Shown here: positions 1-64,000 of the stretch, in pieces
Layout: each line of letters begins with the position of its first letter
How positions within the stretch are numbered: the first letter of the stretch is position 1
DNA from: Providencia alcalifaciens
GTDB taxonomy: Bacteria; Pseudomonadota; Gammaproteobacteria; Enterobacterales; Enterobacteriaceae
Assembly: GCA_025961275.1 (NCBI GenBank)
Contig: JAOQNJ010000001.1
Coordinates: 3,927,353-3,991,352, forward strand
DNA: 64,000 nucleotides
Direction: 5' to 3'
Notes under the pieces: generated by a model
The model's database searches: none
What the model was told of the DNA's origin: nothing
Seen by the model: only the letters and a program-made list of their open reading frames with translations
Made by a program: the position numbers and the translations under genes

Positions 1-115
1 TAAAAGAACAGGGGATTACATTGGCCTGTTTAGATATTTTTATTAGTGTTATCTGATTAGTATTAAAGTTAACTTATATCGTATTAAATGAAGTAAATAG
101 CATAAGGACAATAGT

Positions 116-1298
116 ATGAAATGGAAATTTAGAATTGGTGCGGTTATGGGAAATGCACTCGAATATTATGATATTGCTATATTTGCGGCTATCTCAACCT
201 ATTTGAGTGCAGAATTAGAACGACAAGGATATTCGCAAGCAACCGAAATGGTTTGGGGAATTTTTGCTTTACGTTTTATTATCCGGCCTATCGGTGGGTA
301 TGTAATAGGACGTTATGCAGATAGAGTCGGTAACAAATCAGCGTTAATTCTGACAAGTTTGATTACCGGAACTGCAACACTGTGCATGGCATTATTACCT
401 ATTGAATTATTAGGCGCTTATACACCCGTTGCTATTTTGATTTTACAGATGGCTCTTTCTTTCAGCTTTGCAGGTGAGTATCCTTCATTGATTACCTATT
501 TATTTAATCATGCAAAAAGCAATGAGCGAGCGCGAGTTTCATCATTAGTTGTTGGTAGTTCAATGGTTGGCGTGATTACTTTGTTGGGATTCGTTTTTAT
601 TCTAGAGCATATATTAGATACCAATACTATGCAGAGTATCGGTTGGCGTATTCCTTTATTATTCGGCCTTGTGAATATCTTGATTAGTTTTTTTGGTTTA
701 GATTGATATTACCCGAACAATTAGAGATAAAAAAAAGTTATTCTATTAATTGGAGACAGGTTTTTTATATTATTTTACTGACAGTACCTGGTTCAGTTAT
801 TTTTTATTCACAAAACATTTCATCATCACTTATTTTGAAATATTTAAATGTGGGTGAATTAAAGAGTATCTACGTAATTGCATTCGCAATTTTATTGTTA
901 TTACTTATGTTAATTTGTGGATGGTTTACGGATAAATATAGTTCGTCAAAAAGAATATTCAATTATGGTGTTGTAGGAATGGTTGTCCTTTCCGCACCGC
1001 TTTATTTTGCAATGCATAGCGATGTTATAGAAGTAATTCTGTTAGCACAGCTTATGATGACAATTTATGCTGCAATGATCCTATGCAATTCTTCATGGGT
1101 ACTCGCGCAAGCAGCCAATGTGGAAGCCACTACGCAGGTTTAGGCTATAACATAGCATCGACAATAGTTGGAGGTTTAACACCTTTAATTATCAGTTATC
1201 TTCTGGATATTCACTTAGTTTATGTCGGTGCTTTTGTTGCTTTATGTGGCCTTACGTTGCTGTTGTCATACAAGTTACCAAAGCCTCAAATAGCATAG
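116..1298 (+). pseudogene. MFS transporter pseudogene, tandem copy 1 (two frameshifts)
   Basis: Three overlapping reading frames together encode one MFS transporter of about 395 residues, similar to the metabolite:H+ symporter group. The MFS signature between TM2 and TM3 is intact (RPIGGYVIGRYADRVG, about residues 57-72). The first break is at a run of seven T near 690. Changing the run to five or eight restores a frame that aligns with copy 2 (ISFWFR-like residues). The second break is near 1135-1143, where one missing base turns the expected GLGYNIAS continuation into a stop. Copy 2 starts 141 bases downstream and is nearly identical over its first 130 residues. Substrate unknown. No intact full-length product is possible without frameshifting. 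Confidence 0.8.
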
Positions 1299-1438
1299 CG
1301 TATTGATAAATCATCTACAAAATAATTCAAGTTGCTGAGAGTTTTTACCAGCAACTTAAATTATGGGAGATAAACCGGTTTATTGAAATGTAAAGAGTCA
1401 CAGCATTCCGAGCTTCAATATAAAACAAGGAATTAGCG

Positions 1439-2626
1439 ATGAAATGGAAATTCAGATTTGGTGCGGTATTAGGTAATATGCTGGAATACTATGACGTTGC
1501 AGTATTTGCGGCTATCTCAACCTATTTGAGTGCAGAGTTAGAACGACAAGGATATTCACAAGCAACCGAAATGGTCTGGGGGATTTTTGCTTTACGTTTT
1601 ATTATCCGGCCTATCGGTGGGTATGTAATAGGCCGTTATGCCGATAGAGTCGGTAAAAAGTCAGCGTTAATTCTGACAAGTTTGATTACAGGAACTGCAA
1701 CACTGTGCATGGCATTATTACCGATTCAACTACTTGGTGCTTATACGCCACTCGTCATCTTAGTGATACAAATGGCGCTATCTTTTAGTTTTGCGGGTGA
1801 ATATCCATCATTAATTACTTATCTACTTAATGGTGCTGCATCTAATCAGCGCTCGAGGATAGCCACTCTGCCGCCTGCTGGTGCCATATTGGGCGTCATC
1901 ATTTCACTTGGATTAGTTTTACTATTAGAGCGAACATTAACGCCTGAAATGATGCAAGCGTTTGGCTGGCGTATCCCTTTATTGTTTGGTGTTGTTAATA
2001 TTGCCATTAGCTTCTGGTTTAGGGCAAGATTACCAAATCACCCAGTAGTGCAAAGCGGTTATCGGCCTATAAATTGGTATCGTTCATTCCATGTTTTTTT
2101 ACTGGGTGTGCCTGCAACGCTTACCTTTTATGCCCAAAATATTTCCTCATCAGTCATCGTTGAGCATTTGAATATAGGTGCACTAAAGAGTGTATATGCA
2201 ATTCTAACCTCTAGCTGATTATTAATTATCATGGTGATTTGTGCATGGCTAACAGATAAATACATTTCATCAATAAAAATATTTAATATTGGTGTTGCTG
2301 GATTAGTGATTTTCTCTATCTCGTTATATTACATAATGAGTAATGGAATTATTGAATTAATCATTATTGCGCAGCTTATTATGACTATTTTTTTAGCAAT
2401 GATAATGTGTAACGTAGCTGACAAGATTGTAACTGCTGCTGATGGGCAAACAACGACGTTAAGTATCGGTTTTAATTTTACGGCAATTTTTGTCGGGGGA
2501 TTAACACTATTGATAATAAGTTATTTATCTGGATTTAATTTAATTTATGTTGGTATGTTTTTAGCGTTATTTAGTTTAACAGTGCTACTATCAAGTAAAC
2601 TATCGAGTAATATATCATTGCAGTAA
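1439..2626 (+). pseudogene. MFS transporter pseudogene, tandem copy 2 (in-frame stop)
   Basis: This is the second copy of the same transporter, with the same start context (MKWKFRFGAV). The frame is continuous for 395 codons except for one TGA at 2216-2218. The part after the stop is in the same frame and aligns with copy 1 (the TGA falls opposite a Leu in the membrane stretch before VICAW). It is therefore a nonsense mutation, not a frameshift. The first 259 residues would give about eight of twelve membrane helices, unlikely to be functional. Identity with copy 1 is highest in the N-terminal half, which fits duplication or gene conversion. Substrate not identifiable. Confidence 0.8.
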
Positions 2627-2891
2627 TTATTTTTAATATATTTGAATGGGGTGATGTTTAAATATTTTGGCGTATGGGTAGTAATTTTTATATCTAATAA
2701 TGCAAGTTTCATTTATTTAATAAGTAAAATTATCGCTATTAATATAGAAAGTTCTTTTCCTTTAGTTTGTTAGGGTGTGAGTAATCATTTTATTTTAGTG
2801 TGGTAAGTGTATTTTGTGATATATCACGATGATAACTTTCGCGTAAAACATATTTTTTAAGATAGATAAAACCAATAATATAAGGAATGTT

Positions 2892-3665
2892 ATGGATATT
2901 GAAAATACTGTCATAGAAAAAATTGTAATGATTTTAAAAATAACTTTATTAATCATTTTGATTGGAATGATATAGATGTCACTTATTCCCGTATGGATAT
3001 ATGCGCTAAAGTTATTCATGGCGTATCAAGTAATTATGAATGGATGTTAACGTATTGGGGGATGATTTAGATCTGTTAATCAGTGAAAGGCTGACGGCGG
3101 GTATTCAATATTGGAATAACTATTCACAAGCGCATGCAGACGCTTTATCTAAGACACATAAAAATGCATTGAAATTGGATTTTTGTAATCAATATGGGAA
3201 TGTATTTGAAATCACTTCAATTAATTCTAAAACACAATTATCAATGGAGGATTTGTTAGCTATTTATAAACATCGTTCTTCAATTGCTGATTATATTCAC
3301 ACGACATGGGAACAAAATGAGAAATTATTTTACCTCTCAGGGCCGAAATTGCCTTGCCTTTAGCCGTATTGCAACCAATAGAGGAACAGTCGATTGAGTC
3401 ATTCGATATTCAACAATATATGCGTTTTGGTAATATCTGTTTTACCCGTGAAGAGATCATGACTATCCGGCTTCTACTGTCAAATTGTCAACTTTCAGAA
3501 ATTAGTGTTATTCAAGGATGTTCTGAAGATATTGAAAATGAAAGAATTCAAAAAATTAAAGATAAACTCGATTGTCCCTATGTAACTGATAACAGGTTAT
3601 TTAATGTATTAAAAGAGCAGGGGATAACACTGCCTTGCTTGGAAACATTAGTACGTTATCCGTAG
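2892..3665 (+). pseudogene. LuxR-family transcriptional regulator pseudogene
   Basis: Joining three frames gives one protein of about 250 residues. The ATG at 2892 opens MDIENTVIEKIVMILK, then another frame continues NNFINHFDWNDIDVTYSRMD (to about 3045), then the frame containing GDDLDLLISERLTAGIQYWN (to about 3350), and finally a frame ending at 3665. The last part has the spacing of a LuxR-type helix-turn-helix (FTREEIMTIRLLL, then LSEISVIQGCS). The N-terminal part looks like a small sensor domain. At least three frameshifts are needed, so this is a decayed gene. I assign the family from the C-terminal pattern only; the ligand and targets are unknown. Confidence 0.55.
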
Positions 3666-3827
3666 TTGCTTTGACATTAAAGCGATTGATATGTAATGCC
3701 AATATCAATCGCTTACTGTACTTATCCTGGCATTGAACCAATTGCAGGATAATTTACGCAAGCTACATCCTGTAGCAACTAGCACAATTATTTTCGGTAT
3801 AGGGTGTGAAATGTAACACACATAAGA

Positions 3828-3857
3828 AACCAGTGGCTAGTGATATAGCCACTGGTT
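3828..3857. terminator. Hairpin terminator between luxR-like remnant and frdD
   Basis: A perfect 11-bp inverted repeat (AACCAGTGGCT / AGCCACTGGTT) with an 8-base loop sits 38 bases past the frdD stop. A short AT-rich tail lies on both sides, so it probably ends transcription of frdABCD and could act in both directions. Confidence 0.65.
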
Positions 3858-3895
3858 AATTTTATTTCCTGCAAGTAACTGTTCTAACTATGCAA

Positions 3896-4249
3896 TTACA
3901 GTGTGAATACACCGATAACTGAAATCACAGAAATAATTGCTGAGGCACCATAGAAAACCCATTTTGACGCAGGGACATGCACTTTAAAATCATGCAGTGT
4001 GTGGTGAATGCGGTGCATACCACACCATACTGGCAAAATGATCATCAGTAGTAGGAAAATGCGGCCGATAAAGCTTGAACAAAATGCAAGGATGCGTTCA
4101 TAGCTTAACATATCAGGTGCAACACCCAGTGGGATCAAAATCCCGAGAAGTAGGATGATGACTGGGCCAACAATCGCACTCCACATACCACCTGCACCAA
4201 ATAATCCCCAGAAAATCGGTTCATCGGAACGTTTAGGCGTTAGGTTCAT
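3896..4249 (-). CDS. frdD: Fumarate reductase membrane anchor subunit D
   Basis: 117 residues with three hydrophobic helices. It matches the E. coli FrdD length and pattern ([20 protein letters not shown] near the N-terminus, WCGMHRIHH in the middle). With FrdC it anchors FrdAB to the inner membrane and forms the menaquinol site that feeds fumarate respiration. It is the last gene of frdABCD, 15 bases after frdC, and is followed by a hairpin terminator. Confidence 0.96.
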
Positions 4250-4264
4250 CAGATTCTCCTTAGA

Positions 4265-4660
4265 TTAAAATACGAGTGCAATAGCTAAAATAGCTACGGT
4301 AACCACAATCGTTAATGCCCAAAAGCCTTTAACAATTGGCTCCTCTGGCATTTTTTTGTCTTTAACAATAATACAGACTGCTTTCGGTGCGAGCTTAAAC
4401 CATGTTGAGGTGTGCAGCAGCGTGGCAGCTAGTGTAATAATGTTAATGATAAGAACGATAGGGTTGTGTAGGAAAGCAACGAAGCCTTCCCATGATTCTG
4501 GGCCAGCTTTGAGTGCAAACACGCCATACAGCACAAGTAGACTGAACCAAACTTGCAGTACAGATGTGCTCTCACGCATGATATAAAAGCGATAAAAACC
4601 AAGCTTCTGCCACCAGTCGCCTTTCATTTCTCTGACATAGGGCTTACGTTTTGTTGTCAT
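4265..4660 (-). CDS. frdC: Fumarate reductase membrane anchor subunit C
   Basis: 131 residues, the usual FrdC length, with three membrane helices. The N-terminal [20 protein letters not shown] is typical; the Glu in VREMKGDWW corresponds to the residue implicated in quinol binding in E. coli. It is third in the operon, 14 bases after frdB, and should be cotranscribed with it. Confidence 0.96.
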
Positions 4661-4674
4661 GACTTCAATTCTCC

Positions 4675-5409
4675 TTATCGTGGCTTCAGCATGGCGATAA
4701 CAAGGTCTTGCGCACTGGCAGCTTTACCTTGTTGGATTGCGGCAGCAGGGTCGACATGCTTAGGACAGACTTCAGAGCAGTAGCCTACAAACGTACAGCT
4801 CCAGACACCGTTATCACCATTTAACAATGGCATACGCTCTTTAGCACCGTGATCACGGTTATCCAGATTGTAGCGCTCTGCGAGTGTAATTGCGGCTGGT
4901 CCCAAGAACTCTGGGTTAAGGCCAAATTGTGGGCAAGCGGAGTAGCACAAGCCACAGTTAATACAGCCAGAGAACTGATGGTATTTTGCCATCTGTGCTG
5001 GAGTCTGTTTATTTGGACCATCAGACGGTTTGCGATCATTACCAATAATGTAAGGTTTGATAGCTTCTAAGCGTTCGATAAAGTGAGTCATATCGACCAC
5101 TAAGTCGCGCTCGATAGGGAAGTTACCTAACGGCTCAACTTTCATTCCTTCAGGATATTCACGCAGGAATGTTTTACACGCCAGTTTTGGTACACTATCA
5201 ACCATCATGCCGCATGAGCCACAAATCGCCATACGGCATGACCAACGGTAAGAAAGATCAGGTGCAAGGTTATCTTTGATATAACCTAAAGCATCCAGCA
5301 ACGAGGTTTGCTCATCATAAGGGACATCATATGCCACTAAATGGGGCTCATTATCCGTTTCTGGATTGTAGCGCATGATCTCCATTTTTAAGTGTTTCAT
5401 ATCATCCAT
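4675..5409 (-). CDS. frdB: Fumarate reductase iron-sulfur subunit B
   Basis: 244 residues from the ATG that begins [11 protein letters not shown], the same length as E. coli FrdB; a longer in-frame start upstream lies inside frdA and is unlikely. The N-terminal ferredoxin domain has the [2Fe-2S] cysteines ([10 protein letters not shown] and a later Cys). The C-terminal domain carries the cysteine sets for [4Fe-4S] and [3Fe-4S] clusters ([12 protein letters not shown] and [12 protein letters not shown]). It passes electrons from quinol at FrdCD to FAD in FrdA. Its start overlaps the frdA stop by 8 bases, indicating translational coupling. Confidence 0.97.
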
Positions 5410-7198
5410 TAGCTTGCTCCTTCTTTGCCTTGTCTTGAGCTTCAGCTTCTGCACCATAAACACGTTTTGCTGGCTGAGATTTTGTAATCTTCACATCACT
5501 GTATTCTAGGCGAGGAGTGCCTTCAGGGTTATAGAATGTCAATGTGTGTTTCAAGAAATTCACATCATCGCGCTCAGTACAACCTTCGTCGAGACGTTGG
5601 TGTGCACCACGGGATTCTTTACGATTAATCGCTGAATGCGCCATACACTCTGCAACATCCAAGCCAAATCCTAGCTCGATGGTGTAAAGTAGGTCGGTAT
5701 TGAATACGCTACTGTGGTCGGTAATTTCCACATGCTTGAAGCGTTCTTTCAACTCAGCAATCTTATCAACGGTTTTTTGCATTAATTCAGGAGTACGGTA
5801 AATACCGCAACCTTCTTCCATTGATAATCCCATTTCATCGCGGATTTTAGACCAGCTTTCTTTACCTTTTTGGTTCAGAAGTTTGTTTAGATTATCTTCA
5901 ATATCACGAGTGCGTGCTTCAATAGCATTTGCGTTAGCTAGTGTTGCTTCAGCGGTATGTTTTGCTGCTTGTTCGCCCGCAAGGCGACCAAATACCACTA
6001 ATTCAGCTAATGAGTTAGAACCCAAACGGTTCGCACCGTGCAGACCGACTGATGAACATTCACCCACGGCAAACAAGCCTTTGATACGGGTTTCACAGTT
6101 ATGATCAGTTTCGATACCCCCCATTGTATAGTGAGCCGTTGGGCGAACAGGGATTGGATCAGTCACAGGGTCAACACCCACGTAAGCTTTTGCTAATTCA
6201 CAAATAAACGGTAGACGCTCATGCAATTTTTCTGCACCGAGGTGGCGAAGGTCAAGATACACCACATCACCACGATGAGTGCTAATAGTGCGGCCTGCAC
6301 GCCATTCGTGCCAGAAGGCTTGTGAAACTTTGTCTCGAGGACCCAGTTCCATATATTTATTTTCAGGTTTTCCGAGTGGGGTTTCTGGTCCCATTCCGTA
6401 ATCTTGCAGATAGCGGTAGCCATCTTTGTTGACGAGGATACCACCTTCACCACGGCAGCCTTCGGTCATCAAGATCCCTGAACCAGGTAAACCCGTTGGA
6501 TGATATTGAACAAATTCCATATCACGCAGTGGGACACCATGGCGGAAAGCCATACCCATACCATCACCTGTCACAATACCGCCGTTGGTATTGTAGCGGT
6601 AAACGCGTCCTGCACCACCTGTAGCCATAATGATAGAATTAGCTCGAATTTGAACTTTGGAGCCCTCCATCATATTCAGAGCAACAAGGCCGCGAACTTG
6701 TCCTTCGTCGACGATGATATCGAGAACAAAATGTTCATCAAAACGTTGAATTTGAGGGTATTTTAATGATGTTTGGAAAAGGGTATGGAGCATATGGAAG
6801 CCGGTCTTATCGGCAGCAAACCAAGTACGTTCAATTTTCATTCCACCAAAGCGGCGAACGTTGACTGAACCATCGGGTTTACGGCTCCATGGGCAGCCCC
6901 ACAGTTCCAGTTGGGTCATCTCTGTTGGGCAGTGTTCGACGAAATATTCGACGACATCCTGCTCACAAAGCCAGTCTCCACCAGAAACCGTATCATTAAA
7001 ATGATAGTCGTAGGAGTCATGGGCCTGAGTAACTGCGGCTGATCCCCCCTCTGCGGCCACAGTATGGCTACGCATTGGGTAAACTTTTGAGATCAAAGCA
7101 ATCTTGATGTTGGGATTTGCTTCTGCGGCAGCAATCGCTGCACGTAAGCCTGCGCCCCCGGCCCCGATAATCGCTAAATCGGCATTGAAGGTTTGCAC
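5402..7198 (-). CDS. frdA: Fumarate reductase flavoprotein subunit A
   Basis: 598 residues. The N-terminal dinucleotide fold ([12 protein letters not shown]) is followed by His45 in [10 protein letters not shown], the histidine that covalently binds FAD in this family. The catalytic region is present ([43 protein letters not shown]). It reduces fumarate to succinate at the cytoplasmic face in anaerobic respiration. First gene of frdABCD. The upstream region is shared with divergent epmA, as in E. coli. FNR control is expected from the family, but I could not assign a convincing site. Confidence 0.97.
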
Positions 7199-7999
7199 TG
7201 CGCTTCTCCATTGTTCAAGTGTAAATTGATAAATTCTGTTAAATACTTTTGATACTTAGCTATTGGTTTGTCAGTACCACTCAATGTGATACTGCAAAAT
7301 CGTTCTTTTTTAATAGTAAATAATATAATAGCTAATAATGACTTATCATGCTGTGAATTATAGCGAATCATGTTCAGGATAAATTTGATATAGAGGGGGG
7401 TTTTAGGCAATTTAACGTATAAAGTGTGATCTATGCCAAGATTTTATCAATTGTTTTTTCATGAGTAGCATTTTAAGTTTGATAAGCAACAATAAAACGT
7501 AAATTCAAATGATTACCATTATTCTTAAGCAAAGGCTCAGTGTTTAAAACTCTTTTAAAGATGGGGCTTAGATGGAAATAAAGTGAATAATAGCAAAAAT
7601 TTTATTGAATTATTTTGTTCATTCTGAATATTCAGTCACAAATTAAATTCATTGTTATTGGCTATTTGTTTTTATTTTTTGATATATCAGGTTAAACCTT
7701 TATTTAGAAAAATTTAAAGAGAAATTCAAATAACATTGGATTAACATCACATAAGAAATAATCATGCTTTTGATTTCAAAATTCAACCCAGTATACCCGT
7801 TGTGAAAACGTTTTTGCCTAATTGTTGAAAGCAGGGGATAATCACGCATTATTTGCCTCACTTTGTTGTTTTTTTGTTAATTTGTGGGTGTGGTAACCTT
7901 AATATCAAAAGCAAGCAGCATTAGATTAGTGTGAATGCATTGTTTGTCATACAAGAGATGAGTAAACTGCGTGACTATGTTTATTTTGGAGTTATTTTA
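7199..7999. promoter_or_regulatory. Divergent frdA/epmA intergenic region
   Basis: About 800 bases without a supported gene, very AT-rich, between two divergent operons. It should hold the frd promoter (minus) and the epmA promoter (plus). Half-site-like FNR words such as TTGATAA occur (about 7479 on plus), but none has a good second half. I see no conserved RNA or repeat. Confidence 0.4.
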
Positions 8000-8977
8000 A
8001 TGAGTGAAGTAGCGGACTGGCAACCAAGCGCACCCATCGCTAATCTGTTACAGCGGGCAAAGATTATTGCTGAAATCAGACGTTTTTTTACTGAACGCTG
8101 TGTACTTGAGGTTGAAACTCCTGCAATGAGTCAGGCAACCATCACTGACATCCATCTTGTCCCTTTTAATACACGTTTTGTAGGACCTGGTGCTGCACAA
8201 GGGATCGATCTCTATTTGATGACGAGCCCTGAATACCATATGAAGCGTTTGCTAGCTGCTGGCAGTGGGCCAATCTACCAACTCTGTCGTAGTTTTCGTA
8301 ATGAAGAATCCGGACGACATCATAACCCTGAATTTACGATGCTAGAGTGGTATCGTCCGCATTATGATATGTATCGTTTAATTAATGAGGTCGATGACTT
8401 ACTCCAGCAAGTGCTCGATTGTGAAAGTGCTGAATTACTTTCTTATCAACAAGCATTTTTGCGCCATTTAGACATTGATCCGCTTTCAGCTGAAAAATGT
8501 GAATTAAGAGAAGTTGCTGCGCGTTTAGATTTGAGTAATGTGGCTGATCGAGAAGAAGATAGAGACATTCTGTTGCAATTACTTTTCACGATGGGTGTTG
8601 AGCCGCATATTGGACAAGAAAAACCTGCGGTTGTTTATCATTTTCCCGCAACTCAAGCCTCTTTAGCAGAGATTAGTACTGAAGATCATCGTGTAGCAGA
8701 GCGCTTTGAGGTTTACTTCAAAGGAATGGAACTGGCTAATGGTTTCCGTGAATTAACAGATGCGAGCGAGCAACGTCAACGTTTCGAACAAGATAATCGC
8801 CGACGTGCTGCAATGGACCTACCTGTCCATCCTATTGATGAATATCTTTTAGCTGCATTGGAACACGGATTACCAGAGTGTTCTGGCGTTGCATTAGGGG
8901 TCGATCGCCTAATTATGTTGGCATTAAATGCCAATAAGATCAGCGAGGTTATTGCGTTTCCCGTCACAATTGCCTAA
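8000..8977 (+). CDS. epmA: Elongation factor P--(R)-beta-lysine ligase
   Basis: 325 residues from the ATG at 8000 ([10 protein letters not shown]), preceded by GGAG at suitable spacing; an upstream in-frame ATG would add 23 residues not found in the family. It is a class II lysyl-tRNA synthetase-like catalytic core without the anticodon-binding domain. Motif 2 ([15 protein letters not shown]) and motif 3 ([12 protein letters not shown]) are intact. It attaches (R)-beta-lysine to a conserved lysine of EF-P, which relieves ribosome stalling at polyproline. Same divergent position beside frd as in E. coli. Confidence 0.96.
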
Positions 8978-8980
8978 TCT

Positions 8981-9097
8981 CCGTCATACTTCGTGTTATC
9001 TCGTTGTTGACTGCACTCAGCTACCCAAGTCACATACTTATGTATGCTCCTTGGGATAGCTTCATTTGTCGCCTAGATATAACCCGAATTATTTAGG
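8981..9097 (+). repeat. ERIC-like repeat, copy 1 of a tandem pair
   Basis: It begins CCGTCATACTTC and contains the diagnostic core AAGTCACATACTTATGTATG and the end GAATTATTTAGG. These match the enterobacterial repetitive intergenic consensus. It starts 3 bases after the epmA stop. Confidence 0.8.
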
Positions 9098-9107
9098 AGG
9101 ATCTCCC

Positions 9108-9228
9108 CGTCATACTCCGAGCTGTCTCGTTGTTAGCTGCATTCGCTCACGCTAGTCACATACTTGTGTATGCTCCTAGCTATTTGCTTATTTGTCGCCT
9201 AGGTACAGCTCGAATTATTTAGGGTATA
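9108..9228 (+). repeat. ERIC-like repeat, copy 2 of a tandem pair
   Basis: A second copy in the same orientation 10 bases later (CCGTCATACTCCGAG, then AGTCACATACTTGTGTATG, ending TTTAGGGTATAT). It is diverged from copy 1 at many positions, so the duplication is not recent. Confidence 0.8.
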
Positions 9229-9243
9229 TGCATGGGGAATATT

Positions 9244-9690
9244 GGTTCTGTCGCATAGATTTAGCTTATGCGCTGCAATTCGGTTTTTTCGCAAAACCAT
9301 TCGACATCACAAGAAACCTGAAATTGTGGCTACCGATAAAAGTTGAGCTAACAGGGTATCCCTAGAGATGCTCAACATGAATAAGCCCGAAGAGTAAGGG
9401 ACCGTTATTCGACAAAGTAAATATCTCAATAATTTGATAGAGCAAGATCATCTCAATACTAAACGTCGAATACGTCCGATGTTAAGCCTTAAGTCTTTTC
9501 GATGAGCTCAAACGATTTTAGCAGGGTATATTAAATATAGGTCTCTTGTCGATATAGAGCATTGAGCAAAGGGTAATTTCAGTCACCTAAAAAGCGATAT
9601 TAACACGGGTAGAAATGTTTTATTGGCTGATAATTTAATTAATCACCAGCACCTATTAGGCTAACTTTATTATGTCGATGCGACGGAACC
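9244..9690 (+). mobile_element. IS6-family insertion sequence remnant
   Basis: The terminal inverted repeats GGTTCTGTCGCAT (9244) and its partner at 9678-9690 (GGTTCCGTCGCAT on the other strand) enclose 447 bases. Broken plus-strand frames read KPEIVATDK and YLNNLIEQDH...KRRIRPML...KSFR, which is the C-terminal DDE region of IS6-family transposases. The N-terminal half is missing and stops interrupt the rest. I see no target-site duplication. Confidence 0.75.
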
Positions 9691-9702
9691 GATTCAAGGG
9701 AA

Positions 9703-10602
9703 TTAGTCTAATTTGAGTGAACGTTTCATCGATTGTTTAGCTGTATTCAAATGGTTTCGTAGTTCATTCATTGCTTGTAAGTCACTATGGCTGACCATAG
9801 CACTCAAAATAGCCATATGCTCCTCTATTGCCAAAACATTGCGTTCACGAAGATCACTATCATCCCATTGATAATGAAAATGAAATATAATCGTTACCAT
9901 ATTTAATGACTGTTCAAAAAAAGGATTTTCTGCAGCAGAAAGCAACAGTGAATGGAATTTACGGTCTAGTTCAGAAAAAGTGCGATAATTATCAACGACC
10001 GTTTTTCTCAGTTGGCGATGTTGAAATAATAACTCTTTTGCCTGCACCCAACGCTTATCATCCGCAGGTAAATTCATAAATCGAGTTAATGCATGAGTTT
10101 CAAGTAATTCTCGTAACTCAAATAGTTTCTCTGCATAATCTTGTTCAAATGTTTTTAAATTCCAGAGCCCACGCCGTAAATTTTTAATTAAATTGTACTG
10201 AGAGAATTGCAGTAAAAATTCCCGCACAACAACAGAGCTAACATTTGCCTTATGGGCAAGTTGTAATTCGGTAAAATTATCGCCCGGTTTCAGCTCTCCT
10301 TGTTGAATTAATTTATAAAAAAAAGATTCAAATTCAGTTAACTGAATATCAGGTAACTCTACAATTGTATCAAGTAAGTCGTCATCATTAGGTTCTCTAA
10401 TGATGACGTAATCATTACCGATATTTTGTAAAATTTCCTGCTCTGCAAGGTAATTTAAAACATGGCGCACTGTTGTTCGACTGACATTATACATGTCAGC
10501 AAGGAGTGATTGGGATGGTAACGGCGAGCGAATATATTGATGCCGAATAGCATCTATAAATTGATTGATGACCTTATGACGTAAATTTTGAGTTCTTGCC
10601 AT
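9703..10602 (-). CDS. lgoR: L-galactonate utilisation regulator, GntR family
   Basis: 299 residues, closely resembling E. coli LgoR (YjjM). An N-terminal winged helix (PSQSLLADMYNVSRTTVRHVL) is followed by a second winged-helix-like segment and a FCD-type ligand domain (FELRELLETHALTRF; DRKFHSLLLSAAENPFFEQ). In E. coli LgoR controls the lgo genes; here it lies at the end of uxaB-lgoD on the same strand, separated from uxaB by 139 bases. Its own promoter is possible in that gap. Confidence 0.88.
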   Translation of the reverse strand: MARTQNLRHKVINQFIDAIRHQYIRSPLPSQSLLADMYNVSRTTVRHVLNYLAEQEILQNIGNDYVIIREPNDDDLLDTIVELPDIQLTEFESFFYKLIQQGELKPGDNFTELQLAHKANVSSVVVREFLLQFSQYNLIKNLRRGLWNLKTFEQDYAEKLFELRELLETHALTRFMNLPADDKRWVQAKELLFQHRQLRKTVVDNYRTFSELDRKFHSLLLSAAENPFFEQSLNMVTIIFHFHYQWDDSDLRERNVLAIEEHMAILSAMVSHSDLQAMNELRNHLNTAKQSMKRSLKLD

Positions 10603-10741
10603 TGCGATATTTAAAATTCCAGTTTATAGGCTATCAATCTTAACCATTTTACGGTGAGCGCATAATGATATAGAGTAACAAGAAATGTCTGTGTGCCACT
10701 TAATCGAACAGTAAAGCAGCACAACAGACTAAATGCTAATA

Positions 10742-12187
10742 TTAACTAAGTTGCGTTACTGCATTACGCATACCGTTATTTAAAATTGAGTCAATATGCA
10801 TAGCCACTTTATTAACAAGTTCAGAATTTGTGCTCAAATCTTGTTCCCAGTGGCTTTCATCAGAAAGAATGACATTAACAAATTCTTTTGTTGTTAAAGC
10901 ACCTCCGACTTGTGGCCACATTTGTGCAAAGCGAGTTAGCCATATCTCATCATCTTGTAACGGGTAAGACTCGTCAAAACGTTGTCCGCGATAAAAGACC
11001 AATAAAGCTGCGAGAGCAAAACTCAAACGCTCAGAAATATAACCTTTTTTAATGCCTGTAATAAGCTGAGGTAAAATTCGAGTTTTAAATTTTGTCATGC
11101 TATTCAAGGAAATAGAGAGAAGCTGGTGCTGAATGTATGGGTTTTGGAAACGTCCTATTACAGCCTTTGCAAATTCACGTAACTCTGATTCTGGCAAATC
11201 GAGTACAGGAATAATATCTTCATTCAATAATTTTTCGACAAATTGCTGAATATGTTTATCTTGCATTGCTTCGCCAACGGTATTTAATCCACAAAGCCAA
11301 GCCACAGGAACCATTGCAGTATGAGCACCATTAAGAATGGCAACTTTGCGTTCTTTATAAGGCTTTATATCATCAACAATCTGGATATTCATTGAATGTT
11401 TATCAAGGTGTAATTCTTGAGTTAACCATTTAGGCCCCTGAATAACAAACAGATAGAAATGTTCTGCTGTATCGAGAAAAGCATCCTGATAGCCAAGCTC
11501 TTTTTCCAATTTTTGAGCTTCATCTCGCGGATAACCCGTTACTATGCGATCCACCAATGTTGAGCAAAATGTATTCGCCGATTCCAGCCATTGAAAGAAT
11601 TCTACTGATAACTGCCACTCCCGTGCATAGCGTAAAATTAAAGCTTTCAGCGCTTCACCATTATAGTCAATTAATTCACAAGGAATGATAATCCAGCCTT
11701 TATTGATATCACCCTTAAAGTAATTAAAGCGCTCAAATAAAAGCCGTGTTATTTTAGCCGGAAAACTGACTGGCGGTTTATCATCAAATTTATCATTTTC
11801 ATGATAGCTAATTCCGGATTCTGTCGTATTCGAAAAAACAAAACGGATATTTTTATCATGTGCTAAAGCTAGATATTCATCATAATCTTGATAAGGATTT
11901 ATTTCATTATTAACTGAGCTAATAATACGAGCTTCGCTGACTTCATCACCTTGCTCATTCAAACCACGAATTATCGTCGTATATAACCCATCTTGAATAT
12001 TTAATGAAGGTGGAAAGTCAGTATCAATAGGGCGAACAATCGTAATACCTGAATCAAGATTGGTTTTTTCATTTAAAATATCAATATTCCAATCAACAAA
12101 TGCGCGTAGGAAATTTCCTTCGCCAAATTGAATTACTCTAGTAGGATATTGTTTCTCTGGAAATTCACTTCGATTTAATGTTTTCAT
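10742..12187 (-). CDS. uxaB: Tagaturonate reductase (altronate oxidoreductase)
   Basis: 481 residues, end-to-end similar to E. coli UxaB (483). The N-terminal nucleotide-binding region ([20 protein letters not shown]) and the catalytic part of polyol dehydrogenases ([16 protein letters not shown]) are present. It reduces D-tagaturonate to D-altronate with NADH. Lying 14 bases after lgoD, it takes the product of LgoD directly to the next step. In E. coli K-12 uxaB is not in the lgo locus, so this linkage is a difference. Confidence 0.92.
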
Positions 12188-12201
12188 TTTATCTCCAGGT
12201 A

Positions 12202-13224
12202 TTAAAAATGAATAACGCCTTTGATTAATTCACGATTATTAATAACATCTTTCTCATAAATTTCTGCAAGCGAAAAAAATTGATAATTATGTGTTAGCAT
12301 CATTTCAGCGTTTAATTTGTTATTTGCCATTAGACGAATAACTTTTGCAAAATCTTCAGGTGTCGCATTTCGGCTACCCATCATTGTGGTTTCTTTTTTA
12401 TGAAAATCTGGGTCAGAAAATTGTAAGTTACCCTTAAATAATCCAACAAATACAATGGTTCCACCATGACGAATGAGGTTCACTGTATTATTCATTGCAT
12501 GTTGATTGCCTGTAGCATCAATAACCTTCAATGGTAAAGCACCCAAAAATTGTTCTTTAAGTTGCTCTTCAAAATCGTCTGCAGAAGGATCAGCTGTAGG
12601 TAGTGATAGATGTTTAGCAACATGCTCACGTCTTTCCGCACTAGTATCTGCAATTACAATCTGAGCCCCATCTGCATGTGCTATTGCAGCAACACCCAAG
12701 CCAATCGGGCCTGCACCAACAACGAGTACCGCTTCATTTTTTTGAACTGCCGCACGTCTAACGGCATGAGCACTGATAGCAAAAGGTTCAATTAGAGCAG
12801 CTGCTTCTTGAGAAATTCCATCCGCTGGTAATAAATTCAACACAGGTACATTTAAATAATCAGCAAAACCCCCATCACTATGGACGCCAATAACAGAAAT
12901 ATTTTCACAACAATTAGTACGGCCGCTTAAACATGAAGGGCATTTTAAACAAGCAACATAAGGAATAACTGCAACTTGCTGGCCAATCTTAAAGTCTGAT
13001 TGATTAGATCCTAATTGAACTATCTCACCACAAATTTCATGACCTAATACTCTTGGGTAGCTGAAAAAAGGTTGATTTCCACTCCACGCATGTATATCTG
13101 TCCCACAGATACCAACGGTTTTAATTTTAATTTTAGCTTCTTTCGCGGTGGGTTCAGAGATCTCACGTTTTTCCCAAACTAATTTCTTTGGTTCTTGGCA
13201 AACTAATGTATTTATTAATGACAT
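12202..13224 (-). CDS. lgoD: L-galactonate 5-dehydrogenase, zinc-type
   Basis: 340 residues from the ATG at 13224 ([10 protein letters not shown]), which has AAGGAGAG upstream and matches the E. coli LgoD start; the longer in-frame start has no ribosome site. A medium-chain zinc alcohol dehydrogenase: catalytic zinc region [10 protein letters not shown] and GHEICGE, structural zinc cysteines in [15 protein letters not shown], and NAD fold [10 protein letters not shown]. It oxidises L-galactonate to D-tagaturonate. Divergent from lgoT across about 360 bases. Confidence 0.92.
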
Positions 13225-13582
13225 AATGCTCTCCTTATTTGTATGGCTATTAATCTCTGCCAAAAAATAGAAAAAAAGCATAATGTCCATACAATTTGTG
13301 ATGTAAGGCGCATAAATCTGCATTAAATATGTTTTTTATTCATAACGTACAGAGAAGTATAGTTTTTCTTTAATTAAGTACCGATAAAAGACAGTAAGTT
13401 ATTATCAAGTGCACGATTCGATGAAATTATCAGTTATAAATGTGTCTTCCCACATATGCTCAGGTTGAGCAAAATTGATTAAGCGGTCGACAAGACCAGT
13501 TAATGGTAAAAAATAAATAAAAACAAATATGTTAGATTTTAAATATACCAATCTAATAATGTTGGGAAGAGAAGGAGTTAAT
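13225..13582. promoter_or_regulatory. Divergent lgoD/lgoT promoter region
   Basis: About 360 AT-rich bases between divergent lgoD and lgoT. It should contain both promoters and the LgoR operator. I could not pick out a convincing operator by eye. Confidence 0.45.
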
Positions 13583-14950
13583 GTGAAAAAAATAGATAGT
13601 ACTATCACTATTAGCGAAAAAGATCATTCGGCCAATAGTCATAAAACGGACGTTTTAAACTCTTTAGACATTGTACCTGAGAAAAGTAAACGCTTAAAAC
13701 GAATACAAATGACAGCTATGATATTACTTTTTTTAGCTGCTATTATTAATTATCTGGATAGAAGCTCACTTTCGGTTGCGAATTTAACTATTCGTGAAGA
13801 GTTAGGATTAAATGCAACGGAAATTGGAATATTACTTTCTGTATTTTCACTTGCTTATGGTATTGCCCAATTACCTTGCGGCCCTTTGCTCGATAGAAAA
13901 GGTCCTCGATTAATGCTCGGTATTGGTATGTTTTTTTGGTCATTATTCCAAGCAGTATCAGGGCTTGTGCAATCATTTACCCAATTTGTACTTGCCCGAA
14001 TTGGTATGGGGATTGGTGAAGCGCCAATGAATCCATGTGGTGTAAAAGTTATCAACGACTGGTTTAATATCAAAGAACGTGGTCGCCCTATGGGATACTT
14101 TAACGCTGCTTCAACCATCGCGATGGCGATCAGTCCACCATTACTGGCCGCAATGATGCTAGTAATTGGCTGGCGCGGTATGTTTGTTACTATTGGTGTG
14201 CTAGGTATGTTTCTTGCTATTGGTTGGTACATGCTGTATCGCAATAGAGAAGAAATAGTGTTAAATCAAGAAGAACAAGATTATCTAAATGCAGGTAGTG
14301 TGAGTGTTAAACGTGTACCACTGAGTTTTGCCGAGTGGCGTGGCTTATTTCGCAACCGTACAATGTGGGGGATGATGCTCGGTTTTAGTGGGATTAACTA
14401 TACAGCATGGTTATATTTGGCTTGGTTACCTGGCTATTTACAAACATCTTATAATCTTGATTTAAAAAGTACGGGGCTAATGGCTGTCATTCCATTTTTG
14501 TTTGGTGCAGCAGGTATGTTGTTAAATGGTTATGTCACTGACTGGTTAGTCAATAAAGGTATGGCTCCATTGAAAAGCCGTAAACTTAGTATTGTGATCG
14601 GTATGGTTTGCTCTGCAATATTTACCTTTATTGTTCCACAAGCTACCTCATCAATGTCTTCGGTTTTATTTATTGGCATGGCATTATTCTGTATTCACTT
14701 TGCAGGAACTTCAGCATGGGGACTTATTCACGTATCCGTAGCTTCAAGAATGACAGCATCTGTCGGTAGTATTCAGAATTTTGCTAGTTTTATCTGCGCT
14801 TCATTTGCGCCTATTGTCACTGGTTTTATTTTAGATAAAACAAATTCATTTAATTTAGCGTTAATCATTTGTAGCTGTGTAACATTACTCGGTGCTTTTT
14901 CATATGTATTCCTAGTAAGAAATCCAATTACAGATACCGGAGCAAAATAA
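13583..14950 (+). CDS. lgoT: L-galactonate transporter, MFS
   Basis: I chose the GTG at 13583: it has GAAGGAG five bases upstream and gives 455 residues, near the E. coli LgoT length. An upstream ATG at 13529 in the same frame has no clear ribosome site. Twelve-helix MFS of the anion:cation symporter group (NYLDRSSLSVAN, GPLLDRKGPR, RIGMGIGEAPMNP). Expected to import L-galactonate with protons. Divergent from lgoD-uxaB-lgoR and followed by a strong terminator. Confidence 0.87.
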   Translation: MKKIDSTITISEKDHSANSHKTDVLNSLDIVPEKSKRLKRIQMTAMILLFLAAIINYLDRSSLSVANLTIREELGLNATEIGILLSVFSLAYGIAQLPCGPLLDRKGPRLMLGIGMFFWSLFQAVSGLVQSFTQFVLARIGMGIGEAPMNPCGVKVINDWFNIKERGRPMGYFNAASTIAMAISPPLLAAMMLVIGWRGMFVTIGVLGMFLAIGWYMLYRNREEIVLNQEEQDYLNAGSVSVKRVPLSFAEWRGLFRNRTMWGMMLGFSGINYTAWLYLAWLPGYLQTSYNLDLKSTGLMAVIPFLFGAAGMLLNGYVTDWLVNKGMAPLKSRKLSIVIGMVCSAIFTFIVPQATSSMSSVLFIGMALFCIHFAGTSAWGLIHVSVASRMTASVGSIQNFASFICASFAPIVTGFILDKTNSFNLALIICSCVTLLGAFSYVFLVRNPITDTGAK

Positions 14951-14960
14951 GAGAATGAAT

Positions 14961-14992
14961 AGAGCCACAATAATTCTTTGTGGCTCTATTTT
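14961..14992 (+). terminator. Intrinsic terminator of lgoT
   Basis: A 10-bp stem AGAGCCACAA / TTGTGGCTCT with a 7-base loop, followed by ATTTTA, lies 11 bases past the lgoT stop. Confidence 0.85.
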
Positions 14993-15056
14993 ACTATGGG
15001 ACGCCGAATGTATGGGCTTATTGCAAAAATTGATTAGCCTAAAGGAACACCGTGAG

Positions 15057-15190
15057 GGTTTTGTCGCATTAGATGATGTTAGGTAAAATATCGACTTTCA
15101 CTGAGCTGACTTATTAGATCTTTAATCCGAAAAAGCTTTCAAACGTCTCCCTTATCCTACCGATATTTATTGTGTTAATGCGAAAGAACC
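15057..15190 (+). mobile_element. Short IS6-family remnant
   Basis: 134 bases bounded by GGTTTTGTCGCAT and, on the other strand, GGTTCTTTCGCAT. A plus-strand frame near 15130-15170 reads EKAFKRLPYPTDIY, matching the N-terminal KAFKRRHYPADI pattern of IS6-family transposases. It therefore retains the opposite part of the transposase from the remnant at 9244-9690. The right edge abuts a truncated ERIC-like repeat. Confidence 0.65.
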
Positions 15191-15195
15191 TTTTG

Positions 15196-15325
15196 CCTGC
15201 TCCTTGGGATAGTCTTATTTGCCGCCTAGATACAACTAGAATTATTGAGGGTGTATGCTCTAACTACGTTTCGAGTTGCATCATTTTTGACTACATTTAT
15301 CGTCTAGATGTAACTCGAGTGTTTA
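15196..15325 (+). repeat. Truncated ERIC-like repeats
   Basis: The right half of an ERIC-like unit (TGCTCCTTGGGATAG, then CCGCCTAGATACAACT) is followed by a second decayed half (GTTTCGAGTTGCATC, then CGTCTAGATGTAACTCGAG). The left half of the first seems lost at the IS6 remnant. Confidence 0.55.
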
Positions 15326-15348
15326 TCTGATTTTATCGAGCATACTTG

Positions 15349-16425
15349 TTATTGATGTTGCTTCTGCTTTTGCAAGAACTGAACGCCTAAATCAGGGAAG
15401 TCAGTAAATGCGCCATCAACATCTGCTTGATTATAAATAATTTCAAATAATTGCTGACTATCTTTGGCATATTTTGGTAATTTATCAACTCGAATAGTGA
15501 AAGGGTGCACCGCCATATTATTTGCATGCGCGTCTTTAACCATACCCGTTAGCTTAATGTTCTCTGGCGTTGAATCTTCGCTGACCAGCATATGGTAATC
15601 TGGGCCAATACCATCGGCGTAGGCAGCAATTTCTTTCATTGCGTTCGGTTCAAACATCCAGTCATAACTGTAATTAACCCAAGAACCATCTGGCTTTTGC
15701 TCTTGTGTTTCATTCCAATCGGTATAGGCAATAAGCTGGACAAGCTTCACATCCATACCCATTTCTGGCATGAGCGTATTTTTGATACGTTTGAGTTCAT
15801 TAGCATCAAAACATTGAAGATAAACATTGGATGCTTTATCGGTATAACCATATTTCTTCAAGATTTCGAGCGTTTTTTTGGTGATATCTTTGCCTTCTTG
15901 CTGGTGGAACCAAGGCGCTTTAATTTCAGGATAAATACCAATGTTTTTACCCGTTGATTTATTCAAACCTTGAATAAACTCAATCTCTTCTTGGAAAGTA
16001 TGGACACGCAAATCAGATTTACCCATAGGAAAGCGGTTAGGGTAGCTTTGAACCTGTTTACCATCAACAATATCAAACCCTTCGGTGAATTTTAATGATT
16101 TGATTTCATCAAGTGTAAAGTCAATGGCGTAATAACGTCCATCCTGACGAGCGCGATTTGGAAAACGCTCAGCAACATTAGTTACACGGTCAAGATAGTG
16201 GTCATGCAATACCACTAATTCATTGTCCTTTGTCATCACCAAATCTTGTTCTAGAAAGTCCGCGCCTTGAGCATAAGCCATTGCTTTAGCTGGTAGTGTA
16301 TGTTCCGGTAGGTAACCGCTTGCACCTCGATGAGCGATAACAACTTTTTCGGCTGCTTGTGCTACAGCTGAAACCGACATCACTAGAACCATACTTGCCA
16401 CTAATGTTTTTAATGGGAAGGTCAT
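15349..16425 (-). CDS. glpQ: Periplasmic glycerophosphodiester phosphodiesterase
   Basis: 358 residues with a clear signal peptide (hydrophobic stretch, then VAQAAEK). GDPD catalytic features are present: IAHRGASGYLPEHT at the mature N-terminus, the metal-binding LEQDLVMTKDNELVVLHDH region, and YPEIKAPW. It releases glycerol-3-phosphate from glycerophosphodiesters in the periplasm for import by GlpT. It follows glpT on the same strand, but a hairpin with a U-run separates them. Confidence 0.95.
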   Translation of the reverse strand: MTFPLKTLVASMVLVMSVSAVAQAAEKVVIAHRGASGYLPEHTLPAKAMAYAQGADFLEQDLVMTKDNELVVLHDHYLDRVTNVAERFPNRARQDGRYYAIDFTLDEIKSLKFTEGFDIVDGKQVQSYPNRFPMGKSDLRVHTFQEEIEFIQGLNKSTGKNIGIYPEIKAPWFHQQEGKDITKKTLEILKKYGYTDKASNVYLQCFDANELKRIKNTLMPEMGMDVKLVQLIAYTDWNETQEQKPDGSWVNYSYDWMFEPNAMKEIAAYADGIGPDYHMLVSEDSTPENIKLTGMVKDAHANNMAVHPFTIRVDKLPKYAKDSQQLFEIIYNQADVDGAFTDFPDLGVQFLQKQKQHQ

Positions 16426-16455
16426 GATTGTATCTCCTTGTCACTTTTTTTAGGT

Positions 16456-16490
16456 AAAAAAAGGGCTATATCACAATGGGATATAGCCCT
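16456..16490 (-). terminator. Intercistronic terminator/attenuator between glpT and glpQ
   Basis: On the minus strand an 11-bp perfect stem (AGGGCTATATC / GATATAGCCCT) with a 7-base loop is followed by seven T. It lies after glpT and about 30 bases before the glpQ start, so it would reduce or separate glpQ expression. Confidence 0.75.
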
Positions 16491-16504
16491 GAGCTTGTAT
16501 TCTT

Positions 16505-16622
16505 TACACTTCAAGTTACCAGTGTGTTGGGCTATTTTCGGTTTCCTTCGTTGCATAATTATCTATGTTCCGATGGAAAACGTCGCTGCTGCCTACCTGT
16601 CACTCAAATTATTGTGTTAACT
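16505..16622 (-). repeat. Decayed ERIC-like repeat between glpT and glpQ
   Basis: Both edges resemble ERIC ends (TTCAAGTTACCAGTG at the left; CTCAAATTATTGTGTTAACTTG at the right), but the core is eroded. Low certainty. Confidence 0.35.
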
Positions 16623-16640
16623 TGAACTTTTAATCTAGCT

Positions 16641-17996
16641 TTAGCTCATGTTCTCTTTTGCTAATTCACGTTTGTGTTTAGTTTCACTAAGCATTACAAC
16701 GAATAGTAGAACAACAGCTAGCGCTGAGCCACCGATCATGACGGCAAAACCACCATCCCAACCGAAGTAGTCAACGGTATAACCAACAATAGCACTTGCC
16801 GCAACCGAACCACCAAGGTAACCGAATAGTCCTGTGAAGCCTGCTGCGGTACCTGCTGCTTTCTTAGGTGCTAGCTCAAGAGCATGCAGACCAATTAGCA
16901 TGACAGGGCCATAGATTAGGAAGCCGATAATCAGCATACAAGCCATATCGATACTAGGGTTACCCGGAGGATTCATCCAGAATACGATGGTCGCAATAGT
17001 TACCAGTGTCATGAAGAATACACCTGTCGCACCACGGTTTCCGCGGAAGACTTTATCAGACATCCAACCACACAGAAGTGTTCCCGGGATACCTGCATAT
17101 TCATACATGAAGTAAGCCCAAGAAGATTTATCCATCGTGAAATGTTTAACTTCACGTAAGTAAGTTGGAGACCAGTCAAGGACACCGTAACGCAGCAAAT
17201 ATACGAATACGTTAGCAATCGCGATCATCCACAGAAGTTTATTAGGGAACACATACTTCATGAAGATTGCTTTTGCTGTTAATTCTTCTTCGTCTGTTGC
17301 TTTGTAGTCAGGTGGGTAGTCGTTCTTATATTCTTCAATCGGTGGTAAACCACAAGATTGTGGAGTATCACGCATTAAGGCAAAAGCAATCAATGCAACA
17401 AGGATTGCGCCTATTGCAGGCATATACAGCGCAGCTTTCCAATCATTAAACCATGCCATACCGAGAATGAATAGTAATGGCGGAATACCACCACCGACGT
17501 TGTGAGCACAGTTCCAAATAGAGACTATCCCACCACGTTCTTTTTGTGACCACCAGTGAACCATGGTACGTCCGCAAGGAGGCCAACCCATGCCTTGGAA
17601 CCAACCACATATGAACAGTAATACGAACATGATCATGATGCTAGAGGTTGCCCATGGCACAAAGCCCATAATAAGCATCACAACGGCGGCGAGGATCAGA
17701 CCAGCGGGTAGGAATACGCGCGGATTAGAACGGTCGGATACTGATCCCATAATAAATTTAGAAAAACCGTATGCAATAGAAATCCCTGATAATGCAAAAC
17801 CTAGATCCCCTTTCGAGAAACCTTCTTCAACAAGATAAGGCATTGCTAGTGCGAAATTTTTTCTTACTAAATAATAGGCTGCGTAGCCAAAGAAAATCCC
17901 CATGAAAAGCTGCCAGCGAAGTCGACGATAGACTGGGTCTATCTTCTCTGCGGGCAACCTCGGAGCGTGAGGTGCTGGTTTAAATATGCTTAACAT
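16641..17996 (-). CDS. glpT: Glycerol-3-phosphate:phosphate antiporter
   Basis: 451 residues, organophosphate:phosphate antiporter branch of the MFS, almost the E. coli length. It keeps [20 protein letters not shown] with the substrate-binding Arg region near residue 45 (YYLVRKNFA), the loop SDRSNPR and [13 protein letters not shown]. It imports glycerol-3-phosphate in exchange for phosphate. Divergent from glpABC across 437 bases; upstream of glpQ. Confidence 0.96.
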
Positions 17997-18433
17997 ATAG
18001 CCTCCGACGGCATGCTAATAGTTATTAACTCTGTCCTCTTATTCGATTTAATAAAAGAGAATGAGTGTTTATTATTGGTGAAGTAACAAAACGAAAGTAA
18101 TCGAGTTTTATTGTCGAGCATTTGCTTTCATAAACGCTCTTATGTTAATCATAAAAAAACATTTTATCTGTAATCTAGTGCACAAATATTTGTTTTATTT
18201 ATTGGTGGCATAGTTAAAGTCATTTGCGAATGAAAAGAAACAATAACACGTCGATTTATTGTGATTTACTTCACGATTTTTGTCTTTTCATCGCTTTTTT
18301 TGATTCAATTGCTTTCGTTTTTGTTCCTTATCAAACATGCCGCACGTTTCTTGTCTATATTTATCGATAGATTATAAAAATAGAAACTACACTAATAACT
18401 ATGAGTGATGTTGATTAATGTGAGGAATGCGAC
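17997..18433. promoter_or_regulatory. Divergent glpT/glpA promoter region
   Basis: 437 AT-rich bases shared by glpTQ and glpABC, as in E. coli, where GlpR, CRP and FNR act. A good CRP-like site lies at 18260-18275. Words such as TTTCGTTTTTGTTC near 18310-18330 could be GlpR half-operators, but I am not certain. Confidence 0.6.
18260..18275 (+). promoter_or_regulatory. Candidate CRP binding site
   Basis: TGTGATTTACTTCACG matches the CRP consensus TGTGA-N6-TCACA at nine of ten positions. It sits midway between glpT and glpA, where CRP control is known in E. coli. Confidence 0.6.
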
Positions 18434-20089
18434 ATGAATGGCTCATCTGTGACTGAAACTGATGTCATCATTATAGGTGGTGGCGCAACAGGTGCTGGTG
18501 TTGCTCGAGACTGCGCCCGCCGAGGTTTAAAAGCGATTTTGCTTGAGCGGCATGATATTGCGACAGGTGCAACAGGGCGAAACCATGGCTTGCTGCATAG
18601 TGGTGCCCGCTATGCTGTCACTGATGGTGAATCAGCAAGAGAGTGTATTGAAGAAAATAAAATACTGAAACGTATTGCACATCATTGTGTTGAGCGAACA
18701 GATGGCTTGTTTATTACCTTGCCTGACGATTCGCTTGAATATCAGCAACAATTTATCTTGGCTTGCCAAGCTGCGGGTATTGATGCCAATGCGATCGATC
18801 CTGCGGAAGCCATTCGGTTGGAACCGTCCGTTAACCCACATCTTATTGGTGCAGTCAGAGTGCCTGATGGCACAGTGGATCCTTTTCGTTTAACCGCAGC
18901 AAATATGTTGGATGCTCGCGAGCATGGTGCGAAAGTATTGACTTATCATGAAGTGATTGGGTTGATTCGTGATGGTGATAAAGTGCGTGGTGTGACCGTT
19001 TTTGACCATCAAGCAAAACGGCAATATGAAATTTATGCGGAAATTGTAGTAAACGCTGGCGGTATCTGGGGACAAAAAATCGCAGAATATGCTGATTTGA
19101 AAATCAAAATGTTTCCAGCAAAAGGCGCATTACTCATCCTTGGTCATCGCTTAAATAATATGGTTATCAATCGCTGTCGTAAGCCAGCTGACGCCGATAT
19201 TTTAGTGCCAGGTGACACCATTTCTCTCATCGGGACAACATCCACTCATATCGAATATGACCAAATCGATAATATGCATGTGACGCCAGAAGAAGTGGAT
19301 ATTTTGATCCGCGAAGGTTCCATGCTTTCACCTGCATTAGCGACAACGCGCATTTTACGAGCGTATGCAGGTGTCCGTCCATTGGTGGCGAGTGATGATG
19401 ATCCTTCTGGACGTAACGTGAGTCGCGGTATTGTCTTACTCGACCACGCTAAACGTGATGGGCTTGAAAACTTTATTACCATCACTGGCGGTAAATTAAT
19501 GACATATCGTCTAATGGCGGAATGGGCAACAGACAAAGTCTGTGAAAAATTGGGTCATATTGCAAAATGTACCACTGCTGAGGCCGCCTTACCGGGTTCA
19601 CAACATAGTGCAGAAGAGTCTCTGCGTAATATTGTTTCTATTCCAGCCTCGATTCGAGGTTCTGCGGTTTATCGGCATGGTGACAGAGCGTCTTCTATTT
19701 TGAGTACTGACCGACTAGATAAAAGCTTGGTATGTGAATGTGAGGCGGTCACGGCGGGTGAAGTGCATTATGCCATCAATTCGCTCACTGTGAATAACTT
19801 GCTAGACTTAAGACGTCGAACTCGTGTGGGGATGGGAACATGCCAAGGTGAACTCTGCGCATGTCGTGCTGCGGGTTTATTAAACCGTTTTAATGTAACA
19901 ACACCGCATGAAACTGAACAACAGTTAGGCCACTTTTTGAATGAACGCTGGAAGGGTGTAAGGCCAATTGCATGGGGAAATGCGTTGCGTGAAAGCGAAT
20001 TTACCAGTTGGGTGTATCACGGATTATGTGGCATGAATGAAAGTACATTAGGTAAGGTATCTGACAAGGAGACTGATAATGAAATATGA
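18434..20089 (+). CDS. glpA: Anaerobic glycerol-3-phosphate dehydrogenase subunit A
   Basis: 551 residues. N-terminal FAD fold (IIGGGATGAGVARDCARRG), the GRNHGLLHSGARY region of the DAO family, and a C-terminal BFD-like [2Fe-2S] segment (CECEAVTAGE, then GMGTCQGELC). It oxidises glycerol-3-phosphate to dihydroxyacetone phosphate when oxygen is absent. GlpB and GlpC carry electrons on to menaquinone, and in this genome fumarate reductase could take them. It overlaps glpB by 11 bases. Confidence 0.96.
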   Translation: MNGSSVTETDVIIIGGGATGAGVARDCARRGLKAILLERHDIATGATGRNHGLLHSGARYAVTDGESARECIEENKILKRIAHHCVERTDGLFITLPDDSLEYQQQFILACQAAGIDANAIDPAEAIRLEPSVNPHLIGAVRVPDGTVDPFRLTAANMLDAREHGAKVLTYHEVIGLIRDGDKVRGVTVFDHQAKRQYEIYAEIVVNAGGIWGQKIAEYADLKIKMFPAKGALLILGHRLNNMVINRCRKPADADILVPGDTISLIGTTSTHIEYDQIDNMHVTPEEVDILIREGSMLSPALATTRILRAYAGVRPLVASDDDPSGRNVSRGIVLLDHAKRDGLENFITITGGKLMTYRLMAEWATDKVCEKLGHIAKCTTAEAALPGSQHSAEESLRNIVSIPASIRGSAVYRHGDRASSILSTDRLDKSLVCECEAVTAGEVHYAINSLTVNNLLDLRRRTRVGMGTCQGELCACRAAGLLNRFNVTTPHETEQQLGHFLNERWKGVRPIAWGNALRESEFTSWVYHGLCGMNESTLGKVSDKETDNEI

Positions 20090-21374
20090 TGCAGTCGTTA
20101 TGGGCGGGGGCCTTGCTGGCCTTATCTGTGGTATTCGTTTAACTCAGTCAGGTCTATCATGTGCGATTGTTAGCGCTGGGCAAAATGCACTGCATTTTTC
20201 TTCCGGTTCACTCGACTTACTGACGCATTTACCGAATGGTCATGTTGTAGAGAAACCACTTACAGTATTAGATGAACTCAGTGAGCAAGCACCTACACAC
20301 CCTTATAGTCGTTTGGGTAAGATGGAAGTGATTAAGTTAACGCACCTTGCTGAAACTTTATTACAGCAAAGTGGAATGAAACTTAAAGGTTCGAGTGATG
20401 AAAATCATTATCGCATCACCCCCTTAGGCCATAAGCGCTCAACGTGGCTAAGCCCTGAATGCGTGCCTACTGTCGGCCTTCATCAAAAAATGAACAAAGG
20501 AAAAATTGCAGTTGTTGGGATTGAAGGTTTCTTAGATTTTCAACCTCAAATGGTATCAGCCGAATTACAGCGTGAAGGCATTCCTGCTAGTGCTTATTAT
20601 GTTCATTTACCGCTCCTTGATAGACTCAGGGAAAATCCGAGTGAATTCAGAGCGATCAATGTGGCGCGTTGGTTGGATAGACCCGAAAATATGGCACAAA
20701 TAGTGGCAGAAATCGCATCATTGACCACTGATGCTGATACTATTTTTATGCCAGCATGTATCGGCTTAGACAGTGAAGAACCTTTACTTGAACTGCAAAA
20801 ACAACTGGGTAAGTCTGTCTACTTACTGCCAACATTACCACCGTCATTATTAGGTATTCGCTTGCATGAAACTCTTTTACGCCAGTTTCGTCGGTTAGGA
20901 GGGATCATCATGCCGGGTGATAAAGTCACCTCTGTGAATTGCGTTGGTTCACGCATTGAATCTGTCACTACGCGCAACCATGGTGATATTTCGCTCAAAG
21001 CCTCCCAGTTTGTTCTCGCAACGGGTAGCTTTTTTAATAACGGACTAGTCGCTGAGTTTGATCGTGTTTATGAACCCTTAATGCATCTGGACTTATGTCA
21101 TATACCTCCACGTGCACAGTGGACGAACAAAGAATTTTTTGCTTCACAGCCCTATATGACTTTTGGTGTGCAAACTGATCAGCAGTTACGGGCACAAAAA
21201 GATGGGCAACCGATTGAAAACTTGTATGTGGCAGGGGCAGTTTTGGGTGGTTTCGATCCCCTAACGGAAGGGTGTGGCGCAGGTGTTTCACTGATCAGTG
21301 GATTGCATGCTGCAGGTGAAATTATTTGCTATTTTGAGCAACAAAAAGCCTTGCAGGCGGAGGTGACACAATGA
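20079..21374 (+). CDS. glpB: Anaerobic glycerol-3-phosphate dehydrogenase subunit B
   Basis: 431 residues, near the usual 419. N-terminal flavin-binding fold (VVMGGGLAGLICGIRL) and a C-terminal GGFDPLTEGCGAGVSL segment typical of GlpB. It is the flavin subunit that links GlpA to the membrane subunit GlpC. Its start lies inside the end of glpA and its stop overlaps the glpC ATG, so the three genes look translationally coupled. Confidence 0.95.
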   Translation: MKYDAVVMGGGLAGLICGIRLTQSGLSCAIVSAGQNALHFSSGSLDLLTHLPNGHVVEKPLTVLDELSEQAPTHPYSRLGKMEVIKLTHLAETLLQQSGMKLKGSSDENHYRITPLGHKRSTWLSPECVPTVGLHQKMNKGKIAVVGIEGFLDFQPQMVSAELQREGIPASAYYVHLPLLDRLRENPSEFRAINVARWLDRPENMAQIVAEIASLTTDADTIFMPACIGLDSEEPLLELQKQLGKSVYLLPTLPPSLLGIRLHETLLRQFRRLGGIIMPGDKVTSVNCVGSRIESVTTRNHGDISLKASQFVLATGSFFNNGLVAEFDRVYEPLMHLDLCHIPPRAQWTNKEFFASQPYMTFGVQTDQQLRAQKDGQPIENLYVAGAVLGGFDPLTEGCGAGVSLISGLHAAGEIICYFEQQKALQAEVTQ

Positions 21375-22564
21375 GTATTCAGGATGGAAGCTTTGAAAGC
21401 TGTATTAAATGTACGGTTTGTACTACGTACTGTCCTGTTGCGAAGGTAAACCCACTTTATCCAGGACCGAAACAAGCTGGGCCTGATGGTGAACGTCTGC
21501 GTCTAAAAGATCCGATGTTGTATGACGAAGCATTGAAATATTGTACTAACTGTAAGCGTTGTGAGGTTGCATGCCCATCTGATGTGAAAATTGGTGATAT
21601 CATCGCGCGTGCTCGTAACACTTACAGTCAGCAAAAACCAAAACTTCGTGATGCGATACTGAGTCATACTGACTTGATGGGGACTCTGTCAACGCCGTTT
21701 GCACCTGTTGTGAATGCTATTACAGGATTAAAACCCGTTCGCCAAATTCTCGATAAAGCGTTGAAAATTGATCATCGTCGTGAATTGCCAAAATACTCCT
21801 TCGGTACTTTCCGTCGTTGGTATGCAAAACAAGCCACTGAACAAGAAAAGTTCGCTGAACAAGTTGCTTTCTTTCATGGATGTTACGTGAATTATAACCA
21901 TCCTCAGCTAGGCAAAGATTTGATCAAAGTCTTTAATGGAATGGGGATTGGTGTTCAGTTACTGAAACGGGAAAAATGTTGTGGTGTAGCATTAATTGCT
22001 AATGGATTTATGAAGCAAGCCAAACGCCAAGCGAATGTTAATTTAGAGTCACTACAAGAAACTATTCTTGAGAAACATATTCCTGTGGTCGCAACATCAT
22101 CAACGTGTACCTTTACTATTCGTGACGAATATACTCATGTTTTGGATGTTGATACTTCTGAAATGCGAGACAATATTGAGTTAGCAACCCGCTATATCTA
22201 TCGTCTGCTAGAGCAAGGTCGTGAGCTAAAACTCAAACATACTCCACTAAAAGTTGTTTATCATACTCCTTGTCACATGGAAAAAATGGGTTGGACTTCT
22301 TATACATTGGAATTGATTAAGCGTATACCTGGAGTAGAGTTGCTGGTACTTGACTCTCAGTGTTGTGGTATCGCAGGAACTTATGGCTTTAAGAAAGAAA
22401 ACTATGAGGTTTCTCAAGGTATTGGCGCAGGACTATTTCGTCAAATTGAAGAAAGTGGCGCTGATATGGTGATTACAGACTGTGAAACTTGTAAATGGCA
22501 GATTGAAATGTCGACCAGTAAAAAATGCGAGCATCCAATTAGTCTGCTAGCAAAAGCATTGTAA
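21371..22564 (+). CDS. glpC: Anaerobic glycerol-3-phosphate dehydrogenase iron-sulfur subunit C
   Basis: 397 residues. Two [4Fe-4S] motifs at the N-terminus (CIKCTVCTTYCPV and CTNCKRCEVACPS) and two CCG domains in the C-terminal half (KREKCCGVA, SQCCGIAGTYG). It anchors GlpAB to the membrane and passes electrons to quinone. Last gene of glpABC, with a 4-base overlap with glpB and a strong terminator about 100 bases later. Confidence 0.96.
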   Translation: MSIQDGSFESCIKCTVCTTYCPVAKVNPLYPGPKQAGPDGERLRLKDPMLYDEALKYCTNCKRCEVACPSDVKIGDIIARARNTYSQQKPKLRDAILSHTDLMGTLSTPFAPVVNAITGLKPVRQILDKALKIDHRRELPKYSFGTFRRWYAKQATEQEKFAEQVAFFHGCYVNYNHPQLGKDLIKVFNGMGIGVQLLKREKCCGVALIANGFMKQAKRQANVNLESLQETILEKHIPVVATSSTCTFTIRDEYTHVLDVDTSEMRDNIELATRYIYRLLEQGRELKLKHTPLKVVYHTPCHMEKMGWTSYTLELIKRIPGVELLVLDSQCCGIAGTYGFKKENYEVSQGIGAGLFRQIEESGADMVITDCETCKWQIEMSTSKKCEHPISLLAKAL

Positions 22565-22662
22565 AAAATATATTCACCACACATCTATCAGCAACGTGAC
22601 TGTTTACGCCTAGCGGCAACTCGAATGACTTGGGATAGGTACTTAATATCGAATCAATCCGA

Positions 22663-22694
22663 AGGGAAATAGATTTTAGTCTATTTCCCTTTTT
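22663..22694 (+). terminator. Intrinsic terminator of glpABC
   Basis: A perfect 10-bp stem GGGAAATAGA / TCTATTTCCC with a 6-base loop and a run of five T. A short ERIC-like fragment lies before it (22595-22640). Confidence 0.88.
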
Positions 22695-23164
22695 GTATTT
22701 GTGTATTTAATATTTTGTTACTTCATTATGTTATCTATTTTGCTTACAGGCTTTATTGTCGTTTATAGTATAGGAAGATTTTTCTTTCTTTAAATGACTA
22801 AAACGCTGGATTTTACATGCTTGGAATTGATCCCACATTTACGCTCAGAAAATTGACCTACCAAGATAAAGATTTCTTTTTTCAGCTTTATTCGAATCTT
22901 GATGTCTTGCGCTTTGTCTCTAATCCAAAAACAGAAAAAGAGATTTTAGCCGCTCTTGAGAGTCGATTACCTGAATGGAATTTAAATTCTACTCATTGGT
23001 TGTGTTTAGTGATTGAGGATATTCAAACTCGTCAGCAAATGGGATTAATGGGATTTTGTTTGTCTTTTGAAAACCAACAGCGAGTGGGTGAGATAGGCTA
23101 TATGATTGACCCGAGATACTCAGGGAAAGGTATTGCAACAAAAGCATTGTTCTGCGCAACTAAA

Positions 23165-23989
23165 TCAGGACACTTTTCTTAAGGAATTTTGTTCATACTC
23201 AATTGGGGACAGATCACCGTTGGCAGTATGAAACCTTTCTAGGTTGTAATAGCGCATATACGCGATAACATCTTCTTTCATCTGTTTCCGAGTCGGCTGA
23301 GGGATTTTCAGTACCCAATCGTGTTTTAAACTGCCAAAAAATCGTTCTACAACGGCGTTATCCCAACAGGCTCCAACATCACCCATGCTTGCCCTAATAC
23401 CATAGCTTGTTAGCAAGCGGCGATATCGCTTACTCGTATATTGAGAGCCTCTATCACTATGAAAGACTAAGCCTTTTTCGGGCTGGCGTAAGTTATACGC
23501 TTTCATCAAGGCTTTACTGACTAAATCTGCCGTCATTCGTTTATCGATATGCCAACCCACAATACGGCGTGAGTATAAGTCCATCACGATGGCTAAATAC
23601 ATCCAGCCTTCCCCTGTTTTTAAATAGGTCACATCACCCGCCCACACTTCGTTAGGTGCGTGAGGATTAAAATTTTGATTGAGCAAATTATCGGCTACGG
23701 CATCACTGTGTTTGCGTTTTGTGGTGACTTTGTAAGCAACGCGCTGAGTGACGACTAGGCCAAGCTGAGCCATTAGCTTTTGAACGCCATAAGCACTCAC
23801 GCTAAAGCCCTCTTTGCATAACCGTTTACGTAACGTTCTATAACCTAAGCTATTTCGACTCTGTTCAAAGATAGCTTTGGCTCTGCGGTACAGGCTAAGT
23901 TGTTCTGCGGTGATCAATTTTGCTGGGCGTTTAAGCCAAGCATAGTAGGCAGAACGACTTATTTTCATTAACTTGCAGAGCTTCAGCAC
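23165..23989 (-). CDS. IS3-family transposase OrfB (integrase domain)
   Basis: 274 residues from the first ATG, but probably made mostly as part of OrfAB by -1 frameshifting at an A-run about 80 bases upstream. It carries the HTH_21 region (SRSAYYAWLKRP) and a retroviral-type DDE core (WAGDVTYLKTGEGW; VFHSDRGSQYTS; CWDNAVVERFFGSLK). Its stop codon lies at the left inverted repeat. Confidence 0.93.
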   Translation of the reverse strand: MLKLCKLMKISRSAYYAWLKRPAKLITAEQLSLYRRAKAIFEQSRNSLGYRTLRKRLCKEGFSVSAYGVQKLMAQLGLVVTQRVAYKVTTKRKHSDAVADNLLNQNFNPHAPNEVWAGDVTYLKTGEGWMYLAIVMDLYSRRIVGWHIDKRMTADLVSKALMKAYNLRQPEKGLVFHSDRGSQYTSKRYRRLLTSYGIRASMGDVGACWDNAVVERFFGSLKHDWVLKIPQPTRKQMKEDVIAYMRYYNLERFHTANGDLSPIEYEQNSLRKVS

Positions 23990-24361
23990 GGGAAACTGTG
24001 AAGATAATTGCTTAATCGTTTTAAACGCTACTTGGTTTCCTTTAGCAGGAGGGCGCTGGCTTTTTTTAGGATCTCTTTCTCCATCCTAAGTTCTTTATTT
24101 TCTTTTCGAAGCCTTAATAGCTCAGTTCTCTCATCGGCATTCAAGCTGCTACCGGATTGTTCAGCATCGAATTTTGCTTTCCAGTTATAAAGTAATTTAT
24201 CGGTGATCCCTAATGAAGCTGCCGCTTTTGGGACGCTATAACCTTGTTCGGTGACTAATGCGACCGCTTCTTGCTTAAACTCAGTAGTGTAAAACCTGTT
24301 TGTTCGTTTTTTCATTTAACACCTCAATAATTGGATTATATTCCATTATTAAAGTGTCCTG
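23166..24361 (-). mobile_element. IS3-family insertion sequence
   Basis: About 1.2 kb with inner inverted repeats CAGGACACTTT (23166-23176) and AAAGTGTCCTG (24351-24361); the exact ends may be a few bases outside. It has orfA (HTH) and orfB (DDE integrase) read on the minus strand. Both frames are intact, so it may be active. I could not settle the target duplication; AAA-containing words flank both ends. Confidence 0.88.
24028..24315 (-). CDS. IS3-family transposase OrfA
   Basis: 95 residues: an N-terminal helix-turn-helix (FKQEAVALVTEQGYSVPKAAASLG) and a leucine-zipper-like tail (LRLRKENKELRMEKEILKKA). Near its end the codons CTA AAA AAA G form a slippery site. A -1 shift there continues into the orfB frame (KSQRPPAKGNQVAFKTIKQL), giving the OrfAB fusion that is the transposase in this family. 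Confidence 0.93.
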   Translation of the reverse strand: MKKRTNRFYTTEFKQEAVALVTEQGYSVPKAAASLGITDKLLYNWKAKFDAEQSGSSLNADERTELLRLRKENKELRMEKEILKKASALLLKETK

Positions 24362-24580
24362 TTTGATTAAAGCAGATCACATTGAACATGCTGCTATCAA
24401 TGCCTGAATATGCACAAATTCGCTCATTTATTGCAATTGTGACAGAGGGAAATTCAGCATCTGAAAAAGTATTAATTAAAAATGGATTTTCTATGCAAAA
24501 AATCATCGCTGAAAATTATGAAATTAGTGGTTTTGTTTACAATGATATTTGTTATGAACTGAACCGAGCTGATAAGAATT

Positions 24581-24609
24581 AAACTGGCGATGATATGTAT
24601 CGCCAGTTT
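24581..24609. terminator. Bidirectional terminator between acetyltransferase remnant and dhaL
   Basis: A perfect 11-bp stem AAACTGGCGAT / ATCGCCAGTTT with a 7-base loop lies between convergent genes, 7 bases from the dhaL stop. Confidence 0.75.
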
Positions 24610-24615
24610 AAATGG

Positions 24616-25239
24616 TCACGCTAGTGATTGTTGTAGTGTTTCCATCATCAGCAATACCGAAGTGCCACCGGGATCAGCGTGCCCGATACTGCGTTCACCA
24701 AGATAGCTAGCTCTCCCTTTACGTGCTTTCATGGGAATAGTTGATTCAACGCCTTGTTTTGAGGCTTCGACAGCTTCCGTTATTGCATCATTCAATGATT
24801 GTGAAGTTGTGTTTTCTAGTACTTTACTTACAGACCACCAAACATCACACATTGTTTTATCGCCGGGCTCTGCTTTGCCACGGGATACGACACCTTCAGT
24901 ACCTGCTTTGATTACTTCAGCAAAATCAGCAACACTTAGACTTTCTTTGCCAGAGGCACTTTGAGCCGCTTTAATAAAAAATGTACCAAAAAGTGGGCCA
25001 CTCGCGCCACCCACACTGGATAACAGTGTCATTCCTGTTGTTTTGAGTAAGGTCGCTATATCTTTATCTTCAACGGTTGGCAGCTTTTCAGCGACCTTTT
25101 GAAACCCACGATTCATGTTGAGACCATGGTCACCATCACCAATTGCAGTATCAAGTTCAGTAAGATTATTTTGTTCACGAGCAAAGGTTTGTGAGCATTG
25201 AATCAGCCAATTGTAGATTTGTTTCTGTGTTAAATTCAT
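24616..25239 (-). CDS. dhaL: Dihydroxyacetone kinase ADP-binding subunit
   Basis: 207 residues from the ATG at 25239 (MNLTQKQIYNWL); the longer frame upstream runs into dhaK and lacks homology. The Mg-ADP site DTAIGDGDHGLNMNRG and the GGASGPLFGT loop are present. In the PTS-linked enzyme, ADP stays bound to DhaL and is rephosphorylated by DhaM. It follows dhaK by 46 bases. No dhaM is seen in this window. Confidence 0.94.
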   Translation of the reverse strand: MNLTQKQIYNWLIQCSQTFAREQNNLTELDTAIGDGDHGLNMNRGFQKVAEKLPTVEDKDIATLLKTTGMTLLSSVGGASGPLFGTFFIKAAQSASGKESLSVADFAEVIKAGTEGVVSRGKAEPGDKTMCDVWWSVSKVLENTTSQSLNDAITEAVEASKQGVESTIPMKARKGRASYLGERSIGHADPGGTSVLLMMETLQQSLA

Positions 25240-25285
25240 GATGTGGTTAGTCCTTATTTGGCCGTTAATTAAGCTGCGAGTGATA

Positions 25286-26356
25286 TTATATTTTCCAGCG
25301 TAAAACAGGTGTATTAACCGCTTCATCCCACAGCATTAAGGCTTCATCATCTACTTTTAGCAAGGTGATTGATACGCCTTGCATATCAAGGGCTGTGCAA
25401 TATGAGCCGACTAAATTTCGTTCTATGGTTAAGCCTAAGTCGCTACAGCAAGTTTGTAAACGATGATATACAGCATAAAGTTCGGATAATGGCGTGGCGC
25501 CGAGGTTATTGACGAGAGCAATCACACGATCGCCTTTTTTTAGTGGTTCTTTGGCTTGTTTATGTTCTTGCCAACAACCTTCTTGGCGATCCCATTGGCG
25601 GATCATGCGCTCGTAATGACCATTGTCGATCAACGTTCTAAACATTTGATCAACGGTATCATTTAAATTTGTGAAGCCACGACGCTCAATTCCGGGTTCA
25701 CCATGGATCCCGACACCAAACTCCATCTCGTTATCTGATAATTCAAAAGAAGGTTTTCCTGCAGCAGGTACGGTACAGGCATGCAAAGCGACACCTAAAC
25801 TGTATCCGTTATTATTGGTTTTATGTCCCAGTTCAACTAACTGATCGAGTGTGTAGTTTTTGCATGCCGCAGCACCAAGGATTTTTTCTATCAAAACAGT
25901 ATTAGCAACACCCCGACGTCCTGCGGTGTATAGACTATCTTTTACAGCGACATCATCATCGACGAGCACAGTGGCAATTTTAGTACCTGCATTATGTAAT
26001 AGCTCTGCCGCTGTTTCAAAATTCAGTATATCGCCAGTGTAGTTTTTAATGATCATCAATACGCCTTCACCGCTATCGATAGCCATTGCACATTCCATCA
26101 TTTGGTTAGGTGTTGGTGAGGTAAACATTTCCCCAGGGCAAGCGCCATCTAGCATTCCTTGACCGATATAACCACTGTGCATAGGTTCGTGGCCACTACC
26201 GCCACCGGATAATAGTCCTACTTTACCGTTAATCGGGGCATCTTTATGGACAAGATAAGTAGGATCGACATTTAGGCGTAATTCAGGGTGAGCAGCAATC
26301 AAGCCTAAATTAACTTCATTGATGATATCTTCAACACGGTTAATCAGTTTTTTCAT
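25286..26356 (-). CDS. dhaK: Dihydroxyacetone kinase substrate-binding subunit
   Basis: 356 residues, the same length as E. coli DhaK. The N-terminal LLSGGGSGHEPMHSGYIG loop and the His of GIHGEPGI, which binds dihydroxyacetone covalently as a hemiaminal, are intact. With DhaL it makes dihydroxyacetone phosphate. It starts the operon. The 346 bases upstream hold no recognisable gene. Confidence 0.95.
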   Translation of the reverse strand: MKKLINRVEDIINEVNLGLIAAHPELRLNVDPTYLVHKDAPINGKVGLLSGGGSGHEPMHSGYIGQGMLDGACPGEMFTSPTPNQMMECAMAIDSGEGVLMIIKNYTGDILNFETAAELLHNAGTKIATVLVDDDVAVKDSLYTAGRRGVANTVLIEKILGAAACKNYTLDQLVELGHKTNNNGYSLGVALHACTVPAAGKPSFELSDNEMEFGVGIHGEPGIERRGFTNLNDTVDQMFRTLIDNGHYERMIRQWDRQEGCWQEHKQAKEPLKKGDRVIALVNNLGATPLSELYAVYHRLQTCCSDLGLTIERNLVGSYCTALDMQGVSITLLKVDDEALMLWDEAVNTPVLRWKI

Positions 26357-26702
26357 CTTACGGGCTCCAGAGGATAGAGGGCGATGGTTATTTCTGTTCG
26401 TTTGTGTTCTTTTTTGTTTGTATTGAAATGTAAATAGCGCGAATCATTTCGATTGTGCAATCAGACTATCACGGCTATAAAATTATTGATGGAGCAAACC
26501 AATAAAATGAGAGTTAGATCAGTAATTTTGGCAGGTATTTCCATCACCTTTTTAATTCAAAGCTATAGATAAAATAAGGTGAAAAGTGACAATATGGCAC
26601 TTTTTAGCATGATTAAATCATCATTGCTGATGTGAGATTAGCTGCAACTCGAATTATTTAGAGGGTTGAGGGGGGATATTCTTCCTCCCTCATAAAGCAT
26701 GG
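26357..26702. promoter_or_regulatory. Region upstream of dhaK and downstream of yhhQ
   Basis: 346 bases with no gene. It should hold the dhaK promoter (minus). Near 26640-26665 there is a short ERIC-end fragment (GCTGCAACTCGAATTATTTAG). No regulator gene (dhaR) is next to it. Confidence 0.35.
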
Positions 26703-27371
26703 TCAAGATTGATTGGCGAGTCGTTGAGCTTGGTTCTTAGCAAAGAAATACTTCAAAATAAAATTGAGTAATACACCGTAAGCTGGCAAGAAAAACAACA
26801 TGCAAATAAATAGCTTAAATGTGTAATCGACTAAGGCTATCTCGACCCAATTGGCCGCCATAAATGGATCACTACTGCGATAAAATGCAATAAAGAAAAA
26901 GGCGATAGTATCGATTAAGTTACCAAAAAACATCGCACATGCTGGGGCTACATACCAACGTTTATTTTGGCGTAGGCGGTTAAACACACTCACATCTAAT
27001 ATTTGACCAAGCACATAAGCCATAAAACTTGCGGCGGCAATACGTGCGACAAATAGATTAAATACCATCAGTGAAGCGAAACCTTGCCACTCACCCTGAA
27101 AAAATAATGCGGAAATCACATAAGAGATCAGAAGTGCTGGTAACATCACCGCAGTAATAATACGGCGAGCGAGAGGCGCGCCATAAATGCGCACAGTCAA
27201 ATCTGTTGCTAAGAAAATAAACGGAAAGGTAAATGCACCCCATGTGGTATGGAAACCGAAAATATTCATCGGTAACTGTACAAGGTAGTTACTGGAGGTA
27301 ATAATTAAAACATGGAACAAAGAAAGCCAAATTAACGCAGTGGCTCGTTGCTGCGTAGTAAATGTAAACAT
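26703..27371 (-). CDS. yhhQ: Queuosine precursor transporter, YhhQ/VUT-1 family
   Basis: 222 residues with six predicted membrane helices, near the E. coli YhhQ length (221). It keeps the family pattern (TTWGAFTFPFIFLATDLTVRIYG; FGNLIDTIAFFFIAF). It imports queuosine precursors (preQ0/preQ1). A preQ1-I-like aptamer covers its ribosome-binding site, which supports the role. Divergent from tusA, as in E. coli. Confidence 0.93.
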   Translation of the reverse strand: MFTFTTQQRATALIWLSLFHVLIITSSNYLVQLPMNIFGFHTTWGAFTFPFIFLATDLTVRIYGAPLARRIITAVMLPALLISYVISALFFQGEWQGFASLMVFNLFVARIAAASFMAYVLGQILDVSVFNRLRQNKRWYVAPACAMFFGNLIDTIAFFFIAFYRSSDPFMAANWVEIALVDYTFKLFICMLFFLPAYGVLLNFILKYFFAKNQAQRLANQS

Positions 27372-27377
27372 ATTGTA

Positions 27378-27411
27378 CCTTTTTAAGTAACGATGGGGTG
27401 AGGGAACCCAT
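27378..27411 (-). ncRNA. preQ1-I riboswitch (compact type, ribosome-site sequestering)
   Basis: On the minus strand, 34 bases end six bases before the yhhQ ATG. A 5-bp stem ATGGG / CCCAT closes a loop TTCCCTCAC; then comes an A-rich tail ending AAAAAGG. The loop CC can pair with the tail GG, making the H-type pseudoknot of preQ1-I aptamers. Length and layout match the short Thermoanaerobacter-type aptamer, where the tail GG is part of the Shine-Dalgarno. Ligand binding would hide AAGG and stop yhhQ translation. Confidence 0.8.
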
Positions 27412-27540
27412 AAAAATATTGCCCCAAATCGGGGAAGAGCGCATCATACGCGCGTTGCGCAACAAAAGCAAAACTGTTAGACCAGTAAAGCAGTTTTTAT
27501 TATATAATCAAAGCATCAATTATTTTTAAGAAGTCTTGTT

Positions 27541-27795
27541 ATGTCTGATTTATTTTCAAATGCTACAAAAACCCTTGATACATTAGGTTTACGCTGCCCT
27601 GAGCCAGTTATGTTAGTGCGTAAAGCCGTTCGTGGGATGAATGCAGGGGAGACATTACTGATTATTGCGGATGATCCTGCAACGACTCGTGATATTCCTG
27701 GTTTTTGTCGCTTTATGGAGCACGAGTTACTCGCTGCTGAAGCCGAACAAGCACCTTACCGTTATCTGTTACGCAAAAAGTCTGCAGGACTATAA
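27541..27795 (+). CDS. tusA: Sulfurtransferase TusA
   Basis: 84 residues with the family Cys in [16 protein letters not shown] (CPxP motif) and the conserved [15 protein letters not shown] segment. It accepts sulfur from IscS and passes it to TusBCD for 2-thiouridine in tRNA. Divergent from yhhQ, as in E. coli. Confidence 0.96.
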
Positions 27796-28182
27796 ATCTT
27801 AAATTAATCTGTGTATCGGTTAAATTGCGTGAGTGATTATCGTACCTGTTTTTATGATGGCAATGATTGGATGCATGAAATAACAGTATTGGTAACTGAT
27901 TGTTTATGCTGCATTAAATTAGGATGGCGGAAATATTATTATGCTACGTATTTGCATGATTAAAAAAATCACTGAAAACCTAAGCAACCCGTAAAAACCC
28001 TTCGGGTTGATTCCTATCATTTTTAATTATGTTGTGGTGATTTTTCTTAGTTCACTAAGTAGCGAATTATTCACCTTGTTTTTTTATTTTAAGTAAAGGT
28101 TGTTAATTCGAATAAAAATAGACTTTCAAAGATCAACCATACCTAGTTTCAATAGTAGATGATAACTAGCCTATCTACTCGA
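27796..28182. other. Intergenic region after tusA
   Basis: 387 bases without a supported gene. A small hairpin CAACCCG / CGGGTTG (27985-28009) lacks a proper T-run, so it is only a weak terminator candidate. Confidence 0.3.
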
Positions 28183-28410
28183 TTATTGCTGAGAATATAC
28201 CGTGTTCTCTTGAGTGAGTAATAGAAGATTCTGATGAGTTAATCCCGTTGCTATAAGGCTTATTTCCACATCTATTTGCATTGTTAATAGTTGTTGCGCA
28301 GCTTCTCGTCTAGCTTTTTGTATACCTTTATCTTGCAAACGCTGTGCAATATTCACAATAATCCCTATGTAGTCGTCAACAAAATCCGCCGTGCTATAAA
28401 GATGCGGCAC
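28183..28410 (-). pseudogene. 3' fragment of an Rpn-family nuclease gene
   Basis: About 57 of its 75 codons copy the C-terminus of the Rpn gene next door (NIAQRLQDKGIQ, then LLTMQIDVEI, LIATGLTHQ). The catalytic N-terminal part is absent, so it is a leftover of a duplicated or recombined gene. The first residues do not resemble Rpn. Confidence 0.75.
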
Positions 28411-28449
28411 TATTGCGTACCTTGAGTGAGCGTTAGTCTTTTTGTTTGA

Positions 28450-29394
28450 TTATGACTGAGTATATTTCGCATTCTCTTGGGCGAGCAACAGTAGCTCTTG
28501 ATGCGTTAATCCTGTTGCTTGAAGTATTATTTCCACATCTATTTGCATTGTTAATAGTTGCTGTGCAGTTTCTCTTCTACCCTCTTGTATGCCTTGCTGC
28601 TTACCTTTCTGTATACCCTCTTGTATGCCTTTATCTTGCAAACGCTGTGCAATATTCACTACAGCCTCCTTATTGCTTTCAATTTGTTCACTCAGTAGCA
28701 GAATAATTTGCTCGTAGTGATTTGGTGAATCCAAAACTACAAACAAGTAATTTAGAATAGTGGCAACATCATCACTATTATTATAGTGCCTATTTAGAGC
28801 CTGTGCGAGCAGGCTTGTCACTTTCTTATAGCCTTCTCGTAAGCTTTTATGTTTCATTGCGAGCTCCATCACGGCAATCTTCTGATGATTAACTAATTCA
28901 TTATCATCAATGACAGTGATATCCACTAAAGGAAAGGGTTTGAAGTAGAGCTCGTCTGCAAGCTTTGGCCAAGGGAAACAATGTGTCCAAGTTTTAGGGT
29001 AAGGATAAGGTGATGTATGACCGTGATAAAACAATATGGGGACAACGAGAGGTAAGGTTTTATGACCTTGTTGTAAATGCTGATTCATTGCCAAAAAAGC
29101 ATAATGCATTAACCTCCAACTCATCAATTTATCAGGTGTTGATTGATGTTCAATTAGGAGATAGAGATAGCCGTCACCAAGCTCTGTTTGTACCGAATAA
29201 AGTACATCAGACAGGCGAGTCCGTAGTTTTTTATCAATAAAGGAAGAGCTTGTCAGTGCCAATGAATTAAAGTCACAGAGAGATTTGATATTTTCTGGTA
29301 AATAGAGATCAACAAAATCCCGAGCATGATCAATTTGAGCTAAAAAACGTTTAAAAGCAGAGTCATATGGTGTTGTCGTTTGTCTGTCAGCCAT
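28450..29394 (-). CDS. Rpn family recombination-promoting nuclease
   Basis: 314 residues from the ATG at 29394 (MADRQTTTPYDSAFKRFL), the usual start of this family; a TTG eight codons upstream is also possible. The N-terminal PD-(D/E)XK core is recognisable (SDVLYSVQTE, then LLIEHQS). The C-terminal stretch has Gly/Gln-rich repeats (IQEGIQKGKQQGIQEGRR), a known source of variation in Rpn proteins. Rpn proteins are DNA endonucleases that raise RecA-independent recombination; members also act in phage defence. A truncated paralogue lies just downstream. Confidence 0.85.
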   Translation of the reverse strand: MADRQTTTPYDSAFKRFLAQIDHARDFVDLYLPENIKSLCDFNSLALTSSSFIDKKLRTRLSDVLYSVQTELGDGYLYLLIEHQSTPDKLMSWRLMHYAFLAMNQHLQQGHKTLPLVVPILFYHGHTSPYPYPKTWTHCFPWPKLADELYFKPFPLVDITVIDDNELVNHQKIAVMELAMKHKSLREGYKKVTSLLAQALNRHYNNSDDVATILNYLFVVLDSPNHYEQIILLLSEQIESNKEAVVNIAQRLQDKGIQEGIQKGKQQGIQEGRRETAQQLLTMQIDVEIILQATGLTHQELLLLAQENAKYTQS

Positions 29395-29608
29395 ACTTAA
29401 TGTCTTCTGAATGCCCAAATATTCCGCTGATATTAACGAATATTAGAAGGTGCTCCTAAAAAGTTACTCCTAATTTCGTGGGTAACTATGAATTTTACCT
29501 TGATATAGTTAGATGCTATTACTTGTTGAATTAAAACAATTAATTAAAATAGCGAGTTTAAAATCAATAGTTGTTTAGTTGACTACTAATTGTTTAAGTA
29601 TTTAAAAC

Positions 29609-29633
29609 AAAAAAAGCGCCACAAGGGCGCTTT
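29609..29633 (-). terminator. Intrinsic terminator of zntA
   Basis: On the minus strand, AAAGCGCC / GGCGCTTT with a 5-base loop is followed by a T-run. It lies 22 bases past the zntA stop. Confidence 0.85.
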
Positions 29634-29654
29634 GTCATAATTAAGGTTAGTAAA

Positions 29655-32051
29655 CTATTTTTCAACTTTTGGTAACTTAACTCTCAGTAAACGCACTGCG
29701 TTAGCTGTCACTAGTGCTGTTGCACCTGAGTCAGCGAGTACTGCAACCCACAGACCTGTGATACCCAATAAACTGGTGACTAAAAAGACCGCTTTTAGGC
29801 CTAACGCGATAGTAATATTTTCGCGAATGATCTTACGAGTTGATCGAGACAGTGCAATGATTTCTGGCAAGCCAGTGAGGCGATTATGAGTCAGTGCTGC
29901 ATCAGCTGTTTCTAACGCAACATCTGTACCACTTCCCATAGCCACACCGATACTAGACGCTTTCATTGCAGGAGCGTCGTTGATACCATCACCGACCATC
30001 ATTGTGCTATGGTTTTGGTTCAATTCCATAACCGCAGCCACTTTATCTTCAGGTAATAAGCCAGCTCGATATTCCATACCAAGTTGGCCTGCGATTGCAC
30101 CCGCGGCTCGCGGATTATCACCTGTTAACATCACTGCATTGACGTTTAAGGTCTTTAACATTTTCATGGCATCAAGAGCATCACTACGGAGGGTGTCTTG
30201 TAGTGCTGTTAGACCAATAACGTGGTTATCTTCAACGGTGACAATAACTGTTTTGCCTTGTGCCTCAAGTGATTCAACTCTATCTTGCCAAACAGTATCA
30301 AGAGGCCTATCGAGCCTACTTGGTGCACTGACAAGAATATGTTTGCCATCAAGGTACCCCTCAACACCTTTACCGACTAATGCTTTTCGATCATCGGCTT
30401 CAATCACAGTGATAGAAAACTCTTCTGCTTTATTAACGACAGCTTTTGCAAGTGGGTGATGTGAACCGATCTCAACGGCAGCGGTGATCCGTATTAACTC
30501 ACTTTCAGTAATACCATCAATCGGCACTAAATCAGTGATATGGGGCTTACCTTCCGTCAACGTTCCAGTTTTATCTAACGCAATTGTTGTAATAATGCCT
30601 AATTGTTCGAGTGCCGCGCCTCCCTTAATTAAAGCACCACGACGCGTTGCTGTCGCTAATGCGGAGGTAATTGCTGCCGGTGTGGATATCACAAGCGCAC
30701 ATGGACAACCAATCAATAGCAGTGTCAAACCGCGATAGATCCATGTTTCCCATAGAGCGCCAAAGAAAATAGGTGGAATAATCACCACTAATGCTGAAAA
30801 GAGCATAATAAGTGGTGTGTAAACACAGCTAAAACGGTCGACAAAGCGCTCAATTGGAGCTCTACGCTCTTCAGCTTCTTCAATCAACTGCAAAATACGG
30901 TCGATAGCATTTTGGCCTTGTTCTGATACCACTTTCATTTGCACTGCGCGATCGACAGATAAACAACCTGCGGCCACTTTTTCGCCAATATTACGTTCAA
31001 CGGGTACAGATTCTCCTGTTAAGGAGCTTTCGTCGAAACTAGCAAAACCAGAGACTAGTTCAGCATCCGTCGGTAAACGGCCTCCGGGTGCTATCTCAAT
31101 CATATCGCCTGGGCGTAATTGTGAAACTGGAACAGTTATTTTATGTCCATTGCTAATTAATACAGCTTCCTCTGGGACGAGTGCCATCAATGCGCTAACC
31201 CCGCGCCGTGCTCGACTTGCTGAGTAAGACTCCAACATTTCACCCAACATAAACAGTAAAATGACCATTGCGGCTTCTTCGGTTGCCTGAATAAAAATGG
31301 CACCTATTGCAGCAACAGTCATTAATGTTTCAATCGCAAATGGGGAACCTGTGCGCATCAAGCGTAATGATTTACGTGCAATTGGATAGAGTCCAAATAA
31401 TGTACTCAGAATAAATGCAATATTACCGACGTGAGGATTTATGGCCTCGAGGCCCCAGCTGATAGCCATTAGAATGGCCAAGATAATAACAGGCTTCGCT
31501 TCACTCAAAAGGCTTGGTAGTGGGGCGATCGCTGCTGCATTGTTGTCACCGACTTCAAGCAATTCATAGCCTGCAGCTTCAACAGTTGTGCGAACAGCCG
31601 CGCTAATGTTGCTATCGGAATCTACAACTAATTTTTCAGTGGCAAACAATACTTTGGCTTGTTTAACCTCGGTAATTTGTTTAACGGCATTTTCAATTTT
31701 TTTTGCGCAACTTGGGCAATCCATCCCACGAATTATCCAATTAAAACGCTGTTTTGACGCTTGTATGGGCGCGACGTCACTTTCAGTACTACGATTAGGT
31801 AAGCAACAACTGCCGCTATGTTGATGTTTAGCGTCATTATGGTCATGAGATTGATTAGGCGTCGTGCAGCAACTGGCTTGTTGGTGATAATCCTCATCGT
31901 CATCAGGGTTTTTCTCTGCAGCATTATGCTCATGGGTATGTGAGTCATTACTAACTTTTTGGTCGTTTTGAATTGTTGTTGATGAACAATGACTGCTAGT
32001 GCAGCAAGAACTAGTATGTTTATGTGATTCTTTATGGTTATGTGAGTGCAT
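29655..32051 (-). CDS. zntA: Zn2+/Cd2+/Pb2+-exporting P-type ATPase
   Basis: 798 residues, longer than E. coli ZntA (732) because of a Cys/His-rich leader of about 100 residues with three CC clusters (SSCCTSSHC, ASCCTTPN, GSCCLPN) and many His. Then comes the ferredoxin-like metal domain (GMDCPSCAKK), the membrane CPC motif (IGCPCALVIS), DKTGT phosphorylation site and GDGINDAPAM hinge. It exports zinc, cadmium and lead ions. A ZntR-type promoter lies directly upstream. Confidence 0.95.
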   Translation of the reverse strand: MHSHNHKESHKHTSSCCTSSHCSSTTIQNDQKVSNDSHTHEHNAAEKNPDDDEDYHQQASCCTTPNQSHDHNDAKHQHSGSCCLPNRSTESDVAPIQASKQRFNWIIRGMDCPSCAKKIENAVKQITEVKQAKVLFATEKLVVDSDSNISAAVRTTVEAAGYELLEVGDNNAAAIAPLPSLLSEAKPVIILAILMAISWGLEAINPHVGNIAFILSTLFGLYPIARKSLRLMRTGSPFAIETLMTVAAIGAIFIQATEEAAMVILLFMLGEMLESYSASRARRGVSALMALVPEEAVLISNGHKITVPVSQLRPGDMIEIAPGGRLPTDAELVSGFASFDESSLTGESVPVERNIGEKVAAGCLSVDRAVQMKVVSEQGQNAIDRILQLIEEAEERRAPIERFVDRFSCVYTPLIMLFSALVVIIPPIFFGALWETWIYRGLTLLLIGCPCALVISTPAAITSALATATRRGALIKGGAALEQLGIITTIALDKTGTLTEGKPHITDLVPIDGITESELIRITAAVEIGSHHPLAKAVVNKAEEFSITVIEADDRKALVGKGVEGYLDGKHILVSAPSRLDRPLDTVWQDRVESLEAQGKTVIVTVEDNHVIGLTALQDTLRSDALDAMKMLKTLNVNAVMLTGDNPRAAGAIAGQLGMEYRAGLLPEDKVAAVMELNQNHSTMMVGDGINDAPAMKASSIGVAMGSGTDVALETADAALTHNRLTGLPEIIALSRSTRKIIRENITIALGLKAVFLVTSLLGITGLWVAVLADSGATALVTANAVRLLRVKLPKVEK

Positions 32052-32100
32052 ATGCGACCCCTTATCAAATGATTGACCTAATCAATATTGATAAGTCTAT

Positions 32101-32122
32101 ACTTTGGAGTCTACTCTAGAGT
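32101..32122 (-). promoter_or_regulatory. ZntR operator/promoter of zntA
   Basis: On the minus strand the imperfect palindrome starts ACTCTAGAGTAGACTCC, differing little from the E. coli PzntA box ACTCTGGAGTCGACTCC. It lies in a 20-base spacer between TTGACT and TAGACT, the long spacer expected of MerR-family activation. It is about 50 bases before the zntA ATG. Confidence 0.85.
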
Positions 32123-32190
32123 CAAATAAATGAGGTGAGGCCAATTGACAAAAAGTGCTCTTTGAGAATTTTATCAATTGGCTTAAATTA

Positions 32191-32829
32191 TTATTGCAGG
32201 TAAATCGCTCGGATAATAAAGAATTGACCAAGGAAATAGAGAGTAGCAACAATGGCTTTAGATGCTTTAAATGGGAATCTGAAGCGAGCAATCAGCCAGA
32301 TACAGTTGGATATAAACAGTAAAAAAGCGCCAACCATGATTGAGAAGTTATAATCACGTCCTAGGCCAAAGAATTGATCGCCTGCAACCCATGCCATAAT
32401 CATGCTCATGATAAGTAAGGCAAAAACGACAGCTTGGAGGTTTTCTAGCTTAGTCCAAATCACCACTAAAGTGATAGCAGCAATAACGAGTGGGACAGGT
32501 AACCAAGGAAGATATAAGCTAAAGTCGAGCTGCATGCCAAAGCTGATGGTATAAAGGAGATAACTGACAAACATCAAGCCTAAAGCTGTAAGTAAGCGCT
32601 CACTTGGCAACATTCTTATCATGTCAGCGATTAATGACACTGCCAGAGCAGCAAGGATCAAATAACCTTGAGCAGTTAAAAATTCTGCGTTCCATCCCCA
32701 AAGTAACAATAGCAACAGTGTAATGGGACGAAATAGCCAACGTTGCCAACTAGGGCCACGATAAGCGGCATCAACGTACAGCCAACCAGAGAAGAGTACT
32801 GCAAGGAATGGCCAACTAATCATAAACAC
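32191..32829 (-). CDS. yhhN: YhhN family integral membrane protein
   Basis: 212 residues with about eight membrane helices. It follows the E. coli YhhN pattern (SGWLYVDAAYRGPSWQRW near the start; MVGAFLLFISNCIWL). The family includes the animal lysoplasmalogenase TMEM86B; the bacterial function is not settled. Gene order zntA-yhhN-yhhM-yhhL-rsmD is as in E. coli. Confidence 0.9.
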   Translation of the reverse strand: MFMISWPFLAVLFSGWLYVDAAYRGPSWQRWLFRPITLLLLLLWGWNAEFLTAQGYLILAALAVSLIADMIRMLPSERLLTALGLMFVSYLLYTISFGMQLDFSLYLPWLPVPLVIAAITLVVIWTKLENLQAVVFALLIMSMIMAWVAGDQFFGLGRDYNFSIMVGAFLLFISNCIWLIARFRFPFKASKAIVATLYFLGQFFIIRAIYLQ

Positions 32830-33157
32830 ATCCTTATAAATTCAAGTGAATGAAGTAACCGTGATGATTTTCCATAATTGTAAATAAGATAAACTATACT
32901 CGTCATAGTTCAAGTTATAGAGCGTGTGCTTTAAATATAGCACTGTGCTTATTGATACTCGTCAGATTACTATTTATGTATTTTGGGATAGATTCGTAGA
33001 GCCATTTTTTATCGTATATTACTGATTAGAAAATTAAAATTGCCCTATCTTTCTTAATTAATAGCTGCGAAAAGCATGAAAAATCAACTGTGATTAGCTG
33101 CATATTGAATTATTTTGGGTATATACTCATGTTTATTTTAAACATAAAACGACATTT
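32830..33157. other. Divergent yhhN/yhhM intergenic region
   Basis: 328 AT-rich bases, no gene. The last 40 bases carry an ERIC-end-like fragment (GCTGCATATTGAATTATTTTGGG). It should contain promoters for yhhN and yhhM. Confidence 0.35.
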
Positions 33158-33508
33158 ATGAATAAACCCATCTTGCTGATTATTGTTCTAGCGATTATAG
33201 CGGTATTTGCCACCAAACGTTTTTTTGACCAGCGTAAGCAAAATGAAATTAATGATCATGCCTTGCCAGTCAGCTATTCGGTTATTGTTGAGAACAAAAA
33301 AGATTACCCTTATCCAAATATGCGTTCCCGTGAGCGTGATGTTGTTTCCCCTGAAACTTTTCGGTATGAGATTTATTTTAAACCACTCAATCATTCTGAG
33401 GCGATCAAAGTGATTGTGAATGAATCCCAGTATCAGAGTATTGAAAAAGGGAGCCAAGGAACACTTCATATGCAGGGTACAAGATTTATTCGATTTGATT
33501 CCAATTAA
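33158..33508 (+). CDS. yhhM: YhhM, DUF2500 membrane-anchored protein
   Basis: 116 residues with one N-terminal membrane helix (PILLIIVLAIIAVFAT) and a soluble beta-rich part (RSRERDVVSPETFRYEIYF). Similar length and position to E. coli YhhM. Function unknown. Convergent with yhhL, 5 bases apart. Confidence 0.87.
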   Translation: MNKPILLIIVLAIIAVFATKRFFDQRKQNEINDHALPVSYSVIVENKKDYPYPNMRSRERDVVSPETFRYEIYFKPLNHSEAIKVIVNESQYQSIEKGSQGTLHMQGTRFIRFDSN

Positions 33509-33513
33509 TTGAT

Positions 33514-33801
33514 TTAAGATTTTTTCTTTGCTTCATCCAAGGCTTTTTTTTGTTTCTTTTGCATAGCTAACATCTCAAAGACACCAAAGAAGAAAATACG
33601 CGTTTGTAATAGTCCCGATAGCTTTTCTCCTTTTGCTAGGGTTGCTTTTAAGAAAATAGTTTGTAGTGCATGCATGAGCACCATGAATACCATTGCAACA
33701 TCCATAAAATATTTCAATGGTTTAGGGAATGGATGGATTAAATTGAATGCCATAAAGCCCCAAACACAAATCATTAATACCCTGCCCGCGTTAATTAGCA
33801 T
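33514..33801 (-). CDS. yhhL: YhhL, DUF1145 membrane protein
   Basis: 95 residues from the ATG at 33801 (MLINAGRVLMICVWGFMAFN), with two to three membrane helices and a Lys-rich tail. The start overlaps the last 11 bases of rsmD, so a longer start upstream inside rsmD is unlikely. Same order as in E. coli; function unknown. Confidence 0.88.
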   Translation of the reverse strand: MLINAGRVLMICVWGFMAFNLIHPFPKPLKYFMDVAMVFMVLMHALQTIFLKATLAKGEKLSGLLQTRIFFFGVFEMLAMQKKQKKALDEAKKKS

Positions 33802-34402
33802 GGCTTTCTTCCTTAATTGAATGACGAGTAAACAAACGATAAGCAACTTGACCTGCGATTTTTTCACGATGAAGTTGCCAGTTTACTGGAATGTTAGTAA
33901 GTGATGACTCCGATTCTGACTCAATATATATCCAGCTTTCATCAGCTAGCCACTGATTTTTTTCTAATAATTCAATTGTTTCATTGAGTAGGCCTTTACG
34001 GAAAGGCGGGTCGATAAACACCACATCAAAAGCGTTACCTATTTGGCTTAGAACCATCAGACTATTACTGTTGATTATTGTGGCATTTTCGGCTTGTAAG
34101 CGTGTTTTATTTTCAGCCAGTAATTGTGCATTTTGTTTGTCCAATTCAATAAAAGTGACGGTATCTGCAAAACGTGACAGCGCTTCAAACCCTAAAGCGC
34201 CACTTCCAGCGAAGCAATCAAGGCAGCGAGCCTCACGAACGACAGGCATTAGCCAATTAAATAATGTTTCTTTGATTCTATCTGTTGTGGGACGTAAGCC
34301 CTCACTATCACGGACAGGGAGTTTTCGCCCACGCCATTTGCCACCAATAATACGTATCTGACCTAAAGAGGCGTTTTGTGGTTTTTTTGCCATAATATCC
34401 AT
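33791..34402 (-). CDS. rsmD: 16S rRNA (guanine-966-N2)-methyltransferase
   Basis: 203 residues (or 200 from the second ATG at 34393). SAM-binding motif DCFAGSGALGFEALSR and catalytic DPPF motif (VVFIDPPFRKG). The N-terminal GQIRIIGGKWRGRKLPV is typical. It methylates G966 of 16S rRNA on the 30S subunit. Divergent from ftsY, as in E. coli. Confidence 0.95.
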   Translation of the reverse strand: MDIMAKKPQNASLGQIRIIGGKWRGRKLPVRDSEGLRPTTDRIKETLFNWLMPVVREARCLDCFAGSGALGFEALSRFADTVTFIELDKQNAQLLAENKTRLQAENATIINSNSLMVLSQIGNAFDVVFIDPPFRKGLLNETIELLEKNQWLADESWIYIESESESSLTNIPVNWQLHREKIAGQVAYRLFTRHSIKEESHAN

Positions 34403-34563
34403 TGCTGCTCAGCTTAGCTGTGCTTTAAAAATTAATTACACCTATTGTAGCGCGTCATTTTCACAGTTTTAACTTAAAAATCAGATTAAATTGTCATGAT
34501 TTTTCTTTCAGATATGTGTTGCTGCGCGATGAAATGATAGACTGCATGTAATTTTATTGCGAT

Positions 34564-34716
34564 GTATACACAAAATAAACCAAATTGCTTGCAGGCGATC
34601 GGCGAAAATATTCCGATGAAGGAAACCTTATGAGCATATGTAAGTATGTGATTCGGGTAGCTGAAAGTCGTATTGGGTCCCCAACACACGGCATATAATG
34701 AACTATGACGGGTATA
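34564..34716 (-). repeat. ERIC-like repeat upstream of ftsY
   Basis: Full-length ERIC in the inverse orientation: GTATACACAAAATAAACC at one end, core GAGCATATGTAAGTATGTGA, and ACTATGACGGGTATA at the other end. It ends 43 bases before the ftsY ATG and so lies in its promoter or 5' leader. Confidence 0.75.
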
Positions 34717-34759
34717 ATAATTAAGCGCCATGTTTTTACCGCGAGGAGTGTAGTGGCTG

Positions 34760-36883
34760 ATGGCTAAAGATAAGAAAAAAGGCTTTTTCTCATGGTTAGG
34801 TTTTGGTCGTAAAGACGATAAAGAACCTCAACAACAAGAAGCCGAACAACAAAAAATAGACGCTGCGAAAGAGATAGAGCTGCAAAAACAAGCGGATGAG
34901 GCTGCAATTAAAGCAGCTGACGAAGAAGTAGAACGTCAATATCAAATTAAACAAGCCGAAGAGCAGGTAGCGATTAAGGCCGCTGAAGAGCTGGCAGAAC
35001 ATGATCGTCAAGAAGCCGTGCGTCAGGCAGAAGAAGAAACTGAACGCCAACGTCAAGCTGAGTTAGCGGCAATCAAAGCGGCTGAAGAGCAGGCTGAGCG
35101 TGATCGTCAAGAAGCGATTCGTTTGGCAGAAGAAGAAACTGAACGCCAACGCCAAACAGAGTTAGCGGCAACCAAAGCGGCTGAAGAGCAAGCCGAGCGT
35201 GCTCGTCAAGAAGCAATTCGTTTGGCTGAGGAACATGCTGAACGTGAGCGTCAAGCTGAGTTAGCGGCAATCAAAGCCGCTGAAGAGCAAGCTGAGCGTG
35301 CTCGTCAAGAAGCGATTCGTTTGGCAGAAGAAGAAACTGAACGCCAACGCCAAACTGAGTTAGCGGCAATCAAAGCGGCTGAAGAGCAGGCTGAGCGTGA
35401 TCGCCAAGAAGCGATTCGTTTGGCAGAAGAAGAAACTGAACGCCAACGTCAAGCTGAGTTAGCGGCAATCAAAGCGGCTGAAGAGCAAGCGGAACGCGAT
35501 CGCCAAGAAGCCGTGCGTCAGGCAGAAGAAGAAGAAGAAGCTGAACGCCAACGTCATGCTGAGTTAGCAGCAATCAAAGCGGCTGAAGAGCAAGCGGAAC
35601 GCGATCGCCAAGAAGCCGTGCGTCAGGTGGAAGAAGAAGCTGAACGCCAACGTCATGCTGAGTTAGCGGCAATCAAAGCGGCTGACGAGCAAGCCGAGCG
35701 TGCTCGTCAAGAAGCTATTCGTTTGGCTGAGGAACATGCTGAACGTGAGCGTCAAGCTGAGTTAGCGGCAATCAAAGCCGCTGAAGAGCAAGCGGAACGC
35801 GATCGCCAAGAAGCTGTGCGCCAGGCGGAAGAAGAAGCTGAACGTCAACGTCATGCTGAAGAGCTGGCCAAACTTGAAGCTCAAGATATTGTCGCTTTAC
35901 GTGATGAAGTTTTTAGTGAAAAAGCCGAAGAATCTAAACAAGTCGAACAAGAGAAACCAAAAAAAGAAGGTTTCTTTAGCCGTTTGAAGAAAGGTTTACT
36001 AAAAACGCGCCAAAATTTAGGTTCGGGTTTTCTTGGGCTATTTACTGGCAAGAAAATCGATGATGATTTATTTGATGAATTAGAAGAGCAATTGCTTATT
36101 GCGGATGTTGGCGTTGAAACGACACGTAAAATTATTGATAACCTGACAGCACACGCAAGCCGTAAAGACTTAAAAAATGCAGAAGCGTTATATGGTAAAT
36201 TACGTGAAGAAATGTCTCATATTTTATCAGGATCAGATAAACCACTGGTTATTGAAGAGAAGAAACCCTATGTTATTCTTATGGTTGGGGTCAATGGTGT
36301 AGGTAAAACGACAACTATTGGTAAATTGGCTCGCCAATATCAATCAGAAGGCAAAACGGTTATGTTAGCGGCTGGGGATACTTTCCGTGCTGCTGCTGTT
36401 GAGCAATTACAAGTTTGGGGGGAGCGTAACCAAATTCCTGTTGTTGCGCAGCATACTGGGGCAGATCCTGCTTCCGTTATTTTTGATGCAATTCAATCAG
36501 CCAAGGCAAAAGGTGTTGATGTTCTGCTAGCAGACACCGCAGGGCGTCTTCAGAATAAAGCACACCTGATGGAAGAATTGAAGAAAATTGTCCGCGTCAT
36601 GAAAAAATTAGATGAAGAAGCGCCACATGAGATCATGTTAACGCTAGATGCAAGTACTGGACAAAATGCTGTCAGTCAGGCGAAACTTTTTAACGAAGCC
36701 GTAGGTCTGACAGGTATTACATTGACTAAACTCGATGGTACAGCGAAAGGTGGAGTGATCTTCTCCATTGCTGATCAATTTGGTATTCCTATTCGTTATA
36801 TCGGAATTGGTGAGGGTATTGAAGATTTACGTCCATTTAAAGCAGATGACTTTATTGAGGCTCTATTTGCCCGAGAGGAATAA
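34760..36883 (+). CDS. ftsY: Signal recognition particle receptor FtsY with expanded repeat domain
   Basis: 707 residues against about 500 in E. coli. The C-terminal NG GTPase domain is complete (GVNGVGKTTTIGKLA, DTFRAAA, DTAGR, TKLDGTAKGG). The acidic A domain is enlarged: from about residue 70 to 368 there are nine 33-residue repeats of the type AAIKAAEEQAERDRQEAIRL, a predicted charged coiled coil. The N-terminal KKKGFFSWLGFG and later KKEGFFSRLKKGL are the amphipathic membrane-binding helices. It docks SRP-ribosome complexes at the membrane. Heads ftsYEX. Confidence 0.96.
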   Translation: MAKDKKKGFFSWLGFGRKDDKEPQQQEAEQQKIDAAKEIELQKQADEAAIKAADEEVERQYQIKQAEEQVAIKAAEELAEHDRQEAVRQAEEETERQRQAELAAIKAAEEQAERDRQEAIRLAEEETERQRQTELAATKAAEEQAERARQEAIRLAEEHAERERQAELAAIKAAEEQAERARQEAIRLAEEETERQRQTELAAIKAAEEQAERDRQEAIRLAEEETERQRQAELAAIKAAEEQAERDRQEAVRQAEEEEEAERQRHAELAAIKAAEEQAERDRQEAVRQVEEEAERQRHAELAAIKAADEQAERARQEAIRLAEEHAERERQAELAAIKAAEEQAERDRQEAVRQAEEEAERQRHAEELAKLEAQDIVALRDEVFSEKAEESKQVEQEKPKKEGFFSRLKKGLLKTRQNLGSGFLGLFTGKKIDDDLFDELEEQLLIADVGVETTRKIIDNLTAHASRKDLKNAEALYGKLREEMSHILSGSDKPLVIEEKKPYVILMVGVNGVGKTTTIGKLARQYQSEGKTVMLAAGDTFRAAAVEQLQVWGERNQIPVVAQHTGADPASVIFDAIQSAKAKGVDVLLADTAGRLQNKAHLMEELKKIVRVMKKLDEEAPHEIMLTLDASTGQNAVSQAKLFNEAVGLTGITLTKLDGTAKGGVIFSIADQFGIPIRYIGIGEGIEDLRPFKADDFIEALFAREE
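34967..35863 (+). repeat. Nine tandem 99-bp repeats inside ftsY
   Basis: The unit codes for 33 residues rich in Glu, Ala, Arg and Gln (KAAEEQAERDRQEA core). The first copy is degenerate (AEELAEHDRQ) and one copy has two extra Glu. Neighbouring copies are almost identical at DNA level, which implies recent expansion and likely length variation between strains. Confidence 0.9.
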
Positions 36884-36889
36884 TTTTCG

Positions 36890-37555
36890 ATGATCCGCTT
36901 TGAACACGTCAGTAAAGCTTATCGTGGTGGTCGGCAAGCTCTCCAAGGCGTAGATTTTCATCTACAGCCTGGGGAAATGGCTTTTTTGACTGGCCATTCA
37001 GGTGCTGGTAAAAGTACGCTACTCAAACTCATTTGTGGTATTGAGCGACCAAGTGCAGGGCACATACTCTTTAATGGGCACGATATTAGTCGCCTAAAAA
37101 ATCGGGAGATCCCTTTTTTGCGTCGACAAATCGGGATGATTTTTCAGGATCACCATCTGTTATTTGATCGAACTGTTTATGATAATGTCGCAATGCCATT
37201 GATTATTTCAGGTGCGAGTTCAGAGGATATTCGTAGACGAGTCTCCGCAGCCTTGGATAAGGTGGGTTTACTCGATAAAGCGAAAAATCTTCCGATCCAA
37301 CTATCGGGTGGTGAGCAACAACGAGTAGGAATTGCGCGTGCTGTTGTCAATAAACCGACGATGTTACTGGCCGATGAACCTACGGGAAACCTCGATTGGG
37401 AACTCTCTGAAGGGATCATGCGTTTATTTGAAGAGTTTAACCGTGTTGGTGTGACAGTTCTAATGGCAACCCATGATGTTGCACTTATAGAACGACGCAG
37501 CTGCCGTGTACTGACTCTGAGTGAAGGAAGAATGATCGGAGGTCAACATGGCTAA
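36890..37555 (+). CDS. ftsE: Cell division ATP-binding protein FtsE
   Basis: 221 residues. Walker [10 protein letters not shown], signature [14 protein letters not shown] and Walker [12 protein letters not shown] are intact. With FtsX it forms an ABC-type complex at the divisome that activates periplasmic murein hydrolases through EnvC. It lies 6 bases after ftsY and overlaps ftsX by 8 bases. Confidence 0.96.
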
Positions 37556-38525
37556 AAATGTTCGCAGAGGAAAGCCTGAACGTCCGATGCAGTCAAAAAG
37601 TAAGGCGTTAAAAGGTGGATGGCGTGAGCAATGGCGCTATGCTTGGTTAAATACGTTAGCCGATATGCTAAGGCAGCCTCTTGCAACTTTCTTGACGGTA
37701 ATGGTGATTGCTATTTCATTAGCTCTACCAAGCCTTTGCTATATTGTGTGGAAAAACGTATCTCAAGCAGCGGAACAGTGGTATCCAACGCCACAATTGA
37801 CAGTTTATCTGGATAAATCTTTAGATGAACAGGGTGGTCAAAACGTAGTGACACAACTGCAAGCGCTTGATGGTGTTGATAATGTGAATTACTTATCTCG
37901 TGATCAAGCGATGAGTGAATTCCGTAGTTGGTCTGGTTTTAGTACTGCGTTAGATATGCTTGAAGAAAATCCATTGCCAGCTGTAGCGATTATTACACCA
38001 AAAATCAATTTTCAAAGCTCAGATGTTTTATCAACACTGCGAGATAGAGTGAGTCAAGTTAATGGTATTGAAGAGGTTCGTATGGACGATAGTTGGTTCT
38101 CTCGTCTAGCGGCATTGACGCAGCTGGTAGGGCAAGTTGCTTCAGTGATTGGCATTTTGATGATTGTCTCCCTCTTTTTAGTGATTGGTAATAGTGTTCG
38201 GCTGAATATTTTTGCGCGTAGAGACACCATTAATGTTATGAAGTTGATTGGCGCGACAGATGGTTTTATTATGCGGCCATTTTTACATGGCGGCCTCTTT
38301 ATGGGCGCGCTTGGTGCGGTGATTTCGCTAATAATGTCGTCTTTACTGGTATGGAAACTATCTGATGTTGTCACTCAATTGGCGAGTGTTTTTGGTACGC
38401 AATTTCATATTGAAGGGTTATTGTGGGAAGAGTCATTGCTGGTGATTTTAATGTCAGCAATGATTGGCTGGATTGCTGCTTGGCTTGCCACTGTTCAACA
38501 TTTGCGCCATTTCACACCTGAGTAA
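37548..38525 (+). CDS. ftsX: Cell division protein FtsX
   Basis: 325 residues: basic cytoplasmic N-terminus, first membrane helix ([20 protein letters not shown]), a periplasmic domain of about 110 residues, and three C-terminal helices, the standard FtsX layout. It transmits ATP-driven changes of FtsE to EnvC. Last gene of ftsYEX, followed by rpoH after 211 bases. Confidence 0.96.
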
Positions 38526-38736
38526 TTATCTGTTCATCGGCACTGCAACCAGTCGTGCCGATGAATGAAAATGCACAGAACGGAACTTTTGTTATCATCG
38601 TTTGTCTTACTTTGACCTGCTTTTACAGCACAACGGTAATATATTTAACTCAACAGAACTGATAGACTGTATGCTAACAGTCTCATTTTTCATCAACGAA
38701 TAATCTCTTTTTCTTTATTTTTCAAAGAGGATCTGC

Positions 38737-39612
38737 ATGACCAAAGATATGCAATCATTAGCACTTGTTCCGCAAGGCAGTATTGAAGCTTATATGCGAG
38801 CTGCCAATGCTTACCCTATGCTCACCGCTGAGGAAGAAAAAGAACTTGCTGAACGGCTGCATTACCATGGTGATCTAGACGCGGCAAAGCAACTCATTTT
38901 ATCCCATTTACGTTTCGTGATTCATGTTGCTCGTAGCTATGCAGGCTATGGGTTACCACAGGCTGACTTAATTCAGGAAGGTAACATAGGCCTGATGAAA
39001 GCGGTACGCCGCTTTAACCCTGAAGTTGGCGTTCGCTTGGTTTCTTTTGCTGTTCACTGGATCAAAGCGGAGATTCATGAATATGTTCTACGCAACTGGC
39101 GAATTGTAAAAGTTGCGACAACAAAATCTCAGCGTAAATTATTCTTTAATTTGAGAAAAAACAAAAAGCGTCTTGGATGGTTCAATCAGGAAGAAGTTGA
39201 TATGGTTGCGCAAGAGCTTGGTGTGAGCACCAAAGATGTTCGTGAAATGGAATCACGTATGTCCGCTCAAGATATGGCCTTTGATATGTCTGACGACGAT
39301 GATAGCGGTGATTTCACTCAGTCAGTTGCGCCAGTACTATTTTTACAAGATAAATCATCTGACTTTGCAGGTTCTATTGAAGATGATAACTGGGAAAGTC
39401 ATGCAACAGATCGTCTAAGTGATGCGCTAGACTCACTTGATGAGCGTAGCCAAGACATTATTCGCGCTCGCTGGCTTGATGATGACAACAAGACAACCTT
39501 ACAAGAATTAGCCGATAAATACGGTGTTTCTGCTGAACGAGTCCGTCAACTCGAAAAAAACGCAATGAAAAAGTTGCGTGCAGCGATGGAAGAAGACGAA
39601 GACGAAGGTTAA
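38737..39612 (+). CDS. rpoH: RNA polymerase heat-shock sigma factor (sigma-32)
   Basis: 291 residues. Region 2 ([32 protein letters not shown]), the RpoH box ([10 protein letters not shown]) and the region 4 helix-turn-helix ([20 protein letters not shown]) are all present. It directs transcription of heat-shock genes. In E. coli the start region folds into an RNA thermometer; the leader here has AGAGGATCTGC before the ATG, but I have not proved a fold. The acidic tail (EEDEDEG) is a little longer than in E. coli. Confidence 0.97.
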
Positions 39613-39625
39613 GAGCTTCGTTTTT
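39602..39625 (+). terminator. Candidate rpoH terminator
   Basis: ACGAAG / CTTCGT with an 8-base loop, followed by TTTTT. The stem overlaps the last codons and the stop of rpoH. Short but well placed. Confidence 0.45.
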
Positions 39626-39654
39626 CTTATCCGCAACTATTTACCCGCTATAGA

Positions 39655-39775
39655 TTGAGTTGCTGTTAGATATATGTGCAGGCGAAGCCCAATATTCGAG
39701 TGATATAGCTATATATACTTCTCGGGCTGTTTATCATAAGAGCTTCGCTTGCTGCTAACCGGTAACTTAACTCTT
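39655..39775. repeat. Decayed ERIC-like repeat after rpoH
   Basis: An imperfect inverted structure (GCGAAGCCC...CTCGGGC, AGAGCTTCGCTTG) resembling an eroded ERIC core. Low certainty. Confidence 0.3.
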
Positions 39776-39802
39776 TATGTCTAAATAAACTTTTCTTAAT
39801 TT

Positions 39803-40189
39803 CTAATCACAATACAATTCTAAAGGCAGCCCATCGGGATCAGCAAAAAAAGTGAATCTTTTGTGTGTATAAGGATCTATTCGAGGTGCTTCGCAGATGA
39901 CTCCTTGTTGATTTAAGTACTCGATCCACTTATCGAGATCAGCCACACTAAATGTAAGATGTCTTAAACCACATGCTTCAGGGTAACTGGGTCTAGTTGG
40001 TGGAGCTGGAAAACTAAATAACTCAATCTGATACAAGCCTTCAAGGGCTAGATCAGCCTTCCATGAATCTGATTCTCGTCGATAATGTTCTTCTAATAAA
40101 GTGAGACCAAGAATTTGGCAGTAAAAGTGTTTACTGACGGCATAATCAGAAGCAATGATAGCAATATGGTGGATCCGTTTTAGTTTCAT
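39803..40189 (-). CDS. gloA2: VOC family protein, GloA2/YaeR type
   Basis: 128 residues, one glyoxalase/VOC fold. Very close to E. coli YaeR (HHIAIIASDYAVSKHFYCQILG; CGLRHLTFSV; PYTHKRFTFFADPDGLPLELY). Metal ligands His8 and the Glu near the C-terminus are kept. It is a suspected metal-dependent lyase or isomerase; substrate unknown. It lies 4 bases after panM, so the two look like one operon. In E. coli yaeR is elsewhere. Confidence 0.88.
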   Translation of the reverse strand: MKLKRIHHIAIIASDYAVSKHFYCQILGLTLLEEHYRRESDSWKADLALEGLYQIELFSFPAPPTRPSYPEACGLRHLTFSVADLDKWIEYLNQQGVICEAPRIDPYTHKRFTFFADPDGLPLELYCD

Positions 40190-40193
40190 TGAG

Positions 40194-40598
40194 TTAAACC
40201 TGTTTTTCCCATTTATTACTATCTTGTGTCGCAGTGAAGCCGCAAGCTAAAAGAAACATTATCAACACGGATCTTTTTTCTTCAGAAATATGAGCTAAGC
40301 TAAAAAACCAATGTGATACTTGAGGCTGCTGGAGAACAATTTCATTAAGTAAATACAGCCCAACCCCTCGGCGTCGGGTCACTTCACGAACCAAAAAATC
40401 ATAAATAGTGCCTTGGTGTTTATCTATCTGAATTTTAGCGGCACCAAGCAACCTATCATTAAAGCGTGCTGCATATAATTTTTGCCCTGAAAAAAGTAAA
40501 GCTTTCATTTCATCTTGACTCTGGTCAGGCCAGATTTTGTACAGGTCAAGATATTGTTGATCAGTAGGATCAACTAGAGGAATGATGGTCAGTTTCAT
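40194..40598 (-). CDS. panM: PanD maturation factor (aspartate decarboxylase activator)
   Basis: 134 residues of the GNAT fold. The VREVTRRRGVGLYLLNE acetyl-CoA loop and MKLTIIPL start match E. coli PanM/PanZ. It binds acetyl-CoA, triggers self-cleavage of PanD to its pyruvoyl form, and with CoA status limits beta-alanine synthesis. Located between rpoH and livK, as in E. coli. Confidence 0.9.
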   Translation of the reverse strand: MKLTIIPLVDPTDQQYLDLYKIWPDQSQDEMKALLFSGQKLYAARFNDRLLGAAKIQIDKHQGTIYDFLVREVTRRRGVGLYLLNEIVLQQPQVSHWFFSLAHISEEKRSVLIMFLLACGFTATQDSNKWEKQV

Positions 40599-41103
40599 GA
40601 TGCTTTTATCTATTTCCTTGCTTGTTTTTCAGTCACTCCTGTTGACAGAGTGATCCATAACCGATTTTTTGATTTTAGAGATAAAGATTTCATCTCTATT
40701 AATATTCCGAGTTTAGCTCGGATTAATTTAAATTTGACTAGAACATAACACTATTATTTATCTAAAATCTACGTAATAACATTAGGTTTTTATTCTGCTT
40801 ATGACGTAATTGCCTGCCATATCCATTTGCTATTTAGCATATTTATCTTGTTTAATGATATGAAATTTATAGCGTTATTCGCTATATTTTAAAATATATC
40901 CGTTATTCTTCAAGTTATATGCGTATCGATAGCCTCAACTCGCTGACTCATATAGTTTATTTATAATTTATGGATAGCTTATCTTATTGCTTGCATACAA
41001 CTTGATGAATGGCAGCTACCAGACATTACTGACTAATAATCATAATAATTAATCTACAACAAACCAAACACAAACACTCAGAACCATTGATAGGGACGGC
41101 AGA
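40599..41103. promoter_or_regulatory. Divergent panM/livK intergenic region
   Basis: 505 AT-rich bases. No gene seen; E. coli has livJ near this point but nothing similar is here. A decayed ERIC-like stretch lies at about 40900-41010 (TTATTCTTCAAGTTATATGC at the left; TTGCATACAACTTGATGAA at the right). The livK promoter should be here. Confidence 0.4.
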
Positions 41104-42213
41104 ATGATAAAAATGAATAAAGCATTATTAGCGGGTTGTATTGCGATGGCATTTAGCCAATCTGTATGGGCTAAAGAGATCAAAATTGCAGTTGTTGGTG
41201 CTATGTCAGGTCCTGTTGCTCAATATGGTGATATGGAATTTATGGGCGCTCGTCAAGCCGTTGCTGATATTAATGCCAAAGGCGGTATCAATGGCGATAC
41301 TCTTGTTGCTGTTGAATATGATGATGCTTGTGATCCGAAACAAGCTGTTGCCGTCGCTAACAAAGTGATCAACGATGGTATTCGTTATGTTATTGGGCAC
41401 CTTTGCTCTTCTTCTACACAACCAGCCTCTGACATCTATGAAGATGAAGGTATTATCATGATCACCCCTGCTGCAACAAATGCAGATTTAACCACTCGTG
41501 GTTATCAGTTGATCATGCGTACAACTGGTCTTGATTCAGACCAAGGGCCAACCGCGGCTAAATATATTGTTGATGAAATCAAGCCAAAGCGTATTGCAGT
41601 TGTTCATGACAAGCAGCAATACGGTGAAGGTTTAGCGCGCTCAGTACGTGATAGTTTGAATAAAGCAGGTGTTAAAGAAGTGATGTTTGAAGGTGTGACT
41701 GCGGGTGATAAAGATTTCTCTGCTCTCGTCGCTAAACTGAAAAAAGATAACGTTGATTTTGTTTACTTTGGTGGATATTACCCAGAAATGGGACAAATTT
41801 TACGTCAGGCAAAACAATCCGGTCTTAATGTACGTTTTATGGGACCTGAAGGTGTCGGTAACTCCTCACTTTCAAATATCGCTGGTGATGCTTCTGAAGG
41901 TATGTTGGTGACTCTACCTAAACGCTATGACCAAGTGCCAACTAACCAGCCTATTGTGGATGCGCTTAAAGCGAAAAAAGAAGATCCAACGGGTCCATTT
42001 GTTTGGACAACTTATGCCGCAATTCAAGGGCTGACGACAGCTATGGAGCGTACAGGCAGTCGTGAACCAGAAGATCTCGCCAAAGATCTGAAAGCCAATC
42101 CAGTTGATACTGTAATGGGATCCTTGTCTTGGCAGCCTAATGGTGATCTGAAAGGCTTTGAGTTCGGTGTATTTGAGTGGCATGCAGATGGCACGTCAAC
42201 TGCGGTGAAATAG
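41104..42213 (+). CDS. livK: Branched-chain amino acid ABC transporter, periplasmic binding protein
   Basis: 369 residues with a signal peptide cleaved near VWAKEI. Type I periplasmic binding fold ([39 protein letters not shown]). It binds leucine or leucine/isoleucine/valine; sequence alone does not separate LivK from LivJ, and position before livHMGF favours livK. AGGGA precedes the first ATG; the ATG three codons later is an alternative start. Confidence 0.93.
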
Positions 42214-42240
42214 CCGTTATTGCCGAAATAGAGACAGATA

Positions 42241-42266
42241 CCGAGAGTGAGCTTGCTGACTCTCGG
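42241..42266 (+). terminator. Intercistronic hairpin between livK and livH
   Basis: CCGAGAGT / ACTCTCGG with a 10-base loop, no strong T-run. It may give partial termination or protect the livK message, so that the binding protein is made in excess. Confidence 0.5.
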
Positions 42267-42309
42267 CTTATACTTTCTATACCTAAAATAAAGACAGTTG
42301 TGTGTAGGT

Positions 42310-42356
42310 AATCAGTGACGGTGCAGCTTGAAGTATGGCGGGTATATAAAGTCAGT
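42310..42356 (+). repeat. ERIC end fragment before livH
   Basis: GCAGCTTGAAGTATGGCGGG and the following TATATA match the right end of ERIC. Only the end part is present. Confidence 0.4.
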
Positions 42357-42375
42357 AGTATGAAAGGATAGTCGT

Positions 42376-43302
42376 ATGTCAGATCAAATTCTTTATTTTA
42401 TCCAACAGTTCCTTAATGGTTTAACATTAGGTAGTACCTATGCGTTGATCGCCATCGGCTACACAATGGTTTATGGCATTATCGGCATGATTAACTTTGC
42501 CCATGGTGAAGTGTACATGATAGGGAGTTATGTCTCCTTCATTGTGATCGCGGGTCTGATGATGCTTGGCATCGATATTGGTTGGATCCTTGTTGCAGCT
42601 GCATTTGTCGCTGCGATCGTCGTTTCCAGTTCTTATGGTTGGAGTATAGAGCGCGTAGCTTATCGACCTGTTCGTCATTCGAAAAGATTGATTGCCTTGA
42701 TTTCCGCTATTGGGATGTCAATATTCCTACAAAACTATGTCAGCCTTTCACAAGGATCACGGGATTTAGCTTTGCCAAGCTTGATCACAGGCCAATGGGT
42801 ATTAGGCGAAAGTGATGGGTTTGAGGCAATTGTCACTAAAATGCAACTCACTATCTGGGTTGTGACGCTTCTCTCTATGTTGGCTCTTACCTTATTTATT
42901 CGCTATTCACGTATGGGAAGGGCTTGCCGTGCTTGTGCTGAAGATCTAAAAATGGCGAGTTTGCTCGGCATTAATACCGATCGTGTTATTTCATTAACTT
43001 TCGTGATTGGTGCAACAATGGCTGCGGTAGCAGGGGTTCTGCTTGGTCAATTTTATGGTGTTATTAACCCATATATTGGCTTTATGGCAGGTATGAAAGC
43101 CTTTACAGCGGCAGTACTTGGTGGAATTGGCAGCATACCGGGAGCCATGTTAGGTGGCTTGATCCTTGGTGTTGCTGAAGCCATGACATCAGCTTATTTA
43201 AGTACTGAATATAAAGATGTTGTGTCATTCGGGTTATTGATTGGTGTATTACTAATCATGCCAACCGGCATTCTGGGACGCCCGGAGGTCGAAAAAGTAT
43301 GA
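42376..43302 (+). CDS. livH: Branched-chain amino acid ABC transporter permease LivH
   Basis: 308 residues, same length as E. coli LivH. About eight membrane helices with the family patterns [20 protein letters not shown] and [20 protein letters not shown] (the EAA-like loop contacting the ATPases). Forms the channel with LivM. Ends with a 4-base overlap with livM. Confidence 0.96.
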
Positions 43303-44582
43303 GAAAAGAAAATTGGATTAATGCGATCGTCGCTTCGGTAACTTTTTTTATCCTCGCTGTATTTATGATGGGATTACAACTCACGCTTGATGGTACAAAA
43401 TTAGTGGTCACAAGCGGGGATTCAGTTCGTTGGAATTGGATTTATGCGGGCATTACTATTATTTTTATTTTTCAGTTAGTACGCCCATCGCTTGCAAGAT
43501 TGTGGAAAGGGGTGCCAAAAAAGTCATGGGTAATTCCTGATTTTGATGGCTCGACGGCCAGGCAAAAAATTCTTGCCATCGTTATTATTATCGCTGCTAT
43601 TGCATGGCCTTTTGTTGTTTCTCGAGGCAGTGTCGATATCGCAACATTGACACTTATCTATGTGATGCTAGGCCTTGGCTTGAACGTGGTTGTGGGACTT
43701 TCAGGATTGTTGGTTTTAGGCTACGCAGGATTCTACGCGATTGGCGCCTATACCTTTGGCTTGCTTAATCACTATTACGGGTTTGGTTTCTGGCAAAGCT
43801 TACCCATTGCAGGTCTTACTGCAGCATTTGCAGGGTTCTTACTAGGTTTCCCTGTATTACGGCTACGGGGGGATTATTTGGCGATTGTGACTTTAGGTTT
43901 CGGCGAAATTGTCCGTATTTTACTGCTTAATAATACCGAAATCACAGGGGGGCCAAATGGGATCAGTCAATTACCTAAGCCAACTTTCTTTGGCTTGGAG
44001 TTTAGTCGAACTGCGAAGGAGGGTTGGGATACATTCCATAATTTCTTTGGCATAGACTATAACGCAGGCGATAGGATCATTTTCCTCTATTTTGTTGCCC
44101 TGCTATTGGTTGTATTAACCCTGTTTGTGATCAACCGGTTACTCCGTATGCCTCTGGGGCGTGCGTGGGAAGCTTTAAGGGAAGATGAAATTGCCTGTCG
44201 CTCTTTAGGCTTGTCACCAACACGGATCAAACTGACTGCATTTACTATCAGTGCGGCCTTTGCAGGTTTTGCTGGGACATTATTTGCGGCACGCCAAGGA
44301 TTTATTAGCCCAGAATCATTTACTTTTGTTGAATCAGCATTTGTACTAGCGATCGTCGTTCTTGGTGGAATGGGATCTCAAACATCGGTTATTTTGGCAG
44401 CGATTATATTGGTCGTTTCGCGAGAAATGATGCGTGATCTCAATGCCTACAGCATGCTATTACTCGGTGCGTTGATGGTCTTAATGATGATCTGGCGTCC
44501 ACAAGGTCTACTGCCAATGAAACGCCGTCAAATGAAGCTGAAAAAGGCGGAGCAAGTGGATAGTGAAGGGGAGAAAGCATGA
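43299..44582 (+). CDS. livM: Branched-chain amino acid ABC transporter permease LivM
   Basis: 427 residues, near the E. coli length (425), with the long N-terminal extension seen in enteric Liv[20 protein letters not shown] and [19 protein letters not shown] are typical. Pairs with LivH in the membrane. Overlaps livG by 4 bases. Confidence 0.96.
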
Positions 44583-45358
44583 GTATATCTTTAACCCCGA
44601 TACTACAAGTCAGTGGTTTAACCATGAAATTTGGTGGGTTGCTGGCGGTCAATAACGTCGAACTTACCTTGAATCAAGGTGAGATTGTTTCACTAATTGG
44701 TCCTAATGGTGCAGGTAAAACGACTATTTTTAACTGTTTGACCGGCTTTTATAAACCAACGGGTGGCTCAATCCTATATCGTGAAAAGCATTTGGAAGGT
44801 CTGACTGGGCAGGCTATCGCTCGCCTTGGTGTTATTCGTACCTTTCAACATGTGCGCTTGTTTAAAGAGATGACGGTGATTGAAAATCTATTAGTTGCTC
44901 AACATCAACATTTAAAAAGTGGGATTCTTTCTGGATTACTGAAAACCCCAGCATTTCGTCGAGCAGAGTCAGAAGCAATAGATCATGCCGTTAAATGGCT
45001 TGAAAGAGTCGATTTATTGCAGTTTGCTAACCGTCAAGCGGGCAACCTGGCCTATGGTCAGCAACGCCGATTAGAAATAGCACGCTGCATGGTGACCCGC
45101 CCAGGAATTTTGATGCTAGATGAGCCTGCCGCGGGGCTCAATCCCAAAGAAACCAACGATCTTGATGAGCTGATCGCTGAACTTCGATCTCATCATCAAG
45201 TGTCGATTTTGTTAATTGAGCATGATATGAAGTTAGTGATGGGGATCTCGGACAGGATCTACGTGGTAAACCAAGGAACGCCACTGGCGAATGGAACACC
45301 TGATCAAATTCGTCAGCATCCTGATGTGATTAAGGCTTATTTGGGGGAAGCTTACTGA
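44579..45358 (+). CDS. livG: Branched-chain amino acid ABC transporter ATP-binding protein LivG
   Basis: 259 residues. Walker [10 protein letters not shown], signature [14 protein letters not shown] and Walker [12 protein letters not shown]. Energises LivHM together with LivF. Its last base is shared with the first base of livF. Confidence 0.96.
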
Positions 45359-46059
45359 TGTTAGAATTTAATCAAGTTTCAGCGCATTACGGGAAAATTC
45401 AAGCATTACATCAGGTTAGTCTGAATATCCAAAAAGGGGAAATTGTGACACTGATTGGTGCGAACGGGGCAGGTAAAACGACTCTACTTAGTACGCTCTG
45501 TGGTGACCCTCGCGCATCGGAAGGAAAAATTCTCTACCATGATGTGGATATCACGCAGCTACCAACAGCCAAAATTATGCGTGAAGATATTGCTATTGTA
45601 CCTGAAGGGCGACGGGTATTTTCTCGCATGACAGTTGAAGAAAATTTAGCAATGGGAGGCTTTTTTGCTACTCGCCAACAATATCAGCAGCGGATTGAAC
45701 GAGTTTATAAGCTATTTCCTCGCCTGCATGAACGACGAAGCCAGCGTTCAGGAACGATGTCTGGTGGTGAGCAGCAGATGTTAGCTATCGGGCGAGCACT
45801 GATGAGCCAGCCTGAGTTACTGTTACTTGATGAGCCATCCTTAGGTTTAGCGCCCATTATCATTATGCAAATCTTTGATACGATCTTGCAGTTACGTGAA
45901 GAAGGTATGACCATTTTCCTAGTCGAACAAAACGCGAATCAGGCATTAAAGCTTGCAGATCGTGGTTATGTGCTCGAAAATGGGCACATCGTATTAGAAG
46001 ATAGCGGGAAAGCCTTATTGGCAAATGAAGCGGTACGTAGTGCATATTTAGGTGGGTAG
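45358..46059 (+). CDS. livF: Branched-chain amino acid ABC transporter ATP-binding protein LivF
   Basis: 233 residues. Walker A GANGAGKTT, signature MSGGEQQMLAIGRAL, Walker B LLLLDEPSLGLAP. Second ATPase of the LIV transporter and last gene of livKHMGF. A terminator follows after 15 bases. Confidence 0.96.
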   Translation: MLEFNQVSAHYGKIQALHQVSLNIQKGEIVTLIGANGAGKTTLLSTLCGDPRASEGKILYHDVDITQLPTAKIMREDIAIVPEGRRVFSRMTVEENLAMGGFFATRQQYQQRIERVYKLFPRLHERRSQRSGTMSGGEQQMLAIGRALMSQPELLLLDEPSLGLAPIIIMQIFDTILQLREEGMTIFLVEQNANQALKLADRGYVLENGHIVLEDSGKALLANEAVRSAYLGG

Positions 46060-46074
46060 CTTTTATTTAAAAAC

Positions 46075-46115
46075 GCCCAATATTTAACTGGTTAATATTG
46101 GGCATTTTAATTTTT
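46075..46115 (+). terminator. Intrinsic terminator of livKHMGF
   Basis: A 10-bp stem GCCCAATATT / AATATTGGGC with a 9-base loop, followed by ATTTTAATTTTT. Confidence 0.88.
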
Positions 46116-46247
46116 ATAATTCGTTATTTAATTAAATCTAAGATATAAATCATTATAGATAATTAAATTACATTATCTTATTTGTATAAAAATAAAATCT
46201 ATCTTATTATGAAAGATATCGATAATTTCATTAATTTATAACTTAAA

Positions 46248-46459
46248 TTATAAATATATTTTTATTTTGTTAATTCGGCTGTTATCTCCTATGCGCGCTG
46301 TGATTATTTTATTTTTTGCTCCAGACTCTTCTGCTATTTTAGATATTTTCTCTTCTGCTGAGGAAACGGTTGTTCCCCAAGATGATATAGTTTCTACAAA
46401 ACTACAAAAATAGATAACAGATAAAGTTAAAACTAAAATTAATTTTTAATGCTATTCAT
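46248..46459 (-). pseudogene. Small secreted DUF1471-like protein, frameshifted
   Basis: The ATG at 46459 opens MNSIKN and then a stop. Adding one A to the A-run gives a continuous frame: a signal-peptide-like stretch (LILVLTLSVIYFCSF), then SSAEEKISKIAEESGA, then IITARIGDN and a stop at 46248. The GA..I..AR..N spacing and the size recall the YhcN/BhsA (DUF1471) family of small periplasmic stress proteins. The assignment is by eye and tentative. Confidence 0.4.
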
Positions 46460-46489
46460 ATTTAAATCCTTCGTTAATAATTTAAATCT

Positions 46490-46923
46490 CTATATTTTGG
46501 ATTGATTGAATTGCACATTTTTCGTCAAATTTGAGCCTTTCATACCCGCTAAACCTATAGCTCCAATGATTTCATTGTTATATTTAACGGATATACCACC
46601 AAGCAAAAGTAATTCATTTATTGTATTTAAATTACTTGATTCAGTATCTGATTGAGTCTTTTCATTAGTGTATTTGTTTCAGTTTTAGTTGATAGAGATG
46701 TGTATGTTTTACGTTGTGAGGCGATTATATTATGTGAGCCTACATTATTATCTCTCATGACGACAACTAAACTACCTACACTATCTACGACTGAAACTAC
46801 ACCAGGTCTCCATCTGTATGGCATTAAGCAAGCGTTTTTAGTTGCTAACGTATTCGCTAATTTTACATTAATATCATATTTAGATAATACTAAGATGGGA
46901 CATAGATATACTCGATATGTCAC
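46490..46923 (-). pseudogene. GlcG/HbpS-like (DUF336) protein, frameshifted
   Basis: The first frame (46923 down to about 46650) contains VSVVDSVGSLVVVMRDNN and SQRKTYTSLSTKT, the N-terminal pattern of HbpS/GlcG heme-binding-like proteins. A one-base shift near 46655 continues in another frame to NTINELLLLGGISVKYNNEI and IGAIGLAGMKG, the hallmark C-terminal Gly-rich part, ending at 46490. The product is broken in the middle. Members are often secreted; here no clear signal peptide remains. Confidence 0.65.
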
Positions 46924-47022
46924 ATGAAAATATAAGATATAATTTCATTTAATATTATTTCAGACCATTAATTATATGATCAGCGCTACTGAAAAATATA
47001 ATGGCTAACTATTGATGTTATT

Positions 47023-47430
47023 TCAACTACCACGATATGTTGAATACCCATATTGGCTTAATAATAGTGGGATATGATAATGCTCCTCTGTATTACTGAT
47101 GATAAATTCAACTGGAATTTCGGGGAAGAAACTATTTTGTTTATTATCTGCAAAATATTTTCCTGTTTTAAACGTAACTCGATATTCTCCGATTTCGGTT
47201 TTGATATTATCTGGCCATAATTTTTTTATGCGACCATCTTTATCTGTTTTATCTAAATTTAAAACTTTCCAACTATTGGATTGCTTTTGTTCTAATGTGA
47301 CTTCAACCCCAGGTGCTGGTTTTCCTGTCTGTTGATTAAGAATATGGACACTTAAAGTATCTGCAGCTTGGGCAAACACTGGTACAGTTATGGCAGATAA
47401 ACAAATAGCCGATAATAAATATTTTTTCAT
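47023..47430 (-). CDS. hiuH: 5-hydroxyisourate hydrolase, secreted form
   Basis: 135 residues with a signal peptide ([20 protein letters not shown], cleavage near AQA). Transthyretin-like fold with the three catalytic signatures: [14 protein letters not shown] near the start, an Arg in GEYRV, and the C-terminal YRGS. It hydrolyses 5-hydroxyisourate, the product of urate oxidation, here probably in the periplasm. No other purine catabolic gene is adjacent in the window. Confidence 0.93.
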
Positions 47431-48196
47431 TTCCCTATTCCCTTTATTAAAATTTTATCATGTTTGTTAATTCACGGTTATATTACAAAAATATTTATTA
47501 TAAATACTGACAATAACATTACAATTTAGTCATGTTGGTATTATTTTTCGCATAAATAGCCCTGTAAATTACGCCGCAGAATGATTTATTATATTCGCAA
47601 TTCATGAAAGACAGCGCAAAAAAATATGGGAACATATGCCCAGCAAGATGTTCTTGATTCACGATTGAGCAAATTTTTGCAATATGGCTCAAACCGTTCT
47701 GATACTTCTACTGTTCTTATGACTATTTATTCATTTTAAGAATAATTCATAAAAGGGACTTTGTTGATTGAATTATTACTACCCACCTTGGTGATTTTAA
47801 CACTTAGAGTAATGTGAAGCCCCTCGCATTTCAGCTATTTGCTTGTTTCTGTTTACAAAACAAATTGTATATACAACATCTGTTGGATAAACAGCAATCT
47901 ACTGTTTGTTGTATAGCTAATGCCCCGTCGTTTTCTCTAATCTTTGTATAAAAATTCAAATTTAAATGTATATACTTTGTGAATTAAATGTATATATATT
48001 TAAGAGAAAGACATCAACAGATAAGTTATCAATGATAAAAAATTAGCAGTAAAGATAATTTAACTAATTGAAATTTAAATGTATAGGTAAGGTTTTTAAG
48101 CGGTGAGTTTATCAGTGAAAAAACAATGACTCATTATAAATATCATTGATTGTTATTTAAACGTTAAATCCAGTGGATGAATGGGGGGATATACCA
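47431..48196. promoter_or_regulatory. Divergent hiuH/hutU region with candidate HutC operators
   Basis: 766 AT-rich bases with no supported gene. A perfect 12-base palindrome TTGTATATACAA at 47865-47876 fits the HutC-subfamily operator pattern GT-N-TA-N-AC. Three direct copies of TTAAATGTATA lie at 47962, 47984 and 48075; the first two are exactly 22 bases apart and extend to TTAAATGTATATA. They are good candidates for repressor or activator sites controlling hutU. Confidence 0.55.
47865..47876. promoter_or_regulatory. Candidate HutC operator palindrome
   Basis: TTGTATATACAA is a perfect palindrome with the GT..TA..AC arrangement bound by HutC-type GntR repressors. A hutC-like gene lies at the far end of the cluster. 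Confidence 0.5.
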
Positions 48197-49864
48197 ATGT
48201 TAAATCGTACTGACACTACACGTATTATTCGTGCACCGCACGGCAGTGAAGTAACGTGTAAAAGCTGGCTGACTGAAGCCGTGTACCGCATGATCCAAAA
48301 TAACCTTGACCCTGATGTTGCTGAGCATCCACAGAGCTTAGTGGTATATGGTGGTATCGGTCGCGCAGCTCGTGACTGGGAATGCTATGACAAAATTTTA
48401 GATGTCTTAAAAACACTTGAAGATGATCAAACCTTGCTCGTGCAGTCAGGCAAACCGGTTGGTGTTTTCCCTACTCATCCAGATGCACCTCGCGTATTAA
48501 TTGCTAACTCAAATATTGTTCCACATTGGGCGAATTGGGACCATTTCAACGAGTTAGATAAAAAAGGTCTGATGATGTACGGCCAAATGACCGCCGGTTC
48601 TTGGATTTATATCGGCTCACAAGGCATCGTACAAGGAACTTATGAAACTTTTATTTCTTTAGCAAAACAACACTTTAATGGAAATCTCGAGGGTCGATGG
48701 ATCTTAACTGGGGGTTTAGGTGGGATGGGGGGGGCACAGCCACTTGCGGCAACAATGGCTGGTTTTAGCATGATTGCAGTTGAGTGTGACGAAAGCCGTA
48801 TCGATTTTCGCCTAAGAACAGGTTATGTCGATAAAAAAGCGACTTCTATTGAAGAGGCTCTGCAATATCTTGAAGAAGCTAAAAGTAACGGAACGCCAGT
48901 TTCTGTAGGCTTACTTGGAAATGCTGCCGATGTTTACAGTGAGTTGGTTAAACGTAACATTATCCCTGATTCAGTTACCGATCAAACCAGTGCACACGAT
49001 CCCATTCATGGATACCTACCACAAGGTTGGATATTAAGCGAATGGCATGAAAAACAGCAAATTTCCCCTGCTGAAGTCACTAAAGCGGCTAAAAAAAGTA
49101 TGGCTATTCAGGTTGAAGCCATACTTGCTATGCAAAAGAAAGGTTCAGCAGCATTTGACTACGGTAATAACATTCGTCAAATGGCGAAAGATGAAGGTGT
49201 TAGTAATGCCTTTGATTTTCCTGGGTTTGTACCTGCTTATATCCGCCCTCTATTCTGTGAAGGGATCGGTCCATTTCGTTGGGTAGCACTCTCGGGTGAC
49301 CCGGAAGATATTTATAAAACAGATCAAAAAGTCAAAGAGCTGCTCCCTGATGATAAGCACCTTCATAACTGGTTAGATATGGCTCGTGAACGTATTGCAT
49401 TCCAAGGTTTGCCAGCGCGTATCTGCTGGGTGGGGCTGAAAGATCGTGAAAGATTAGGCCGTGCCTTTAATGAGATGGTGAAAACTGGCGAGCTAAAAGC
49501 GCCTATCGTGATCGGCCGTGATCACTTGGATTCAGGCTCGGTAGCGAGTCCACACCGTGAAACAGAATCGATGAAAGATGGTTCAGATGCGGTTTCTGAT
49601 TGGCCGTTACTGAATGCGTTATTGAACACGGCAGGTGGTGCAACATGGGTTAGTTTACATCATGGTGGAGGCGTAGGCATGGGCTTTTCACAGCATGCAG
49701 GCGTCGTGATTGTATGTGATGGAACTGATGCTGCAGATAAACGTTTAGCGCGAGTTTTACACAACGATCCTGCAACTGGAGTTATGCGCCATGCGGATGC
49801 TGGTTATGACATCGCAATTAGCTGTGCAAAACAGCAGGGCCTTAATTTGCCAATGGTGAAATGA
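48197..49864 (+). CDS. hutU: Urocanate hydratase
   Basis: 555 residues from the ATG at 48197 ([16 protein letters not shown]), preceded by GGGGGGAT eight bases upstream; a GTG eight codons earlier is less likely. NAD-binding region [20 protein letters not shown] and the active-site cysteine in [15 protein letters not shown] are intact. It converts urocanate to 4-imidazolone-5-propionate. Unusually, hutH, hutI and hutG do not adjoin it. Downstream, after a MITE-like element, come CoA-ester and electron-transfer genes on the same strand. Confidence 0.96.
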
Positions 49865-49882
49865 CGTCTTTTTTTGGATTAG

Positions 49883-50067
49883 GGGAAGTTGAACTCTGAA
49901 GATCAATTTTTAGTCGACTTAAACGTATTTACTTGAGACAGAAAGAAGCAAGGCGAATGGTTCGCCATCGAGTGAACTAGACGAATTTTGCTTAATACAA
50001 CGAAAAATCACGTTTAATCGTTCGATTAATTGATGCGATAAAAATAAGCAGTAAAGATTAACAGCCC
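49883..50067 (+). mobile_element. MITE-like element 1 (between hutU and CoA-transferase)
   Basis: About 185 bases with imperfect terminal inverted repeats: left GGGGAAGTTGAACTCTG, right end on the other strand GGGGCTGTTAATCTTTACTG, next to TTAG/CTAA. Inner blocks GAAGATCAATTTTTA, AGAAGCAAGGCGA and CGAAAAATCACGTTTAA are shared in the same order and orientation with the element at 58061-58301. No coding capacity. Its right end lies 47 bases before the CoA-transferase start, so it may influence its expression. Confidence 0.65.
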
Positions 50068-50114
50068 CTAATAACTAGGTCAGTTTGTTTTTAGGCTTTC
50101 ATAAGGATACGGAA

Positions 50115-51299
50115 ATGAATACTGTGCCAACTCAAAAAAGAAAAGGCGTTCTATCAGGAGTCAAAGTAATTGATTTAAGCCGAGTACTCGCAGGCCCCTA
50201 TTGTACAGGAATGATGGCCGATCTTGGTGCGGAAGTGATCAAAATAGAAGTCCCTGATCATGGCGATGATAGCCGTCATTTAGGCCCGTTTATTGAAGGT
50301 GAGAGTGTTTATTATGGACTCATCAACCGAGGAAAGCGCAGTATTGAACTGGATCTAAAGTCAGATGCTGACCGTGCCATTCTTTATCAATTAGTAAAAG
50401 AGAGTGATGTTGTCGTTGAAAATTTTCGACCGGGTGTAACAGCAAGGCTTGGTATTGATTTCGAAAGTTTAAAGCAGCACAACCCTCAATTAATTTATGC
50501 CAGTATTTCAGGTTTTGGGCAGGACAGTCCTCTTGCCAATTATCCGGCCTATGACATTGTTGCACAAGCGATGTCAGGGCTGATGAGTGTGACTGGATTC
50601 GAACAAACGGGGCCAACTCGAAGTGGTGAATCGATCGGTGATGTGTGTGCGGGTATGTTTGCAGCTTGGGCGATTAGCAGTGCGTTATTTGCAAGAGAAA
50701 GCCGCCAAGAGCCTGCACAATATATTGATGTTGCAATGGTTGATGTCTTACTCAGCATGCAATTAACTGGGCTTTCCAATTTATTTGCGAATGGTAAAGC
50801 GCCCAGTTTAGTCGGTAATCGTCATCCAGTTTCGACGCCATTTGATACTTATCTGGCGAAGGATGGACTGGTTGTGATAGCGATTGCGAGTGAAAAGCTA
50901 TTCCAACGTTTTTGTGAATGTATTGAGCAGCCTACTCTTCGTGCTAATCCTCATTATAAAGATGATCCTGCGCGAACTCTTTATCAAGCTGAACTCAAAA
51001 TAGAAATCGAGCAATGGACATCACAAAAAACAGTTGAAGAAGTTTGTGATTTACTGTTAAACGCAGGTGTTCCTGCTTCACCGATTCATAACTTACAACA
51101 AGCAACACAGAGTGAGCATGCGAAAGTTCGTCAAGTTCTCACATACCTTGATGATGGGGGAACTCCACTGGTTTCTCAGCCTGTTTTTTTCAACGGACTC
51201 AAACCTCATGTTACACAAAGAGCGCCTAACTTAGGTGAAGCGAATGGCATTTATAAACCGGCAATAAAAACGATTAAAAGCACGGAGACAATACAATGA
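50115..51299 (+). CDS. Class III (CaiB/BaiF family) CoA-transferase
   Basis: 394 residues from the ATG at 50115 (MNTVPTQKRKG), with AAGGA upstream. N-terminal GVKVIDLSRVLAGPYCTGMMADLGAEVIKIE and the NRGKRSIELDLK segment are family hallmarks. The likely catalytic Asp is Asp176 in SIGDVCAG. It would move CoA between a CoA donor and a carboxylic acid. Next to hutU and an acyl-CoA dehydrogenase, the acid is probably imidazolepropionate or urocanate (inference). Other members use carnitine, oxalate or mesaconate. It overlaps the dehydrogenase gene by 4 bases. Confidence 0.9.
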   Translation: MNTVPTQKRKGVLSGVKVIDLSRVLAGPYCTGMMADLGAEVIKIEVPDHGDDSRHLGPFIEGESVYYGLINRGKRSIELDLKSDADRAILYQLVKESDVVVENFRPGVTARLGIDFESLKQHNPQLIYASISGFGQDSPLANYPAYDIVAQAMSGLMSVTGFEQTGPTRSGESIGDVCAGMFAAWAISSALFARESRQEPAQYIDVAMVDVLLSMQLTGLSNLFANGKAPSLVGNRHPVSTPFDTYLAKDGLVVIAIASEKLFQRFCECIEQPTLRANPHYKDDPARTLYQAELKIEIEQWTSQKTVEEVCDLLLNAGVPASPIHNLQQATQSEHAKVRQVLTYLDDGGTPLVSQPVFFNGLKPHVTQRAPNLGEANGIYKPAIKTIKSTETIQ

Positions 51300-52435
51300 G
51301 TTTTCAAATAGATGAAACAGAACAGGCAATTGTAGATGCGGTAGAAAAAGTTTGCCGAGATATCCTGCAAGCTAATGCACAGCGTTATGATGAAACCGAG
51401 ACTTTTTGTGTAGAAAGCTTGAGTGCGCTAGGTGAGATGGGTTGCTGGGGAATTAACTTACCTGAGCAATATGGTGGATTTGGTATTGGCAGTATTGCCA
51501 TGAGTATGATTGTTGAAGCCGTAGCAGCAGCTTGTGCATCGACATCATCAGCGTTAACTGCTCATTTCCTCGCTACTGATTCAATTTTAATTGGTGGAAC
51601 AGAAGCACAAAAACAATATTGGTTACCCAAAGCAGCTAGTGGAGAAATGCTTGGTGCATTTGGCTTAACAGAGCCCGCAGCGGGTTCAAATCCAGCAGAT
51701 ATGCGTACTATTGCAGCGCGAGAAAAAGAGGGGTGGCGAATTCGAGGTAATAAGCATTATATTACCAACGCCAAAGAGGCTGATTTCATTGTGTTATATG
51801 CCAAAACAGATCCTGAAGCTGGGGCTCGAGGTATAAGTGCATTTATGATCCCTAAAGGGACAGAAGGTGTTGAATTTTCTTCACCTGAAAAAACCATGGG
51901 GCTGCGTGGAAGTACGATTTATGAATTAGCACTAAATTGTTGGTTGCCTGAATCGGCATTACTTGGCGAAGAAAATAAAGGGTTTCATACCGCAATGGAA
52001 GTGCTGGATAAAGGCCGTGTGGAAGTTGCCGCATCCTCATTAGGAATTGCTCGAGCGTCGATGGAAAGTGCTTTGATCTGGGTGAAGGAACGCCAAATCG
52101 GTAAAAAGCCATTAGCAGCTTATCAAGGAACTCAATGGCGTATCGCAGATATGCATACTCAGTTAGAGGCGGCTCGCTTATTGACTTGGCATGCTGCAGA
52201 ACGGCGTGATTCAGGCGAACGTTTTAGTTTGCAATCGGCAACGGCTAAATTGTTCGCTGCGGAATGTGCTGGTTTTGTCACTGATGCTGCACTACAACTT
52301 CATGGCGGCTATGGTTATATTCGTGATCTCCCCCTAGAACGCTATGTACGTGATGCAAGAATTTTGCGAATTTTTGAAGGTACCTCGGAAATTCAAAAGA
52401 TCATTATCTCGCGCGCGGTTTTAGATGCCGTTTAA
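51296..52435 (+). CDS. Acyl-CoA dehydrogenase (substrate inferred: imidazolepropionyl-CoA)
   Basis: 379 residues, the short-chain/CaiA-like length. FAD-binding FGLTEPAAGSNPADMRT and YITNAKEADF in the middle domain; GRVEVAASSLGIARA in the C-terminal domain; catalytic Glu361 in IFEGTSEIQKI. It should introduce an alpha,beta double bond and reduce ETF, whose genes follow in the cluster. Oxidising imidazolepropionyl-CoA would give urocanyl-CoA (inference from hutU linkage). A reductive role as for CaiA is possible but less supported. Confidence 0.9.
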   Translation: MSFQIDETEQAIVDAVEKVCRDILQANAQRYDETETFCVESLSALGEMGCWGINLPEQYGGFGIGSIAMSMIVEAVAAACASTSSALTAHFLATDSILIGGTEAQKQYWLPKAASGEMLGAFGLTEPAAGSNPADMRTIAAREKEGWRIRGNKHYITNAKEADFIVLYAKTDPEAGARGISAFMIPKGTEGVEFSSPEKTMGLRGSTIYELALNCWLPESALLGEENKGFHTAMEVLDKGRVEVAASSLGIARASMESALIWVKERQIGKKPLAAYQGTQWRIADMHTQLEAARLLTWHAAERRDSGERFSLQSATAKLFAAECAGFVTDAALQLHGGYGYIRDLPLERYVRDARILRIFEGTSEIQKIIISRAVLDAV

Positions 52436-52829
52436 TTGCGAGATAAGACAGTATTGGGAGGCGGACAGGCGCCTACCAAATATGAGTAATAAACTGCAAT
52501 AAAATGAACAACCTGACAACAGGATCATGGAATTAAAAACACAACAACAATCAGGTTTAAGAATGTATTTCAATTTTTAATGGCGGGCATTTTATACACT
52601 GATAATACTTCGAGTCGCTTGTAGGTGAATTACAACGAAATTCTAGCATACATAGATAACTATATAGTTTCGTATCCGAGTATTCACAATACAGATTATA
52701 TAACTGAAGTATGGCGGTAATAATAGCGAAAACAGAGCCCGACTTAGAGTCTGATGGCTGTATCCTACGGCAACCATAATGACAAATTGGTCCATTCTTT
52801 AGGCCAGCCTTGCTTAAAGAGGAGTTACC
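52436..52829. other. Intergenic region before the NCS1 permease gene
   Basis: 394 bases. It holds a decayed ERIC-like repeat at about 52594-52725 (ACTTCGAGTCGCTTGTAGG; ends AACTGAAGTATGGCGG) and then AAAGAGGAG, the ribosome site of the permease. There is no clear terminator after the dehydrogenase, so readthrough is possible. Confidence 0.4.
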
Positions 52830-54272
52830 ATGACAGTTTCAAATGAAATAATCGCAGATAAAAAGAATCGGCAGGAGAATGTTCCCTTAATAGAAGCACG
52901 TTCGATTGACTATATCCCTGAGTCCGAACGACATGGCACCTTATCAAGTCAATTTACGCTTTGGTTTGGTGCTAATTTACAGATCACCGCTATTGTGACC
53001 GGAGCACTTGCTGTTGTACTGGGGGGCGATGTATTTTGGTCTTTAATCGGTTTATTTATTGGGCAATTATTAGGTGGGGCAGTGATGGCATTGCATGCGG
53101 TGCAAGGGCCAAAACTCGGTTTACCTCAAATGATATCTAGCCGTGTTCAGTTTGGCGTATATGGAGCGGTAATCCCGATCCTTTTAGTGTGCATGATGTA
53201 CGTGGGCTTCTCGGCAAGTGGCACTGTACTTGCAGGTCAGGCTGTTGGGCAGTTACTTCATGTCAGTGATTGGATTGGTATTTTAATATTTGGTGCAGTC
53301 ATTATTGCGATCACTATCTGTGGTTATCGTATTATTCATATTTTAGGTAAAGTCGCTAGCGTTGTCGGGGTTATTGCTTTCTTTTACCTTTTCTTCCGAC
53401 TGTTTTATATGAATGATGTATCGGTTTTGTTGGAAAATCGTCATTTCAGTTGGACCAACTTTCTATTAGCGATGTCATTGGCTGCATCTTGGCAAATTGC
53501 ATTTGGCCCTTATGTTGCTGACTATTCGCGTTATTTACCGACTAAAACACCAACAATCAAAGCCTTCTTGGCCGTTGGCTCAGGTACTGTGATTGGTACT
53601 CAAGCATCCATGATCCTTGGCGTATTTGCAGCGGCTCTCGCAGGGAGTCAATTTGCAGGTCATGAAGTTTCATATATTGTTGGGCTCGGTAGTACGGGTT
53701 TAATCGCTGCATTACTCTACATCAGTATTTTCTTCGGCAAAGTGACGATTACAGCATTGAATGCGTATGGCAGCTTTATGTCGATGGCCGCAATATTCTG
53801 TGGTTTTCGTGGGAAGCAGCATATCTCTAGCGGTCAGCGGCTATTCTTCATCATTCTTATGGTGAGCTTTTCGACCATTTTAGGCCTAGCAGGGCAACAT
53901 TCATTCCTAAAACTGTTTTCAGCTTTCTTACTGTTCTTACTGGCTTTCTTTACACCTTGGAGTGCCATCAATCTAGTTGATTACTACTGGGTAACAAAAG
54001 GTCGCTATGACGTACCTCAATTATCTAATCCTAACGGGCGTTATGGTCGTTGGAATAAAGTCGGTATCACTACTTATATTGTAGGTGTATTGATTCAACT
54101 ACCTTTTATCGCAACAGGTTTCTATACCGGACCTTTTGTTGAAATGTTAGGTGGGGTTGATATTTCATGGATAGTGGGATTAGTAGTGACCAGCATTATC
54201 TATTATGCCGCAATTAAAAAATGGCCAATGTCTGTCGCTGATAGGCTGATATTGCCATCCTCCAATCCATAA
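52830..54272 (+). CDS. NCS1-family permease (cytosine/purine/imidazole type)
   Basis: 480 residues with about twelve membrane helices. The N-terminal RHGTLSSQFTLWFGANLQI and the ASWQIAFGPYVADYSRYLP segment are typical of NCS1 transporters (CodB/PucI/HyuP relatives). NCS1 proteins import nucleobases, hydantoins, allantoin or thiamine, and often lie in hut operons. Here it may import imidazolepropionate or urocanate (inference). It sits inside the cluster, between the dehydrogenase and the ETF genes. Confidence 0.87.
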   Translation: MTVSNEIIADKKNRQENVPLIEARSIDYIPESERHGTLSSQFTLWFGANLQITAIVTGALAVVLGGDVFWSLIGLFIGQLLGGAVMALHAVQGPKLGLPQMISSRVQFGVYGAVIPILLVCMMYVGFSASGTVLAGQAVGQLLHVSDWIGILIFGAVIIAITICGYRIIHILGKVASVVGVIAFFYLFFRLFYMNDVSVLLENRHFSWTNFLLAMSLAASWQIAFGPYVADYSRYLPTKTPTIKAFLAVGSGTVIGTQASMILGVFAAALAGSQFAGHEVSYIVGLGSTGLIAALLYISIFFGKVTITALNAYGSFMSMAAIFCGFRGKQHISSGQRLFFIILMVSFSTILGLAGQHSFLKLFSAFLLFLLAFFTPWSAINLVDYYWVTKGRYDVPQLSNPNGRYGRWNKVGITTYIVGVLIQLPFIATGFYTGPFVEMLGGVDISWIVGLVVTSIIYYAAIKKWPMSVADRLILPSSNP

Positions 54273-54334
54273 AATGCACTTTAAATAATATGAGTAAGGA
54301 ATGAATTTAAAATAACAATAATCGAGATTGAGAT

Positions 54335-54430
54335 ACACAAACTAATTTGAATGATATCTAGACGTTCTACAACGCTATCCGATGAATATACAAGAGTATG
54401 TAATTCGGATAGCTGAGAGAACTGAACATA
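54335..54430. repeat. Decayed ERIC-like repeat before etfB
   Basis: GAATATACAAGAGTATGTAA and TTCGGATAGCTGAGAG resemble the ERIC core. It lies in the 259-base gap between the permease and etfB. Confidence 0.4.
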
Positions 54431-54531
54431 GAGACAATTATTAAATAGGGCAGTTATAGCAATGAATTATTCGCTGTAGGGCTTCCCTCATCCTAAAAAT
54501 ACGTTCTGGCAGAGAGTAGTTAGGAGTGATT

Positions 54532-55287
54532 ATGAAAATTTTAGTGGCTATTAAACGTGTTATCGATCACAACGTTAAAGTTCGTGTAAAAGCCGATGGT
54601 TCAGGTGTTGAATTAGCAAATGTCAAAATGGCAATTAATCCTTTTGATGAGATTGCCGTTGAAGAGGCTGTGCGTTTAAAAGAGGCAGGAAAGGCAAGCG
54701 AAGTCGTCGTTGTTTCAGTTGGTGATACCAGCTCACAAGAAACATTACGCAGTGCGATGGCGATGGGGGCTGATCGTGCTGTTTTGGTTCAAAGACCGAC
54801 TGATATGGTTTTAGAGCCTCTTGATATTGCGCGTTTATTACAGCAAATCGTTATTACAGAGCAACCTGACTTAATTCTGCTGGGTAAACAGGCAATTGAT
54901 AATGACTGTAACCAAACCGGACAGATGCTATCAGCACTACTCAAATGCAGTCAGGCAACCTTTGCTTCTTTAATTGCAGTGGAAGGCTCTGCGTTACTGG
55001 TCACTCGTGAAATTGATGGCGGATTAGAAACGCTTTCTTTACCTTTACCTGCGGTTATTACAACAGATTTGCGCTTGAATGAACCTCGCTACGCAACGCT
55101 TCCTAATATTATGAAAGCTAAGAAAAAGCCTCTTGAAATACACGATATTTCACAGATGAGTTTCTTACCATTAGGGCAAGTAAAAATATTGACGGTGAGT
55201 GAACCAAAGAAACGGACAGGTCAATGCACATTATTTAATGATGTAAATGCATTAGTCAGTGAGCTACAAGCGAAAGAAGCGATCTAA
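54532..55287 (+). CDS. etfB: Electron transfer flavoprotein beta subunit (group I)
   Basis: 251 residues from the ATG at 54532 (MKILVAIKRVIDHNVKVRVK), with AGGAG upstream. AMP-binding and recognition-loop features of mitochondrial-type ETF are conserved: LGKQAIDNDCNQTGQM, REIDGGLETL and NEPRYATLPNIMKAKKK. This is the non-bifurcating group, not the FixA type that goes with CaiA in E. coli. With EtfA it takes electrons from the acyl-CoA dehydrogenase. 15 bases before etfA. Confidence 0.94.
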   Translation: MKILVAIKRVIDHNVKVRVKADGSGVELANVKMAINPFDEIAVEEAVRLKEAGKASEVVVVSVGDTSSQETLRSAMAMGADRAVLVQRPTDMVLEPLDIARLLQQIVITEQPDLILLGKQAIDNDCNQTGQMLSALLKCSQATFASLIAVEGSALLVTREIDGGLETLSLPLPAVITTDLRLNEPRYATLPNIMKAKKKPLEIHDISQMSFLPLGQVKILTVSEPKKRTGQCTLFNDVNALVSELQAKEAI

Positions 55288-55302
55288 TTAGGGAGAATTA
55301 TC

Positions 55303-56253
55303 ATGAACCCGTTATCAATATTAGTTGTGGTAGAACACGACAACCAAACTATCAAATCTTCAACCTATCACAGTGTGACTGCGGTAAAGCAAATGCTGGC
55401 AGGTCAAGGCCATCTACATTTATTAGTCGCTGGTCATCAGTGTGAAAAAATAGCGGAACTTTCAGCAAAAATAGGGGGCGCTGAAAAAGTTATCCTCATT
55501 GATAGCAGCGAACTGAGCCATCAACTCGCAGAATCAATGACAGATGCAATAGTGTCCATAGCCAAGGATTATAGCCATTTAATTTTCCCAGCAACGACAT
55601 TTGGTAAAAACATCGCGCCACGGGTAGCCGCGACACTGGGTATCGCTCAAATTTCTGATATTACAGAAGTGATTGATGCACAAACCTTTATCCGTCCAAT
55701 TTATGCAGGTAATGCGCTCGCTACAGTACAGAATAATGGCCATCAGGTCGTATTAACGATACGTAGTTCGGCATTTTCAGCGGCTGCGGATACGCAAAAT
55801 ATTACTGAAATTGAAAAACATTCTGTTAGTGATTTTAGCCAATTAGCTCAACTCAAAAGCCAGTCATTAACTCAAGTTAGTCGTGCTGAGTTAAGTTCGG
55901 CAAAAATTGTGATATCGGGTGGTCGAGGGCTAAGTTCTGGTGAAAATTTTGCACTGTTAGAATCAATCGCAGACAAGCTGGGTGCAGCTGTTGGGGCTTC
56001 AAGAGCCGCAGTTGATGCCGGCTATGTACCGAATGACTATCAAGTTGGGCAGACGGGTAAAATTATCGCACCCGACCTATACATCGCTGTGGGGATCTCG
56101 GGCGCTATCCAACACATTGCCGGAATGAAAGAAAGCAAAGTGATCGTTGCAATCAATAGTGATCCGGATGCACCTATTTTCCAAATCGCGGATTATGGCA
56201 TCGTCGGCGATCTGTTTGAGATCTTGCCTGAATTCGATAAAGCGCTGGCATAA
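55303..56253 (+). CDS. etfA: Electron transfer flavoprotein alpha subunit (group I)
   Basis: 316 residues, the usual length. C-terminal FAD-binding domain is complete ([57 protein letters not shown]). With EtfB it shuttles electrons to the ETF:quinone oxidoreductase encoded 11 bases downstream. Confidence 0.94.
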
Positions 56254-56264
56254 GGGAGTTGATC

Positions 56265-57947
56265 ATGACTATCGACAATAGTGTCAATATAAATGGGGCT
56301 CCCGAGCGGGAATCGATGGAATTTGATGTCCTGATTGTCGGTGGTGGGCCTGCAGGGCTATCAGCAGCTATACGCTTAAAGCAACTTGCGTTAGAGACAA
56401 AGAAAGAATTGTCGGTCTGTTTAATAGATAAAGGTGCAGAAATCGGTGCACATATTTTGTCGGGTGCTGTTATTGATCCTCGTACGCTTGATGAATTATT
56501 ACCGAATTGGCAACAAATAGTCTCTAACCAATTAACCCAAGTGACAGAAGATAGTTTTCTATGGTTAAAACAGCATAAAGCCAGTCGATTACCATTAGCA
56601 TTGCTGCCTGCAAGCTTGAAAAATAGTGGTAATTTGATTGGAAGTCTTGGACAAGTTTGCTCTGCATTAGCTATAGAAGCAGAGCAACTAGGCGTAGATA
56701 TATTTGCAGGCTTTGCTGCGACAGAGATTCTGTATGATCAATCTGGTTCTGTTATCGGCATTACAACAGGTGATATGGGGCTTGATAAATCAGGTCACCG
56801 AACGTCGATGTACCAAGCTGGTATGAATTTATTGGCAAAAATGACGCTATTTGCTGAAGGTTGTCGTGGGCAATTAGGTAAACAGTTAATTGAGCACTTT
56901 GATTTATCTGCTAATCGCGGTAAACAAACTTATGGCCTTGGTTTAAAAGAAATTTGGCAGATCCCAAAAGAGCAACATCAACCTGGGTTAGTTGTCCATT
57001 CTATTGGTTGGCCCTTAGATAATGATACCTATGGCGGTGGTTTCGCTTACCATTATGGCGATAATCTCGTTGCTGTCGGTTTAGTCGTCGGGCTTAATTA
57101 TGAGAATCCTTATTTATCACCATTTGATGAATTTCAACGACTTAAAACACATCCTTCATTTAGTGCTTTTTTAAGTGGTGGTGAGCGGATGAGTTATGGT
57201 GCTAGAACGCTTGTTGCTGGTGGATTAGCTGCACTACCTGAACTGAGCTTTCCTGGCGGAGCACTGATTGGCGATGATGCGGGTTTTTTGAATGCAGCCC
57301 GTATTAAAGGTAGCCACTGTGCGATGAAAAGCGGAATGCTTGCGGCTGAAGCTTTTTTTGACTCCATCATTAATGAAAACATTGATTATGATAAGTTTAA
57401 GCTCCAATACCAGCAAAAATTCGAACAAAGCTGGCTTTATGATGAGCTATACCAAACACGGAACTTTAAGCCTTATATGAAAAAAGGCCTATATATTGGT
57501 TCGTTATTATTTGGCGCTGAGCAATTGCTGTTAAAAGGTCGCACTCCGTGGACGTTGAAATTAAAACAGTCCGACCATCAGGCATTAAAAGAGGCTAAAA
57601 ACTTTCAACCAATTGAGTATCCGAAACCAGACGGCATGTTGACATTTGATAAGCCTTCTTCTGTCTTTCTATCAAATACCAACCATGAAGAAGAGCAGCC
57701 TTGTCACCTACAATTATTTGATAATCAAGTCCCTATAAATGTGAACTTCTATAAGTACGCAGCACCTGAAATCCGTTATTGCCCTGCGGGCGTTTATGAA
57801 ATAGTCAGCGAAAAAGAGCAACCAAAATTACAGATCAATGCACAAAACTGTTTGCACTGTAAGGCCTGCGACATTAAAGATCCGACACAGAATATTAGGT
57901 GGACCGCACCACAAGGTGGTGAAGGGCCTATTTATCAAGGGATGTGA
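56265..57947 (+). CDS. Electron transfer flavoprotein:ubiquinone oxidoreductase (ETF-QO)
   Basis: 560 residues from the ATG at 56265 (MTIDNSVNINGAPE), with AAGGGAG upstream. N-terminal FAD motif VLIVGGGPAGLSAAIRL, an amphipathic membrane-association and quinone region (GLGLKEIWQIPKEQHQPG; GGFAYHY), and a C-terminal [4Fe-4S] domain with Cys in YCPAGVYE and NCLHCKACDIKDPTQNI, ending GGEGPIYQGM. This is the full-length mitochondrial type rather than separate FixC and FixX. It feeds ETF electrons into the quinone pool. Last gene of the block, with a terminator 77 bases later. Confidence 0.93.
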   Translation: MTIDNSVNINGAPERESMEFDVLIVGGGPAGLSAAIRLKQLALETKKELSVCLIDKGAEIGAHILSGAVIDPRTLDELLPNWQQIVSNQLTQVTEDSFLWLKQHKASRLPLALLPASLKNSGNLIGSLGQVCSALAIEAEQLGVDIFAGFAATEILYDQSGSVIGITTGDMGLDKSGHRTSMYQAGMNLLAKMTLFAEGCRGQLGKQLIEHFDLSANRGKQTYGLGLKEIWQIPKEQHQPGLVVHSIGWPLDNDTYGGGFAYHYGDNLVAVGLVVGLNYENPYLSPFDEFQRLKTHPSFSAFLSGGERMSYGARTLVAGGLAALPELSFPGGALIGDDAGFLNAARIKGSHCAMKSGMLAAEAFFDSIINENIDYDKFKLQYQQKFEQSWLYDELYQTRNFKPYMKKGLYIGSLLFGAEQLLLKGRTPWTLKLKQSDHQALKEAKNFQPIEYPKPDGMLTFDKPSSVFLSNTNHEEEQPCHLQLFDNQVPINVNFYKYAAPEIRYCPAGVYEIVSEKEQPKLQINAQNCLHCKACDIKDPTQNIRWTAPQGGEGPIYQGM

Positions 57948-58024
57948 AATGATTTTGTTGTGATGTACGAAGGGAATAGATGTGTTTGTTGATATGGATG
58001 TTTTTAAATTTTATCAGTCGCTTT

Positions 58025-58047
58025 GGGGCAGAATTGCCCCTTTTTTT
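58025..58047 (+). terminator. Intrinsic terminator after ETF-QO
   Basis: GGGGCA / TGCCCC stem with a 4-base loop and seven T. It closes the plus-strand catabolic block and lies 13 bases before MITE-like element 2. Confidence 0.88.
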
Positions 58048-58060
58048 ATTTGTTTGCTAG

Positions 58061-58301
58061 GGGCTGTTTATCTTTGAAGATCAATTTTTATTCGAATTAT
58101 ACGTTTTTAGTTAAGACAAAAAGAAGCAAGGCGAGCCGCTCAACACAGCGAAAAATCACGTTTAAACGAACTCTAAAGGCGCTTTCCTTTACGGTTTGGG
58201 TTGTGATGATGTTTTTAATAACCCCAATAGGCTACATAATGAAATTGATGTCATTTTAATCAATTGGTGCAGTAAAAATAAGCAGCAAAGATCAACAGTC
58301 C
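58061..58301 (+). mobile_element. MITE-like element 2 (between ETF-QO and hutC)
   Basis: 241 bases flanked by CTAG on both sides, a probable target duplication. Inverted ends GGGCTGTTTATCTTTG and, on the other strand, GGACTGTTGATCTTTGCTG. It shares the inner blocks GAAGATCAATTTTTA, AGAAGCAAGGCGA, CGAAAAATCACGTTTAA and AAAAATAAGCAG with element 1, plus an extra segment of about 90 bases. CTAG-type targets are known for IS5-family transposases; no transposase is encoded here. Confidence 0.7.
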
Positions 58302-58326
58302 CTAGTCAAGTCATGCCAATAAAAAC

Positions 58327-59043
58327 TCACGAATTATCAATGCGAGAATGTAGCTTTAACTTGTAACGAGACCCTGCAGTTACCATGTTGACATAACTAA
58401 TTAGAGTTGCACCAGTCCAAGTACGGCGGCTGAGCTGTAAGCAAGGTGAACCTTCTTTAATTGATAGTGATTGAGCGATGACTTTAGTCGCTAAAGCTGC
58501 CTCTATCATGTGTTCCATCTCACTAACAGGAAAATGTCGTTGTAAATAGCCACTGGGTGTTTCAGTATCACCAAATTGCTGCTTTACAAAATCAGGTGCA
58601 ATAGCATGATTCACATAGCGCTCTTCAAGCATTAGCGGAATATCATTTTCAAAATGTAATACTTTGCAATAGCCTATATCACTGCCTTCCATTACACCAA
58701 GTTGTAATGCAATTTCGGCTGAAGCGGCGATCACTTTTAGTTGCAATTGATGACCACTATATTTATTACCACTCAATGATATTTCATTGAAAATATCGAA
58801 AGCTTTCGTAACGGGAAGTTCATGTTTTTGTGAGGCAACAAATGTCCCTTTACCTGCGATACGGCTAAGAATACCTTTTTGGCTGAGCTCAGAAATAGCT
58901 TTATTGACTGTCATACGGCTTACATTAAATTGAGCACATAGCTCTAATTCTGTCGGTATTTGAGTTTCAGGTTTAAAAATACCTAAATCAATACTGCGCA
59001 GAATATAAGATTGAATTTGCTTGTATGCCGGTTGTGAAGTCAT
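58327..59043 (-). CDS. hutC: HutC-type GntR-family repressor
   Basis: 238 residues. N-terminal winged helix (PTELELCAQFNVSRMTVNKAI; IAGKGTFVAS) and a C-terminal UTRA ligand domain (EERYVNHAIAPDFV; LQLSRRTWTGATLISYVNMV), matching HutC histidine-utilisation repressors, which respond to urocanate. It lies convergent with the ETF-QO gene and downstream of an MFS gene. It probably controls hutU and the block through GT..TA..AC operators such as that at 47865. Confidence 0.9.
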   Translation of the reverse strand: MTSQPAYKQIQSYILRSIDLGIFKPETQIPTELELCAQFNVSRMTVNKAISELSQKGILSRIAGKGTFVASQKHELPVTKAFDIFNEISLSGNKYSGHQLQLKVIAASAEIALQLGVMEGSDIGYCKVLHFENDIPLMLEERYVNHAIAPDFVKQQFGDTETPSGYLQRHFPVSEMEHMIEAALATKVIAQSLSIKEGSPCLQLSRRTWTGATLISYVNMVTAGSRYKLKLHSRIDNS

Positions 59044-59174
59044 TGTGATTATTTAATCATTATGGTTAAAAATAAAGGTTAGGGGAAACTCGCTAATTTC
59101 GGGTTCATGTAGGGCTTATTGATGGCCCGCACAAGTTTAACAGTAAATCACCGCTTTACTAGTGGATACTAAAA

Positions 59175-59275
59175 ATACCCGTCCTACTTCAAGCTGACTC
59201 ATTGTTGCTGAGTTTATGTATACTCTTGAAGTTTGCTCATTTGTTAACGAGGCTGCAACTCTAATCATTATGCGA
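59175..59275 (+). repeat. Decayed ERIC-like repeat between MFS gene and hutC
   Basis: ACCCGTCCTACTTCAAGCTG at the left, TTTATGTATACTCTTGAAG in the core, GCTGCAACTCTAATCATTATG at the right. ERIC-like with several mismatches. Confidence 0.55.
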
Positions 59276-59311
59276 TACCCAAAATGAAAAAACGGGCATT
59301 ACTCTTCTTGA

Positions 59312-60523
59312 TCATGTTTTTTTAGGCAGCAAGAACACGGCCAAGGCAGCAATAATTGCCACGATGGAAAAGGCAATAAAGTTCCAGCTACTCGCAATAC
59401 CAAGGCTAGCAATATACGCGCCAAACATGGGGCCTGACATTGCCCCTATGCGTGAAAAACTTAGCGCCCAACCTGTGGCAGATGCTCGTACGTTAGCTGG
59501 ATAGTAATTGGCAATATAGCCTGTGAGTATTAGAGCTGCGGAAATACTACCAACACCAGCAAATGCGACTAATAGATAATTTACAAAGATATTTTGTTTA
59601 GATATCAACGTACCAACACCAATCGCCCCTAGTAAAAAGAAGAATGAAACAGAACCTCTTACGCCATACTTATCTGCGATTTTACCTAGGAATAAACCGC
59701 CTAATGCAGAAGCTAAACTAAATACAATCAGGAAAGTAAGGCTAGAACCTAAGTTATAACCTTCTTTACGCATAATAGAAGGTAACCAAGTATTTAATCC
59801 ATAAACAAGTAACATGCCACAGAATAAAGCAACCCAAAAACAACTTGTTGCCCGTAAATGCTGCCATGCGAATACCACAGATACGATATCTTTGAGTCTC
59901 TGTTTTGGTTGTTCTTGTTTGGTGGGAGCTTGATAATTCATGTCAAGTTTCTGTGCGAGTTGTTTGGCTTGTGAATGCAATCCTTTATTTGAAAGATATT
60001 CTAATGATTCAGGTAAAATACGAGCCATTGGCCAGATGAGAAATAATGGTAAGGCACCAAATGCGATGATACTTCGCCAACCAAATTGTTCCAATAACCA
60101 AATAGCAACTAATGCAGCACTGAGGATACCAAGAGAATAACCAGAATACATAATTCCGTAATTAAAAGAGCGTTTCTCTGGTGGCGAATATTCGATTGTT
60201 AATGCTGCGGCTACAGGAATTACGCCGCCTAACCCGATTCCACCAATAAAACGCATTATTCCAAAAATCCAAGGTGTTGGTGCAAGTGCTGCACCTAGCA
60301 TCGTTAATGAAAATAGAGTTACACACAGAAGTAACATGAGACGCCGACCATAAAGTTCACTTAACGTACCAATAATAAAAGCACCAAAAAACATACCCAC
60401 TAGTGCATAGCTACTTAATGCGCCAAGTTCTAAAGGTGAAAGATCCCATTGCCTATATTCTGCTAGTGTTGGTAATACAGCACCCATCACACCAACATCA
60501 TAGCCTTCAAATAAAATACTCAT
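59312..60523 (-). CDS. MFS transporter, AAHS-like, N-terminus uncertain
   Basis: 403 residues from the first ATG, about 30 short of the aromatic acid:H+ symporter family. MFS signatures GTLSELYGRRLMLL and the second-half KIADKYGVRG are present. The in-frame DNA upstream codes a plausible missing part (TTFKVLLICW directly before MSILFEGYD), reaching an ATG at 60613, but a TAA is its third codon. No ribosome site precedes the ATG at 60523. It either starts at a rare codon or is inactivated. It may import a hut-related acid (inference from position). Confidence 0.7.
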   Translation of the reverse strand: MSILFEGYDVGVMGAVLPTLAEYRQWDLSPLELGALSSYALVGMFFGAFIIGTLSELYGRRLMLLLCVTLFSLTMLGAALAPTPWIFGIMRFIGGIGLGGVIPVAAALTIEYSPPEKRSFNYGIMYSGYSLGILSAALVAIWLLEQFGWRSIIAFGALPLFLIWPMARILPESLEYLSNKGLHSQAKQLAQKLDMNYQAPTKQEQPKQRLKDIVSVVFAWQHLRATSCFWVALFCGMLLVYGLNTWLPSIMRKEGYNLGSSLTFLIVFSLASALGGLFLGKIADKYGVRGSVSFFFLLGAIGVGTLISKQNIFVNYLLVAFAGVGSISAALILTGYIANYYPANVRASATGWALSFSRIGAMSGPMFGAYIASLGIASSWNFIAFSIVAIIAALAVFLLPKKT

Positions 60524-61083
60524 CCAACAAATTAGTAGAACCTTAAATGTTGTTCTTTTAGATCCGAATGTTGTAACCGCAGGTACTTGTATTGTGATAG
60601 TTGATTATCTCATCGTGAGCGATTAATACCGTTTCAATTGATTGTATGTGTTATTGATTAAGAAATGGCACTCACTACACTCAACTGTTCTATGAAAAAA
60701 TACAATCAACCATGTTATTAAAACGTTAAATTTATGCGATAAATGGATAGTATCCGCATTTTAACCTTAATAACCATGCGATATTAATGGGCTTGGATGC
60801 TAGATCTATAGGCTTATGATAATTTAATTCAGGTAAATTAATAATTATTTTATACCTATGTTAAATTTTATTTTTAATGTTTTTTTATTAAAGATTATTA
60901 TTTTATACAACATATTTTTATATGGTGAAGAGATATTGTGATATTGGTCATACTGTTTTTACTAATTTAATTAATAGTGTGACGTAGGTATAAGATCATA
61001 ACAATGGGGATTATAATATTTAGTCGTCTGTTATATACATAATGCTAAATGTTATACTAATTCCTTAATTAAGGGGTAATAGT
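60524..61083. promoter_or_regulatory. Divergent MFS/tna intergenic region
   Basis: 560 very AT-rich bases. The tna promoter should lie near the end. A CRP-like site is at 60937-60952 and a TATAAG word at about 61000. No gene seen apart from the N-terminal extension of the MFS frame at 60524-60613. Confidence 0.5.
60937..60952 (+). promoter_or_regulatory. Candidate CRP site for tnaCAB
   Basis: TGTGATATTGGTCATA matches TGTGA-N6-TCACA except at one base. It lies about 130 bases before tnaC. E. coli tna is strongly CRP-dependent. Confidence 0.5.
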
Positions 61084-61182
61084 ATGTTTCTGTTGCATGA
61101 ATTATTAGTATCAAGGGTTTTCTTTTATATGAAGAAATGGTTCAACATCGATATTTTATTAGCCTTCTTTTTTCCTCATTGA
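61084..61182 (+). CDS. tnaC: Tryptophanase leader peptide TnaC
   Basis: A 32-residue peptide from the ATG at 61084, with AAGGGG seven bases upstream. Its core KKWFNIDILLAFFFPH keeps the residues essential in E. coli TnaC: Trp, Asp four residues later and Pro twelve residues after the Trp, the same spacing. One His follows the Pro before the TGA, unlike E. coli, where Pro is last. Tryptophan stalls the ribosome at this stop and prevents Rho termination upstream of tnaA. The leader-tnaA gap is 96 bases. Confidence 0.9.
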   Translation: MFLLHELLVSRVFFYMKKWFNIDILLAFFFPH

Positions 61183-61278
61183 TAATCCTCATTTTTCCCA
61201 TCAAATAAATGATTAGCTTATTAATAATAGGTTAAAAATTCTATTTTTATTATTTAATTAAAAATTAAAGATATTATC

Positions 61279-62682
61279 ATGGCTAAAAGAATCGTAGAAC
61301 CGTTTCGTATTAAAATGGTTGAAAATATTCGTATTCCATCGAGAGAAGAACGAGAAGCTGCATTAAAAGAAGCTGGCTATAATCCATTTTTATTACCGAG
61401 TAGTGCTGTTTATATTGATCTATTGACTGACTCCGGTACTAATGCAATGAGTGACCATCAGTGGGCCGCAATGATCACTGGTGATGAGGCTTATGCCGGA
61501 TCTCGTAACTATTATGATTTAAAAAATAAAGTTAAAGAGATGTTTGACTATGATTATACCATTCCTGCTCACCAAGGGCGTGGCGCTGAAAATATGTTAT
61601 TTCCAGTGTTGTTAAAAGTTAAACAACAGCAAGGTGGCGCTAAAACGCCAGTATTTATTTCTAACTTTCACTTTGATACTACCGCTGCACACATTGAATT
61701 AAATGGCTGTAAAGCAATTAATGTTGTTACTGAAAAAGCATATGACTCTGAAACATATGATGATTGGAAAGGCAATTTTGATATTCAGAAGTTAAAAGAA
61801 CATATTGAAAAATATGGTGCTGATAATGTTGTTGCGATTGTTTCAACCGTCACGTGCAATAGTGCTGGTGGTCAGCCAGTTGCAATGTCGAATTTAAAAG
61901 AAGTTTATGAAATTGCAAAAAAACATAATATTTTTGTGGTAATGGATTCAGCTCGATTCTGTGAAAATGCTTACTTTATTAAAGAACGTGATCCAAAATA
62001 TAAAGATTCGACAATTAAAGAAATTATTTTCGATATGTATAAATATGCTGATGCATTGACAATGTCCGCGAAGAAAGATCCGTTGTTAAATATCGGTGGC
62101 TTGGTTGCAATTCGAAATGATGAAAATATTTTTACATTAGCAAGACAGCGTTGCGTACCGATGGAAGGTTTCGTGACCTATGGTGGTTTAGCGGGCCGTG
62201 ATATGGCAGCTATGGTACAAGGACTTGAAGAAGGTGCTGGTGAGGATTATCTACACTATCGTATCGGCCAAGTAAAATATTTAGGTGACCGTCTACGTGA
62301 AGCGGGTATTCCTATTCAGTATCCTACTGGAGGTCATGCGGTATTTGTTGATTGCAAGAAGCTTGTTCCACAAATTCCAGGAGATCAATTCCCTGCCCAA
62401 GCGGTAATTAATGCACTTTATCTTGAGTCAGGTGTTCGTGCAGTTGAGATTGGTTCATTCTTATTAGGTCGTGATCCGGAAACAGGTAAACAAAAACACG
62501 CGGATATGGAATTTATGCGCTTAACTATCGCAAGGCGTGTATATACCAATGATCATATGGACTATATTGCAGATGCGTTAATTGGTCTTAAAGATAAGTT
62601 TGCTACTCTGAAAGGGCTTGATTTTGAATACGAGCCGCCAGTATTAAGACACTTTACGGCTAGATTAAAACCCATCAAATAA
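61279..62682 (+). CDS. tnaA: Tryptophanase
   Basis: 467 residues, very similar to Proteus TnaA ([15 protein letters not shown] start). PLP lysine in [18 protein letters not shown]-type substrate regions such as [10 protein letters not shown] and [16 protein letters not shown] are intact. It splits tryptophan to indole, pyruvate and ammonia. The close relative tyrosine phenol-lyase differs at several of these positions. Second gene of tnaCAB. Confidence 0.97.
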
Positions 62683-62696
62683 TAGGTAATACTTCG

Positions 62697-62719
62697 GGTT
62701 CCCGTGCAATGCGGGAACC
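62697..62719 (+). terminator. Intercistronic hairpin tnaA/tnaB
   Basis: A perfect 8-bp stem GGTTCCCG / CGGGAACC with a 7-base loop and no T-run. It may stabilise the tnaA message or reduce readthrough into tnaB. Confidence 0.5.
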
Positions 62720-62747
62720 TTATCCTTAAGCTTTTAAGGTGAATACC

Positions 62748-63995
62748 ATGAATAATTCAGCAGCAAAGAAGGAACCCTCCATTCTGGTAGGGGGCTTCGT
62801 GCTCGGTGGTGCAATGATAGGGGCTGGAATGTTTAGCTTGCCCACTATAATGGCAGGAGCATGGTTTATTAACTCAGTTATTATTCTATTAGTTGTTTGT
62901 TTTTTTATGTTTCATTCAGGAATATATATTCTTGAATGTATTTCAAAATATGGTTCAGGAACTAATTATTTTTTTATTTCAAAAGAACTATTACCTAAAT
63001 GGGCTTGTTATATTGCTAATGCAACATTAATTTTTGTTTTATATATTTTAATTTATGCCTATATATCAGCAGCAGGGTCTGTTATCAAGGAAGCTGCTAT
63101 CATTTATGGTTTTGATATTAATTTAAGATTAATCTTTGTTACCTTTACTTTAATATTAGGTGCCTGTATTTGGTCGAGTGGTATTGGTGCTAGTCGCTTA
63201 ACATCAATATTCTTATTGATCAAAATCGTATTATTTTTTTTAGCTTTTTTTGGTTTGTTTCTTATCGTTGAAATGGATTTGCTGATAACCTCACCTGTTG
63301 AAGGTGGTCAAGCATCATTAATACCTTTTGTTTTTATTATTATTCCTTACGCTATCACTTCCTTTGGTTATCATGGCAATGTTTGCAGCCTTTATAAGTT
63401 GTATCATGAAAATGAAAGAAAAGTAGTGAAAAGCTGTGTGATTGGTTGTTTGCTAGCGTTAGTCCTTTATTTTTTATGGATATTGGGCACGATGGGTAAT
63501 CTTCCACGAGCTGAGTTTTTAAACATTATCAACAAAGGCGGTAACTTAGATGCATTTATAGAATCATTGTACGCAGTACTTAATAGTAAGCACCTTGCAA
63601 CATTCTTATTATGGTTTTCAATCAGTGCTGTATTCTGTTCATTCTTGGGGGTTGCAATAGGCCTATTCGACTATATTTTGGCATCTTTGAAGTTTCAAGA
63701 TAATAGTTCAGGCCGTATGAAATCTGCCTTGCTATGTTTTTTACCGCCATTACTATTTTGTATATTATTCCCTAATGGTTTTTTAATTGCGATTGCATAT
63801 GCAGGGATGGCAGCTTGTGTCTGGGCAATTATTTGCCCTGCGGTGATGGTACTGAAAGTAAGAGAACGTTTTCCTGAATCAACCTTTAAGGTATGGGGAG
63901 GTAAAGGGCTGATATATGCAGTTATTACATTCGGCGTTATTGGCATTACTTGTCAGTTGCTTGCCCAACTGAATTTACTACCGATATATCGTTAA
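62748..63995 (+). CDS. tnaB: Low-affinity tryptophan permease TnaB
   Basis: 415 residues from the ATG at 62748, with AAGGTG eight bases upstream; the GTG three codons earlier is less likely. Eleven or so membrane helices of the aromatic amino acid permease (ArAAP) family: GGAMIGAGMFSLPTIMAGAW, ITSFGYHGNVCSLYKLY and FPNGFLIAIAYAGM. Imports tryptophan for TnaA. Complete, ending just inside the window. Confidence 0.94.
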   Translation: MNNSAAKKEPSILVGGFVLGGAMIGAGMFSLPTIMAGAWFINSVIILLVVCFFMFHSGIYILECISKYGSGTNYFFISKELLPKWACYIANATLIFVLYILIYAYISAAGSVIKEAAIIYGFDINLRLIFVTFTLILGACIWSSGIGASRLTSIFLLIKIVLFFLAFFGLFLIVEMDLLITSPVEGGQASLIPFVFIIIPYAITSFGYHGNVCSLYKLYHENERKVVKSCVIGCLLALVLYFLWILGTMGNLPRAEFLNIINKGGNLDAFIESLYAVLNSKHLATFLLWFSISAVFCSFLGVAIGLFDYILASLKFQDNSSGRMKSALLCFLPPLLFCILFPNGFLIAIAYAGMAACVWAIICPAVMVLKVRERFPESTFKVWGGKGLIYAVITFGVIGITCQLLAQLNLLPIYR

Positions 63996-64000
63996 TATTA

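Follow-up and report, generated by a model that had tools for sequence, protein, structure and literature searches.

A candidate CoA-ester pathway for oxidation of imidazolepropionate to urocanate, encoded by a hut-linked gene cluster in Providencia

Imidazolepropionate (dihydrourocanate) is a gut-microbial compound that is linked to diabetes and under study for a contribution to insulin resistance and heart disease. In 1973, Coote and Hassall reportedly described imidazolylpropionate degradation in Pseudomonas testosteroni (now Comamonas testosteroni). The carnitine cai/fix system of E. coli combines a class III CoA-transferase, able to cycle CoA between product and substrate, with an enzyme of the acyl-CoA dehydrogenase (ACAD) family and a dedicated electron transfer flavoprotein (ETF). 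A full-length ETF-quinone oxidoreductase (ETF-QO) is the carrier that serves oxidation to quinone. For the compound pair considered here, the accessible part of one source presents UrdA as a unidirectional enzyme that acts reductively on free urocanate (PMC7921117), and the accessible part of a 2025 review calls imidazolepropionate, the urocanate reductase product, non-metabolizable (PMC11872695). The available portion of a third account, of the itaconate/methylsuccinate cluster of Pseudomonas and Cupriavidus, describes a single CoA-transferase for methylsuccinate and itaconate and an ACAD that oxidizes methylsuccinyl-CoA (PMC12290011). A search of the open-licence literature found no genes for CoA-ester oxidation of imidazolepropionate to urocanate.

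Here, we analyzed a 64-kb stretch of Providencia DNA (the window) carrying a cluster that, judged from its sequence, probably oxidizes imidazolepropionate to urocanate via CoA esters and so feeds histidine catabolism. The first-pass annotation had placed nine genes in this cluster, and gene and domain calls recovered all nine at the same coordinates and on the same strands (Table 1). The domain calls are strong, that of hutU included, and we add that this gene encodes a second urocanase (hutU2) besides HutU1 of the main hut locus. The caiB (CoA-transferase) and acad reading frames share 4 bp, the end of the former and the start of the latter, whereas gaps of 250, 394 and 262 bp elsewhere in the forward-strand run make a single transcript uncertain. 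The hairpin that follows the run is weak evidence taken alone, as nine such sites were observed against 11.2 in shuffles.

Table 1. Features of the Providencia cluster, in window coordinates
Feature	Position	Strand	Evidence and remarks
HutC operator-like site TGTATATACA	47866..47875	.	Putative; consensus TGTA-N2-TACA; 331 bp 5' of hutU2
hutU2, second urocanase (urocanate hydratase)	48197..49864	+	TIGR01228 976 bits
Class III (CaiB/FRC-type) CoA-transferase	50115..51299	+	PF02515 (CoA_transf_3) 403.8 bits, cut-off 23.3
ACAD, short-chain type	51296..52435	+	Pfam Acyl-CoA_dh_1/M/N
NCS1-family permease, candidate imidazole-acid importer	52830..54272	+	PF02133 173.5 bits
etfB, ETF beta subunit	54535..55287	+	PF01012 140 bits
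etfA, ETF alpha subunit	55303..56253	+	PF00766 123 bits, PF01012 130 bits
ETF-QO, full length	56265..57947	+	PF05187 and PF21162 above cut-off; alternative start 56316
Terminator-like hairpin 3' of ETF-QO	58025..58040	+	6-bp stem with 5 G-C pairs, then T-run
hutC2, HutC-type GntR/UTRA repressor	58327..59043	-	TIGR02018 241 bits, cut-off 220
MFS transporter, aromatic acid/H+ symporter-like; accessory	59312..60523	-	TIGR00895 296 bits, below cut-off 419

The solved structure closest to the window ACAD is 5ol2 (303 bits), and the caffeyl-CoA reductase CarC is also related (235 bits). The enzyme reaches no curated NCBIfam cut-off, its best match being the acryloyl-CoA reductase AcrC (382 bits, below the cut-off of 640), and it carries Glu361, which we take to be the catalytic base, within the motif IFEGTSEIQ. 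ETF-QO combines in one chain the ubiquinone-binding domain PF21162 (143 bits) and the 4Fe-4S domain PF05187 (160.7 bits), with weaker matches of its FAD domain to PF01266 and PF13450, both above cut-off. As it is the sole PF05187 match in the genome, the predicted electron route from ACAD through ETF and ETF-QO to quinone agrees with that claimed in the first-pass annotation. HutU2 lies far above the equivalog cut-off for urocanate hydratase (976 vs. 375 bits), matches the Pseudomonas putida urocanase 1UWL end to end (residues 11-554 of 555, 963 bits) and is 75% identical to HutU1 of the main hut locus; assignment as a thiourocanate hydratase was rejected (NF058530, 696 bits against a cut-off of 930), and the S-methyl-thiourocanate model also falls below its cut-off. 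The main hut locus lies outside the window and holds hutI, hutC1, hutU1 and hutH together (467.5 vs. 298, 298 vs. 220, 1003 vs. 375 and 731 vs. 539 bits, respectively). A separate locus holds hutG (293.7 vs. 229 bits). The genes hutI and hutG, for which a check elsewhere in the genome had been proposed, are thus both present, completing a set of hutH, hutU, hutI and hutG above NCBIfam cut-offs.

The CoA-transferase carries Asp176, presumably the catalytic residue, in a GD motif, and reaches no NCBIfam cut-off (best NF008511, 334.6 vs. 522 bits); the named class III enzymes considered for it (YfdE, FRC, CaiB, and the mesaconate and glutarate CoA-transferases) were rejected, as all score below their cut-offs. 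A YfdE-type copy that scores 722.6 is encoded elsewhere in this genome (locus L071), in an oxalate system (frc/oxc/yfdE) whose formyl-CoA transferase, oxalyl-CoA decarboxylase and YfdE-type transferase all exceed their cut-offs; membership of the window enzyme in that system was rejected because it occupies a separate tree branch from the L071 enzymes. The tree was midpoint rooted, with several long control branches flagged, so the term clade refers here to the sequences on a single side of a supported split. On this definition the window enzyme belongs to a supported group (97/95) in which hut-type genes lie nearby in 20 of 22 members, compared with none of 18 control loci at E ≤ 1e-20; at the looser E ≤ 1e-8, one of the 18 controls (L071) has, at a distance of roughly 7.5 kb, a gene that matches HutC1 at 24%. 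Matches also occur in 39 plasmid records, and the three annotated ones examined, picked among 15 listed, all fall in this group. Two loci vary the theme: in Planosporangium (L053) caiB and acad are present with no hut gene in the 21-kb stretch, and in group member L058 caiB adjoins an MDR oxidoreductase-like gene whose product weakly resembles acryloyl-CoA reductases, with no ACAD match.

In four Burkholderiales loci, a CoA-transferase of the same group lies within approximately 3 kb of a urocanase homologue, together with ACADs. The homologue exceeds the thiourocanate hydratase cut-off in three of these (L055, L056 and L061); in the fourth (L060) it is a contig-end fragment only, for which thiourocanate hydratase is the best-fitting model. 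A further locus (L059), on a 5.2-kb contig without a thiourocanate hydratase gene, was not counted as linked to that enzyme. The Burkholderiales ACADs share 22-28% identity with the Providencia ACAD and group separately, those of L055 and L061 coming nearest, at scores under the cut-off, to the models for the large and small subunits of pimeloyl-CoA dehydrogenase. By analogy, this branch may represent a parallel for the thio-analogue. On balance, we lean towards a previously unrecognized CoA-transferase group specialized for urocanate-type acids, with genes for a bacterial imidazolepropionate sink among its systems. Three routes or more would have recruited it: imidazolepropionate oxidation (with urocanase, ACAD and ETF), thio-imidazolepropionate oxidation (with thiourocanate hydratase and ACADs) and CoA-dependent breakdown of an ammonia-lyase product (with a HutH-like lyase, hydroxyacyl-CoA dehydrogenase and enoyl-CoA hydratase).

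Conservation of the hut neighborhood in other genomes, on which the first-pass annotation had staked its reading, is borne out. Within Providencia, hutU2, caiB and acad are adjacent in 23 of the 24 species searched, that is, in every species with the CoA-transferase; the remaining species has neither this enzyme nor a second urocanase, with one urocanase instead of two, and the presence of caiB and of the second urocanase agree in all 24 genomes. Another genus carries caiB-acad-ncs1-etfBA-etfQO beside hutC at 65-80% identity, without a urocanase of its own in the module, and also has a normal hut locus. The adjacency in 23 Providencia species and the retention of the hutU2-less run in a second genus place the neighborhood beyond chance, and a purely accidental arrangement was rejected on this conservation together with the hut linkage across the CoA-transferase group. 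Two 21-kb Saccharopolyspora stretches hold hutC, hutT, hutH, an NCS1 homologue, ACAD and caiB; among 22 Saccharopolyspora, matches at E ≤ 1e-90 occur in five, of which only two are close, and the other three loci lack hut genes. Relatives are also found in Achromobacter and Bordetella. The NCS1 homologues in hut-gene stretches stand at 65% in genome G071 and 47-49% in the two Saccharopolyspora. Of the 11 named Providencia loci, taken with 10 kb of flanking sequence, three have the MFS gene. The close form is rare: at E ≤ 1e-90, none of the 368 genomes sampled from the class besides the source genome had it. Broader searches yielded few further examples, with one of 369 genomes in the class (the source genome), one of 348 genomes in the order of G539 (G539 itself, with up to five candidates per genome scored among the matches listed) and two of 74 genomes of one Burkholderiales family, both already known; the genus of G060 comprised one genome only.

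The HutC operator consensus is given as TGTA-N2-TACA in the available part of the published description (PMC12977541). The single match in the window lies 5' of hutU2, and its position rather than its count is informative, since random sequence with matching dinucleotide composition would yield 1.4 matches. Nine of the 11 named Providencia loci have the exact site near -330 and the other two have TGTCTATACA at the same place, and the 19.5-kb stretch from the other genus contains the consensus once, 5' of caiB, so that in both genera an operator-like site precedes the module. Matches at 4864 and 8433 of L003, the main hut locus, lie 5' of hutI and hutU1. L068 has a match at 10787; a site lies directly 5' of the NCS1 homologue in G071, and one lies 3' of hutC in both Saccharopolyspora stretches. 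The same search found no site in L069 or in three rhizobial stretches. HutC2 is 38% identical to HutC1, and with an operator-like site in its promoter region the cluster is a putative member of the HutC regulon.

The imidazolepropionate oxidation proposed in the first-pass annotation is supported by these comparisons of sequence and gene context; we infer the CoA recycling, the oxidative direction and the substrate, the last being assigned from context. Counting against it are the rarity of the close form, the lack of a urocanase in the module of the other genus, the Planosporangium locus and the three Saccharopolyspora loci that have no hut genes, the distance of the Burkholderiales ACADs, the scores of the ACAD and CoA-transferase below all curated cut-offs, the gaps within the run and the stretches in which no HutC site was found. 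Imidazolepropionate would be imported by the NCS1 permease, aided by the MFS protein in some strains, and converted to imidazolepropionyl-CoA by the CoA-transferase, with the first charge coming from a donor such as succinyl-CoA. The ACAD would then produce urocanyl-CoA, passing two electrons through EtfAB and ETF-QO to quinone, and urocanyl-CoA may in turn act as the donor, cycling CoA and releasing urocanate. The urocanate would be hydrated by HutU2 and HutU1 and then taken on to glutamate by HutI and HutG, whose genes lie outside the cluster. HutC-type repressors, binding at the site described, are predicted to hold off the operon until urocanate appears.

The same genes could operate in the opposite direction, in an anaerobic respiration in which quinol reduces urocanyl-CoA through ETF-QO and ETF and the imidazolepropionate formed from imidazolepropionyl-CoA is released. 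ACADs and ETFs are able to act as reductases, as the kinship of the window ACAD to CarC and AcrC and the reductase-like gene beside caiB in L058 recall, and a HutC operator is compatible with urocanate as the substrate too. However, a urocanase in the same run would drain the urocanate, a full ETF-QO is the carrier of oxidation to quinone, and relatives occur in Saccharopolyspora, Achromobacter and Bordetella, which respire oxygen; we therefore regard urocanate reduction as unlikely.

It is somewhat less likely again that the cluster oxidizes another imidazole acid near urocanate, such as N-methylated or 2-thio imidazolepropionate, with HutU2 hydrating a urocanate analogue. This would give a reason for a second urocanase alongside hutU1, and a thiourocanate hydratase does accompany one branch of the same CoA-transferase group, but HutU2 scores as a urocanate hydratase much as HutU1 does while falling short of both thiourocanate models, and the other genus keeps the module without hutU2. 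Least probable is an accidental placement beside hutU2 of a CoA-transferase, ACAD and ETF that act on some unconnected acid, for instance an aryl propionate or a short dicarboxylate. The flanking MFS protein does resemble aromatic-acid and hydroxyphenylpropionate transporters, although below their cut-offs; against this stand the hut-type linkage throughout the CoA-transferase group, the HutC sites and the concordance of caiB with the second urocanase in all 24 Providencia genomes. Oxidation of imidazolepropionate is the reading we prefer. Should the compound indeed be oxidized to urocanate by Providencia and a small number of other bacteria, then microbial sinks for it exist and net imidazolepropionate does not necessarily equal the output of UrdA; the cluster enzymes could be used in assays or as tools for imidazolepropionate removal, and genes would be assigned to the 1973 observation in Pseudomonas testosteroni.

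Compared with known systems, the cluster resembles carnitine cai/fix in its class III CoA-transferase, ACAD-family enzyme and ETF, but has a full-length ETF-QO in place of FixC/FixX and would run as an oxidation. The mirroring of cai/fix suggested at first pass holds as an analogy only, because the proteins score far below the relevant cut-offs (CaiA, 163 vs. 540; CaiB, 129 vs. 413; FixC, 53 vs. 610). With the hut pathway under HutC control it shares a true urocanase, a HutC-type repressor, an operator-like site and a product destined for HutI and HutG, and it would let the reduced acid enter through a CoA-dependent step, where the standard route enters through histidase. The thiourocanate hydratase/thiohydantoin desulfurase pathway (NF058530, NF058529) similarly sets ACADs and a CoA-transferase from the group described above beside a urocanase homologue, but with a thiourocanate enzyme and with ACADs that are not close to that of Providencia. 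UrdA acts on the same pair of compounds, and the CoA-ester dehydrogenase route would run in the opposite direction. Finally, in the itaconate/methylsuccinate cluster, as far as the available text of that account describes it (PMC12290011), a saturated acid is likewise activated by a CoA-transferase and converted by an ACAD to an unsaturated CoA ester, steps by which a reduced analogue joins an existing pathway; that system handles aliphatic dicarboxylic acids and takes the CoA ester onward through a hydratase and a lyase, whereas in Providencia the free unsaturated acid would be released to urocanase.

Gene and domain calls confirmed the layout described in the first-pass annotation, placing a urocanase gene (hutU2) at the head of a co-directional run that ends in a full-length ETF-quinone oxidoreductase (ETF-QO) gene, within C1:3927353-3991352 of the 4.86-Mb Providencia assembly. 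The named sequences most closely related to the window come from Providencia species. The start of the acyl-CoA dehydrogenase (ACAD) gene overlaps the stop of the CoA-transferase gene (caiB), and gaps of 250, 394 and 262 bp between genes of the run leave room for internal promoters. The terminator-like hairpin 3' of the ETF-QO gene is of a kind that shuffled sequences give no less often. The hydroxyisourate hydrolase gene upstream of hutU2 is found in 1/11 named Providencia loci (L043).

Coordinates and gene content of the window and of the loci compared
Stretch	Coordinates	Strand	Content
Window	from 48197	rightward	urocanase (hutU2), class III CoA-transferase (caiB), ACAD, NCS1 permease, etfB, etfA, ETF-QO
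Window		opposite to run	HutC-type repressor (hutC2), MFS gene
Window	47023-47430	opposite to hutU2	hydroxyisourate hydrolase
Window	47866		TGTA-N2-TACA, 331 bp before hutU2
Window	58025-58040		terminator-like hairpin
Main hut locus	~C1:189-197 kb		hutI, hutC1, hutU1, hutH, amino-acid permease
(a) Providencia, one other genus			ACAD, ETF, ETF-QO
(b) Two Saccharopolyspora			hutC, hutT, hutH, NCS1, ACAD, caiB; hutU in one of two
(c) Burkholderiales			urocanase homologue within ~3 kb of CoA-transferase, with ACADs
L055; L056; L061	8308-13532; 7660-13536; 4268-15204		thiourocanate hydratase (above cut-off), CoA-transferase, ACADs
(d) Three rhizobial plasmids, two genomes of window's family	L124 8446-12908; L125 8404-12869; L126 8399-12864; L069 7668-12068; L070 7289-11701		HutH-like ammonia-lyase, CoA-transferase of the group, 3-hydroxyacyl-CoA dehydrogenase, enoyl-CoA hydratase, betaine/osmoprotectant-like ABC transporter
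L070	1-990	-	NCS1, 65% identical to window's; HutC site directly ahead at 1007; hutU and hutI on same stretch
(e) Gammaproteobacterial MAG, L058	8961-12968		MDR oxidoreductase-like gene, CoA-transferase of the group, urocanase (above cut-off), in a row

HutU2 scores 976 bits against the urocanase model (cut-off 375) and aligns with the P. putida urocanase across almost its full length; judged by sequence, it is a genuine urocanase. Thiourocanate hydratase models, considered as an alternative, score below their cut-offs. The CoA-transferase contains a CoA_transf_3 domain with the aspartate of the GD motif and reaches the cut-off of no NCBIfam model, and the ACAD, of the short-chain type, retains the IFEGTSEIQ glutamate. 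Ubiquinone-binding and 4Fe-4S domains are both present in the ETF-QO, and no other protein of the genome matches the 4Fe-4S family, so that electrons from the ACAD would have a dedicated route to quinone. The first-pass annotation had urocanate enter the Hut route, and hutI and hutG are indeed present elsewhere in the genome: hutI lies in the main hut locus, where hutI, hutC1, hutU1 and hutH all exceed curated cut-offs, and hutG at a separate site (294 bits, cut-off 229). As hutU1 is located in the main locus, HutU2 (75% identical to HutU1) is the second urocanase of the genome; HutC2 and HutC1 share 38% identity.

A CoA-transferase and an ACAD beside a urocanase point to a substrate acid that becomes urocanate by losing two hydrogens, namely imidazolepropionate. 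The CoA-transferase would load imidazolepropionate with CoA, the ACAD would dehydrogenate the ester to urocanyl-CoA, and the CoA-transferase would then shift CoA to the next imidazolepropionate, freeing urocanate for conversion to glutamate by urocanase followed by HutI and HutG; ETF and ETF-QO would carry the ACAD electrons to quinone. Relatives occur in genera that are aerobic; this, together with the urocanase in the same run and the presence of a full ETF-QO, is why oxidation is preferred over reduction as the probable direction. Read from gene context, imidazolepropionate oxidation into the Hut route is a well-supported candidate function for the cluster. The sequence itself establishes the enzyme classes, which genes are present, their linkage and the operator-like sites; what the cluster and its transporter act on, the cycling of CoA and the oxidative direction are inferred.

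When 46 class III CoA-transferases were placed in one tree (long branches are flagged among the controls), the window protein fell within a 22-row group (support 97/95). A hut-type gene (urocanase-family, HutH-like, HutC-type or HutI; E<=1e-20, within ~9 kb) accompanies 20/22 members, and 13/15 once the seven Providencia rows are removed; the exceptions are Planosporangium L053, with an ACAD only, and L059, on a contig of 5.2 kb. The CoA-transferases of 18 control loci are more distant, and no such gene accompanies any of them at E<=1e-20; at E<=1e-8 a single control, L071, matches HutC1 at 24% identity. The Burkholderiales ACADs are of another kind (22-28% identity to the Providencia ACAD), and this branch reads as the same scheme applied to a thio-analogue with different ACADs. 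L055, L056 and L061 are candidates for thio-imidazolepropionate oxidation; L061 also encodes a thiohydantoin desulfurase above cut-off and a HutH-like lyase, and L060 carries a urocanase-homologue fragment best fitted by the thiourocanate hydratase model. In context (d) the lyase scores slightly below the HutH cut-off (L069, L070 and L125 scored) and HutC/UTRA-type regulators are found on 4/5 stretches; this cluster may mediate CoA-dependent breakdown of an ammonia-lyase product. An ACAD search of the 21-kb L058 stretch gave no match.

The neighbourhood proposed in the first-pass annotation is conserved. The CoA-transferase is present in 23/24 Providencia genomes (the window's own included), and in all 23 caiB is flanked by hutU2 and the ACAD gene and two urocanase copies are found; the genome lacking it has one urocanase, in its main hut locus. 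NCS1, etfB, etfA, ETF-QO and hutC2 genes each occur in 11/11 named Providencia loci, the MFS gene in 3/11. One of the 23 copies (G167, L042) is broken by stops. Several operon genes are also interrupted in L057 (P. stuartii NCTC11800), where sequencing error is likely, as the unrelated neighbour livK is interrupted too. A family-wide sample of 149 genomes, representing 148 genera, contains 13 that match the CoA-transferase at E<=1e-60 and, besides Providencia, one genus that does so at >=70% identity. There, caiB-acad-ncs1-etfB-etfA-etfQO is kept in order (65-80% identity) beside a hutC above cut-off, with no urocanase at this locus; the single urocanase lies in a normal hut locus. Beyond these two genera the close form is rare, with 0/368 other sampled genomes of the class matching at E<=1e-90.

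Pseudomonas HutC binds TGTA-N2-TACA (PMC12977541). This consensus has a single match in the 64-kb window, two in the 19-kb main hut locus (ahead of hutI and of hutU1) and one in the 19.5-kb stretch from the other genus, between hutC and caiB. Random sequences of the same dinucleotide make-up contain on average 1.4 sites for the window and 0.2 for the other-genus stretch, so the number in the window is unremarkable; it is the location of the putative site that is telling. The exact site near -330 is conserved in 9/11 named Providencia loci, and the remaining two carry TGTCTATACA at that position. In both Saccharopolyspora a site directly follows hutC, before the hutT match (0 there in 60 random sequences), and the 19.5-kb G071 stretch contains four, of which one immediately precedes an NCS1 gene with 65% identity to that of the window and another precedes hutU. 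The L070 arrangement, with NCS1 directly after a HutC site and hutU and hutI on the same stretch, suggests that this NCS1 group carries urocanate-type acids. The consensus is absent from L069 and the three rhizobial stretches.

The enzyme families involved are known, and the proposed pathway is rated as new; a route of this kind would be medically relevant. Degradation of imidazolylpropionate by Pseudomonas testosteroni was reportedly the subject of a 1973 paper by Coote and Hassall, going by its title. Among the titles and abstract openings listed by searches of the open-licence literature, a set outside which most subscription papers and all preprints fall, none dealt with genes for imidazolepropionate breakdown. 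Imidazolepropionate is termed non-metabolizable in a 2025 review (PMC11872695), and urocanate reductase, which produces it, is described as unidirectional (PMC7921117). For transport, HutTu is a urocanate transporter of Pseudomonas fluorescens (PMC8871633). For methylsuccinate, a bacterial route is already published in which a CoA-transferase and a dehydrogenase act on a reduced acid (PMC12290011).
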